From Candidatus Peribacter sp. (lineage in GTDB: Bacteria > Patescibacteriota > Gracilibacteria > Peribacterales > Peribacteraceae): a DNA stretch of 41,544 bases. The notes under the pieces were generated by a model. That model was not told where the DNA came from, did not search any database, and saw only the letters and a list, made by a program, of their open reading frames with translations. Positions within the stretch are counted from its first letter, which is position 1; each line of letters starts with the position of its first letter. Position numbers and translations under genes: made by a program. Positions 1 to 41,544 of this stretch are shown one piece after another. Where the stretch lies: positions 1 through 41,544 of the forward strand of contig JABIBA010000015.1 in NCBI GenBank assembly GCA_018652955.1, written 5' to 3'.

Positions 1-2847
<2,847 letters not shown>

Positions 2848-2849
<2 letters not shown>

Positions 2850-2865
2850 CCGCTATAAAGCGGGG
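2848..2865. repeat. hairpin at the 23S 5' boundary
   Basis: CCCCGCT-ATAA-AGCGGGG is a perfect 7-bp stem with a 4-nt loop that abuts the inferred mature 5' end of 23S. It is probably part of the precursor leader, as a processing or folding element. The exact mature end cannot be fixed from sequence alone. Confidence 0.5.
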
Positions 2866-2920
2866 GTACTGTTCACGTGCCACGAACGCAGGCAAGACAT
2901 GCCCACAATTGCGTGACACT

Positions 2921-2949
2921 CATAGTCCTACGCTTACGCGTAGTCTATG
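2921..2949. repeat. long inverted repeat in the 23S upstream region
   Basis: CATAG at 2921 pairs with CTATG at 2945, and CTACGC at 2928 pairs with GCGTAG at 2938 around a TTAC loop. Together they make an 11-bp interrupted stem. It lies between 23S and the candidate plus-strand RNA. It may belong to the 23S precursor leader (minus strand), but its role is unknown. Confidence 0.5.
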
Positions 2950-3014
2950 GGTTGGTTTAATTGGTTGATTGCAGTTCATATGACTTAATTATTCATCATC
3001 TTATATAAACTTTT

Positions 3015-3417
3015 CTATCGCCCGGTGATGCAAATGATCGTATAGAGCCGGCTCGCAGGAATTGCTGTACGGCTCCGGTGGCGCTCCATTCCGCTAGACC
3101 TCTTTATCAACATAATTGGCTGGACAAAAAGAAAGCGGGTGGCTTACGCACACCCGCAGATTTCGAGGTCTTAGAGACCTATCAGCCACTTATAGTAGTG
3201 GCTTACCCCGTCTCGGCCAGAGGCCTAGTACGGAGAGTCGATTCCTGCGGGTATGCATTAATGGCATAAAGCTAACGGAGTTTACGGATTGTAGCCCTTA
3301 GAGGCAAGTCTAGGGACAAGAAAAAGTCGAGAAAATCTAAGAAACTATTTCCGCATAATTTTTAGCAGTATCTCAAAACACAGAACTAGGAGATTTCCCT
3401 AGTTCTGTGCCTTTTTT
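3015..3417 (+). ncRNA. candidate structured non-coding RNA, family not recognised
   Basis: No credible protein is encoded between 23S and rpoB, yet the region is packed with perfect short hairpins: GAGCCG/CGGCTC (3045-3075), GCGGGTG/CACCCGC (3135-3157), AGGTCT/AGACCT (3166-3180), AGCCACT/AGTGGCT (3184-3203), GGCC/GGCC (3215-3225) and TATGC/GCATA (3252-3268). The series ends in a 12-bp perfect terminator hairpin followed on the plus strand by T6 (3379-3417). AT-rich DNA with TATATAA-like boxes near 3003 could supply a promoter. The size, about 400 nt, matches tmRNA or RNase P RNA, but I find no conserved tmRNA end (GATTCGACG) and no RNase P core (GAGGAAAGTCC) on either strand. The start is a guess. 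Alternatively the hairpins belong to the minus-strand 23S leader and the terminator serves rpoB. Confidence 0.4.
3379..3417 (+). terminator. strong intrinsic terminator, plus strand
   Basis: CACAGAACTAGG (3379-3390) pairs perfectly with CCTAGTTCTGTG (3398-3409) around a 7-nt loop and is followed by CC and T6. On the minus strand the stem is followed only by TTTTGAG, so it may also end rpoB transcripts, but less well. It implies a plus-strand transcript entering from the left. Confidence 0.75.
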
Positions 3418-3422
3418 CCTAC

Positions 3423-6400
3423 TTAAGCGGCTTCCATAGATTCCTCTGATACGGAGTCTTCCATTTCATCTTTTTGAGACTCACCAGAAGCGTCTACTTC
3501 TTTGCCTTCTTCTACTCCTTCTTTGATCTCCTTATCCGTCTCGCCTTCTTCGGCTGAGACATCTTCGAGCTCTGCAATCTTATCTTCGTCAGGAACTGTT
3601 GCACCATCTTCCTGCTCTTCTGCTTCGATGCGAGACTGCAATTCAACTTCTTCTACTTCACCATCCTCGATAGTGACGCGCTCTTCTGGTTCGACATCAT
3701 CTTTGAACTTGAGAAGATCAACTTTGAGTCCGAGTGCCTGCAATTCTTTAACAAGAACGTTGAAGGATTCAGGGATACTTGGACGACGGATTGGGTCTCC
3801 TTTAACGATAGATTCGTACGCTTTGCTACGACCGATAACATCATCGGACTTGATCGTAAGCATTTCCTGCAACGTGTGTGCAGCTCCGTACGCTTCGAGA
3901 GCCCAGACCTCCATTTCTCCGAATCGCTGTCCTCCGTGTTGCGCCTTACCACCCAGCGGTTGCTGCGTAACAAGTGAGTACGGTCCGACGCTTCGTGCGT
4001 GAATCTTATCTTCAACAAGGTGAAGGAGTTTAATCATGTATACGATTCCCACTGTTGTTTCGTGAGAGAACTTCTCACCAGTGAATCCATCAAAGAGTTG
4101 GACCTTTCCACTTTCTGGAAGTTTTGCTGCCTTGAGGTACTCTTCAATTTTGTCTGTACTAATACCATCGAGCGCAGGAGTTGCGATCTTGAATCCAAGC
4201 TTTTCACAAGCCCAACCAAGGTGCGTTTCGAGGATCTGTCCAATGTTCATACGAGATGTTACACCAAGTGGGTTTAAGATCACATCCACAGGAGTTCCAT
4301 CTGCGAGGTATGGCATATCTTCACTCGGAACAATACGAGAGATAACACCCTTGTTTCCGTGTCGTCCTGCAAACTTATCTCCAACCTGTACCTTACGCGT
4401 TTGCGCAACGAACACTTTAATCTGTTTGATAACACCTGTAGGAAGTTCATCACCTTCTGTACGGTCGAAGATGTGTACATCAACTACCTTTCCGCCTGCT
4501 CCACCTGGAAGACGCAAAGAGCTATCTTTAACATCTTTGGCTGTGTCTCCGAAGATCGCTTGTAGGAGACGCTCTTCTGGAGTGAGCTCTGTCTCTCCCT
4601 TTGGAGTAATTTTACCAACAAGGATATCTCCTTCGTGCACAGTAGCTCCAATGCTTACCACACCGTCGGTATCCAAATCTTTAAGCTTTGCTTCTCCGAC
4701 GTTTGGAATATCGCGTGTGATAGTTTCGGATCCAAGTTTTGTATCACGAACATCTGTTGTGTACGACTCGATGTGAATAGAGTCGAACAGTCCCTGACGT
4801 GCAACGCGATCAGAAATGATCACCGCATCCTCGTAGTTAAATCCTTGCCATGACATGTATGCCACCAGCAAGTTTTGTCCGAGAGCGAGCTCTCCATCTT
4901 CAATGGAAGCACCGTCTGCAAGAGGGTCTCCCTTTCGTACTTTTTCAGCACGGCGTACCGTAGGACGCATGTGGAAACATGTTCCTTGGTTACCACGTAC
5001 AAATGAGTTGAGTGTATATGTTGCCTTGCGTCCACTCTTGTAGACAACAGAGACTTCATTTCCATCTGCATACGTTATTTCTCCATCTTCTTCTGCAAGA
5101 AGAGCGTGTCCAGAAGCTCGCGCTGCAAGACCCTCCATACCTGTACCCACGAGTGGAGCAGATGGTGAAACAATAGGCACTGCCTGCCTCTGCATATTCG
5201 TTCCCATCGAAGCACGAGTGTTATCGTCGTGTTCCAAGAATGGAATCAACGCAGTTGAAACAGAGATAATCTGCTTCGGCGATACATCCACGTGTGTGAT
5301 ATCACGTACGTGTGCAAACGTTGGCTCAGAACTCTTACGAGCTGAGACACGTGTTCCAAGGAACTCTCCATTTTCTGAATACTTGCGTTGTGCTTGAGCA
5401 ATAGTGAGGTGGCGCTCTTGTTCTGCGTCGACATACTCAACTTTTCCAGATACGAACGCTCGTACAGGCACTGCAGTACGCTTATCTTTTTTGAGTTGTG
5501 AAATGACTTTTGTTGCCAAGCCCTTGGTATCTACTACCTCTCCTTCTTTGGCAATAATCTTGCGACCATCTTTGATGTTTTCATCAAGGATACGACCGAC
5601 AAGCTTGTCGGCGTCTAGACTTACGGTGTTCTTTACTTCTCTGTATGGAGTCATAAGGAAACCGTATTGGTTTACTTTTCCAAATCCTGCCAAGTGCATC
5701 ACCAAACCAATGTTCGGTCCTTCCGGAGTCGCTACTGGACAGATACGTCCATAGTGAGAAGGGTGCACATCACGTACATCGAAGCTCGCACGCTCACGGG
5801 ATAGTCCTCCAGGACCCATCGCAGAAAGACGACGCTTGTGCGCTAGCTCTGCAATCGGGTTTGTCTGGTCCATAAACTGAGAAAGTTGTGAACTCGCGAA
5901 GAACTCACGCATCGCAGCAGTGATAGGACGGCAGTTAATAAGTTGCATTGGGGTTACTGTTTCTAAGTCCATTACAGTCATACGATCTTTAACAATACGC
6001 TCTGTACGGACAAGTCCTACACGGTACTTGTTTTGTACAAGCTCTCCAACAGATCGAATACGACGGTTAGAAAGGTGATCGATATCATCTGGTGTTCCTT
6101 CTCCGTTATTCAAACGAATAAGTTCTTTGATAATGTTTACAAAGTCATCCACGCGGAACACTCGGTGCTCCTCGTCATCTGGAGTTTTCACATTAAACCT
6201 TCGGTTCATTTTGTAACGAGCGATAGCTCCTGAGTCGTAACGCTTGAAGTCGAAGAACAAACTGTCTACAAGTTGCTTAGCGTTTTCTGGCGTAGCCAAA
6301 TCACCTGGGCGAATCTTGCGGTAGATGCTCTGGTAGGAGTCTTCTACTGTGCGCTCTGTGTCTTTTTCTAGTGTTGTTAAAATAAAGTCCTTCTCCCCTG

Positions 6401-7361
6401 TTACGTCAGAGAACAAATCAAGAATCTTGCTGTCAGTATCGTATCCGAACACACGCAAAAGCTGTGTTACAGGGATCTTTCTTTTACGGTCGATCTTACA
6501 GCTAATGATTCCACGACGATCTGTTTCTACCTCGAGCCACACACCACGTTTTGGAATGATTTTTGCTGCGTGATTTTTAGGGTAGTACGGCATTTTTGCG
6601 AAGAACACTCCTGGGCTACGCACCAATTGGTGAACAACCACACGCTCGATTCCTCCAACAATAAATGTTCCGATATCCGTCATAAGAGGAATGCTTCCGA
6701 GGAACACATCCTGCTCTTTAATTTCTCCAGTCTCCTTGTTAATAAGTTGAACGTTTCCTTTCATTACCGCTTCGTAACTTAGGTTTCTTCGGCGGCAAAT
6801 ATCTGGCTGATATTTTGGTGGATCAAATGAATGTCCAAGGATTCGAAGCTCCATTTTCTTTCCAGAGAAGTCTCCAATTGGGCTGATCTCTGAAAGAAGT
6901 TCTTTCAGTCCTTCTGTAAGGAACCACTTGTAACTATCAATCTGCATTTCGATGAGTGAGTCTATCTGGCTCAGCTGCTCGTCTTCTACCAAGTATGCAC
7001 GTCCTGCACTTACCTTTTTTGGCTGCAAGTGCGTTGGCAAGTCTTTGAATGCTGCAGAAATCTTTCCAGCAGAAGGAATAACGTGAGGAATAAGGCTTGG
7101 CAATACATCGTCGTTCACTTGCATTTTATACTGCTTAGCAGCAGGCTTTTTTACAGCCTTCTTCACAGAATCAGCCGTCTTTTTAGCGACGGTCTTCTTT
7201 GCAGCTTCTGGTGCTTTTTTAGGAGCCACCTTCGGTGCTGGTTTCTTAGCAGCTACGGTCTTCGCAGCTGGCTTTTTTGGTGCTACTTTCTTTGCAGCAG
7301 GCTTCTTTGCAGCAGGCTTCTTTGCTGCTGGCTTCTTGGTTGAGGCTTTTTTCGTAGCCAT
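3423..7361 (-). CDS. rpoB: DNA-directed RNA polymerase subunit beta
   Basis: The 1312-residue product is RNA polymerase beta. The rifampicin pocket is clear near residues 487-515 (SSQLSQFMDQTNP, then HKRRLSAMGPGGL) with the drug-sensitive Asp, His and Ser residues. The C-terminal GGKAQHGGQRFGEMEVWAL block near residue 1134 is also intact. I place the start at 7361 because a MATKKASTKK terminus follows; an upstream in-frame ATG at 7448 would add 29 residues of unlike composition. Two oddities stand out. Residues 1-77 are a Lys/Ala/Pro-rich tail with repeated KKPAA units resembling histone H1 tails, and about 85 residues after position 1225 are strongly acidic. Neither belongs to the core beta fold. 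rpoC normally follows directly; here the next gene on the strand is 23S rRNA. No Shine-Dalgarno is visible. Confidence 0.97.
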   Translation of the reverse strand: MATKKASTKKPAAKKPAAKKPAAKKVAPKKPAAKTVAAKKPAPKVAPKKAPEAAKKTVAKKTADSVKKAVKKPAAKQYKMQVNDDVLPSLIPHVIPSAGKISAAFKDLPTHLQPKKVSAGRAYLVEDEQLSQIDSLIEMQIDSYKWFLTEGLKELLSEISPIGDFSGKKMELRILGHSFDPPKYQPDICRRRNLSYEAVMKGNVQLINKETGEIKEQDVFLGSIPLMTDIGTFIVGGIERVVVHQLVRSPGVFFAKMPYYPKNHAAKIIPKRGVWLEVETDRRGIISCKIDRKRKIPVTQLLRVFGYDTDSKILDLFSDVTGEKDFILTTLEKDTERTVEDSYQSIYRKIRPGDLATPENAKQLVDSLFFDFKRYDSGAIARYKMNRRFNVKTPDDEEHRVFRVDDFVNIIKELIRLNNGEGTPDDIDHLSNRRIRSVGELVQNKYRVGLVRTERIVKDRMTVMDLETVTPMQLINCRPITAAMREFFASSQLSQFMDQTNPIAELAHKRRLSAMGPGGLSRERASFDVRDVHPSHYGRICPVATPEGPNIGLVMHLAGFGKVNQYGFLMTPYREVKNTVSLDADKLVGRILDENIKDGRKIIAKEGEVVDTKGLATKVISQLKKDKRTAVPVRAFVSGKVEYVDAEQERHLTIAQAQRKYSENGEFLGTRVSARKSSEPTFAHVRDITHVDVSPKQIISVSTALIPFLEHDDNTRASMGTNMQRQAVPIVSPSAPLVGTGMEGLAARASGHALLAEEDGEITYADGNEVSVVYKSGRKATYTLNSFVRGNQGTCFHMRPTVRRAEKVRKGDPLADGASIEDGELALGQNLLVAYMSWQGFNYEDAVIISDRVARQGLFDSIHIESYTTDVRDTKLGSETITRDIPNVGEAKLKDLDTDGVVSIGATVHEGDILVGKITPKGETELTPEERLLQAIFGDTAKDVKDSSLRLPGGAGGKVVDVHIFDRTEGDELPTGVIKQIKVFVAQTRKVQVGDKFAGRHGNKGVISRIVPSEDMPYLADGTPVDVILNPLGVTSRMNIGQILETHLGWACEKLGFKIATPALDGISTDKIEEYLKAAKLPESGKVQLFDGFTGEKFSHETTVGIVYMIKLLHLVEDKIHARSVGPYSLVTQQPLGGKAQHGGQRFGEMEVWALEAYGAAHTLQEMLTIKSDDVIGRSKAYESIVKGDPIRRPSIPESFNVLVKELQALGLKVDLLKFKDDVEPEERVTIEDGEVEEVELQSRIEAEEQEDGATVPDEDKIAELEDVSAEEGETDKEIKEGVEEGKEVDASGESQKDEMEDSVSEESMEAA

Positions 7362-7474
7362 AGTGAGCAGGGGGAGAAATGCAGGAGATACAATATTTAG
7401 CTCTCTTAGCCAAATAACAGTAGTTTTACGGCAGCGCTCAAAACTCAATCAAAAATCCGCTGCAATTCCGGTAC

Positions 7475-7502
7475 ATTCTAAGCAATCTAAGCATGAAGTC
7501 AA
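7475..7502 (-). promoter_or_regulatory. promoter of rpoB
   Basis: Read on the minus strand, TTGACT (7502-7497) and TAGAAT (7480-7475) are separated by 16 bp, close to the sigma-70 consensus. Transcription would begin near 7468 and give a leader of about 105 nt before the ATG at 7361. This is a prediction from sequence only. Confidence 0.55.
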
Positions 7503-7647
7503 CTAAAACAGCGATTTTGACCAATATTCTTTGCACCCTCGTAAGTCAGGTATACACTCCGCGGCCAGGTTTATTACTGCTTCTCATGCGAGAAGTAGGG
7601 CTTGGAGCGCTCCTTCCCAACAACGGGAACCAACAGAAAGCAGTATT

Positions 7648-8469
7648 ATGTCTGAAGCCAGCACTCAGTCCTTCACATCCTCAGAGCCAACGGGCCAGAT
7701 GACCTCCGCAGACTATTTGATGAAGATGTTTGGGCTCAAGGGAGAGAAGGCGGTCGTCATCGGTGGAACCGGAACACTAGGCGGCGCAATGTGCGACACC
7801 CTCGCGTACGCAGGTGCTAGTGTCATCGTTTCCGGTCGAAAAGAAAAACCCGGAACAGCACGAGCACATACTATTCGGCAGAACGGTGGAATCGCAGCGT
7901 TTCACATGTGCGACTGTACTGACGAAGCAAGTCTACAGGCACTCGTGGAAGCACACGGCGACGCCACCATTGTCATTAACGCACAAGGAGACAATTCGGC
8001 AACGCCATTCCTCGAGATCGAAGAAGAAGAAGCCTTAAGGCTGATGGGATTGAACTACCACAGCGTCATGCGTTCGTGCCAACTCTTCGGTGGAAAGATG
8101 ATCGCCAGCAACGGCGGATCGATCATCAACATCGCGTCGGCATCTTCTGAAATTCCACTCTCGCGCGTGTTCACGTACTCAGCAACAAAAGCTGCGGTAC
8201 TCAACCTCACCAAAAACCTCGCCCGAGAATGGGCGACACAAGACGTTCGCGTAAACGCTTTGACTCCGGGGTTCATCCCCGCCGAACAAAGCAGAAAGGT
8301 GCTGACCCCCGACCGCATCGAGCAAATCATGAACCATACTCCAGCGAATCGCTTCGGCGAACCGTACGAGTTGGCGACTGCGCTGCTCTATCTGGTCGGC
8401 CCAGGAAGTTCGTTTACGACCGGAACATCCACTGTCGTTGACGGCGGATACCTATGCAAAACGATCTGA
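7648..8469 (+). CDS. SDR-family NAD(P)-dependent oxidoreductase
   Basis: This is a 273-residue classical short-chain dehydrogenase. The nucleotide-binding loop is VVIGGTGTLGGAM (residues 36-48). An INAQG segment matches the NNAG motif. The catalytic pair is Y177 and K181 in YSATK, with serines upstream in IASASSE. The C-terminal NALTPGFIPAEQ and DGGY segments are typical of the gluconate/mannonate 3- or 5-dehydrogenase branch, so a sugar-acid substrate is plausible but unproven. I start at 7648; an ATG at 7531 would add a tail with no similarity to the fold, and the SDR fold itself begins near residue 27 (MFGLKGEKAVV). The gene stands alone, divergent from rpoB. It seems to use more G- or C-ending codons than its neighbours, a weak hint of a different origin. 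Confidence 0.9.
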   Translation: MSEASTQSFTSSEPTGQMTSADYLMKMFGLKGEKAVVIGGTGTLGGAMCDTLAYAGASVIVSGRKEKPGTARAHTIRQNGGIAAFHMCDCTDEASLQALVEAHGDATIVINAQGDNSATPFLEIEEEEALRLMGLNYHSVMRSCQLFGGKMIASNGGSIINIASASSEIPLSRVFTYSATKAAVLNLTKNLAREWATQDVRVNALTPGFIPAEQSRKVLTPDRIEQIMNHTPANRFGEPYELATALLYLVGPGSSFTTGTSTVVDGGYLCKTI

Positions 8470-8490
8470 AGGTTCCCCTCAAGAAGGAAT

Positions 8491-8519
8491 AAAACCTCGT
8501 GCACAGTGTGCGGGGTTTT
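8491..8519. terminator. bidirectional terminator between convergent genes
   Basis: AAAACCTCG and CGGGGTTTT form a 9-bp stem with one G-U pair, closed by an inner GCAC/GTG pairing. The A-run and T-run flanks let it work for the SDR gene (+) and for the GT-C/TPR gene ending at 8523 (-). Confidence 0.8.
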
Positions 8520-8522
8520 AAT

Positions 8523-10187
8523 TTACCGCTGTACTCCTAGTTTCTTAAGCAGTGGCCCTACCCTCTCATTGTTCGGCTCCAAAAGAAGAATTGCATCGAT
8601 AATCTCTAGTGCTTTTTCTTTTTGACCTGTGAGAGTATACATCGAAGCAAGATTGCCGAGCGCCATCATGTTCCATGGATGGTTTTCGACTGCTCTCTCC
8701 ATATGGTCTATAGCAAGAGTTCGATTACTTTCATCCCAATAGATACGTCCAAGATTGGTGTGTGCTTGTGCATGTTCTGGGCTTGATTCCAATGCTTTCA
8801 GATAAAAGAGTTTTGCATCAGTCCAGTTTTTGGTTTCCTCTGCTGCAATTCCTAGCCGCACAAATGCTGCAGAACTAGGGGCTAAGTCTATAGACTTCTT
8901 TAGTGCTTCGATGGCTTCAGCTCTCTTCCCAAGTACCAAAAGTTCGGAACCAACTTTCTCGTATGCCAAGAATGACTCTTCGTACTGCAAGACATCTGTA
9001 AAGAGTGTGAGTGTATCCTTCCACACTAGTGATCTTTTTACCGTAAGAATGCTAAAACTGATAATGACAATACCCAGCACACCGTACGTTATTTTTAGTT
9101 TGTATAAGGATATAATCTTTGCGATCTCCGATGCAATAATAATGATAAGACCTAAGAACGCTAAATACATATACCTGTCCGATGCGAGGTACAAATCATT
9201 ACCGCGATAGTACTGCAGAAAACTTGGAATAAAGAGAAGCATCATAATAATCGCTCCTACACTCCATGTGTGTCGCTTCGTTCTAAAATACCACAGTGCA
9301 CCTACTACTGCTGCAAGTAATAACATCGGCACAAGTACTGCTGCGTGCGCCAAGGTAATTGTGGATGTATCGATGGGATAGAACACCGAAAGACGCAACG
9401 GCAGCACAGCTTTTTCGAGATAAAACAAAATGCTTTTTGGAATAAGTAATCCAATAAATACGGGTGAAGACCGTTCAAGTACGACATCTTTACCAAGAAG
9501 AGCGAGTAATCCAAAAGGAATTGCTGCTGCAATGTATCCTTTCTTCTGCCAAAGATCTGCGATGCGCAATGTCCCAGACTTGTACCAATCGATACATACC
9601 AACACTAGTGGCAAAGGGATAATGGATACCTTTGCAAGTAACCCCAAAATAAAGAGTCCAATACTTACAAAGTGTAACTTGACACTTTGTGTTTCAAGAA
9701 AATGAAGATAACCGACAATAGCTGCAAAGAAAAAGAACGATGATAAAACATCTTTTCTACTAGCAGCCCATGACACTGCCTCTACATTGAGTGGATGAAC
9801 AAGAAACAGTAATCCTAACAAAACCGCTATATCTAAACGTTTAAACAGCAGACGAATAATCCATGTAATCAGTAAGGCATTTGCGATATGCAATAGGAGA
9901 TTTGTGAAGTGAAAGATGAACGGATTCATTCCTCCGATGATTGCATCAAGCTGTAATGATAAAAATGTGAGCGGTATATACAGCTCTGGATCGTAATTTG
10001 CGAATGCCCATTGAACAGACCACAGTGAACCTGCACGAATAACAGAAATATTATCGTATATCAGCAATCCGTCATCAAACGATACAAAATCATTCGTAAA
10101 TACACCGTAACCGTAGACAAGAAACCCAACGGCAACGAACAGTCCGATAATAAATCCGACGAGTTCTTTGGAAGAAAAATTACGCAT
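8523..10187 (-). CDS. GT-C-like polytopic membrane protein with C-terminal TPRs (TMTC-like)
   Basis: This 554-residue protein has about ten hydrophobic segments over residues 1-390, then TPR helices to the end (for example the blocks with [21 protein letters not shown] and [20 protein letters not shown]). An acidic pair after the first membrane segment ([11 protein letters not shown]) and the [20 protein letters not shown] loop resemble the TMTC/O-mannosyltransferase-like GT-C family. By family knowledge it would transfer a sugar from a lipid-linked donor to proteins outside the membrane; donor and acceptor are unknown. Its ATG overlaps the last 8 bp of the superoxide dismutase gene, so the two are probably co-transcribed. 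A clear paralogue lies at 27623-29332, sharing the [10 protein letters not shown] and HFTNLLLH-type stretches. Confidence 0.85.
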
Positions 10188-10788
10188 TGGACTCGGTAAA
10201 TCTCTTACTGACCTCCTCCCAATTCACGACGTTCCAGAATGCGCTAATGTAATCTGGTCGCTTGTTTTGGTAGTTGAGGTAATACGCATGCTCCCAAACA
10301 TCGAGTCCGAGAATAGGAGTACGTCCTTCCATAAGTGGACTGTCTTGATTCGCTGTGCTTTCAACTTTGAGTGCACCTCCATCAACTGAAAGCCACGCCC
10401 AACCAGACCCAAATCTGGTAGCTGCTGCAGCTGCGAACTGCTCTTTGAATGCATCAAGTGAGCCAAAGGACTCAGTGATTGCATCTGACAATTCTCCTGT
10501 CGGTTCTCCTCCTCCATTTGGACTTACTACTGTCCAAAACAGTGAGTGGTTTGCATGTCCTCCTCCGTTATTTCGCACTGCTGTGCGCTTGTCTTCTGGC
10601 ACTGAACCAAGGTCTGCAATCACCTCCTCTACAGATTTTTCTGCAAGTGCTGTTCCTTCGAGTGCAGCGCTTAACTTTGCAACGTACCCTGCGTGGTGTT
10701 TATCGTGATGGATCTCCATTGTACGAGCATCAATATGAGGCTCTAGGGCGTTAAATGCGTATGGAAGATCGGGGAGAGTGTAGGCCAT
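10180..10788 (-). CDS. sodA: superoxide dismutase, Mn/Fe family
   Basis: A 202-residue Fe/Mn superoxide dismutase, which converts superoxide to hydrogen peroxide and oxygen. The metal ligands are visible: H27 in MEIHHDKHH, the His of NHSLFW, and Asp and His in LDVWEHAYY. The second-sphere pattern favours manganese: [11 protein letters not shown] has Gly before the His ligand, and the active-site Gln sits in TANQDSPL rather than in the N-terminal half. The length is normal and there is no signal peptide, so it is cytoplasmic. It is the first gene of a minus-strand pair with the GT-C/TPR protein (8-bp overlap). It is divergent from the FemAB-like gene across only 55 bp, so their promoters must be close together or overlapping. 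Confidence 0.95.
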
Positions 10789-10843
10789 GATTCATGTGGG
10801 AAACTAAGGTTTATAGTGTAGCATCTTCATACTAGAAAATTAT

Positions 10844-11809
10844 ATGAATACTCGTATTCTTACTTCACCGGAAGATCTTGATCGATACGATCGCTGGCTG
10901 AAAAGCTCGGGTCTTGGCAATCTCTGGCAATCTCTGGAACGCAAAGCCTATCTTGAAGCCCTTGGTAAAGAAGTACGAATCTATGTATCGGAAGATGATA
11001 CACACATTCATACCTCTGCACTGGTCGTGACTGATCGAACAACTGGTGGGTACTGCACTTGGGAAATACCTCGCGGTCCTATTGGTGATGGTGCAAAGCT
11101 TCTGGAAAAGATTATCGATGATGCTAAGGCTGACAAATGCCTCGCCCTATATCTTTCGCCATCTGCGCCTCTGATTACAGATTGGAAATCCTTAACTCTG
11201 TCCCCTCGTCATATCCACTGCGAAGCGACACGGATTATTGATCTTACTCAGTCCGAAGAAGACATACTTTCTCAGATGAAACAAAAGGGTAGGTATAATA
11301 TTAAGGTTGCAAAGAAAAATAACATCACCATAAAAGAGAGTTCTGATATTGATGCATTTTATAACCTTGTAACAAAGACTGGAAAACGTGATGGCTTTGT
11401 TCACCTTTCGAAGAATAAGTATGAAGCATTTTTACAATGTAATCCTGGATCATTCCTTCTCCTGGCCTATGACAAGCAAACCGAACCAATTGCTGGCGTT
11501 CTAAGCGTCGTTTGGGGAGAAAGACTAATCTATTACTACGGAGCGAGTAACCACGCTGAGAGGGCGAAGATGGCCCCATATTTGCTTCAATGGGAATCAA
11601 TGCGTATTGGAAAGGCAAAAGGCTGTACTGAGTATGATCTTTTGGGCGTTGCTCCACCCGAATCTTCTAAGACTCACCCATGGGCAGGAATTTCTAGCTT
11701 CAAAGAAAAGTTTGGCGGAGAGGTAGTGATGTATCCAAAAGAGCAGATGATTATTCTCAAGCCGATTGCTTATCACCTACTACGAATAAAAAGATCTCTC
11801 CTAGGATAA
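10844..11809 (+). CDS. FemAB/FemX-like peptidoglycan bridge aminoacyltransferase
   Basis: The 321-residue product has the double-GNAT layout of FemAB proteins, which use aminoacyl-tRNA to add amino acids to the lipid II stem peptide. Recognisable segments are EDILSQMKQKGRYNIKVAKK (middle), GVLSVVWGERLIYYYGAS, and the C-terminal block YDLLGVAPPESSKTHPWAGISSFKEKFGG. There is no signal peptide or membrane helix, as expected for this cytoplasmic family. The coiled-coil arm of S. aureus FemA is absent, as in FemX and many single-residue transferases. The amino acid added cannot be told from sequence. Three hairpins, one a terminator, follow the gene. Confidence 0.85.
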   Translation: MNTRILTSPEDLDRYDRWLKSSGLGNLWQSLERKAYLEALGKEVRIYVSEDDTHIHTSALVVTDRTTGGYCTWEIPRGPIGDGAKLLEKIIDDAKADKCLALYLSPSAPLITDWKSLTLSPRHIHCEATRIIDLTQSEEDILSQMKQKGRYNIKVAKKNNITIKESSDIDAFYNLVTKTGKRDGFVHLSKNKYEAFLQCNPGSFLLLAYDKQTEPIAGVLSVVWGERLIYYYGASNHAERAKMAPYLLQWESMRIGKAKGCTEYDLLGVAPPESSKTHPWAGISSFKEKFGGEVVMYPKEQMIILKPIAYHLLRIKRSLLG

Positions 11810-11831
11810 ATACAAACAATATAACTAACCC

Positions 11832-11865
11832 ATCGCGAAGACTGGCTTTGCTAGTCTGGAGCGAT
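11832..11865. repeat. stem-loop downstream of the femAB-like gene
   Basis: ATCGC (11832-11836) pairs with GCGAT (11861-11865) and AGACT (11839-11843) with AGTCT (11853-11857). The result is an interrupted 10-bp stem. No T-run follows, so it is more likely an mRNA 3' stabiliser than a terminator. Confidence 0.45.
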
Positions 11866-11889
11866 TCCTATTAAAGGGAAAAGGGAGCT

Positions 11890-11922
11890 CATGAGGGAAA
11901 AACCGTAGGTTTGTCCCTCATG
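11890..11922. repeat. inverted repeat in the femAB/S-layer intergenic region
   Basis: CATGAGGGA and TCCCTCATG form a perfect 9-bp stem with AAACC/GGTTT pairing inside. It sits 13 bp before the bidirectional terminator. Its role is unknown. Confidence 0.5.
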
Positions 11923-11932
11923 CCATATATCA

Positions 11933-11967
11933 AAAAACCCCTCCCAGTTTTACCTGGAGAGGGGTTA
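11933..11967. terminator. bidirectional terminator between femAB-like and S-layer genes
   Basis: AACCCCTC (11936-11943) pairs with GAGGGGTT (11959-11966), with CAG/CTG pairing inside. A six-A run lies on the left flank (11932-11937), which becomes a T-run for the minus-strand S-layer gene. Confidence 0.75.
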
Positions 11968-12002
11968 TTGATTCCTAAATCTTAGGAAGATCTGATCGGT
12001 CT

Positions 12003-15000
12003 TTAGCTGTTGTAGCTAGTAGACTTAACAGATGTCTCTGGGTATTCAATCCAAAGGAATCGAGCACCACTTGCGTACGTATTGAGTTGATCCTTATCAA
12101 TCCATTGTACGTGTGATCGAGTTGAGATAGCTCCCTGTGCACCGAATGTGGCAGCAGAGATATCATCGAATTCCTGAATAGAAACCTGGAGAACAGATAC
12201 ACCACCGTTAGCTGAAGCGCTGTTCGGGTTAGTGATATCTGCTTGAAGGACGTATGTAGCATCAGTACCTTCATCTACTTCAGTGTCTACAGTAGAAGCA
12301 ACTAGTCCTGCACATTCTACAAGGAGAGTACCTGAAGCTACACCAACAGCGAGACCGCTATCTGAGTAGTAATCAGTACATGTAACAGTCTTAGTCTGGT
12401 CAGCCTTGTTGTACATCTTAAATGAATCTGCAGTAATAGTTACGTTTGTTGCATTAACATTGAAGACTACACCAGAAAGCGTGACGTCGTTATCTCCGTT
12501 CTTAGAGTTTCCGTGAGCAGCAGCTGATACCTTGAACTGACCGATAGCAGAAATACCAGTTGGTACTGATGTACCGTTGGCATCTGGGTTAGCGTTGGTA
12601 ATAGATGTGATCTTAGAAAGAACAGAGAGGTTCTTGTTACCAGTAATAGTAGAGTTGCTGCTAGTGTTGCTGGTTACAGTTTCTGCACCAACGAAGATTT
12701 CACCTTCAGCTGTACCATCCTGGTCACTCATTGAGAGGTCGTTTGAAGACTCTCCACCGCGAGCTTGAACAACAATGTTGTTGTAAGTAGCGGCTCCTGA
12801 ACCGATCATAAGAGCGATGATTTGGTTGGATACTCCACCCTGTTCATCAGTCTTCATGCGAGGTCGGATGATAACATCGATGTCATCTCCATCAGGAATA
12901 ACGAGTTGCTGGTTTTCCATGTTTACACAGAAAGTGGTAACTGTACCTGAACCAACTTGGTCCTGAGTAGTACCACCAGAGGTAGCCTGCTTAGGGTTGT
13001 GATCAAGCTTTGTATCAGATCCACATCCACCCTTAGTTGCTTCTGCGAACTTAGTAGCTTCACCATCACGGTAGAGCTCCAATCGGTCGATAGAAGTAGC
13101 GGTAGATCCAGATGATGTGAACTGCAAGTCAGTTACATCAATATCTTCGTGCTCAGCGTGTAGCTCAAGACGGAGGATAGCCTCACCAAGAGTTCCACCA
13201 AGCAACTGACGGCTTCGTAGCGGCTGTGTGTCCTTAGTTACGAATAGGTCACCCTGGCTTCGGAGACTCCAAAGCTGAGAGTAAACAGTAGTCGTAATAA
13301 TGTCACATGAAGTCGCTGTAGTACCGTCTGTATCGAGACAGTTAGAAGTACCATTCGTCTGAATGTTACTTAGGTTTGAACCATCGTCGAGTTCTTCAGC
13401 CTCTACGTATGTAACGGTTGAACCAGTATCGAAACGGATTTCAAGATCGTTATTTGTAAGGCTAGATGAAACGTCAGAGTGTACCTCGAAGACTACAGTC
13501 TCCTCAGCAGGGATAACGTATCCACCACCAGCTAGATCGTTAAAGCTGATCTGGCTAGATTGTGATGCAACACCGTCCTCAAGGATAGTGTCAACTGAAC
13601 CGTCTCCATCGGTATCAACCCATAGAGCGTAGTTCTGACCATTGTTTAGAGATCCAGAAGCGGACTCGAAAATAGCCTTTGTGAAGAGAATATCTTCAGC
13701 TTCGCCAGCACGTGCCTCAAATCGGAAGAGGTTTACGTTCTTAGCGTTCTCAACCGCTGTGTCACCTGTACCAATCTCCTTAACGGCGATTGTTAGAGTA
13801 GCAGTAGCGATCTGGTGGAAGTTACCAGCGATGTTACCACGAGGGCGAACGTCACCTACCTTGTCACCAGTTGAAAGTCCTTCTACTTGCATTTGGTAGC
13901 TAGTAGTTGAAGTTACAAGAGTGTTGAAGTCACATCCAGTTGTGTTGGTTGTTAGAGCACCAGCAGAAAGGATGTGTGTTGGCTCACCACAAATGTGAAC
14001 ACGGAATTTGTCACCGTTTGAAGGGTGCTGGTCTGAACCGTTGTCAATGAAGTCAACACGGAACTCCCATGATTCGTCACCGCGAACGATGAAGTCATCG
14101 AAACGGTAAACCTGGTATGTACCAGCTTCAGTAGCTGTAGCTGATGTGCTACCAAGATCAGTAGATCCTGTTAGACGAACACCATCAATTGTACGACCAG
14201 TAGATTTGTTTCGGATTTCTACGTCCTCAAGAAGTTCGTGGATTTGGTTAGCAGTAGATGCACCACCTGTAAGGATGGAACCTGTGCTAGATGTACCCTG
14301 AACGAGGATGAAGAAGTCTTTAACGTCGATGTCTTCACCTCCAGTCTGGAAAGTGATGTTCGCAAGAACAGCATCGTTATCGTCACGTGTGTACTCCTCT
14401 TGTGCAGGACCGTCGATACCGATAGTGAATTCACCAGCGTCGATAGAAACTGTATCAGGAAGAGTGGATGTCTCGGAAGGCAGAGAAATCTGTGATCCGT
14501 AGAGCTGTCCGTTTACACCGTAACCGTAGAGAGAACCAACCGCAAAGAGGTCAGATGTCTCTTCAAAGTGCATAATGATTTGGTCTCCAGCACCACCAAC
14601 AACGTCAGCGATGATCTCAAGTGTGATCTTGTCACCCTCAAGAACGGTGAATGGAGGATCGAATACAACAGTAATAAAGTCACCAACAGTCTGTGAAACA
14701 GTGTTAGTAAGGATAGTACCGTCTGTTCGACGTACTGCAATGTTAACGAAGTCACCATCAGATGCAGAACTGTTCTGCTCCAAAGTCATGGAGTAGAAAG
14801 TCTGGTCTTCAGTTGAGTTAACAGAAACTTCGTACTTACCGATAACAACACCTACGTCACCAACCTCAACTTCATCAGGAGAGACAGATCGGTAAGTAAC
14901 ACTTACGATACCACTTGTTACAGCAGCCATTCGGAAAGTGTCACCACGAAGTGGGAAGTTACCTGCAACAGACTGAGCGTTTCCGAATACATCAGAAGGA

Positions 15001-16337
15001 AGCTCCACAACTAGGTTGTGTTCTGCTGAAGTAGAAGCAGTAGAAGAGAAGTCCATCACGATGTCCACTGTCACTGTCTCACATGGATCAAGGATCAAAG
15101 GAGAAGAGAAGCGAAGATCAGATGTCTGGTCTTCTGAGTCAATTGTGCGCTTACGTGTAACACGAGCGCCGTTTACAGCTGCGTAGATTCCATCGATGTC
15201 GACTTCGTCACCAAATCCTTCGTGAAGGATAGTGAGGTTTTCAACAGCAACAGAGTCATCACAAGAAGCAGTAAAGTCTACAGAGAGACCTACTACACCA
15301 ACTGCTCCTTTAGGAACAGTGTCTCCTACTGGGTTAGAAGCACCGAGCGAAAGCTCAAGTGTTCCGTCTCCCTGTACGAAAGCGGTGTAACCTGTGAATC
15401 CAACGCTGTCAGAAAAGACAGTGCCGTCAGCAGTCATAAGATCAGAAACTGAAAGAGTGTAGCTGTGTCCGGATTCCATAGCTTCACCAAGTGTGAGCTC
15501 AACAGTGCTTGTACCAAGAAGGTTAGCACTTGTTACAGGAACCTCAGGAGAACCAGTTACAGAGTAGTTAGCTGTGTCTTCTGCTGTTCCTTGGTCAAGA
15601 GTCATGTTGAACTCAATCTCAATTGTAGTAGAAGCAGTAGCAACTGCATCAGTAACCATTGGCTCACCGCTTACACCGCCTGTACCACAGTCAACTCCGT
15701 AAGAGAGACCTTGGTCAACACGGTAAAGCATTACAACCATCTCAGCACGGTTCATGTTGTCACCAGGACGAACACGGCCGGTAGAGTCGTCACCCTGAAG
15801 TACACAGTGGTCAGCCGCAGTCTGAATGACGTTGGTGTACCATTGTCCGCTTGGGTTATCGACGAACTGAGAAGCGTCGCCAGTTGGAGCAAGTCCAAAT
15901 GCGCGAGTAATGAGGGCAGCAGCTTCAGCGCGGTTAATGTTTGCGCCAGGACGAGAGTAGCAAGGGTGGCTGCCGTAGCAGTCGCCGTCACCACGAACCC
16001 ATCCCTCTTTACCTGCTTCCTCAAAGTAACCGTAATACCAGGCAGAAGTAGAAACGTCATCGAAGCTTGCAACAGCTGGAGGAGTGGAAAGAATTCCACC
16101 GTTCAGCTCTACAACCAACTTAACGAATTCAGCACGGTTGGCAGGGTTGCCACCGCGGAACCTAGCTTGTGTAGCATCGAGGTAACCTGCGTCAACGAAA
16201 GCGTTAACTGAGTCACCGTACCACACGCCCGCTGGAACATCGCTGTATGCTGCAAGCACTGTACCCGCTTGGGTAAGTGAAAGAGCTGCAACCGATACTC
16301 CTGCGAGGACTTTCTTCATTCGAAGAGTGAAGTCCAT
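12003..16337 (-). CDS. SLH-domain S-layer or major surface protein
   Basis: The 1444-residue exported protein begins with a signal peptide (MKKVLAGVSVAALSLTQAGTVLA, cleavage near residue 30). Three S-layer homology domains follow, roughly residues 31-80, 88-150 and 155-215, each with the AWYY/WYGD and NRAEFVKLV/NRAEMVVML signature that binds pyruvylated cell-wall polymers. A Big/Ig-like domain follows (MVTDAVATASTTIEIEFNMTLDQG onward). The remaining ~1100 residues are Thr/Ser/Asp/Gly-rich beta-type sequence with few Cys and almost no hydrophobic helices. The start at 16337 puts MDFTLR before the signal core; M at 16319 is an alternative. The size, position behind its own promoter and long leader suggest an abundant coat protein, but that is inference. 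Confidence 0.88.
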   Translation of the reverse strand: MDFTLRMKKVLAGVSVAALSLTQAGTVLAAYSDVPAGVWYGDSVNAFVDAGYLDATQARFRGGNPANRAEFVKLVVELNGGILSTPPAVASFDDVSTSAWYYGYFEEAGKEGWVRGDGDCYGSHPCYSRPGANINRAEAAALITRAFGLAPTGDASQFVDNPSGQWYTNVIQTAADHCVLQGDDSTGRVRPGDNMNRAEMVVMLYRVDQGLSYGVDCGTGGVSGEPMVTDAVATASTTIEIEFNMTLDQGTAEDTANYSVTGSPEVPVTSANLLGTSTVELTLGEAMESGHSYTLSVSDLMTADGTVFSDSVGFTGYTAFVQGDGTLELSLGASNPVGDTVPKGAVGVVGLSVDFTASCDDSVAVENLTILHEGFGDEVDIDGIYAAVNGARVTRKRTIDSEDQTSDLRFSSPLILDPCETVTVDIVMDFSSTASTSAEHNLVVELPSDVFGNAQSVAGNFPLRGDTFRMAAVTSGIVSVTYRSVSPDEVEVGDVGVVIGKYEVSVNSTEDQTFYSMTLEQNSSASDGDFVNIAVRRTDGTILTNTVSQTVGDFITVVFDPPFTVLEGDKITLEIIADVVGGAGDQIIMHFEETSDLFAVGSLYGYGVNGQLYGSQISLPSETSTLPDTVSIDAGEFTIGIDGPAQEEYTRDDNDAVLANITFQTGGEDIDVKDFFILVQGTSSTGSILTGGASTANQIHELLEDVEIRNKSTGRTIDGVRLTGSTDLGSTSATATEAGTYQVYRFDDFIVRGDESWEFRVDFIDNGSDQHPSNGDKFRVHICGEPTHILSAGALTTNTTGCDFNTLVTSTTSYQMQVEGLSTGDKVGDVRPRGNIAGNFHQIATATLTIAVKEIGTGDTAVENAKNVNLFRFEARAGEAEDILFTKAIFESASGSLNNGQNYALWVDTDGDGSVDTILEDGVASQSSQISFNDLAGGGYVIPAEETVVFEVHSDVSSSLTNNDLEIRFDTGSTVTYVEAEELDDGSNLSNIQTNGTSNCLDTDGTTATSCDIITTTVYSQLWSLRSQGDLFVTKDTQPLRSRQLLGGTLGEAILRLELHAEHEDIDVTDLQFTSSGSTATSIDRLELYRDGEATKFAEATKGGCGSDTKLDHNPKQATSGGTTQDQVGSGTVTTFCVNMENQQLVIPDGDDIDVIIRPRMKTDEQGGVSNQIIALMIGSGAATYNNIVVQARGGESSNDLSMSDQDGTAEGEIFVGAETVTSNTSSNSTITGNKNLSVLSKITSITNANPDANGTSVPTGISAIGQFKVSAAAHGNSKNGDNDVTLSGVVFNVNATNVTITADSFKMYNKADQTKTVTCTDYYSDSGLAVGVASGTLLVECAGLVASTVDTEVDEGTDATYVLQADITNPNSASANGGVSVLQVSIQEFDDISAATFGAQGAISTRSHVQWIDKDQLNTYASGARFLWIEYPETSVKSTSYNS

Positions 16338-16605
16338 AAGAATAAGGTGTAAAGAAAAATAAAAGACTATATAAGGAAGTATGTCTGAAAGATCTCTAAC
16401 AATCTTTGCTCTTGTGAGTAGAGAACGAATGATCGTCACTCTGCTCCTTATATATAAAGAGAGAACATGAGCTTAGGTAAGATTGGTTTTTGAGATTAAA
16501 CAAATATACAGAAAGCACGACGCATGGGGAGCTCTTAAATAAAGTGCTCTGCGTGTGAGAAACTTGTCTTACTCAAACGTTGGCTTGAGGTAAAGGCAAG
16601 GTGCC

Positions 16606-16734
16606 GGTGCGTAAAGGAGCGTGTACACGGATCAGACTCTATGGGGACATAGAGGCGGATCAGCGATATTTAAGCGTTCCTGAAGCATTTAAGCAAGGGC
16701 TACGCACTGATCCGTGCAATACCCCAAACGCACC
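16606..16734 (-). promoter_or_regulatory. structured 5' leader of the S-layer gene with alternative helices
   Basis: In the mRNA sense, GGTGCGT (16734-16728) can pair with ACGCACC (16612-16606) as an outer stem. Inside it, CACGGATCAG (16716-16707) can pair with CTGATCCGTG (16635-16626, 10 bp), or instead with CTGATCCG (16663-16656, 8 bp), or can fold locally as GCAC-GGATCA-GTGC. Between the two partner sites sits a perfect hairpin, CTCTATG-TCCC-CATAGAG (16654-16637). The three states exclude each other, as in a riboswitch or attenuator. Only an expression context on the minus strand is supported, by the TATAAT box upstream. An independent small RNA on either strand is possible. No known riboswitch class is recognised. 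Confidence 0.5.
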
Positions 16735-16778
16735 AGCAGGGGGTTTGTTACACAAAAAGGAAAGAAACTAATCGGGGA

Positions 16779-16784
16779 ATTATA
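16779..16784 (-). promoter_or_regulatory. -10 box for the S-layer gene
   Basis: A perfect TATAAT on the minus strand preceded by an upstream TG (ATGCT-TATAAT). A -35 hexamer is weak. Transcription would start near 16772 and give a leader of about 435 nt before the ATG at 16337. Confidence 0.45.
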
Positions 16785-16841
16785 AGCATATATTGCACCA
16801 AATAGCGTATTTCAATAATGATATCTTGAGAGAAAGGGGGT

Positions 16842-16868
16842 AAAATTGATCAATTTTGGACCAAAATT
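16842..16868. promoter_or_regulatory. two overlapping palindromes upstream of the S-layer promoter
   Basis: AAAATTGATCAATTTT (16842-16857) is a perfect 16-bp palindrome. It shares its right arm with AATTTTGG-A-CCAAAATT (16852-16868), 8 bp on each side of one base. The pair lies about 60 bp upstream of the TATAAT box and 80 bp after cysS. It looks like a double operator; a role in ending cysS transcripts is possible but there is no clean T-run. Confidence 0.45.
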
Positions 16869-16946
16869 TACTATTGCCAAAAGTGTAATTTGTGGTGTTC
16901 GGAAACAGGTAGCGCTAAGTAGAGCCAACATCTAGTTAGTAAAACC

Positions 16947-18344
16947 TTACATTTTGATGATTTCCTGCCCCTTTTCGCTGTCTTTGACCTCGAATCCTAG
17001 TGCTTGGATCTCATCTCGAAGGCTATCTGAGGCAGCGAAATCCTTATTAGAACGAGCTTCTAAGCGCTTGCTGGCGAGGTCTGATACCTCCTGTGGGATC
17101 TCCTGTGCTTCCTCTGGATCGAAGCATCCGAAGGTCTCCTGAATCATGCGTACAAACTCCTTACAAGATCCAAGCGTCCCCTCGTTGCGAGAGGAGGACA
17201 TCAGATCAAATACGACGGCCATAGCAGCAGGCGTATTGAGGTCGCTGTTCATAGCCTCTGCAAACTTCTGGTTAGACTCTTCTACATCTCCTGAGCCTTG
17301 AGCAGCGTCCACCTCCCCTACCCATTCGAGGATCTTTCGGCGCGCTTTGTGCGCATCTTCTAATCCCTTCTTTGTAAACTTCAAGTTCGTTCTGTAGTGC
17401 ACAGAAAGAAGATAGTATCGAAGGTCGAGGGGGCTGAAACCCATATTTTCTATATCAGGTAAACATAACACGTTGCCAAGACTTTTTGACATCTTGGTAT
17501 CTCCCATGTCGATGAATCTCTTGTGCACCCAGTAGTTCACATGTGGCTTACCGTCGCCACTTCCGACCGACTGAGCGATCTCACATTCGTGGTGTGGAAA
17601 AATTAAATCCTCTCCTCCGGTGTGAATGTCGAACGGTGACCCTAAAAACTTGTCACTCATACAGCTGCACTCGAGGTGCCACCCCGGAAAACCCTCTCCC
17701 CACTTACTGTCCCACCGCAAAATGTGATGCTCATTTTCACCGACACATTTTTTCCACAATGCGAAGTCTGCAGCGTTCTTCTTTTTTTCGTCGACGGCGA
17801 TGCGAGATCCCGATGATAAATTTTCTAACGTGTTGCCAGACAGTTTTCCGTACCCCTCAAAAGTAGTGACATCAAAGTACACACCGTCTTCAGTTTCGTA
17901 GGCGTGACCGCGGTCGATAAGTGTCTCGATCATCGAAAGCATTTCTGGAATAGTTTCTGTCGCGAGTGGTCGGTGTTCTGGCTCTCGAAAATTAAGGGCA
18001 TGTTCATCCCCAATATATTGCTCAGCATATTTGCGCGCGATACTCAACGGGTCAGTCTTCTCCTCACGCGATTGCCTTTCAATTTTGTCAGCACCTTCCG
18101 CGTCTGCGACGTCATCGCCTGCGAGGTGTCCTACATCCGTAATATTTTTTACGTGCGTTACAGCGTAACCAGACACTTCCAACCAGCGACGCAAAAGATC
18201 TGCGAGCAAGAACGAACTGTAGTTACCAATGTGTGGTCGCCCGTAGACTGTTGGCCCACATGTATACATGCGTACTTCCCCTTCTTTGATAGGTGTGAAA
18301 TCCTCCTCCTGTTTTGTAAGCGTGTTGTAGAGTCGAAGAGACAT
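16947..18344 (-). CDS. cysS: cysteinyl-tRNA synthetase
   Basis: The 465-residue class Ia synthetase charges tRNA-Cys. Near the N-terminus are CGPTVYGRPHIGN (the HIGH-type motif, with the first zinc Cys) and, near the middle, ECSCMS and HHECEI supplying further zinc ligands. The TKMSKSLGN signature (KMSKS) follows. The C-terminal DALR-type helical region ends in the usual short tail, so the protein is full length. The start ATG at 18344 gives MSLRLYNTLTKQ, which matches the family. The next gene upstream on the strand is the 70-residue unknown, separated by a strong terminator, so cysS probably has its own promoter in the 18345-18394 gap. Confidence 0.97.
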   Translation of the reverse strand: MSLRLYNTLTKQEEDFTPIKEGEVRMYTCGPTVYGRPHIGNYSSFLLADLLRRWLEVSGYAVTHVKNITDVGHLAGDDVADAEGADKIERQSREEKTDPLSIARKYAEQYIGDEHALNFREPEHRPLATETIPEMLSMIETLIDRGHAYETEDGVYFDVTTFEGYGKLSGNTLENLSSGSRIAVDEKKKNAADFALWKKCVGENEHHILRWDSKWGEGFPGWHLECSCMSDKFLGSPFDIHTGGEDLIFPHHECEIAQSVGSGDGKPHVNYWVHKRFIDMGDTKMSKSLGNVLCLPDIENMGFSPLDLRYYLLSVHYRTNLKFTKKGLEDAHKARRKILEWVGEVDAAQGSGDVEESNQKFAEAMNSDLNTPAAMAVVFDLMSSSRNEGTLGSCKEFVRMIQETFGCFDPEEAQEIPQEVSDLASKRLEARSNKDFAASDSLRDEIQALGFEVKDSEKGQEIIKM

Positions 18345-18394
18345 ACAAGAAGTGTAAAACGGAAAGAGGAAAATGGATAATGAAAATACGGAAT

Positions 18395-18430
18395 AAAAAA
18401 ACCCAGTAGCGCGATGTGCTAACTACTGGG
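18395..18430 (-). terminator. intrinsic terminator of the 70-residue ORF
   Basis: On the minus strand CCCAGTAG (18430-18423) pairs with CTACTGGG (18409-18402) and is followed by T7. It ends the 18463-18675 transcript before cysS. Confidence 0.85.
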
Positions 18431-18462
18431 CTATGTCTCCTCGTCTTCCATGACGTTCTGTA

Positions 18463-18675
18463 CTAATTCCACAGAGGGTCACGAGGGACTACGGTATGCC
18501 CAGGCACTATTTGGCTAATGTCTCCAGTGAGCATACTTGCCAACGCGGTGGTGAGAAGGTCATCAATCTCCTCTTCGCTTCGGCCCTCAATGTGGGGGCC
18601 AACTGATTCGAAGAGGATGTGCTCGACGAGGGACTCAGCACTGCCTACCTGAACTTCTACATGTGGATCTTTCAT
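18463..18675 (-). CDS. 70-residue acidic protein of unknown function
   Basis: I do not recognise this protein. It is 70 residues, acidic, with no membrane segment, signal peptide or Cys. The middle (EGRSEEEIDDLLTTALASMLTGD) looks helical, and the last 16 residues (QIVPGHTVVPRDPLWN) look extended. The gene is well supported by an AAAGGATG ribosome-binding site 7-10 nt before the ATG and by its own T7 terminator. It lies downstream of csrA on the same strand, but a terminator-like hairpin between them suggests a separate transcript. A small adaptor or regulator is possible; nothing in the sequence proves it. Confidence 0.7.
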   Translation of the reverse strand: MKDPHVEVQVGSAESLVEHILFESVGPHIEGRSEEEIDDLLTTALASMLTGDISQIVPGHTVVPRDPLWN

Positions 18676-18786
18676 TGAATTTCATCCTTTATACGAAAGA
18701 TCACGAACGGGCTTTGCTCATCCTTAAGCAAAGTTGGACAGTTTATACAGTATTAATCTATTTTTGGCAAGGGACAGCTACTGACT

Positions 18787-18843
18787 AAAAAGAGCCGGTA
18801 CGCGCGTTTCAATCCAGAATAGGATCAAATTGCACATACCGGC
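18787..18843 (-). terminator. probable terminator after csrA
   Basis: On the minus strand GCCGGTA (18843-18837) pairs with TACCGGC (18800-18794) around a long 36-nt loop, and TCTTTTT follows. A second, smaller hairpin (GCTGACAT/ATGTCGGC) lies between this and the csrA stop codon. Confidence 0.55.
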
Positions 18844-18889
18844 CAAATGTTGCCGACATCAATGTCAGCAGGCAAGATCCGAGAAAACA

Positions 18890-19108
18890 TCACTCGCCTT
18901 TCGGTGTTCCACTATCAGAAGGTTCTTCGGGGGGAATGTCTGGCACTGCAGCGATTGGGACTTCGTAGATTTCCTGTCGCCAAATACCGACGTCGTCAGG
19001 GGCCTCTATTCCGAGGCGCACCCTGTCACCCTTCACTTCGAGCACTGTGATGACGATCTTATCGCCGATCATAATCCTCTCGCCCTTCTTCCTGGAAAGA
19101 ACTAGCAT
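18890..19108 (-). CDS. csrA: carbon storage regulator CsrA (RNA-binding translational regulator)
   Basis: The 72-residue protein matches CsrA: MLVLSRKKGERIMIGDKIVITVLEVKGDRVRLGIEAPDDVGIWRQEIYE. The RNA-contact residues L4 and R44 are at their canonical positions. CsrA dimers bind GGA in hairpin loops, usually over ribosome-binding sites, and block or stabilise mRNAs. The start at 19108 is fixed by an excellent AAGGAG site 8 nt upstream; an ATG at 19138 would add ten unrelated residues. Beyond the domain is a 20-residue Pro/Glu-rich tail (DIPPEEPSDSGTPKGE). A near-consensus promoter lies upstream at 19205-19233. The adjacent aldolase and the S-layer gene are possible targets, by inference only. 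Confidence 0.95.
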   Translation of the reverse strand: MLVLSRKKGERIMIGDKIVITVLEVKGDRVRLGIEAPDDVGIWRQEIYEVPIAAVPDIPPEEPSDSGTPKGE

Positions 19109-19204
19109 GGCTCTTACTCCTTGTTGTGAGCCGACCATAACTTGCCTTAGACTCCCTGTCAGAGGCTTCGATGGCTGACGGAGAGTATACAGAGATCACT
19201 AGCT

Positions 19205-19233
19205 ATTACAATGCTTATTTATTATCTTGTCAA
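19205..19233 (-). promoter_or_regulatory. csrA promoter
   Basis: On the minus strand TTGACA (19233-19228) and TGTAAT (19210-19205) are exactly 17 bp apart. The -35 lies inside an imperfect inverted repeat (TTGTCAAAT and ATTTGGACAA, 19228-19250). The predicted start is near 19198, with a 90-nt leader. Confidence 0.65.
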
Positions 19234-19326
19234 ATATAGATTTGGACAATTTCTGTGAGCAACACCACTTCTATTGCGACTCTAGTTTTGATACCGTACT
19301 GACACCATTTCATTCACCTTATTTTT

Positions 19327-20229
19327 ATGGACACTCAAACTGCACTCGAACGAATTTCTGGAAAAGGATTTATCGCTGCTCTCGACCAAAGTGGAGGAAG
19401 TAGCCCAAAAGCACTTGCCGCGTACGGCGTAGAAGAAAGTGCATGGGGAGGAGATCAGGAACAAATGTTTGAAATGATTCACGGTATGCGCACACGTATT
19501 ATTGTTGATGATGCATTCGATCAACGTATCTGCGGTGCGATTTTGTTTGAGCGCACGATGAACAGTGAAGTAGAAGGAATGCCAACTGCACAGTATCTTT
19601 CTGAGAAGAAGAACATTGTTCCATTCTTAAAGGTAGATGAAGGACTACAAGACGAAGCAAACGGCGTACAACTTATGAAAGAAATGAAAGGCCTAACAGA
19701 GCGTTTAGCCAGTGCAAACCAGCACGGTATTTTTGGAACAAAAATGCGCAGCGTTATTCAGAGTGCAAACGCCGAAGGAATTTCTGCAATTGTTGCACAG
19801 CAATTTGAAGTTGGAGGAGTTATTATTGACGCAGGACTTATGCCGATCTTAGAACCAGAAGTGAACATCAAATCAGCAGACAAAGCTGCATGTGAAGAGA
19901 TACTTCGTGATGAACTTATCAAGGCCCTAGATACTCTCCCAGAAGACCGTCACGTTATGCTTAAGCTTACTCTTCCGGAAGCTGCTAACTTCTACAAAGA
20001 CGTTATCAACCACCCACGCGTACTTCGCGTGGTAGCACTCTCTGGTGGATACAGCAGAGACGAGGCGAACACGAAGCTTACTGCGAATGCAGACATGACT
20101 GCCAGCTTCTCTCGCGCTCTTGTACAAGATCTTCGATCTGACCAAAGTGCAGAAGAATTCACCGCTGCACTCGACTCTGCTATCGATAGTATCTATCAGG
20201 CATCGACAGCTGAGGTTGTTAGTGTTTAG
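19327..20229 (+). CDS. fda: class I fructose-bisphosphate aldolase
   Basis: The 300-residue enzyme belongs to the class I (Schiff-base) FBP aldolases of the S. aureus Fda type. The N-terminus has GKGFIAALDQSGGSSPKAL, and the catalytic lysine is K213 in HVMLKLTLP. It cleaves fructose 1,6-bisphosphate into glyceraldehyde 3-phosphate and dihydroxyacetone phosphate without metal. The length is normal. No Shine-Dalgarno precedes the ATG (TTATTTTT). It is divergent from csrA, a glycolysis regulator in other bacteria. A palindromic repeat lies just after the stop codon and may serve as its terminator. Confidence 0.95.
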   Translation: MDTQTALERISGKGFIAALDQSGGSSPKALAAYGVEESAWGGDQEQMFEMIHGMRTRIIVDDAFDQRICGAILFERTMNSEVEGMPTAQYLSEKKNIVPFLKVDEGLQDEANGVQLMKEMKGLTERLASANQHGIFGTKMRSVIQSANAEGISAIVAQQFEVGGVIIDAGLMPILEPEVNIKSADKAACEEILRDELIKALDTLPEDRHVMLKLTLPEAANFYKDVINHPRVLRVVALSGGYSRDEANTKLTANADMTASFSRALVQDLRSDQSAEEFTAALDSAIDSIYQASTAEVVSV

Positions 20230-20235
20230 TCACTT

Positions 20236-20380
20236 ACCTCACCCCCTAACCCCCTCTCCCTCCACGCCACTTGCCTACAGGGAGGGGGGGAAATTTGTCT
20301 TACAAAAATATACGTACGAGAAAGCTCCCCTCTCCTGGAAAGGAGTTTAGGGGCGGAAGGAGAGGGGCTGGGGGTGAGGT
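20236..20380. repeat. REP/MITE-like palindromic repeat with C-rich and G-rich arms
   Basis: The 145-bp element starts with ACCTCACCCC and ends with its exact complement GGGGTGAGGT. Each half also contains a CCCCTCTCC-type hairpin: left CCCTCTCCCTCC against GGGAGGGGGGG, right CCCCTCTCC against GGAGAGGGG. It has no ORF. Repeats with CTCACCCCCTAACCCC-type ends occur in many bacterial genomes as non-autonomous elements. Only one copy is in this window, so mobility is inferred. It separates convergent fda and yidC and could terminate both. Confidence 0.7.
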
Positions 20381-20384
20381 CCGC

Positions 20385-21590
20385 TTATACCTTCCTATTC
20401 ACATACACCTGCTGTCCTACAGCAAACACTGTGGAGGCTGCCCAGTAGAGGGACACCGCTGCAGGGAATTTGATGGCGAAGAATCCAATCATTAGTGGAA
20501 GTCCATACATCATTACTTTCTGCTGCACTTCCTGCTGACTTGCTGCTTCTTTCTTCTTCTTGGTGCCACTCTTCTCTTCCTTCTTTTTATTTGCGGCAAA
20601 AGAAAGTTTCATCTGGAAGAACTGCATCACTACAAGCAAGATCGGCATCACTGTTACGTTTGGTAATGTCAGATCCATACCAAGGAACTGTGTCCCAAAG
20701 TCCCACGAAAGGTTTTGGTACACCGGATACAGAAGGTGCTCAGAGAGAGCAAGTACTGAACCATCACGAATGGTAAAGAAGAGTCCAATGAGAATTGGAA
20801 ACTGAATCAACATCGGCAAACATGACTGCATCGGGTTTACCTTATTTTCCTTCCAGAGTTTCATAGTTTCCTCCTGCATCTTCTTTGGATTATCTTTGTA
20901 CTTTGCCTTCATCGCATCCATCTTTGGCTGCACAGCCTGCATCTTTCGTTGTCCTTCCATTGCGTGCTGTGTCGGTACAAAGAGAATAAGTTTTACAATG
21001 ATCGTAAGAATGATGATGGCAATTCCCAAGTTGTATCCTGGTGTCATCGATGCAACAAATATCAAACCATTAAGAAGCGGCTTTGTAATAAACGTACGGA
21101 AGATCTGTGTCATCATTCCTGCTTCGTAAATACTAAACTCTGCCGTCGACTCTTCATCTTCAATACCTGGTAATTGCACTGCGTAGTTACCGTAGTCACC
21201 GAACAAGGAATATTTCCACGGCCCGAGGTCTACGTTTACAGAAGCTCCAGCCGCAACGGATGTTACTGCTGCACAAGGGAGTGCAGTCTCTTGCGTAGTA
21301 AGTGCTGTACGCGTTTCCCCTTCTATCTTCCACACATCAACAGGAGGCATAGGGCAGCGGTCTTCTAATACAAGATCTTCCTCACTTCTATTTTTAATTA
21401 CTAAGAGAGGGTGGTGTTGTCCTTTCACAGTCTTATCCACTACTTGCACAATTACTCCACTGATATCTTTTTCTGGTCCGTATCGTTCAGGAAAGAAATA
21501 CCGAAACGACATCTGCGTCGTCATGTAGACGAGCAAGAAGATAAGGGCGAATTGGAACATGGAACCTGCGCGGCTTTTTGGTGCACTCAT
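20385..21590 (-). CDS. yidC: membrane protein insertase YidC
   Basis: This 401-residue Oxa1/YidC insertase places proteins in the inner membrane, alone or with SecYEG. An N-terminal membrane helix (residues 11-30) is followed by a reduced beta-rich extracytoplasmic domain of about 120 residues, much smaller than in E. coli. The conserved core then follows: the amphipathic helix and first core TM (GYNLGIAIIILTIIVKLILFVPT), the cytoplasmic loop QRKMQAVQPKMDAMKAKYKDNPKKMQEETMKLWKENKVNP, and later TMs around QFPILIGLFFTIR and FFAIKFPAAVSLYWAAST. A Lys-rich insert (NKKKEEKSGTKKKKE) sits in the second cytoplasmic loop. Its ATG overlaps the rnpA stop codon (ATGA), so the two are translationally coupled. 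Confidence 0.96.
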   Translation of the reverse strand: MSAPKSRAGSMFQFALIFLLVYMTTQMSFRYFFPERYGPEKDISGVIVQVVDKTVKGQHHPLLVIKNRSEEDLVLEDRCPMPPVDVWKIEGETRTALTTQETALPCAAVTSVAAGASVNVDLGPWKYSLFGDYGNYAVQLPGIEDEESTAEFSIYEAGMMTQIFRTFITKPLLNGLIFVASMTPGYNLGIAIIILTIIVKLILFVPTQHAMEGQRKMQAVQPKMDAMKAKYKDNPKKMQEETMKLWKENKVNPMQSCLPMLIQFPILIGLFFTIRDGSVLALSEHLLYPVYQNLSWDFGTQFLGMDLTLPNVTVMPILLVVMQFFQMKLSFAANKKKEEKSGTKKKKEAASQQEVQQKVMMYGLPLMIGFFAIKFPAAVSLYWAASTVFAVGQQVYVNRKV

Positions 21591-21943
21591 AGTTGTGAGA
21601 GAAAAGATTCGACATCAGAGATGATGTCATCAAAATCGCAATCCAGACTAGCGCTGCGAGGCGTAAGTAACAACTGTATGGTTGGAAGTTTTTTGTGCGA
21701 TTTTAGAGTCCTGCGAAATCCCTCTCGGCAACGGCGACGCATTCTGTTTCTTCGTACTGCCGATTTATCCAGCTTGATAGAGGCTGCTGTTCCTATATAG
21801 ATCGCCATCTTAGCAGGGTCTAGATTTGGGTTCTTTGGCGCTCCTTTAAGCCATTTTATGGACATAGTAGTGCCTTTCCACGGCTTTCCTTTACGGCGGA
21901 GGTAGTCGTTTACTTTGCGGCCAGAGAGTCTGGAAGGTTTCAT
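21587..21943 (-). CDS. rnpA: ribonuclease P protein component
   Basis: A 118-residue basic protein with the RNR signature SAVRRNRMRRRCREGFR near residues 60-76, the hallmark of RnpA, which helps RNase P RNA trim tRNA 5' ends. The start at 21943 gives MKPSRLSGRKVNDYLRRKG, which aligns with the usual N-terminus. It overlaps yidC by 4 bp. The usual upstream partner rpmH (ribosomal protein L34) is absent: only 64 bp separate rnpA from the divergent gatC. Confidence 0.9.
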   Translation of the reverse strand: MKPSRLSGRKVNDYLRRKGKPWKGTTMSIKWLKGAPKNPNLDPAKMAIYIGTAASIKLDKSAVRRNRMRRRCREGFRRTLKSHKKLPTIQLLLTPRSASLDCDFDDIISDVESFLSQL

Positions 21944-22007
21944 AGCTTCAGAAGTATGACAGAAAATTTCCCAAAATACTTAAGGACTACGCTAAACTTC
22001 TCGCCAT

Positions 22008-22304
22008 ATGGCTACCCTATCCAATGATGACGTACGGCATATAGGTAAACTCTGCAGACTGAACCTGTCTGACGAAGAGGTGAAGAGACTGGGGCCAGAA
22101 CTCAGCTCTATCTTAAGCTTTGTTGATAAGCTTCAGGAGGTAGACACGAGTAGTGTCGAGCCAACTCCACAGCCAACAGGAATTACCAATGGTTTCCGCG
22201 AAGATGAAGTAGTAGCCGATGGCCCAACGAGAGAAGAGCTACTCGCCACAAGCCCTCTTCCTATTGTTGATAACCAAATCCAAACACCTTCAGCACATGG
22301 GTAA
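22008..22304 (+). CDS. gatC: Asp/Glu-tRNA(Asn/Gln) amidotransferase subunit C
   Basis: A 98-residue GatC: MATLSNDDVRHIGKLCRLNLSDEEVKRL, then ELSSILSFVDKLQEVDTSSVEPT and a FREDEV segment, all typical. GatC wraps around GatA in the GatCAB complex, which amidates Glu-tRNA(Gln) and Asp-tRNA(Asn). The stop codon overlaps the start of gatA by 8 bp, so the two are coupled. Confidence 0.93.
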   Translation: MATLSNDDVRHIGKLCRLNLSDEEVKRLGPELSSILSFVDKLQEVDTSSVEPTPQPTGITNGFREDEVVADGPTREELLATSPLPIVDNQIQTPSAHG

Positions 22305-23751
22305 CACGCTCACTATCGTCGAGGCACACGCCAAACTTAAAGCGAAAGAAATTACGTCTGAGCAACTCGTGCAATCGTGTATCGATCGTATTGAAAGCGT
22401 CGATGGAAAACTGAATGCAGTCGTATATAAGAATTTTGAAAGAGCCCTAGAACAAGCCAAAAAAATAGATGCAGCAGGAAAGTTTGATCACCCATTAACG
22501 GGAATTCCTTTTCTGACAAAAGATGTGTATTGCGAAAAAGGAATACCGACTACGGCCTGTAGTAACGTCCTCCGCAGCAAAGACTATGCACCCCCTTTTG
22601 ATTGCACAACAATTCAAAGGCTACATGCTGTAGGAGCTATTAGTATTGGAAAGACCAACACGGATGAATTTACCCAAGGAGCAAGTACAGAAACTTCATG
22701 CTACGGCGTGACAAAAAACCCATGGGATACAAGTTGTGTTGCAGGAGGTTCCTCTGGTGGAAGTGCAGCAGCGGTTGCTGCTGATGAATGTATTTTTGCA
22801 CTCGGTACAGATACGGGAGGATCTATCCGTCAGCCTGCCGCGTTCTGTGGTTGCACAGGAATCCGCCCAACATACGGTCGCACCAGTCGATACGGTGTCA
22901 TGAGTATGGCCAGCAGCCTCGATACTATCGGACCACTCTGTAAAAGTATCGAAGATATGGCAATAGTACTCGAAGCAATCTCTGGAAAAGACCCTCTCGA
23001 TGCAACTACTGGTGACACAGAAGTACCACAATATGCAGGAACTCTGAATGGAGACATTAAAGGTATGAAGCTTGGTCTTCCAAAGGAATATTTCTCTGAT
23101 GGAATGAATGAGGAAATGAAAACCGCAGTGATGGATGCCGTAGAGGTGCTCAAAAATCTCGGTGCAGAAATTATTGATATCTCTCTGCCTCACACAGAAT
23201 ATGCAACACCATGTTACTACGTAATCTGCCCATCAGAAGTTAGCTCGAACATGGCACGGTACGATGGTATTCGCTTTGGACACACTGTAAGTGGTGCAGA
23301 TGATCTTGTAGATTACTATCACAAAACACGCACCGAAGGGTTTGGAGATGAGGTGAAGCGCAGAATTATGATCGGAACATACGCACTCTCTGCTGGATAC
23401 TACGATGCGTACTACAGACAAGCGCTCAAGGTGCGCACTCTTATCAAGAAAGACTTTGAAGATGCCTATCAATCTGTAGATGCAATTATTGCCCCCGTCA
23501 CACCATCTGCTGCATTTACTATCGGAACACACGAAGGAGACCCTGTTGCGATGTACCTTGAAGATGTATTCCTCGACCCGCAAGTGATGGCAGGAATTCC
23601 TGCATTATCAGTTCCATGCGGAGAAACAAAAGAGGGACTGCCTCTCGGGTTACAAATTATGGGTAAACAATGGGGAGAATCAGAAATTCTAAACATTGCC
23701 CATGCCTACGAACAAGCAACCGATTGGAACGAGAAAAAGCCAAATCTATAG
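22297..23751 (+). CDS. gatA: Asp/Glu-tRNA(Asn/Gln) amidotransferase subunit A
   Basis: The 484-residue amidase-signature enzyme supplies ammonia from glutamine to GatB. The Ser-cis-Ser-Lys triad is visible as K75 (FLTKDVY), S152 (GGSSGGSAAA) and S176 (DTGGSIRQPA), the last being the nucleophile. I use the ATG at 22297, inside the end of gatC; an upstream in-frame ATG at 22219 lies deep in gatC. The C-terminal PLGLQIMGKQWGE segment is intact, so the gene is full length. gatB does not follow and must lie elsewhere. Confidence 0.96.
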   Translation: MGNTLTIVEAHAKLKAKEITSEQLVQSCIDRIESVDGKLNAVVYKNFERALEQAKKIDAAGKFDHPLTGIPFLTKDVYCEKGIPTTACSNVLRSKDYAPPFDCTTIQRLHAVGAISIGKTNTDEFTQGASTETSCYGVTKNPWDTSCVAGGSSGGSAAAVAADECIFALGTDTGGSIRQPAAFCGCTGIRPTYGRTSRYGVMSMASSLDTIGPLCKSIEDMAIVLEAISGKDPLDATTGDTEVPQYAGTLNGDIKGMKLGLPKEYFSDGMNEEMKTAVMDAVEVLKNLGAEIIDISLPHTEYATPCYYVICPSEVSSNMARYDGIRFGHTVSGADDLVDYYHKTRTEGFGDEVKRRIMIGTYALSAGYYDAYYRQALKVRTLIKKDFEDAYQSVDAIIAPVTPSAAFTIGTHEGDPVAMYLEDVFLDPQVMAGIPALSVPCGETKEGLPLGLQIMGKQWGESEILNIAHAYEQATDWNEKKPNL

Positions 23752-23786
23752 TGTAATAAATATCACCATTCCTTCTGAGGGGTATC

Positions 23787-24260
23787 ATGGTAGAATCCAA
23801 ACCAATATTCCCCCTTTATTTTATGAAAATGATCCAAGACATCATCAAAAAGTGGTACAAAAACGAGTACACCTTTGGTGCAGAAGCTCTCCGAATTGCA
23901 TTCGGTATTATGTTCCTCCTTGTTGGAGTCAAAAAGTTCCGAATGGGACTAACAGGTTTTGCCGATAATCTCGTAGGAGGTGACGGACACCTTGCGCAAG
24001 AGATTCCAAGTATTGCGCTCTATATTTACGGTCTTGCTCTGCCAATTGCTGAGTTCGTTGCAGGTCTTGTACTTCTACTTAACAAGCACGTTAAAGAAGC
24101 GTACTTCGCCATCGCCGTTATGTACCTTACGTTTATATTTGGACAGCAGTACGACGGAAACACTTCTAAGGTAGGGACAGAGTACCTCCCAGGCCTTCTT
24201 ACTCTCTCACTCGCTGTATTCTTTACAGTCAAATCTGGTAAAGGTAAGAGTAAAAAATAA
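23787..24260 (+). CDS. DoxX-family membrane protein
   Basis: The 157-residue protein has four hydrophobic segments and a DoxX-like first helix (ALRIAFGIMFLLVGVKKF). It then has LPIAEFVAGLVLLLNK and a basic C-terminus (KSGKGKSKK). DoxX-like proteins are small quinone-linked or redox-associated membrane proteins; the substrate is not predictable. A GAGGGG site 4 nt before the ATG supports 23787; ATG 23823 is a fallback. It lies only 7 bp before the next membrane protein, so they probably share a transcript. Confidence 0.75.
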   Translation: MVESKPIFPLYFMKMIQDIIKKWYKNEYTFGAEALRIAFGIMFLLVGVKKFRMGLTGFADNLVGGDGHLAQEIPSIALYIYGLALPIAEFVAGLVLLLNKHVKEAYFAIAVMYLTFIFGQQYDGNTSKVGTEYLPGLLTLSLAVFFTVKSGKGKSKK

Positions 24261-24267
24261 GCCACTG

Positions 24268-25752
24268 ATGAAACGCACCAACTACACTCTCGAAATTACC
24301 GTATTTATTGTCGGTGCTGTCATCATGATATTTGAACTAGTAGGGTCCAGAGTTCTGGGCCCTTATTTTGGTACTTCTATTTTTGTATGGACGAGTCTGA
24401 TCGGCATCATCTTAGGATCACTGAGTTTGGGATACTATTATGGAGGGCATCTCGCTGATAAAAAGCCAACGATCAACAAGCTTGCATGCATCATGTTTCA
24501 GGCAGGAGTGTTTATAGGACTCATGATTATTTGTAAGGACTTCTTGCTGCAGTTTCTGCACACGTTCTTACCAGGCATTCGCTTGTCCTCTGTTATAGCC
24601 TCTGTAGCACTGTTCTTTCCTGCGAGCTTTCTACTGGGTATGGTTGCGCCGTACGCAGCCAAACTTAAGCTACAGAACCTAAAGACTGCCGGGCGAACCT
24701 TGGGGAACCTTTATGCTATTTCTACAACAGGAAGCATTGTCGGAACGTTCCTCTGTGGGTTCTATCTTATCCCGCATTTCGGAACCAATGTGATACTGAT
24801 GTCACTCGCAATTACCTTAGTTGTCATTTCGATTGTTCTTCTTGCGCGTCCGCCTAAAACTATAGAAATCTGTGTACTGCTACTGTGCGTTGTTGGTTGG
24901 AAAGTCACCAGTGACGTAAGTCTTGCGTCACGCGATAACTTTATTGATATCGACACGGCCTATAACCGTATCTGGATTTATGACCTTGAGCGACCCGATA
25001 GAAATGCAACAGTTAAAATTCTTGGTATCAATAATGAGAACCACAGCTCTATGTTTTTAGATAGCGATGAGCTCGTTAATGAATATTCAAAGTTCTATCA
25101 CCTCGCTCGGCACTTTATGCCAGGCTTTGAGAAAACTGTGCTGTTTGGTGGAGCAGGCTACTCGTTTCCAAAGGATTTTTTGGTGCAGTATCCCGCAGCA
25201 ACAATGGACGTTATAGAAATAGACCCAAAAGTGACCGAGCTTGCGAAGAAGTATTTTCGTCTTAAAGACGATCCTCGCCTAACATCGTATCACCAAGATG
25301 GGAGAGTGTTTTTAAATACCACAGACGAAACATACGACGTAGTCTTCGGTGATGCGTTTGGTTCTCAGTATTCCATTCCCTATCAGCTCACTACACAAGA
25401 AGCGATCCAGAAAACACACGACATTCTGAGCGACGAAGGCATCGCCATCGTGAATATTATCAGTGCGATAGAAGGTGAAAGCGGTGAATTCTTAAGGGCA
25501 GAAGTAGCGACGTATAAGAGCATATTCCCTCAGGTCTACGTGTTCCCTGTTCAAGAGCCTGAGGTCGGCACAGCTCTACAAAACATTATCCTCGTAGCAC
25601 TCAAATCCACTGAGCAGCCTCGCTTTACAAGCGCAGACCCAAGTCTTCATAAATACCTCAGTCACCTCTGGGAGGCAGAGATTGCTTCTGATATGCCTAT
25701 TCTTACAGATAACTTCGCTCCGGTGGATCATTATGTCAGTAAGGCTTTTTAA
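24268..25752 (+). CDS. membrane-fused spermidine synthase-like protein
   Basis: In this 494-residue protein, residues 1-215 hold about six or seven membrane helices of the type fused to SpeE-like domains (FELVGSRVLGPYFGTSIFVWTSLIGIILGSLSLGYYYGG). The C-terminal half is a Rossmann methyltransferase/aminopropyltransferase fold: TVLFGGAGYSFPKDFL as the SAM loop, MDVIEIDPKV as the acidic strand end, and DVVFGDAFGS at the catalytic position. The soluble SpeE family makes spermidine from putrescine and decarboxylated SAM. Membrane-fused versions are common but poorly characterised, so the product is uncertain. The gene ends about 110 bp before the tRNA-Asp locus. Confidence 0.82.
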   Translation: MKRTNYTLEITVFIVGAVIMIFELVGSRVLGPYFGTSIFVWTSLIGIILGSLSLGYYYGGHLADKKPTINKLACIMFQAGVFIGLMIICKDFLLQFLHTFLPGIRLSSVIASVALFFPASFLLGMVAPYAAKLKLQNLKTAGRTLGNLYAISTTGSIVGTFLCGFYLIPHFGTNVILMSLAITLVVISIVLLARPPKTIEICVLLLCVVGWKVTSDVSLASRDNFIDIDTAYNRIWIYDLERPDRNATVKILGINNENHSSMFLDSDELVNEYSKFYHLARHFMPGFEKTVLFGGAGYSFPKDFLVQYPAATMDVIEIDPKVTELAKKYFRLKDDPRLTSYHQDGRVFLNTTDETYDVVFGDAFGSQYSIPYQLTTQEAIQKTHDILSDEGIAIVNIISAIEGESGEFLRAEVATYKSIFPQVYVFPVQEPEVGTALQNIILVALKSTEQPRFTSADPSLHKYLSHLWEAEIASDMPILTDNFAPVDHYVSKAF

Positions 25753-25863
25753 GTTTTAATTGTTGTTTGCAAAAACTGAAAATGGTACTGTTTTCGAGCT
25801 TTGGAATGACAACCGAGGCTTTGTGAAAGATTTACATCACAGAATTCCCACTTCGACACTAGT

Positions 25864-25938
25864 GGGGTTGTAGCTCAGTTGGCCCAGCCTGCCTCTGGCA
25901 GGCGTAATATAACTAGATCGCCCGCTCTAACCAACCCC
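25864..25938 (+). pseudogene. tRNA-Asp-derived hairpin (tRNA pseudogene or palindromic insertion)
   Basis: The first 19 nt (GGGGTTGTAGCTCAGTTGG) are identical to the 5' end of the functional tRNA-Asp 96 bp away. The other end (25923-25935) is an inverted copy of the tRNA D-arm stretch GTTGGTTAGAGCG. GGGGTTG and CAACCCC close it as a perfect 7-bp stem. The middle holds a perfect hairpin GCCTGCC-TCT-GGCAGGC (25887-25903) and an AT-rich loop flanked by GGCG/CGCC. There is no anticodon arm or T-arm, so it is not a working tRNA. Its 75-nt length is tRNA-like. Confidence 0.55.
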
Positions 25939-25959
25939 GTAATAGTATCGCTCACATGT

Positions 25960-26036
25960 GGGGTTGTAGCTCAGTTGGTTAGAGCGCCTCCCTGTCACGG
26001 AGGAGGTCGCGAGTTCGAGTCTCGTCAGCCCCGCCA
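25960..26036 (+). tRNA. tRNA-Asp(GTC)
   Basis: The 77-nt cloverleaf is clear: acceptor GGGGTTG/CAGCCCC with one G-U pair, D-arm GCTC...GAGC, anticodon stem CCTCC/GGAGG with loop CTGTCAC (anticodon GTC, Asp) and a TTCGAGT-type T-loop. It has discriminator G and an encoded CCA. G73 and the GTC anticodon are correct identity elements for aspartate. The last 18 nt are duplicated at 27586-27603, marking the gene as an integration target. Confidence 0.97.
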
Positions 26037-26041
26037 CGATT

Positions 26042-26063
26042 AAATGGCTCAGGAAAGCCATTT
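26042..26063 (+). terminator. hairpin just after tRNA-Asp
   Basis: AAATGGCT and AGCCATTT make a perfect 8-bp stem with a 6-nt loop, 6 bp after the tRNA CCA. No T-run follows (GATATATT), so its efficiency as a tRNA terminator is uncertain. Confidence 0.45.
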
Positions 26064-26071
26064 GATATATT

Positions 26072-26105
26072 AAAAAATCCCCTATTGCTTTCGCAACAAG
26101 GGAGA
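26072..26105 (-). terminator. terminator of the island's unknown gene
   Basis: On the minus strand CCCTTGTTGC and GCAATAGGGG pair (10 bp with G-U pairs) around a GAAA tetraloop and are followed by T6. It ends the 26118-26615 gene. Confidence 0.85.
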
Positions 26106-26117
26106 TCATCGAAAGAA

Positions 26118-26615
26118 TCATTTCTGATTCCAATGGGCTTTTAGTACTTTTATCTCACAAAATATTCTTGTGAGAGTAAGGGTAACAACATGTCGAATAA
26201 AAAAGAGGCGTGGATCTTCCCTGTACTGAGAACTATCAAATACCTGTCCCGGATACGTAATCCCATCTTTAATTAACCATGTTCTGGCATCCCTATTAAT
26301 GATTTCTCCTACTCCAAGAAGTTCACCATCATTCTCAGAAGGTGATCCAAAATAGTAATTGATAACCTCTTCCTGTGTTACCTCGTCCTTAAGGCCAAAG
26401 GTAAGCCATGCAGTATCATTACGTCCCTGCCTTGCTAAGGCAAAAAATACATGTCCACCTGGTGTATACAACTCCCTCTTAAGGCTATCAAATGCTAATA
26501 CCCATTTTTCATGCACCTCTCGTGTTGGACGATAAAAATCGTCGTACCCCGTTCCTAACCCATTGCATCTAGTGCCTTTGCCATTCTGAACAAGGCAAGC
26601 TCTGTATTCAATCAT
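26118..26615 (-). CDS. island protein of unknown function
   Basis: I do not recognise this 165-residue protein. The start at 26615 (MIEYRACLVQNGKG) is set by a strong AAAGGAAGG ribosome-binding site; an upstream ATG at 26708 lies in the promoter. It is soluble with no signal peptide, and has aromatic- and glycine-rich stretches (GTGYDDFYRPTREVHEKW, YTPGGHVFFALARQGRND, YYFGSPSENDGELLGVGE). The C-terminal segment (FFIRHVVTLTLTRIFCEIKVL) is hydrophobic and probably a packed helix. It is divergent from the TrmB-type gene, with its own promoter, operator-like repeat and terminator, so it is a likely target of that regulator. Confidence 0.75.
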   Translation of the reverse strand: MIEYRACLVQNGKGTRCNGLGTGYDDFYRPTREVHEKWVLAFDSLKRELYTPGGHVFFALARQGRNDTAWLTFGLKDEVTQEEVINYYFGSPSENDGELLGVGEIINRDARTWLIKDGITYPGQVFDSSQYREDPRLFFIRHVVTLTLTRIFCEIKVLKAHWNQK

Positions 26616-26672
26616 AGCAACCTTCCTTTCTTCGATGATGTAAATGACCAACCTCACCATGAGGCTATGTAC

Positions 26673-26701
26673 ATTAGACTGTATATTGTATAATATGTAA
26701 A
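26673..26701 (-). promoter_or_regulatory. promoter of the island's unknown gene
   Basis: On the minus strand TTTACA (26701-26696) and TCTAAT (26678-26673) are 17 bp apart. The -35 overlaps the perfect inverted repeat at 26693-26710. The predicted start is near 26666 with a 50-nt leader. Confidence 0.5.
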
Positions 26702-26710
26702 TACACATAT
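26693..26710. promoter_or_regulatory. operator-like inverted repeat
   Basis: ATATGT-AAATAC-ACATAT is a perfect 6-6-6 inverted repeat. It covers the -35 of the minus-strand promoter, so a bound dimer would block it. The divergent TrmB-type protein is the obvious candidate ligand, by inference. Confidence 0.5.
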
Positions 26711-26752
26711 ACCTATCTAAATTACCTCTTAAACTCTTATTTAATTAAGTTA

Positions 26753-26781
26753 TTTACATATATATAAATTTTGTATATAAT
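26753..26781 (+). promoter_or_regulatory. promoter of the TrmB-family gene
   Basis: TTTACA (26753-26758) and a perfect TATAAT (26776-26781) are 17 bp apart. The start would lie near 26788, only 8 nt before the ATG, so the mRNA would be nearly leaderless; no Shine-Dalgarno is present. An imperfect palindrome (TATATAAATTTTGTATATA) overlaps the -10 and may be an autoregulatory site. Confidence 0.6.
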
Positions 26782-26795
26782 TTATAACAACACAT

Positions 26796-27554
26796 ATGAT
26801 AGAAAAAAACCTCCCAAGTGCCATACGTCCACTACTCAAACGAGCAGGTCTTGATGCTCGTGAAATAGAAATATATCTAACTATACTCTCCCTAAAGATT
26901 GCCCCTGCAAGTCGTATTGCCAAAGAGGCGCGTCAGGAAAGAAGTAATACCTATCTAATACTTCACTCATTACAAGAAAAGGGGCTTATTTCAGAAGTAG
27001 AGCGTGGCAAGGTTCGACATTTTGTTGCTGAAGATCCCAATAGACTACTCGTATACATAGAAGAGAAGGAGAAAGAGATGCAGCAAATCCATACCCTTCT
27101 TGGAGATGCTCTTCCTGTGCTGAGATCCATAACCAAATCAATTACTGATCAGCCGCGTGTAACCCTTTCTAAAGGTTTTGATGCCATGAAACAATCTTAT
27201 CGAGAAATTCTGTCTCAGGAGTTTGTAGGAGCATTCAATTTAGAAAAGGTTTATGAAGCATTTGGAAAGACTATTGCAGAATCACTTTTTGGAAAAGCTG
27301 CAGAGCTAAAGGGGCGAGAGTTTGTAATTAATAATAAAGCTGGAAAAGAATATGTAAAAAAACAAAATTCACCACATCTCGAGAGTCGTTTATTGCCTAA
27401 AGATATCTCATTCAATAGTGACATACTTGTTTTTAGAGATACGGTAGTATTCTTTGCATATGACGATGAAAAGACAGTTGTTCGTATTGAGAACCAAAAC
27501 ATAGCAGATCTGCTCACCTCTTGGTTTGAAATGCTATGGCTAACAACAAAATAA
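26796..27554 (+). CDS. TrmB-family transcriptional regulator
   Basis: The 252-residue protein opens with a TrmB-type winged helix: LLKRAGLDAREIEIYLTILSLKIAPASRIAKEARQERSNTYLILHSLQEKGLISEVERGKVRHFVAEDPNRLL (residues 13-85). A short coiled coil (EEKEKEMQQIHTLL) follows. The C-terminal effector or dimer region, about 140 residues, is of the type found in many archaeal and CPR TrmB proteins but lacks the sugar-binding domain of archaeal TrmB, so the ligand is unknown. The gene is carried on the tRNA-Asp island. It ends 32 bp before the duplicated att sequence with no terminator seen, so read-through into the downstream glycosyltransferase operon is possible. Confidence 0.85.
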   Translation: MIEKNLPSAIRPLLKRAGLDAREIEIYLTILSLKIAPASRIAKEARQERSNTYLILHSLQEKGLISEVERGKVRHFVAEDPNRLLVYIEEKEKEMQQIHTLLGDALPVLRSITKSITDQPRVTLSKGFDAMKQSYREILSQEFVGAFNLEKVYEAFGKTIAESLFGKAAELKGREFVINNKAGKEYVKKQNSPHLESRLLPKDISFNSDILVFRDTVVFFAYDDEKTVVRIENQNIADLLTSWFEMLWLTTK

Positions 27555-27585
27555 GGGCATCCTCACCTTCAACAAGTCTAAGATT

Positions 27586-27603
27586 GTCTCGTCAGCCCCG
27601 CCA
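27586..27603 (+). repeat. direct repeat of the tRNA-Asp 3' end (att-like site)
   Basis: GTCTCGTCAGCCCCGCCA is identical to positions 26019-26036, the end of tRNA-Asp including CCA. The preceding base (T against A) and the following bases (TTCA against CGAT) differ. It lies 19 bp before the GTG start of the next gene. Confidence 0.85.
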
Positions 27604-27622
27604 TTCATGTACTATAACAAGT

Positions 27623-29332
27623 GTGAAACGACACTTCCCTTTACTGTGCATAGCAATAGTGAGCCTACTGCTCTATCTCCCATTTGTATCCAATGGATAC
27701 ATCAACGTGGATGATGCAGGGCTTATATGGAATAACAGTGCTGTAATGCAGTTTGATGTGCTTAGGGTGTTTTCTTCTTACGATCCAGAGCTCTATATTC
27801 CGCTGACACTTCTGACCTATCAGATTGAATATGTGATAGCAGGAGCATCACCACTGCTTTCACACCTCACAAATCTACTACTACACACACTGTCTGCACT
27901 CCTCGTGTATGCCATTGTCAAAAGGCTCACACGCAGTGCAACGGTAGGACTGCTGACTGCACTGTTTTTTGCGATGCACCCGATGCAAAGTACGGCAGTG
28001 CTCTGGGCTAGTGCGCGGAAAGATTTGCTCAGTAGTGCACTGATGCTTTTGTCGCTGCATCTGTATCTCAAAGAAAACAAGTGGAGCCTTGCTGCATTCT
28101 TAGGCGCACTTCTTTCTAAGATCTCTGTGGCGGTCTTACCATTACTTCTTCTTTTGATTGATGTATGGGAAGGAAAACCAATGAACCGTGAACGCATAAC
28201 AGAGAAGTGGCCATACTTTGGATTAAGCTTTGTGTTTGGTGTTATTGCTATATTCGGAAAGACCACGAACCTTGGTTCGATGAGTTCTTCTGATTACTTT
28301 TTGCTGAGTGCTAAAAACATTGTGTTCTCTGTGCAAAAACTCTTTGCCCCACTAGGGCTTTCGTTTATGTATCCGCAGAGCACAGAGGTCTCTGTGGCGC
28401 AGCCGGATTTCTATATCCCGATTATTTTACTGATGTTTGCCGCAGGACTTTTATACGCACTGCGAAAAAGACTCTCTGTAGTGGTGTGGTGCTTAGGTTG
28501 GTTTGTCATCTGTATGCTTCCCAACCTTCTAACGTACTCTCAAAACACGAACATCATCTTCGCTTCCAATCGATACGTGTACCTCGCATGCATTGGAGTG
28601 TTTATGTATATCAGCTCTCTAATCGTCTTGCAGAAGCGCGCAGTGATGCTTGTGCTGATTCCTGTGCTCCTTGGTACTTGCGGTGTGCTCACTGTGGCAG
28701 AAACGCGTACGTGGCGCAGTAGCGAAGCTCTTATGCGTAGCAGCCTTGCAGCTGGCTACGATCATCCTATGATCCATCACAATCTCGCTGCAGCCCTTAG
28801 GAAATCAGGTAAAAAAGAAGAGGCCATGCAGGAGTTTCTTCATGCCGGAAACAGTGGCTACGCCTATAGCTTTAAACTCGCAGGAGATATGCAAAAAGAA
28901 CGTGGCAATGACGCAAAGGCTACGAAGCTGTATGAGCAAAGCATGGAAGCCGTACGCAAGAGTGGAGCAAGAGGCTCTACAGACCTTGCAGCACACTACG
29001 AAATTGCAGCACTGAGACAAAGTCAAAACAATGCACCAGAAGCAGAGCGGATTCTTCTTGAGGCACTCAAGCTTGGCGACCACATTGCGAGTACCTATAT
29101 CAATTTAGGAACGCTGTATCTCGAAACAGGAAACGCTGACACTGCTAAAAAGTACTTACTAGAAGCCGTGAAGCTTAATAGCTTCTCTGCAGGGGCTTGG
29201 TACCACCTCGCATTTGTGTATGCACAAGAGATGCAACACGACAAAGCAGTCAAAGCGCTTAAACGTGTCCTGCGAATAGATCCATATTACAATGGAGCTG
29301 CAGCTAACTTAGAGCAGCTTGAGAATCTGTAA
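27623..29332 (+). CDS. GT-C-like polytopic membrane protein with C-terminal TPRs (TMTC-like), second copy
   Basis: The 569-residue protein has hydrophobic segments over residues 1-370, then TPR helices (for example AEAERILLEALKLGDHIASTYINLGTLYLETG). It shares [41 protein letters not shown] and MHPMQSTAVLWASARKDLLSS with the paralogue at 8523-10187, so it too is a likely sugar transferase acting outside the membrane. I choose the GTG at 27623 (VKRHFPLLCIAIVS) because the upstream ATG at 27536 would read through the tRNA fragment and overlap the TrmB-type gene. The island boundary lies 19 bp upstream, so its native promoter may have been displaced. It is followed after 7 bp by two YfhO-like genes. 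Confidence 0.85.
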   Translation: MKRHFPLLCIAIVSLLLYLPFVSNGYINVDDAGLIWNNSAVMQFDVLRVFSSYDPELYIPLTLLTYQIEYVIAGASPLLSHLTNLLLHTLSALLVYAIVKRLTRSATVGLLTALFFAMHPMQSTAVLWASARKDLLSSALMLLSLHLYLKENKWSLAAFLGALLSKISVAVLPLLLLLIDVWEGKPMNRERITEKWPYFGLSFVFGVIAIFGKTTNLGSMSSSDYFLLSAKNIVFSVQKLFAPLGLSFMYPQSTEVSVAQPDFYIPIILLMFAAGLLYALRKRLSVVVWCLGWFVICMLPNLLTYSQNTNIIFASNRYVYLACIGVFMYISSLIVLQKRAVMLVLIPVLLGTCGVLTVAETRTWRSSEALMRSSLAAGYDHPMIHHNLAAALRKSGKKEEAMQEFLHAGNSGYAYSFKLAGDMQKERGNDAKATKLYEQSMEAVRKSGARGSTDLAAHYEIAALRQSQNNAPEAERILLEALKLGDHIASTYINLGTLYLETGNADTAKKYLLEAVKLNSFSAGAWYHLAFVYAQEMQHDKAVKALKRVLRIDPYYNGAAANLEQLENL

Positions 29333-29339
29333 CACTATC

Positions 29340-31010
29340 ATGCGAAAGCATCTCCCCTACATCGGATTCTTCGTCGCCTTCCTTGGCGTCTTTTTTTGGG
29401 GACTCAATTACGGAAATCTCATCGGACACGACTACAACTACTTCTTCCCTAAACTTCTTGATGGGAACTGGCATTTTCTGCGCCAAGGATTAGCGCCGTT
29501 TCTCTACACTCCACACTACTGCGGAGGATTCCCCGAGTTTGGAAACCCACAGTCAATGTATTATTCGCTACTGCAGCTACTCAGTCTAAAGCTTGATCTG
29601 TGGCTTGCCGCCCAACTCGTAATAGGAATCGCGATGCTTATTGGTTACTGGGGTTGGTATTTGTTTGGCAGAGATGTTCTCAAGATGAAGGTCAACTGGG
29701 CACACGTGTTTGCACTGATTGTGAGTGCGCATGGATTTCATCTGATGCACATGATGGCGGGACATATTATTTATCACACGATGCCACTGATTGGACTGAT
29801 GCTCTGGTTACTACTCGAACCAACACGTGACACGAAGAAGTCACTAATCGTAAAAAGTACAGCATTCGGTTTTATCACGGTGAACATTATTCACAGCGGA
29901 GGATTTATGGTGGGAGTATTTGGTGGCGCAATGTTGCTACTGTTTTTACCGATTGCCAACAGGTCTCGCACACTACTTTTTCGCATTGCAGGATGTACAA
30001 CTGCAACACTTCTGATGAACGGAGGAAAACTCTTTGCTGTGTTTAGTGTGATGCGATTTTTCCCGCGCAACCTACCGTTTACTCAACTACCAGAAAGCTC
30101 CAGCACTATTGGATATATAATGACTGCACTATGGAGTTTCCCGCAAAGCGAAGGGCTGTTTGAACACTATGGAATTCCAGATTGGGGAGCTCTACACGAG
30201 TACAGCATGTACCTGTCCCCTGTAGTTCTCATCGGTCTTTTATGTGGAATATTTTTACTAGGGAAGCGCAGAAAAATAAACATTCCTGTCGCAATTATCG
30301 CACTGCTACTCACGGTATTTTTTGTACAACTGATCCAAGGCCACGGCATACTTGTCGACCCTCTTAAGGGTCTTCCAATATTTAAATCACTGCGCATGAA
30401 TACGCGTTTCTTGTATCCATTTTCAATTGCACTCAGTGCCGTAGGAATCTGGAGCTTGGGGCAAGTCGCACGCAGTCGACTTATCAGTATTGGTGCATGT
30501 GCGCTTACGCTCTTAGCATTTTTGTTTGCCTACGTTCCGACACTGCTAGATGTTTCCCCTCCAAGATCTTTGGATTACAGTGAAGTGCAACATCACCTTA
30601 TAAAGAATGATGGATTCTTAAAACTGGATGTGAATTCTGTTATTGATATGCGCGGAGAGGGCCAAGCAGAGTTTGTGCCACTGTTTGCAGGTGCCAACCA
30701 TGCATACTGCGAAGAGCCGCTACTGTGGGGAGATACGCCAGAGATGGAACCGCTAGAAGAGGGAGACGTGTATCTCGGCTGGAATGAGCGGTTGAATTTG
30801 TATAACCCTGCGTGCTTTATCTACCCAGAAGCAAACAACTGCGAACCAGGAGATCGTATCTTAGTTTCTGATAAAGAGAACTTTACGCGCTTTGTTACCG
30901 GAGAAAAGACGCTGTGGAAAGTTCCTGTGATGCAGAGAGTATTAAACTGGATAAGCATCCTGACACTGCTCGCAGCAGCAGCAATTGCTGTACCATGGAA
31001 GAGACGATGA
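29340..31010 (+). CDS. YfhO/GT-C-like polytopic membrane protein, tandem copy 1
   Basis: A 556-residue protein with about 11-12 hydrophobic segments, an extracytoplasmic C-terminal part of about 130 residues and a final membrane helix before the basic end (PWKRR). After the first helix come GHDYNYFFPKLLDGNWHFLRQGL and TPHYCGGFPEFGNPQSMYYSLLQLL. These recall the acidic and GGxP...NPQS loop of YfhO-type membrane glycosyltransferases. A transferase acting on a lipid-linked sugar is the best guess. Cysteines in the C-terminal part (CEEP, PACFIYPEANNCEPGDRILVS) may form a disulfide. The stop codon overlaps the start of the next gene (ATGA). Confidence 0.75.
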   Translation: MRKHLPYIGFFVAFLGVFFWGLNYGNLIGHDYNYFFPKLLDGNWHFLRQGLAPFLYTPHYCGGFPEFGNPQSMYYSLLQLLSLKLDLWLAAQLVIGIAMLIGYWGWYLFGRDVLKMKVNWAHVFALIVSAHGFHLMHMMAGHIIYHTMPLIGLMLWLLLEPTRDTKKSLIVKSTAFGFITVNIIHSGGFMVGVFGGAMLLLFLPIANRSRTLLFRIAGCTTATLLMNGGKLFAVFSVMRFFPRNLPFTQLPESSSTIGYIMTALWSFPQSEGLFEHYGIPDWGALHEYSMYLSPVVLIGLLCGIFLLGKRRKINIPVAIIALLLTVFFVQLIQGHGILVDPLKGLPIFKSLRMNTRFLYPFSIALSAVGIWSLGQVARSRLISIGACALTLLAFLFAYVPTLLDVSPPRSLDYSEVQHHLIKNDGFLKLDVNSVIDMRGEGQAEFVPLFAGANHAYCEEPLLWGDTPEMEPLEEGDVYLGWNERLNLYNPACFIYPEANNCEPGDRILVSDKENFTRFVTGEKTLWKVPVMQRVLNWISILTLLAAAAIAVPWKRR

Positions 31011-32731
31011 AACTCTCCCGTAATCATCTACCGTATCTTGTCCTTCTTGGCCTATTTCTCGTAGCATTTTTCTGGGGACTTTCTGCAGGAATTCTCGGAC
31101 ATGATTACTTCTATTTCTTCCCAAAACTCTTGGATGGGAAGTGGCACTTTCTGAGACAAGGATTGTCGATGTTCTATTACACCCCTCACATGTGTGGAGG
31201 GTTTCCAGAGTATGCCAATCCGCAATCAATGTACTACTCTCTGCAGCAATTCCTTGTGCTGTTTTTGGACATGTGGCTTGCAGTACGTCTGACAATGCTG
31301 ATTTCAATGTTGATTGCGTATGTCGGTTGGTATCGCGTTGGAAAGGATTTGGTCAAACTCAATATGCACTGGGCACATCTGCTTGCGCTGATTATTACTG
31401 CACATGGGTATCACTTTATGCACATGATACCGGGACACATTGTGTTCCACAGTATGCCGATTATTGGATGGCTACTGTGGATGCTCTTTGACCGCAGGCC
31501 GCATTCACTCAAAGGATTGGTAATAAAAGGTTCATGGTTCGCACTTGCAACCGCCTACATTCTCTACAGTGGTGGCTACATGGTTGCAGTCATGGCGATG
31601 TTTGCTGTAATGGTACTACTGCCATATGAACTGATAGTTCACAGCAAGAACCTCAAAGAACGCACAACAATACTCGCAAAAAATATCTGTGCCTGCGCAA
31701 TAGGTGGGCTGCTTATTAACGGTAGCAAGCTTGTTGCTACCTTTAGTTTTTTACGATACTTCCCACGAGAAGTTCCTTTCGAGCGTCTCTGGGACGACAC
31801 CAGTATCTTAGTGTACATATTTAGGGCGCTATTTGCCCTCCCGCAAAACGATGACTTGTACTGGGAGTTTGGCATGGGAAACTGGGGAGCGTTTCATGAA
31901 TACAGCTTCTTAGTATCCCCTGTCGTTCTTATCGGGCTCGCCTGTGGAATCTTCTTACTCTGGAAAAGGCGAACTGCTGTACTGCAACACAAGAGGCAAC
32001 TGATCGCTACGGTAGTGGTATCGATAGTGTTGCTCGTGTTTTTGATGCAACTGATGCAAGGATACGGATGGATGGTAACGCCACTAGAGTCGTTACCAAT
32101 TTTTAGAGGATTGCACGTTAATATGCGTTGGCTCTATGCGTTCTCGTTCTTACCGATAATTGCTTCTGTGTGGTGTCTGCAACAATGCAGATTTAAGTCA
32201 TGGGTAGCAAAATTTGGAGGTGTGATTACGATCGTCGCATTTGTTGGAGGATATTTTGGTATTCTTCATCAAAACACATTGCCTCGTACATTGCCGTATC
32301 CAGAAATCGTTGCAGCGCTCGATACACAAGAAGATTACATGGAGCTGGATGTTGAAGAAGCATTTGATATGCGAGATATGGGACACTCTGGTTTTATTCC
32401 ACTGATCTTTGGTGGCAATCATGTCTACTGTCACGAACCGATGCTACTCGGCACCTCCAATCTGCCAGACACTATTCGTGTCGCACAAATCATGAATGAA
32501 GAAGATGGGTATCTTAATATGTATAACCCTGCCTGCATGGTGTATCCAGATACAAACGATTGTGAATCTGGAGATCGTATCCTTGTATCAGATACAGAAA
32601 ATGCGCAGCGTTTCCGTACAGGACAAAAAACGACGTGGAAAATGTCTGGATTGCAGCACTTCAGCAACTGGATCTCTCTACTGAGTTTGATTGGATCGGT
32701 AACGCTTATTATTGTGCTACGAAAGCGCTAG
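31007..32731 (+). CDS. YfhO/GT-C-like polytopic membrane protein, tandem copy 2
   Basis: At 574 residues this is collinear with the gene before it: GHDYFYFFPKLLDGKWHFLRQGL, TPHMCGGFPEYANPQSMYYSLQQF, HWAHLLALIITAHGYHFMHMIPGHIVFHSMP and the C-terminal YNPACMVYPDTNDCESGDRILVS all have counterparts there. It is therefore a tandem duplication that has diverged. The ATGA overlap at 31007-31010 sets the start; earlier in-frame ATGs (30995, 30914) lie inside the upstream gene. It converges with the M23 peptidase gene with a 1-bp gap and no terminator between them. Confidence 0.75.
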   Translation: MKLSRNHLPYLVLLGLFLVAFFWGLSAGILGHDYFYFFPKLLDGKWHFLRQGLSMFYYTPHMCGGFPEYANPQSMYYSLQQFLVLFLDMWLAVRLTMLISMLIAYVGWYRVGKDLVKLNMHWAHLLALIITAHGYHFMHMIPGHIVFHSMPIIGWLLWMLFDRRPHSLKGLVIKGSWFALATAYILYSGGYMVAVMAMFAVMVLLPYELIVHSKNLKERTTILAKNICACAIGGLLINGSKLVATFSFLRYFPREVPFERLWDDTSILVYIFRALFALPQNDDLYWEFGMGNWGAFHEYSFLVSPVVLIGLACGIFLLWKRRTAVLQHKRQLIATVVVSIVLLVFLMQLMQGYGWMVTPLESLPIFRGLHVNMRWLYAFSFLPIIASVWCLQQCRFKSWVAKFGGVITIVAFVGGYFGILHQNTLPRTLPYPEIVAALDTQEDYMELDVEEAFDMRDMGHSGFIPLIFGGNHVYCHEPMLLGTSNLPDTIRVAQIMNEEDGYLNMYNPACMVYPDTNDCESGDRILVSDTENAQRFRTGQKTTWKMSGLQHFSNWISLLSLIGSVTLIIVLRKR

Positions 32732-32732
32732 A

Positions 32733-33785
32733 TTATTCTAAGTACAACCTTGGATTCTTCTTGATACCACTTACACGTACTTCGAAGTGCACGTGGATTC
32801 CGGTAGCACCGTATACAAGCCCTGTGTTTCCCATCCACGCGATAGACTGACCACGCTGTACTCGATCCCCCTCTTTCACGTAGAGCTCTTTGTTGTGGCC
32901 ATACAACGTCACGAGACCGTTCCCGTGATCTACTTCGATCACATTACCGTATCCACCATTCCAACCCGTGTCAGCGCGAATAACGGTTCCCTCTTCTGCA
33001 GCGTAGATAGGTCCACCAAGATTGCCGCCACTCTTATCCTGCATATCCACCGCGTAGTGTCCTGCATGATAGTGCTGTGTGTAATAACAGGTACTAGCAC
33101 ATGGCGTTTGCAATACTCCTGCAGATGGTGTTGGTGTAAATGGTGCTGTGGGTTTTACGACCACTTCAACAGGTTTTTTTGTTGGTGGTTTCGGCTTACC
33201 TGGCTCTTCATCCTTTGGCTCTTCGTCTACTGTTACTACTTGCACCTGCTTTTCAATAATTGGGCGTCCACCTGGAATAATCAGCTGTTGACCCGCCATA
33301 ATAAATTCACTTTTTAGTTCGTTTTGATTCAAAATATTCGACATCGAAATGTCATAAAGCTGAGCAATGCGCGAGATAGTTTGTCCACGTGAAACCGTGT
33401 GTAATATTCCATCAACTGGCAAAATCAGTAGCTCATCTCCTGGGCGAATTGGTGTCCCTGCCTGCAAGTTATTTGCCCAACGGATTGTCTCTACAGATAC
33501 AGGATACCAACGAGAAAGTCTCTCTAAGCTATCGCCATCTTTTACGGTATGAATCGTTCCTTTTGCATATGCTCTTCTTGCTCCTTGTCGCGTGAGTGGT
33601 GATGTTTTTTTCAGGAAGCCATCCTCTACTAGCAAGAATTTTTGTGTCGCAAGTGAAGGGTCTTGCTGTGCGAGAGCCGCTTTCGGAATATATGGTGGCA
33701 AAAAAGCTCCCAAAGCAAACGTTACTATGCAAGCAACGCGAATACGCTTAATCAGCCAACGATGTGTAGGAGAGAGAGGGGTCAT
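32733..33785 (-). CDS. LysM and M23-family peptidoglycan endopeptidase
   Basis: The 350-residue secreted protein begins with a basic N-terminus and a hydrophobic segment (VACIVTFALGAFLPPYIPKAALA). Two LysM peptidoglycan-binding domains follow (IHTVKDGDSLERLSRWYPVSVETIRWAN and LHTVSRGQTISRIAQLYDISMSNILNQN). After a Pro/Glu/Lys-rich linker comes an M23 (LytM-type) zinc endopeptidase with the ligands in HYAVDM and HVHFE, so it appears active. M23 enzymes cut peptide cross-links in the wall. Its start overlaps the end of the carboxypeptidase gene by 4 bp (ATGA). Confidence 0.92.
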   Translation of the reverse strand: MTPLSPTHRWLIKRIRVACIVTFALGAFLPPYIPKAALAQQDPSLATQKFLLVEDGFLKKTSPLTRQGARRAYAKGTIHTVKDGDSLERLSRWYPVSVETIRWANNLQAGTPIRPGDELLILPVDGILHTVSRGQTISRIAQLYDISMSNILNQNELKSEFIMAGQQLIIPGGRPIIEKQVQVVTVDEEPKDEEPGKPKPPTKKPVEVVVKPTAPFTPTPSAGVLQTPCASTCYYTQHYHAGHYAVDMQDKSGGNLGGPIYAAEEGTVIRADTGWNGGYGNVIEVDHGNGLVTLYGHNKELYVKEGDRVQRGQSIAWMGNTGLVYGATGIHVHFEVRVSGIKKNPRLYLE

Positions 33786-34648
33786 TGGGAGGCAACAGGC
33801 TCCGGTTCAGTTTCCAAAGAAGAGAGGATCGTTCGCATATCCTTGTAACGCTGATTGGAGTTAAAGAGTACAACAATAAATTGCTGGTCTGTGCCTTCGA
33901 CAAGTGACACAAGACACTGGCCAGCATCGGTTGTGGTACCAGTTTTTCCTGCAAGAACAGGACTAACTTCATGAAGCAATGCATGGGTGTGATAGAGCGA
34001 AATGCTATCACCTTCTGTGCTAGTGATGCGTTGTCCTGAACGGCTGAGTCGGCTTGCAATTTCTTCGTGACGCAAGCTATACATCGTCAGTCCGGCAATA
34101 TCTTGTGGTGTAGACCAGTGTGCTGGGTGGTCGAGTCCTGCGGGGTTTCTAAATGACGTTCCCGTCATTCCCAGTTGCAATGCTCTTGCATTCATTTCGC
34201 CAACAAATCCGGACACACTGCCGCTATGAAACTGTGCAAGTGTCACTGCTGCATCGTTTGCGGAATTGATCAGAAGTGCAGAGAGCAAGTCTCCAACAGT
34301 GAAATGTTTTCCTGGTTGGAAGTATGCTTTGTTCCCTGTGACATCGGTGACACTCTTTGGAATAGATACCATCTCATCGAGGTCATGGTTTTCAACAATT
34401 AGCAGAGCGGTCATGAGCTTCGTAAGACTTGCCATAGGTCGCTGTGTTCTTGCCTGCTTTGCGTAGAGCTTTTGGCCGCTTAGTGCGTCATAAATTACTA
34501 CTCCAGATGCACTGAGGCGTTCGGAGATCTCGATAGCTTCACTCGATGGAGCAATGCTTACACGTTCTAACGTAGAAACGTCCGCAGAAATGGTGTCTAC
34601 GGTCGGAAATAAGCCCAAAAGGAGCGCTGAAAGTAGCGATAGGTACAT
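33782..34648 (-). CDS. dacA: D-alanyl-D-alanine carboxypeptidase (S11, DacA-like)
   Basis: A 288-residue serine carboxypeptidase with the three penicillin-binding motifs: S74-L-T-K77, S129-A-N131 and K235-T-G. It has an N-terminal signal or anchor segment (MYLSLLSALLLGLFPTVDTISA). It removes the terminal D-Ala of peptidoglycan stem peptides. The C-terminal PBP5-type beta domain and membrane-anchoring helix are missing, so it is a minimal form that is either secreted or held by its N-terminus. It is translationally coupled to the LysM/M23 gene, and the ftsQ-like gene lies upstream on the strand. A 7-bp hairpin (34692-34708) is in its leader. Confidence 0.92.
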   Translation of the reverse strand: MYLSLLSALLLGLFPTVDTISADVSTLERVSIAPSSEAIEISERLSASGVVIYDALSGQKLYAKQARTQRPMASLTKLMTALLIVENHDLDEMVSIPKSVTDVTGNKAYFQPGKHFTVGDLLSALLINSANDAAVTLAQFHSGSVSGFVGEMNARALQLGMTGTSFRNPAGLDHPAHWSTPQDIAGLTMYSLRHEEIASRLSRSGQRITSTEGDSISLYHTHALLHEVSPVLAGKTGTTTDAGQCLVSLVEGTDQQFIVVLFNSNQRYKDMRTILSSLETEPEPVASQ

Positions 34649-34691
34649 CTACACTAGGATAGTCGTGATTGCTTCTGAGATGAAGCGATAT

Positions 34692-34708
34692 CTCCAATTT
34701 CATTGGAG
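34692..34708. repeat. hairpin in the ftsQ-dacA gap
   Basis: CTCCAAT-TTC-ATTGGAG is a perfect 7-bp hairpin in the 109-bp gap before dacA. A 12-bp palindrome (TCAAGCGCTTGA) lies 15 bp to its right, near 34724-34735. Either could be an operator or a leader structure. Confidence 0.4.
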
Positions 34709-34757
34709 GGTATTTGGTGTGTGGTCAAGCGCTTGAGCTTGGCAGATGTGTGATTTG

Positions 34758-35666
34758 CTACTGATACATCACCCGGTCTGCGACGCGCAGATCGATATAG
34801 TCTTTTACTTCTTCAAATCCAATTTCTTTCAAGAAGGTTCTGTAGCGCTCCATCTGCTCTTCGAGAGGATTTCGCAAATCAAACCACAACTCTTTGCCCT
34901 CTATAAGCAAATGAAACTCCTGCGCACGCAAGTACACCGTTCTGCGCTCGACTTCTTGTCCAAACTGACGCAACAACGTAAGTTCTGCTGCATTCATACG
35001 CTCAAAAAATGTTGGCTGAAGTAGTAATGTCCCAGGGTCTGGTCGCACACCCCAGTCTACTATCGAAATACGTGGCAACGTCTCTGTGTCTCTTGCTGCA
35101 GTGGTTGCGACGTATATTCCCTGCGATGTGAGAAAGTCGATAGAGCTTCCTGTACCAGAACTTCCTGCGCTATCTGGTGCTTCGATATTGAGCTTTGCCA
35201 CAAGAGGATGAAGAGCGATTTTTACATGCAAGACTCCTGGATACGTTTTTCCGATGCTTAGCTCATCGATATCGGGAATGCTGTCTTGCAGTAATCCTGC
35301 AATCTCAAATGAGGATAGAAAAAAGAGATGCCTCCCAAACATCGGAGCAAGAGCCTCTTGTACTTCTTCGATATCAAGCCTTGGACTTAGCCTGCTTACG
35401 GTAATTTCTCGTACCTCAATAGCTGGGGAAAACAGCAAAAATCCAAAAGCGATGACGCCAAGAGTGATAAGACTGACCAAAGTCCATCGAACTGCGGAGT
35501 CACGAAACCCTCCCCAAATCACCTCTAATCGACGTCGTAGCCGTCGCCATTTTTCTTTTCTACGCTGACTTTTGCGGTCCATACGGCGCTTTACGTACCG
35601 TTTCGTATCAGGAGAGACACGTCGCGCATATTTTTTTGGCAGCCGGCGGGATTTTTTCATACTCAC
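34758..35666 (-). CDS. ftsQ: FtsQ/DivIB-like cell-division protein
   Basis: The 302-residue bitopic protein has a very basic cytoplasmic tail (about 58 residues, rich in Lys and Arg), one membrane helix (TLVSLITLGVIAFGFLLFS, residues 62-80) and a POTRA domain (IEVREITVSRLSPRLDIEEVQEAL onward). An FtsQ-like C-terminal beta region ends in DYIDLRVADRVMYQ. FtsQ links FtsL/FtsB to the divisome. Two ATGs at 35666 and 35660 are equally possible starts. It heads a minus-strand cluster with dacA and an M23 peptidase and lies without ftsA/ftsZ or mur genes in this window. Confidence 0.8.
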   Translation of the reverse strand: MSMKKSRRLPKKYARRVSPDTKRYVKRRMDRKSQRRKEKWRRLRRRLEVIWGGFRDSAVRWTLVSLITLGVIAFGFLLFSPAIEVREITVSRLSPRLDIEEVQEALAPMFGRHLFFLSSFEIAGLLQDSIPDIDELSIGKTYPGVLHVKIALHPLVAKLNIEAPDSAGSSGTGSSIDFLTSQGIYVATTAARDTETLPRISIVDWGVRPDPGTLLLQPTFFERMNAAELTLLRQFGQEVERRTVYLRAQEFHLLIEGKELWFDLRNPLEEQMERYRTFLKEIGFEEVKDYIDLRVADRVMYQ

Positions 35667-35718
35667 CGTACTATCTTAAATGCTGGAAGTCTTTCCCACA
35701 AACAAGCACAATGAACTC

Positions 35719-36798
35719 ATGAAAATTGCGATCGTCGCCGACTGGCTTCCCGTCTTCGCAGGGGCAGAACATGTCATTGCTCAACTGCATGATATTTGGC
35801 CCGATGCTCCTATCTTTACACCCGTTGCAAACCGCAAAAATATTGGCCCTCTTGCGGAAGCAGATATTCGCACAGGTCCTCTGCAAAAGTGGTACAACCT
35901 TACGGGGAATCATCAGTGGATGCTGCCGTGGATGCCACGTGCAATTGAAGACACAGACTTACGCGGCTTTGATACGATTATCAGTTCATCACATGCGATC
36001 GGTAAGGGAATTATTCCACCCAGTACCGCTAGGCATATTTGCTACTGCCACACACCAATGCGCTACGCATGGGAGATGGAAGACGAGTACTTAGATGACT
36101 TTAAAGTTCCCCAGTGTTTGCGTAGAACAATTAAAGAAAAGCTCAAGAAGATTCGCAAATGGGACCTCACATCGGCGCAACGCGTCGATCAATTTATTGC
36201 GAACTCTACGACTGTCCAAGAGAGGATCAAAAGAATTTATAACCGTGACTCTGTCGTGATACATCCTCCTGTCTCTGAACGATTTTTTACACACCAATCA
36301 TCTGCCCCAAAAGACTATTACTTAACCGTCGGACGTCTAGTCCCCTACAAGAGGACAGACCTTTTGATTCAAGCGGCAAACGCGATGAAGATCCCCCTAA
36401 AAGTTGGAGGATCAGGAAAAGATTTTGAACGACTGAAGGCCATGGCAGGACCAACAGTAGAGATGTTAGGCTTTGTTCCAGACGAAGATCTTCCGGAGCT
36501 TTATGCAGGTGCAAAAGCATTTTTATTTGCTCCGTTTGAAGACGCAGGAGTAGTCCCCCTAGAAGCACAAGCGTGTGGCACACCAGTCGTTGCGTTCGGC
36601 AAAGGAGGAGTGCTGGATACCGTGAAAGACGGAGAAACTGGAGTGTACTTTAACGCCCAAGAAGTTGATGCAGTAACCGATGCAATCGCGCGATTTGAAA
36701 GCATGAATTTTGATGCACACACGATCCGTGAACATGCGAAAGCCTTCTCTGCTAAGCGGTTTCAAGAGAAGATGCAACAGGTACTTGACAGTGTGTAA
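35719..36798 (+). CDS. GT4-family glycosyltransferase (mannosyltransferase-like)
   Basis: A 359-residue GT-B enzyme: MKIAIVADWLPVFAGAEHVI at the N-terminus, ANSTTVQERIKRIY at the domain junction, VGRLVPYKRTDLLIQA at the donor domain start, and EDAGVVPLEAQACGTPVVAFGKGG. The last holds the family's E-x7-E motif. It is cytoplasmic, retaining, and uses a nucleotide sugar. The overall look is close to WbaZ-type mannosyltransferases of polysaccharide clusters, but the sugar cannot be determined. I start at 35719; an upstream ATG at 35680 adds 13 unconserved residues. It is divergent from the ftsQ cluster and could feed surface glycan synthesis with the membrane transferases upstream. Confidence 0.87.
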   Translation: MKIAIVADWLPVFAGAEHVIAQLHDIWPDAPIFTPVANRKNIGPLAEADIRTGPLQKWYNLTGNHQWMLPWMPRAIEDTDLRGFDTIISSSHAIGKGIIPPSTARHICYCHTPMRYAWEMEDEYLDDFKVPQCLRRTIKEKLKKIRKWDLTSAQRVDQFIANSTTVQERIKRIYNRDSVVIHPPVSERFFTHQSSAPKDYYLTVGRLVPYKRTDLLIQAANAMKIPLKVGGSGKDFERLKAMAGPTVEMLGFVPDEDLPELYAGAKAFLFAPFEDAGVVPLEAQACGTPVVAFGKGGVLDTVKDGETGVYFNAQEVDAVTDAIARFESMNFDAHTIREHAKAFSAKRFQEKMQQVLDSV

Positions 36799-36879
36799 AA
36801 TAATACTAAAGTAACATAACTTGTGCTAACCGCATTGTGCGGTAGCTGCTCATTCTCAGAACAGGAACATGGTGATGTC

Positions 36880-37233
36880 ATGCACGAATACCGCCACTTT
36901 TTTACGGAAGTAAACAGAGGATGTTTGATCATCCACCTCACTACGACGTCCATGGCAATGCCAGACATATGCAATGAGGTTTTAGATGACCTTGGAAGAG
37001 TGCTCAGCGCGACGCACCTTCCGACAATCATCGACTGCGAGAGGCTAGAACAACTCTCAGCCCACTTTATGCGCATTCTTGTGCAGGCGCATACCACGGT
37101 GACAGAACGAGAGATGCCATGTGCACTCTGCAATCTCGACCCTCGGTTCGACGAAGTGTTGGACGCAGGGTTGGTAAAGCAGAAATGTACCATCGCTGAT
37201 TCACTTGAAGCCGCGTTCCTCCTCTGTGCATGA
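36880..37233 (+). CDS. STAS-domain protein, tandem copy 1
   Basis: The 117-residue protein is a stand-alone STAS domain of the anti-sigma-factor-antagonist type: CLIIHLT strand, PTIIDCERLEQLSAHFMRILVQA (strand and helix carrying the switch Ser), and CALCNLDPRFDEVLDAGLVKQKCTIADSLEAAF. The Ser of QLSAH is at the position of the DSSG phosphoserine in SpoIIAA-like proteins. It may control a partner through phosphorylation; the partner is not in the window. The start at 36880 gives the same size as the next two genes. Its own terminator follows at 37265. Confidence 0.7.
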   Translation: MHEYRHFFTEVNRGCLIIHLTTTSMAMPDICNEVLDDLGRVLSATHLPTIIDCERLEQLSAHFMRILVQAHTTVTEREMPCALCNLDPRFDEVLDAGLVKQKCTIADSLEAAFLLCA

Positions 37234-37264
37234 ACACACCGCACCAATCCTAGTGCAAGTACAC

Positions 37265-37290
37265 CCCCCTCGCTGAGGGGGTTCTTTGTA
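37265..37290 (+). terminator. terminator after the first STAS gene
   Basis: CCCCCTC-GCT-GAGGGGG is a perfect 7-bp hairpin followed by TTCTTTGT. It makes the first STAS gene a separate transcript. Confidence 0.75.
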
Positions 37291-37391
37291 TGTTCTTCTT
37301 TACATATCAACTAACAATAAGGTTCAATATCAGTAGTAGTTTCAGTTCTTTTTTATACTGCGAAGGCGCACAACCCATAAGGATCATTGTT

Positions 37392-37748
37392 GTGAGCGAT
37401 TACAAATGTAATGCCGTTAGTTACACCAGGGAGGCCGTTATCGTAAGACCGCTAATCATGAATCTGGGCAATCCAGACTGGGTAACTGCTTGGGCAAATG
37501 AGCTCAATAGTATCCTCAGTGAAACGCCGAAGTTGCTTCTCCTGGATATGGGAGGTGTCTTATATCTCAGTAGCTATGCAATCGTAAAGCTTATTGCTCT
37601 AGACGATAAGGCAACCAAGGCGACCAAGATCCTGGTCCAAACAAATATTTTACCAGAAGTTGCGAAACTTTATGACATCACGCGGAAGAACGAAGTCTTC
37701 TGTATAGCAGAGGACAACGCGTCCGCCATCGCGCACTTCGGTGCATAA
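37392..37748 (+). CDS. STAS-domain protein, tandem copy 2
   Basis: The 118-residue STAS-like protein has KLLLLDMGGVLYLSSYAIVKLIALDDKATKATKILVQTNILPEVAKLYDITRKNEVFCIAEDNASAIAHF. The Ser pair in YLSSY is aligned with the switch serine of antagonists. I choose the GTG at 37392 because AAGGA lies 8 nt upstream and the length then matches the other two STAS genes; an ATG at 37290 would add a hydrophobic, unrelated stretch. A hairpin terminator follows. Confidence 0.7.
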   Translation: MSDYKCNAVSYTREAVIVRPLIMNLGNPDWVTAWANELNSILSETPKLLLLDMGGVLYLSSYAIVKLIALDDKATKATKILVQTNILPEVAKLYDITRKNEVFCIAEDNASAIAHFGA

Positions 37749-37779
37749 ATATCTTAAGAAGAGCGTCAAACTGCCCATT

Positions 37780-37806
37780 ACCTCCTGCTTACACGGGAGG
37801 TTTTCT
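37780..37806 (+). terminator. terminator after the second STAS gene
   Basis: ACCTCC (37780-37785) pairs with GGAGGT (37796-37801), 6 bp with a 10-nt loop, and TTTTCT follows. Confidence 0.65.
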
Positions 37807-37901
37807 AATGTAATCTTTTCTTTACATTACCCCAAAAGGTAGTAGAGTACTATTAGTGTTTTCGTGACCGTTCTTTCCCTTCGCCCCATAGGAGTTCAGC
37901 A

Positions 37902-38258
37902 ATGAACGACGGGCATGTGTTGAAAGTGGAAGTTTTGGACAATGTAGCTGTGGCAACGATTCAACGACCGAATCTGGCAGAAGAGTCAACTGTCTTTTCT
38001 CTCAGTCAAGAGTTGTTCGATCTTGCCCTGCAAATCAAGCCCCCCTTCCTGTTTGACTGTGAGCGTCTCAGAGTTCTCTCTGCATCAGCAGTACGAGAGT
38101 TTCTCAAGTTTCGCAAAGACAACAGCTTTCAACCAAACGACTTGCATTTCTGTGCAGCAACAACAGAAATCAAGGAAGTGTTTACGCTCATGCGTATTGA
38201 AAGTTATTTTACTTGGCACTCGTGCCGAGAAATAGCTCTCACTAGACTGAATTCGTAA
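37902..38258 (+). CDS. STAS-domain protein, tandem copy 3
   Basis: A 118-residue STAS-like protein. PFLFDCERLRVLSASAVREFLKF is very close to the first copy's DCERLEQLSAHFMRIL, and the Ser of VLSAS is at the switch position. A clear AGGAG lies 7 nt before the ATG. The C-terminal segment (EIKEVFTLMRIESYFTWHSCREIAL) is the usual last STAS helix pair. It is followed by a hairpin shared with the convergent CNNM gene. Confidence 0.75.
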   Translation: MNDGHVLKVEVLDNVAVATIQRPNLAEESTVFSLSQELFDLALQIKPPFLFDCERLRVLSASAVREFLKFRKDNSFQPNDLHFCAATTEIKEVFTLMRIESYFTWHSCREIALTRLNS

Positions 38259-38281
38259 ACCCATGAAGCACTGCATAGATC

Positions 38282-38298
38282 GCGCATTGAAGATGCGC
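38282..38298. repeat. hairpin after the third STAS gene
   Basis: GCGCAT-TGAAG-ATGCGC is a perfect 6-bp stem. It precedes the CCGGCTT/AAGCCGG terminator hairpin. Confidence 0.5.
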
Positions 38299-38304
38299 CA
38301 AAGA

Positions 38305-38338
38305 GCCGGCTTTCTGCAAAGGAAGCCGGTGTATTTTA
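38305..38338. terminator. terminator between STAS copy 3 and the CNNM gene
   Basis: GCCGGCTT (38305-38312) pairs with AAGCCGG (38323-38329) and is followed by TGTATTTTAG on the plus strand. It overlaps the stop codon of the convergent minus-strand gene. Confidence 0.65.
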
Positions 38339-39307
38339 GTCTTCTACATCCGTCTCGTCTTCGATCTCTCCGACAAGTTCTTCAAGCACGTCTTCGAGTG
38401 TCACCAGTCCTACAGTGTGGCCGTCTTCTTGTACGACAGCTAGATGAATGTGTTTATCGCGAAAGAGAGAGATGAGCTCGTCACTATGCATTGTAGACTG
38501 CACAGTTAGCGCCTCTCGCATGATAGACGTTACGGGCTCTCCTCCTTGCTTCTCGTACAAAGCCTGTATGACGTCCTGTTTAATAACCATTCCGACAACT
38601 TCGTGCATAGATGTTCCAAATACTGGAAAGCGTGAATGTGATTCATGATCAATTTTCTGCCACGCCTCTCCAAGAGAATCCTCAGTATTTACACTGATGA
38701 TATCTTTAAGTTCCGTCATGATGTCTGCTGCATTTTTATCATTGAGAATAAACGCACGGTGTATCAGTTGTCCTTCATCGCTTTCGATGTGTCCTTTGCG
38801 ACGACCGATCGTTACCAAAGACCGAATCTGATCTTCTGTTCCGACTTTGCGTTCTCCTTTTTTAAAGAGATTAGTGATCCATTCTAGCAACACAATGATT
38901 GGCAACATGATGATAGTGAGCACCAAAATAAACGGTGCAGTAAGCAGCGCAATGCGCTCTGCGTAGTGAATACCAATTGCCTTCGGGATAATCTCTGAGA
39001 AGATAATAATTCCAAATGTCAGTCCTGTTGTCATTACCGCAAGTAACGCATCACCATACAAATCAATTACAATCTGACCCACCATAATAGATCCTGCAAT
39101 ATTGACGATGTTGTTCCAGACGACGATGGTGATTACAGATCTATTGAGCTGCTTATTTACGCGATTGAGAATGGAGATTCCTACACGCTTTTTTTCCATC
39201 ATTGAATGCACCTCTGCATCAGAAATACTTACGATAGCCGCCTCTGCTCCAGAGAAGAACCCTGAGAAGAGAAGAATGATACCGATGACGAGTGCAAGTT
39301 CTAACAT
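38336..39307 (-). CDS. CNNM/CBS-domain membrane protein (CorC/hemolysin-like transporter family)
   Basis: The 323-residue protein starts with a CNNM transmembrane domain: LFSGFFSGAEAAIVSISDAEV, then WNNIVNIAGSIMVGQIV and FSEIIPKAIGIHYAERIALL. A CBS pair follows (AADIMTELKDIISVNTEDSLGEAW and VTSIMREALTVQSTMHSDELISLF). The family takes part in divalent-cation (Mg or Co) export. The C-terminal CorC_HlyC domain is absent and an acidic tail (GEIEDETDVED) ends the protein, so it is a short form. The start at 39307 lies 23 bp after the stop codon of the Cys-rich gene, suggesting one transcript; the ATG at 39355 overlaps that gene. Confidence 0.88.
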   Translation of the reverse strand: MLELALVIGIILLFSGFFSGAEAAIVSISDAEVHSMMEKKRVGISILNRVNKQLNRSVITIVVWNNIVNIAGSIMVGQIVIDLYGDALLAVMTTGLTFGIIIFSEIIPKAIGIHYAERIALLTAPFILVLTIIMLPIIVLLEWITNLFKKGERKVGTEDQIRSLVTIGRRKGHIESDEGQLIHRAFILNDKNAADIMTELKDIISVNTEDSLGEAWQKIDHESHSRFPVFGTSMHEVVGMVIKQDVIQALYEKQGGEPVTSIMREALTVQSTMHSDELISLFRDKHIHLAVVQEDGHTVGLVTLEDVLEELVGEIEDETDVED

Positions 39308-39330
39308 GGGTAGAAGTGTAACAGAGAAGT

Positions 39331-41544
39331 CTACTTCTTCCTGCGACGAATCCAACTTAATCCTGCAGCTGCTCCAGCTCCAACGATAGCTACTGCAGCA
39401 GGCCCTGTATCACCTGCAGGTCCACGTGACTGGATAGTAGGCCTTAGCTGAGCAAATGGAAGCTGGTACGGGGCAGATGGATACTGTCGCTGTTGCTGGA
39501 ATTGTGGAGAAATATATTGCTGTGCAACAACCGCAGGAACACCTAGTCGTTGCGCAATAAGGTTCACTTTTTCAGGTGTCTGGTTTGCCAAGAAGAGCCC
39601 AAGTAGTTGTGGATTGTTTGCAAGGTACTGTCCGAGTGCAGGTGGTGGACCTGAGACTGCTTGAATCGCTTCAATCTGAGAAACAGAAATCGTCGTAAAC
39701 TCCGAGAGTACTTTTGTTTCTCTAGGAGAGAGTGGTGTGTTTGGCACACCAAGATCTGCTGCTTGAGATTCAAAGGCAATTTCTGTTGGAGCTTCATGGA
39801 GATTTCCTTCAGCTTCTTTTGTGCACTGCCTACTACAGCCATCACCATTCAAGCGGTTTCCATCATCACACTTTTCCGAAAATTGATCGTCTGTCACTCC
39901 ATCACCACATCGTGGGTAGCTGCAATCTGCTCTGCATTTTGCATTTGACGCATCAGAGTTTAATGGACCCCTATCACACTCTTCACCATCATCTAGTGTG
40001 CCGTTACCACAAAGAATAGAAAAGAATCTACAATCAATACAATCGTATGGAAGAGTAGAATCATGGCTTGATGGTTCGCACTGTTCGTTGAGTAACGTCT
40101 GTACTTTTCCATCACCACAGATGCCAACTTCTGCCCTACATGTAGAACTACAACCGTCGTTATCTCTACGATTACTATCATCACATTCTTCTGGTGATTC
40201 GAGGACACCGTTTCCACAGATAGATGCTGCTGCAACGAGGGTTTCATCATCATCAGAACCACCTGTAGCTCCGCCAGTGTTGTTCCCACCTGTAGCTCCG
40301 CCAGTGTTGTTTCCACCTGTAGCTCCTCCGGTACTACTAGTTCCACCAGTGCTTCCTTCGTCGTCGTCGATAATCACTACTGTTTGCGAAGAAGAACTTT
40401 GCGCAATAATGGTCGAGCTGGATGTCCCGGAGCAATCTTCATCAGAAGAACAGGTATTAGCGCGAGTACCGAGAGTTATTCTGCATTGGAAGTTATTACA
40501 CGCTAAGTGCGACCCCCGAGGAGGGCAATCGGAAGACTTAACACATGTGTTGGTTCCCGGTCCAAATTTCGTAATGCACTGCTGATCTTTACATACCGTG
40601 TGTACGAGAGGGTCATCGCAACGTAGCTCATCGCTACATTCATTTCTTCCAGAACCAACAACCTCCACACAGCTATCATCCAAGCATTTGAAATGCTTTT
40701 CAACAGCAGGACAGTTATCAGGGTCTAGTGTGCAACCGTTCTCTCCTTTGGTCTTAACAAGAATACAAGAGCCATTCTTACACTCTGTGTGCTCTTCTTC
40801 TGGCTTACAAGATGTGGAGTCGTTACAGGTATCTTTGCTTGTACCTGCAACTCTGGTGCACGCGTTGTTATCGCACTCTAGATGACCGCACTCGTTATCG
40901 TTGGTACACGTGTTGTCTCCTGCTCCATCAACTTCTTCACAAGCAAGCCCTCTGCATTCAAGGTGCTTGCCGACAACAGGGCAGTTATCTGGATCCAAAG
41001 TACAACCATTCTCTCCTGCGGAATTGACCACAACACAAGAATTATTTTTACACTCTGTGTGCTTCTTAACTTCATCACAAGGAGTACTACTATCACAGGT
41101 ATTGTTTCCACCCCCAGCCTTTCTGGTGCACGCGTTGTTATCACATTCTAAGTGACTGCAATCATTGTCGTCTGTACATGTGTTGTCTCCTGCTCCATCG
41201 ACTTCTTCGCAAGCAAGCCCTCTACATTCGAGATGCTTGCCGACAGCAGGGCAGTTATCAGGGTCTAGTGTGCAACCGTTTTCGCCTGCGGTATTAACTA
41301 CAACGCAGGAGGCATTTTTACACTCAGTGTGTTTCTTTGTCTCATCACATGGAGTACTGCTGTCACAGGTGTTTAAGCCTCCTCCTGCTTTTCTGGTGCA
41401 CGCGTTGTTATCACATTCTAAGTGGCTGCAATCATTGTCGTCTGTACATGTGTTGTCTCCTGCTCCATCGACTTCTTCGCAAGCAAGCCCTCTACATTCG
41501 AGATGCTTGCCGACAGCAGGGCAGTTATCAGGGTCTAGTGTGCA
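39331..41544 (-). CDS. Cys-rich repeat surface protein with DUF4215 repeats and C-terminal anchor, partial
   Basis: The frame stays open from the stop codon at 39331 to the window edge, 737 residues in view; the start is outside. Its N-terminal part is 90-residue repeats, each made of three ~30-residue modules of the pattern H-x-x-C...C...G...C...C (KHLECRGLACEEVDGAGDNTC; SHLECDNNACTRKAGGG; KHTECKNNSCVVVNSAGENGC). A Ser/Gly/Thr linker with repeated GGATGGNNT follows. Next are four Myxococcus-type DUF4215 disulfide repeats (CGNGVLESPEECDDSNRRDNDGCSSTC and relatives, about 39828-40222). The C-terminus is TGPAA, a hydrophobic helix and RRRKK, like a sortase-type sorting tail. It must be exported and oxidised. 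An adhesin or stalk protein is plausible. Confidence 0.85.
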   Translation of the reverse strand, partial: CTLDPDNCPAVGKHLECRGLACEEVDGAGDNTCTDDNDCSHLECDNNACTRKAGGGLNTCDSSTPCDETKKHTECKNASCVVVNTAGENGCTLDPDNCPAVGKHLECRGLACEEVDGAGDNTCTDDNDCSHLECDNNACTRKAGGGNNTCDSSTPCDEVKKHTECKNNSCVVVNSAGENGCTLDPDNCPVVGKHLECRGLACEEVDGAGDNTCTNDNECGHLECDNNACTRVAGTSKDTCNDSTSCKPEEEHTECKNGSCILVKTKGENGCTLDPDNCPAVEKHFKCLDDSCVEVVGSGRNECSDELRCDDPLVHTVCKDQQCITKFGPGTNTCVKSSDCPPRGSHLACNNFQCRITLGTRANTCSSDEDCSGTSSSTIIAQSSSSQTVVIIDDDEGSTGGTSSTGGATGGNNTGGATGGNNTGGATGGSDDDETLVAAASICGNGVLESPEECDDSNRRDNDGCSSTCRAEVGICGDGKVQTLLNEQCEPSSHDSTLPYDCIDCRFFSILCGNGTLDDGEECDRGPLNSDASNAKCRADCSYPRCGDGVTDDQFSEKCDDGNRLNGDGCSRQCTKEAEGNLHEAPTEIAFESQAADLGVPNTPLSPRETKVLSEFTTISVSQIEAIQAVSGPPPALGQYLANNPQLLGLFLANQTPEKVNLIAQRLGVPAVVAQQYISPQFQQQRQYPSAPYQLPFAQLRPTIQSRGPAGDTGPAAVAIVGAGAAAGLSWIRRRKK
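40262..40341 (-). repeat. 27-bp tandem repeats encoding a GGATGGNNT linker
   Basis: Three copies of a 27-bp unit start at 40262, 40289 and 40316; the third is diverged at its end. They encode 9-residue Gly/Thr/Asn units between the Cys-rich modules and the DUF4215 repeats. Such repeats can vary in number by slippage. Confidence 0.8.
40711..41544 (-). repeat. 270-bp tandem repeats in the Cys-rich surface gene
   Basis: The same block recurs at 40711, 40981, 41251 and 41521, exactly 270 bp (90 codons) apart. The two outermost complete copies in view are nearly identical at the DNA level, and the inner ones are diverged. The array continues past the window edge, so copy number is unknown. Confidence 0.9.

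Follow-up and report, generated by a model that had tools for sequence, protein, structure and literature searches.

A conserved structured element ahead of the S-layer gene in Peribacteraceae: a probable mRNA leader rather than a conserved bistable switch

Introduction

Bacterial S-layer genes can carry long untranslated leaders, e.g., Thermus slpA and Lactobacillus slp. The locus described here, ahead of an S-layer gene in Candidatus Peribacter, resembles these systems as the probable long leader of a very abundant surface protein with a plausible role in stability or translation, but it is conserved and covaries across the whole family Peribacteraceae. Like riboswitches, it appears to be a structured 5′ leader RNA whose unpaired blocks are conserved, but it belongs to one gene in one family, matches no Rfam entry, and has neither a conserved alternative pairing nor a visible terminator. 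A weak A-U/G-U stem, in which CUCUUUA pairs with AAGGAG, recalls the fourU-type RNA thermometers. In those, the Shine-Dalgarno sequence of the gene is hidden in a weak stem, whereas here about 100 nt or more separate UAAGGAG from the start codon downstream and no Shine-Dalgarno sequence is found near the ATG. The element is also similar to 6S RNA in being about 200 nt long, structured, and essentially single copy, but it is locked to one gene, forms branched hairpins, and its genome gives no match to RF00013 (E ≤ 10).

Regulation in the Patescibacteria (CPR) has hardly been explored, and it is through the surface coat that such cells come into contact with others. We found no direct precedent in the open literature on Peribacteria RNAs or S-layer leaders, and the Peribacteria genome paper mentions S-layer genes just in passing (PMC4736985). 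The probable leader, kept across Peribacteraceae, a little-known family of tiny bacteria, has apparently escaped description so far. Here we present a family-wide element, unmatched in Rfam, that is probably a cis-acting structured leader of the S-layer mRNA.

Results

Genomic setting and conservation

The stretch analyzed (the window) comprises 41,544 nt of a 1.2 Mb genome assembled in 17 contigs and 99% complete; it begins with a 23S rRNA gene (1–2842, − strand) truncated by the contig end. The S-layer gene (Table 1) encodes a protein of 1444 residues that contains an SLH domain and possibly an Ig-like one, and its N-terminus reads as a signal peptide. Directly before its ATG the sequence is U-rich and without a Shine-Dalgarno motif, and such motifs are rare before the genes of the window.

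Table 1. Features of the S-layer locus, in window coordinates.
Feature	Positions	Strand	Basis
S-layer protein gene	12003–16337	−	ATG at 16337; ORF and translation; Pfam SLH domain; signal peptide
Hairpin CUCUUUA-UAUA-UAAGGAG, pairing up the Shine-Dalgarno-like UAAGGAG	16444–16461	−	Conserved box
Hairpin A, CAC-ATCC..GGAT-c-GTG type, here CACACGCA/TGCGTcGTG	16516–16557	−	Covariation, wobble pairs
H1, 3′ arm AAGACAAG	16563–16570	−	Covariation
H1, 5′ arm CTTGCCTT	16593–16600	−	Covariation; one C.A mismatch kept in most sequences
P3, 3′ arm CTGATCCGTG, conserved partner	16626–16635	−	Conservation, covariation, folding
Hairpin H2, CTCTATG/CATAGAG	16637–16654	−	Covariation and wobble pairs
Alternative 8-bp partner CTGATCCG, pairing not conserved	16656–16663	−	Covariation, folding
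P3, 5′ arm CACGGATCAG	16707–16716	−	Conservation, covariation, folding
Conserved structured element, ~205 nt	16549–16755	−	Model R1
Predicted 5′ leader of S-layer mRNA, about 539 nt, putative start	16338–16876	−	CAAC/CAAT box
Promoter-like boxes CTCTACTTAGCG and CACCACAAATTA, 15 nt apart	16886–16924	−	Weak two-block motif
cysS, cysteinyl-tRNA synthetase, conserved upstream neighbor	16947–18344	−	Pfam; synteny

A DNA search of 96 genomes, its own included, located the element in 15. A sequence-only model (R1) extended this to 63 of 74 Peribacteraceae genomes, or 54 of the 57 good ones, with no match in other families of the class. A structured model (R2) again matched 63 family genomes, at E ≤ 1e-14; beyond the family it gave just three matches (E about 0.002–0.005, 14–16 bits), which is chance level for that many genomes, and no match in a sample of the phylum. 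Aside from a few split or doubled matches the element is essentially single copy, and one genome with 5% contamination holds two full copies, both at S-layer loci. Nothing relevant from Rfam 15 (4227 families), at or near the gathering score, was found in the window, the leader, or 15 relatives.

The order cysS, element, S-layer gene was found in 55 of the 56 loci read; the remaining one (L102) is a short contig that ends at the element and carries no S-layer gene. Among 57 family genomes covered by both searches, the nine lacking the element are the same nine that lack a close S-layer orthologue (best E at or above 1e-71, vs at or below 1e-109 in the others). Missing contigs account for some of these absences, but for one of the nine genomes completeness is put at 100%. 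The element does not accompany the more distant SLH proteins that these family genomes encode elsewhere. The pairing of cysS with the S-layer gene is a conserved synteny in its own right, and fragmented assemblies lose linked loci together; linkage alone is therefore no proof of cis action.

Inverted repeats and covarying helices

Our starting point was a first-pass annotation of positions 16606–16734, which read the segment as a bistable switch in the S-layer leader. The inverted repeats that it described are present. A single GGATCAG (16707–16713, − strand) can pair with CTGATCC at 16629–16635, within a 10-bp helix (CACGGATCAG/CTGATCCGTG, hereafter P3), or with CTGATCC at 16657–16663, in an alternative pairing of 8 bp. 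The GGTGCGT/ACGCACC stem said to surround them (16606–16612 with 16728–16734) can indeed enclose everything, but in relatives it behaves much like shuffled columns (54/500 shuffles). On the − strand the 129-nt stretch folds at −53.6 kcal/mol, compared with −32.7 ± 3.3 for dinucleotide shuffles (z −6.3; 0/200), and folding of the + strand is about equal (z −6.1). The GGATCAG/CTGATCC-type heptamer is not enriched across the whole window (5 seen, 5.25 expected), and the signal therefore lies in the arrangement of the repeats.

The helix conserved in relatives is P3, which covaries together with H2, H1, and hairpin A. In a MAFFT alignment of 43 sequences, the share of cells with standard pairs is 67.3% for these four helices, compared with 63.3% when shuffled (0/500), and their covariation score of 0.216 exceeds both the shuffled value (0.165; 0/500) and slid-partner controls (0.07–0.13). 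A second, overlapping alignment of 36 sequences contains 68 doubly changed cells, compared with 41.7 after shuffling (0/500); the shuffles leave shared ancestry in place, and kinship among the sequences makes them easier to beat. Support is weaker for the inner half of P3 (54% paired) and for H2 (60%). We regard this covariation as good but not final evidence of structure. A further pairing, GCACG of P3 with CGTGC of hairpin A, is 89% paired with zero double changes; it hardly varies and is thus uninformative for covariation. The terminal stem TGTGA/TTACA was rejected, as its bases overlap hairpin A and it is unnecessary on the S-layer strand. Free folding of the whole leader gives a structure that combines P3, H2, H1, and hairpin A with the UAAGGAG hairpin. 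The segment very probably lies, as first annotated, within the leader of the S-layer gene and is part of a conserved structured RNA.

Extent of the leader and the UAAGGAG hairpin

The annotated start near 16772, giving a 435-nt leader, found no support, since its TATAAT is not conserved even among the closest relatives. A CAAC/CAAT box instead lies upstream of TGTAAC in relatives at a near-constant distance, mostly −121 to −131 and about −113 in one clade; from it we infer the start in Table 1. Farther upstream, about half of the relatives have a weak two-block motif, fitted with no shuffled control, near −172 of TGTAAC.

In the stretch from hairpin A to the ATG, each of the 61 leaders contains CUCUUUA, a short variable loop, and then the box UAAGGAG (55 leaders) or its variants UAAUGAG (3) and UAAAGAG (3). 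Of 48 element-bearing family genomes searched, 44 carry the pattern CTCTTTANNNNTAARGAG at the S-layer locus, and 96 genomes show it at only five other places. No conserved start codon adjoins the box. Given how scarce Shine-Dalgarno motifs are before the genes of the window, a perfect one concealed in a stem so far from the ATG is curious. A role as a −10 promoter was discarded, as the middle of the box is variable; at a guess, the hairpin might serve as a ribosome standby site or in loading control.

Discussion

A proposed leader and its rivals

As the likely reading, we favor a long 5′ untranslated leader of the S-layer mRNA that is folded, has the segment at its middle, and is kept in cis with one gene by Peribacteraceae. 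The element is family-wide, linked to the S-layer gene, and covarying, with no support for the alternative pairing, and is probably a structured 5′ leader rather than a conserved bistable switch. The RNA would adopt one dominant fold, in which P3 closes H2 and a variable hairpin, followed nearer the gene by H1, hairpin A, and the hairpin that hides UAAGGAG. Its likeliest job would be to control a very abundant surface protein after transcription, through mRNA stability or translation: the fold may guard the mRNA from decay, set ribosome loading via the paired UAAGGAG, or both, and a protein may bind the conserved unpaired residues.

Three other readings concern what the structure does. The first-pass annotation proposed riboswitch-like or thermosensor control, with one GGATCAG segment alternating between two CTGATCC partners. 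Both pairings do occur in the window and its genus, and the 8-bp partner is transcribed ahead of the 10-bp partner, which would make a transient fold possible. The two folds are mutually exclusive, but they are energetically far apart: the alternative is 7.1 kcal/mol worse than the P3 fold and has a pairing probability of 0.0003, whether the segment is folded alone or within the whole leader, making a two-state switch unlikely at equilibrium. In 43 relatives the 8-bp pairing is formed in 55.9% of cases against 55.8% when shuffled (261/500 shuffles), and both pairings are well formable in only 7 of 56 sequences. The annotation had named loss of both pairings in relatives as its refutation; the 10-bp pairing is preserved and the 8-bp alternative, the conserved expression platform that a riboswitch would need, is not. 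We accordingly rejected the latter, along with the enclosing stem, as conserved structure. No terminator-like site was seen within 16200–17000, nor any sign of ligand or temperature sensing by the segment, and we consider such a switch highly improbable. A repeat that looks strikingly bistable in a single genome can lose that appearance on comparison with relatives. Sensing of another kind, by an undescribed, lineage-specific class of cis-regulatory RNA in which a cue (metabolite, ion, or bound protein) would set S-layer synthesis with the paired UAAGGAG as output, strikes us as conceivable but doubtful. The palindromes might also merely resemble RNA structure and represent a conserved DNA element, i.e., regulator binding sites at the S-layer promoter, as the many palindromic and CAC/GTG motifs and the strong sequence conservation of the unpaired blocks could suggest. 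Compensatory changes in H1, H2, P3, and hairpin A that exceed all shuffles, variable loops on conserved stems, and an extent of several hundred nucleotides make this very unlikely.

The remaining rival concerns the strand. A separate small RNA of ~205 nt, encoded on the + strand, divergent from the S-layer gene, and acting in trans or antisense to the leader, was for a time favored on the basis of H1 and the folding energies; we now think it improbable. At one position of H1, amid otherwise varying pairs, 37 of 42 sequences hold an A.C mismatch that becomes U.G on the + strand, contrary to expectation if the S-layer strand is transcribed. The terminal TGTGA/TTACA complementarity likewise reads as G-U on the + strand, mean folding energy is slightly lower there (46/61), and near-universality in the family as an essentially single-copy element would suit an independent RNA. 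Most other variable pairs, however, favor the − strand. Over the helices read on that strand, G-U wobbles number 154 vs 126 A-C, or 153 vs 89 once the H1 column is set aside as hardly variable, a choice made post hoc; by pairs the count is 19 vs 9. Pair 4 of hairpin A, read on the + strand, gives 7 C.A and zero T.G, and the CUCUUUA/UAAGGAG stem changes between U.G and U-A; both favor the S-layer strand. The box at near-fixed distance and the weak promoter-like motif lie upstream on the − strand side, by inspection no consistent promoter-like site precedes the + strand 5′ end, and the element is always tied to one gene. Folding z-scores do not differ between the strands and were dropped as a strand test. 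It was the wobble counts of hairpin A, H2, and P3, together with the upstream motif, that demoted the + strand RNA. Several lines of evidence, none decisive alone, thus make it quite likely that the S-layer strand is the one transcribed.

The S-layer leader, with its defined conserved structure across a family, offers a testable handle on the control of a major surface gene, and models R1 and R2 make it recognizable in further Peribacteraceae genomes.

Other candidate identities and RNA features

A repeat or mobile element was rejected as an identity for the conserved element, which has one copy in its own genome and whose exact pattern is absent from viral contigs. Known housekeeping RNAs were likewise set aside: small SRP RNA (RF00169) and 6S RNA, either of which may be divergent, gave no match in the genome at E ≤ 10, and tmRNA and RNase P were both located elsewhere than the element. 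On the + strand of the window, a sequence resembling the 5′ half of a tRNA (25864–25945) lies just upstream of tRNA-Asp at 25960, and the same pattern (L037) precedes a tRNA on another contig (C2) of the same genome.

Follow-up and report, generated by a model that had tools for sequence, protein, structure and literature searches.

Three neighbouring genes for small STAS switch proteins in a very small Candidatus Peribacter genome

The closest described counterparts of the proteins reported here are the SpoIIAA/RsbV antagonists, whose phospho-switch depends on an acceptor serine; in SpoIIAA, we take this residue to be Ser58 within FMDSSGLG. Ser58 is a functional residue of SpoIIAA (PMC8256260). 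In Chlamydia, one RsbW and two RsbVs control the primary sigma factor, and S-to-A variants of RsbV do not dissociate from RsbW when ATP is present (PMC4552016). In mycobacteria, RsfA is switched off once two of its cysteines form a disulfide (PMC7693655). A search of the open-access literature for STAS domains together with the Candidate Phyla Radiation found nothing on the subject, and sigma-factor partner switching in candidate-phyla bacteria seems hardly described in that literature. Here we report small STAS switch proteins that are encoded by three neighbouring genes of Candidatus Peribacter sp., whose genome is very small (1.2 Mb in an assembly of 99% completeness). The window, i.e., the whole stretch of DNA that was analysed, is 41,544 nucleotides long, and the features of the locus are as follows.

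36785-36812, + strand: promoter-like site upstream of copy 1 (TTGACA-16-TAAAGT, a consensus match at 10 of 12 positions)
36880-37233, + strand: STAS copy 1 (c1), 117 aa, with S60-A61 at the switch site and 7 cysteines
37265-37281, + strand: terminator hairpin behind copy 1, followed by TTCTTTG
37392-37748, + strand: STAS copy 2 (c2), 118 aa, GTG start, with S60-S61 at the switch site
37780-37801, + strand: terminator hairpin behind copy 2, followed by TTTCT
37821-37848, + strand: promoter-like site upstream of copy 3 (TTTACA-16-TAGAGT, a consensus match at 9 of 12 positions)
37902-38258, + strand: STAS copy 3 (c3), 118 aa, with S60-A61-S62 at the switch site
38305-38330, + strand: terminator hairpin behind copy 3, between it and a convergent CNNM/CBS gene

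The three reading frames are intact and lie head to tail, codon usage favours exactly these frames and is native, and Shine-Dalgarno-like sites were recognized by eye. An earlier note, made from the window alone, had described three stand-alone STAS proteins of 117-118 residues, each gene with its own terminator. The ORFs, profile matches and models all agree with this description, and a hairpin with a T-run follows each of the three genes. Terminator-like sites are enriched in the region (7 found vs 1.9 expected), and promoter-like sites are near chance (4 found vs 2.3 expected). Apparently, each STAS gene is a separate transcription unit. A longer copy 2 starting at 37290 was rejected on its negative codon usage, and an antisense ORF (36762-37310, 182 aa) was rejected as well, its codon usage giving no coding signal. 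The trio is flanked by a glycosyltransferase gene on one side and by the convergent CNNM/CBS gene on the other (CNNM assigned by Pfam). Elsewhere in the window, a long cysteine-rich repeat protein that adjoins the STAS/CNNM genes is encoded on the - strand (39331-41544) and runs off the window end, and ORFs at 1-2700 match L070 in several overlapping frames, a pattern expected for a candidate ribosomal RNA gene.

On Pfam STAS (PF01740), copy 1 scored 24.7 bits, over the cut-off of 22.6, and copies 2 (16.2 bits) and 3 (13.5 bits) fell under it. A family profile gave 106-111 bits for copies 1-3, scores that are inflated since all three seeded that profile. The same profile matched the solved SpoIIAA and TM1442 chains, neither of them a seed, with E values of 1e-12 to 1e-15, and it also matched 3t6o, RsfB, and RsbV (lowest E value overall, 4e-15). 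A profile search had been named beforehand as a possible refutation of the STAS assignment; the assignment survived it, as solved STAS proteins were matched. Copies 1 and 3 were modelled with AlphaFold at pLDDT values of 94.0 and 95.8, respectively, and the top structural match of both models was 3t6o (Z 16.4 for copy 1 and 16.7 for copy 3), with SpoIIAA from its complex with SpoIIAB no more than about 1 Z behind. The fold thus comes from models for copies 1 and 3, and copy 2 was assigned by profile and alignment. Taken together, profile matches and STAS fold place the trio in the STAS domain family.

Profile alignment to SpoIIAA and TM1442 placed a (Y/F)-L-S-S-A motif on the switch site without gaps, and we therefore take the second serine of the motif as the acceptor. 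The acceptor position is residue 61 in all three window proteins; it is alanine in copies 1 and 3 and serine in copy 2, so that the acceptor serine of the SpoIIAA/RsbV phospho-switch is found in copy 2 alone. Copies 1 and 3 also have in common the string DCERL-x-x-LSA, as the earlier note had pointed out. That note overlooked the alanines that replace the acceptor in two of the three copies. Across the family, 25 of 30 proteins carry S or T in this column, and alanine is found in copies 1 and 3 and in one protein of genome G033. The position before the acceptor, an Asp in SpoIIAA, is Ser in 23 of the 30; judging from the alignment, Ser60, which takes the place of this Asp, could in principle be phosphorylated instead of residue 61. 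Given that S-to-A RsbV variants of Chlamydia stay bound to RsbW, copies 1 and 3 look like naturally occurring counterparts of these mutants.

The triplet, whose conservation the earlier note had proposed to check, is not kept within the genus. No convincing copy of any gene of the trio was found in the same-genus genomes, two of which (G003 and G001) have the kinase described below and no STAS match. Arrays of tandem STAS genes or domains turn up again in five further family genomes, a finding beyond the reach of the window-only view of the earlier note: G076 has a triplet, G093 three genes where a contig ends, G013 and G007 a pair each, and G094 two STAS domains fused in one protein (L081:293-1141). 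In the tree, copy 1 clusters with one member of the G013 pair (support 97/86). Recent tandem duplication as a simple origin of the trio was rejected because copies 1-3 have only 15-18% mutual identity and do not group together as one clade. The branches of copies 1 (3.18) and 3 (2.21) are among the longest in the tree, and the placement of copy 3 is a long-branch join. Apart from related glycosyltransferases near some of the STAS genes, no conserved neighbour was found in 20 regions. A scan of the genome collection with copy 1 and a viral scan with copy 3 returned no relatives. In-frame TGA codons were seen in some relatives of the class, which would fit a candidate-phylum lineage (Patescibacteria, Gracilibacteria-type).

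No RsbW-type kinase gene was found on the window contig, and the trio has no cognate RsbW-type kinase in its own operon. Genome-wide, one clear RsbW-type switch kinase (HATPase_c_2) was detected on contig C11 (G000:C11:77182-77886, i.e., L083:1498-2202); it is a protein of 234 aa with a Pfam score of 50.8 bits, and its gene is divergent from alaS. The ATP-binding residues E67, N71, DxGxGF, and GRG are intact, and none of them varies among 14 relatives. A fourth STAS gene, also stand-alone, in which the acceptor serine is present, lies on contig C1 directly upstream of groES-groEL (L063:9889-10254). The two phosphatase families covered, SpoIIE and PP2C_2, had no match in the 99% complete genome. 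Four sigma-70 proteins are encoded, RpoD on C13 and, on C9, one of 432 aa and two of ECF size. The statement that no kinase or phosphatase adjoins the trio hence holds locally and fails genome-wide for the kinase, whose absence from the window reflects a scattered genome, not absence from the cell. Directly upstream of the C11 kinase gene, with a 4-base overlap, is a gene for a 140-aa protein (L083:2199-2621), for which hhalign gave a STAS probability of 61% and Pfam no STAS match. From its sequence, this neighbour may be a diverged STAS protein, and it may be the real cognate of the kinase. Near another kinase gene, a 157-aa protein (L096:910-1383) likewise appears diverged-STAS-like, with a weak profile match.

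The earlier note had raised a distant partner for the trio. This is conceivable, as one RsbW-type kinase sits on another contig; the corresponding family-wide association was not found. Among 74 family genomes, 24 matched the STAS profile and 29 the kinase profile, with both in 7, STAS only in 17, and the kinase only in 22 (p=0.31), i.e., the two co-occur no more than by chance. The kinase was detected in 4 of the 6 array-bearing genomes vs 3 of the 18 STAS genomes without an array (p=0.038, a post hoc comparison with small numbers). The kinase gene often adjoins alaS in the family (L083, L084, L085, L086, L087, L090, and L095), an adjacency that persists despite low conservation of the kinase sequence. 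Three genomes (G013, G091, and G095) have, immediately downstream of the kinase gene, a sigma-70 gene whose product contains regions 1.2, 2, and 3 and is about 53-55% identical to RpoD of the window genome over the conserved core. These loci are as follows.

L136:1459-3558: kinase and sigma-70 genes
L161:1441-3591: kinase and sigma-70 genes
L138:1417-3690: kinase and sigma-70 genes

G013 thus combines this adjacency with the tandem STAS pair that includes the closest relative of copy 1. As far as gene order can tell, the adjacency fits an anti-sigma role of the kinase. A sensor-histidine-kinase-like gene follows the kinase in several other genomes, and in other families of the class the switch kinase is fused to STAS proteins or adjoins them (L068:6552-7851, L070:8215-9384).

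We tentatively favor a dispersed partner-switching network, to which we give somewhat less than an even chance, in which copy 2 would be a switchable antagonist and copies 1 and 3 antagonists that cannot be phosphorylated, acting with the C11 kinase. The three free-standing SpoIIAA/RsbV-type proteins would act in trans, and their most likely partner would be the lone RsbW-type kinase, encoded next to alaS and presumed to keep a sigma-70 factor bound. Copy 2 (S61) would be inactivated by phosphorylation, whereas copies 1 and 3, because of the alanine at the acceptor site (A61), would be permanently competent, akin to the laboratory S-to-A mutants that stay kinase-bound; their effect would be set by the amount made or by another signal, possibly redox in the case of the cysteine-rich copy 1. 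In this scheme, binding to the C11 kinase, sigma-70 as the target, and which way control runs are inferences. The structural matches to solved anti-sigma antagonists, the intact ATP box of the kinase, and the kinase-STAS neighbours and fusions in the class support it; the missing family-wide co-occurrence, the presence of the kinase without STAS in G003 and G001, and the kinase's own 140-aa candidate partner count against it. Our confidence stays below even because of the lack of co-occurrence and this candidate partner. A more specific version, in which a PP2C-free network makes the non-phosphorylatable copies 1 and 3 to free sigma-70 from the remote RsbW-type kinase and the tandem arrays are an evolving input layer, seems unlikely as a whole.

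The main rival is that the trio serves a target other than an RsbW-type kinase, e.g., a histidine-kinase-type ATPase, a transporter subunit like MlaB, or an envelope protein. We consider this somewhat less likely than the favored network; it accommodates the 74-genome result, the 20 regions without a conserved neighbour, and the 140-aa candidate partner of the C11 kinase, and orphan STAS-only outputs whose targets are not established, such as SypA, have been described (PMC8256260). The best structural matches, however, are anti-sigma antagonists and not MlaB or transporter STAS proteins, with the limit that structure alone cannot assign a partner. The cysteines of copy 1 (7 among its 117 residues, p=2e-4 relative to the 1% background of the window, and the highest number among 30 relatives), combined with its missing acceptor serine, would suit an RsfA-type redox antagonist in which a disulfide replaces phosphorylation as the off switch, at least for this copy; but copy 3 has only 3 cysteines, as does the G013 relative of copy 1, and we regard this explanation as quite improbable.

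Slightly less probable still is decay of copies 1 and 3 as paralogues at an accessory locus that changes fast, relaxed selection having cost them the serine and lengthened their branches. Their branches are indeed among the longest, and the triplet has no counterpart in the rest of the genus; against decay, the frames are intact, with native codon usage, terminators, and Shine-Dalgarno-like sites (by eye), the predicted folds of both copies are very confident, and the copy 1 lineage is common to another genus. The alternative raised in the earlier note, a hetero-assembly like that of RsbR and RsbS in the stressosome, found no support, and we judge it very improbable. Several STAS paralogues do lie in one place, and their fold is common with RsbS, but each copy consists of one bare STAS domain and lacks an RsbR-like N-terminal sensor domain; because this domain is absent from all copies, an assembly of this type is unlikely. 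The trio and the fourth STAS gene all encode single domains of 117-121 aa, in none of which a sensor is joined to STAS as in RsbR. A check for RsbT found a single switch-type HATPase_c_2 kinase in the genome, unlinked to the STAS genes of this set, and this sole switch kinase does not adjoin an RsbS/RsbR gene. Moreover, an own terminator for each gene argues against a simple stoichiometric operon.

Collectively, these results indicate that the trio is an unusual variation within the well-known STAS regulatory family and not a new type of system; we rank it as a variant because the acceptor serine is lost in two of the three copies and tandem arrays recur. If the favored network is true, these bacteria have retained an RsbW-type kinase together with several STAS proteins but lack a SpoIIE/PP2C phosphatase, natural serine-to-alanine antagonists are used, and the locus is an example of switch rewiring in a reduced genome. 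The recurrent adjacency of kinase and sigma-70 genes offers a concrete, testable target.

Compared with known systems, the trio shares its fold, size, and single-domain build with the SpoIIAA/RsbV antagonists (STAS-only, PF01740). It differs from them in three respects: the acceptor serine, kept in copy 2 as in these antagonists, is replaced by alanine in copies 1 and 3; the Asp that precedes the acceptor is mostly Ser in the trio's family; and no kinase or sigma gene lies in the operon, with no SpoIIE/PP2C_2 detected genome-wide. The STAS protein of Planctomyces limnophilus (3t6o) is the best structural match to copies 1 and 3, yet its identity is only 17%. In RsfA, a disulfide is the off switch, and for the cysteine-rich copy 1 such redox control is conjectural. 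The Rsb network of Chlamydia trachomatis (RsbW, RsbV1, RsbV2, and RsbU) likewise has one RsbW-type kinase, several STAS antagonists, and sigma-70 as a plausible target; unlike the trio system, it has PP2C-like phosphatases and an acceptor serine in both RsbVs.
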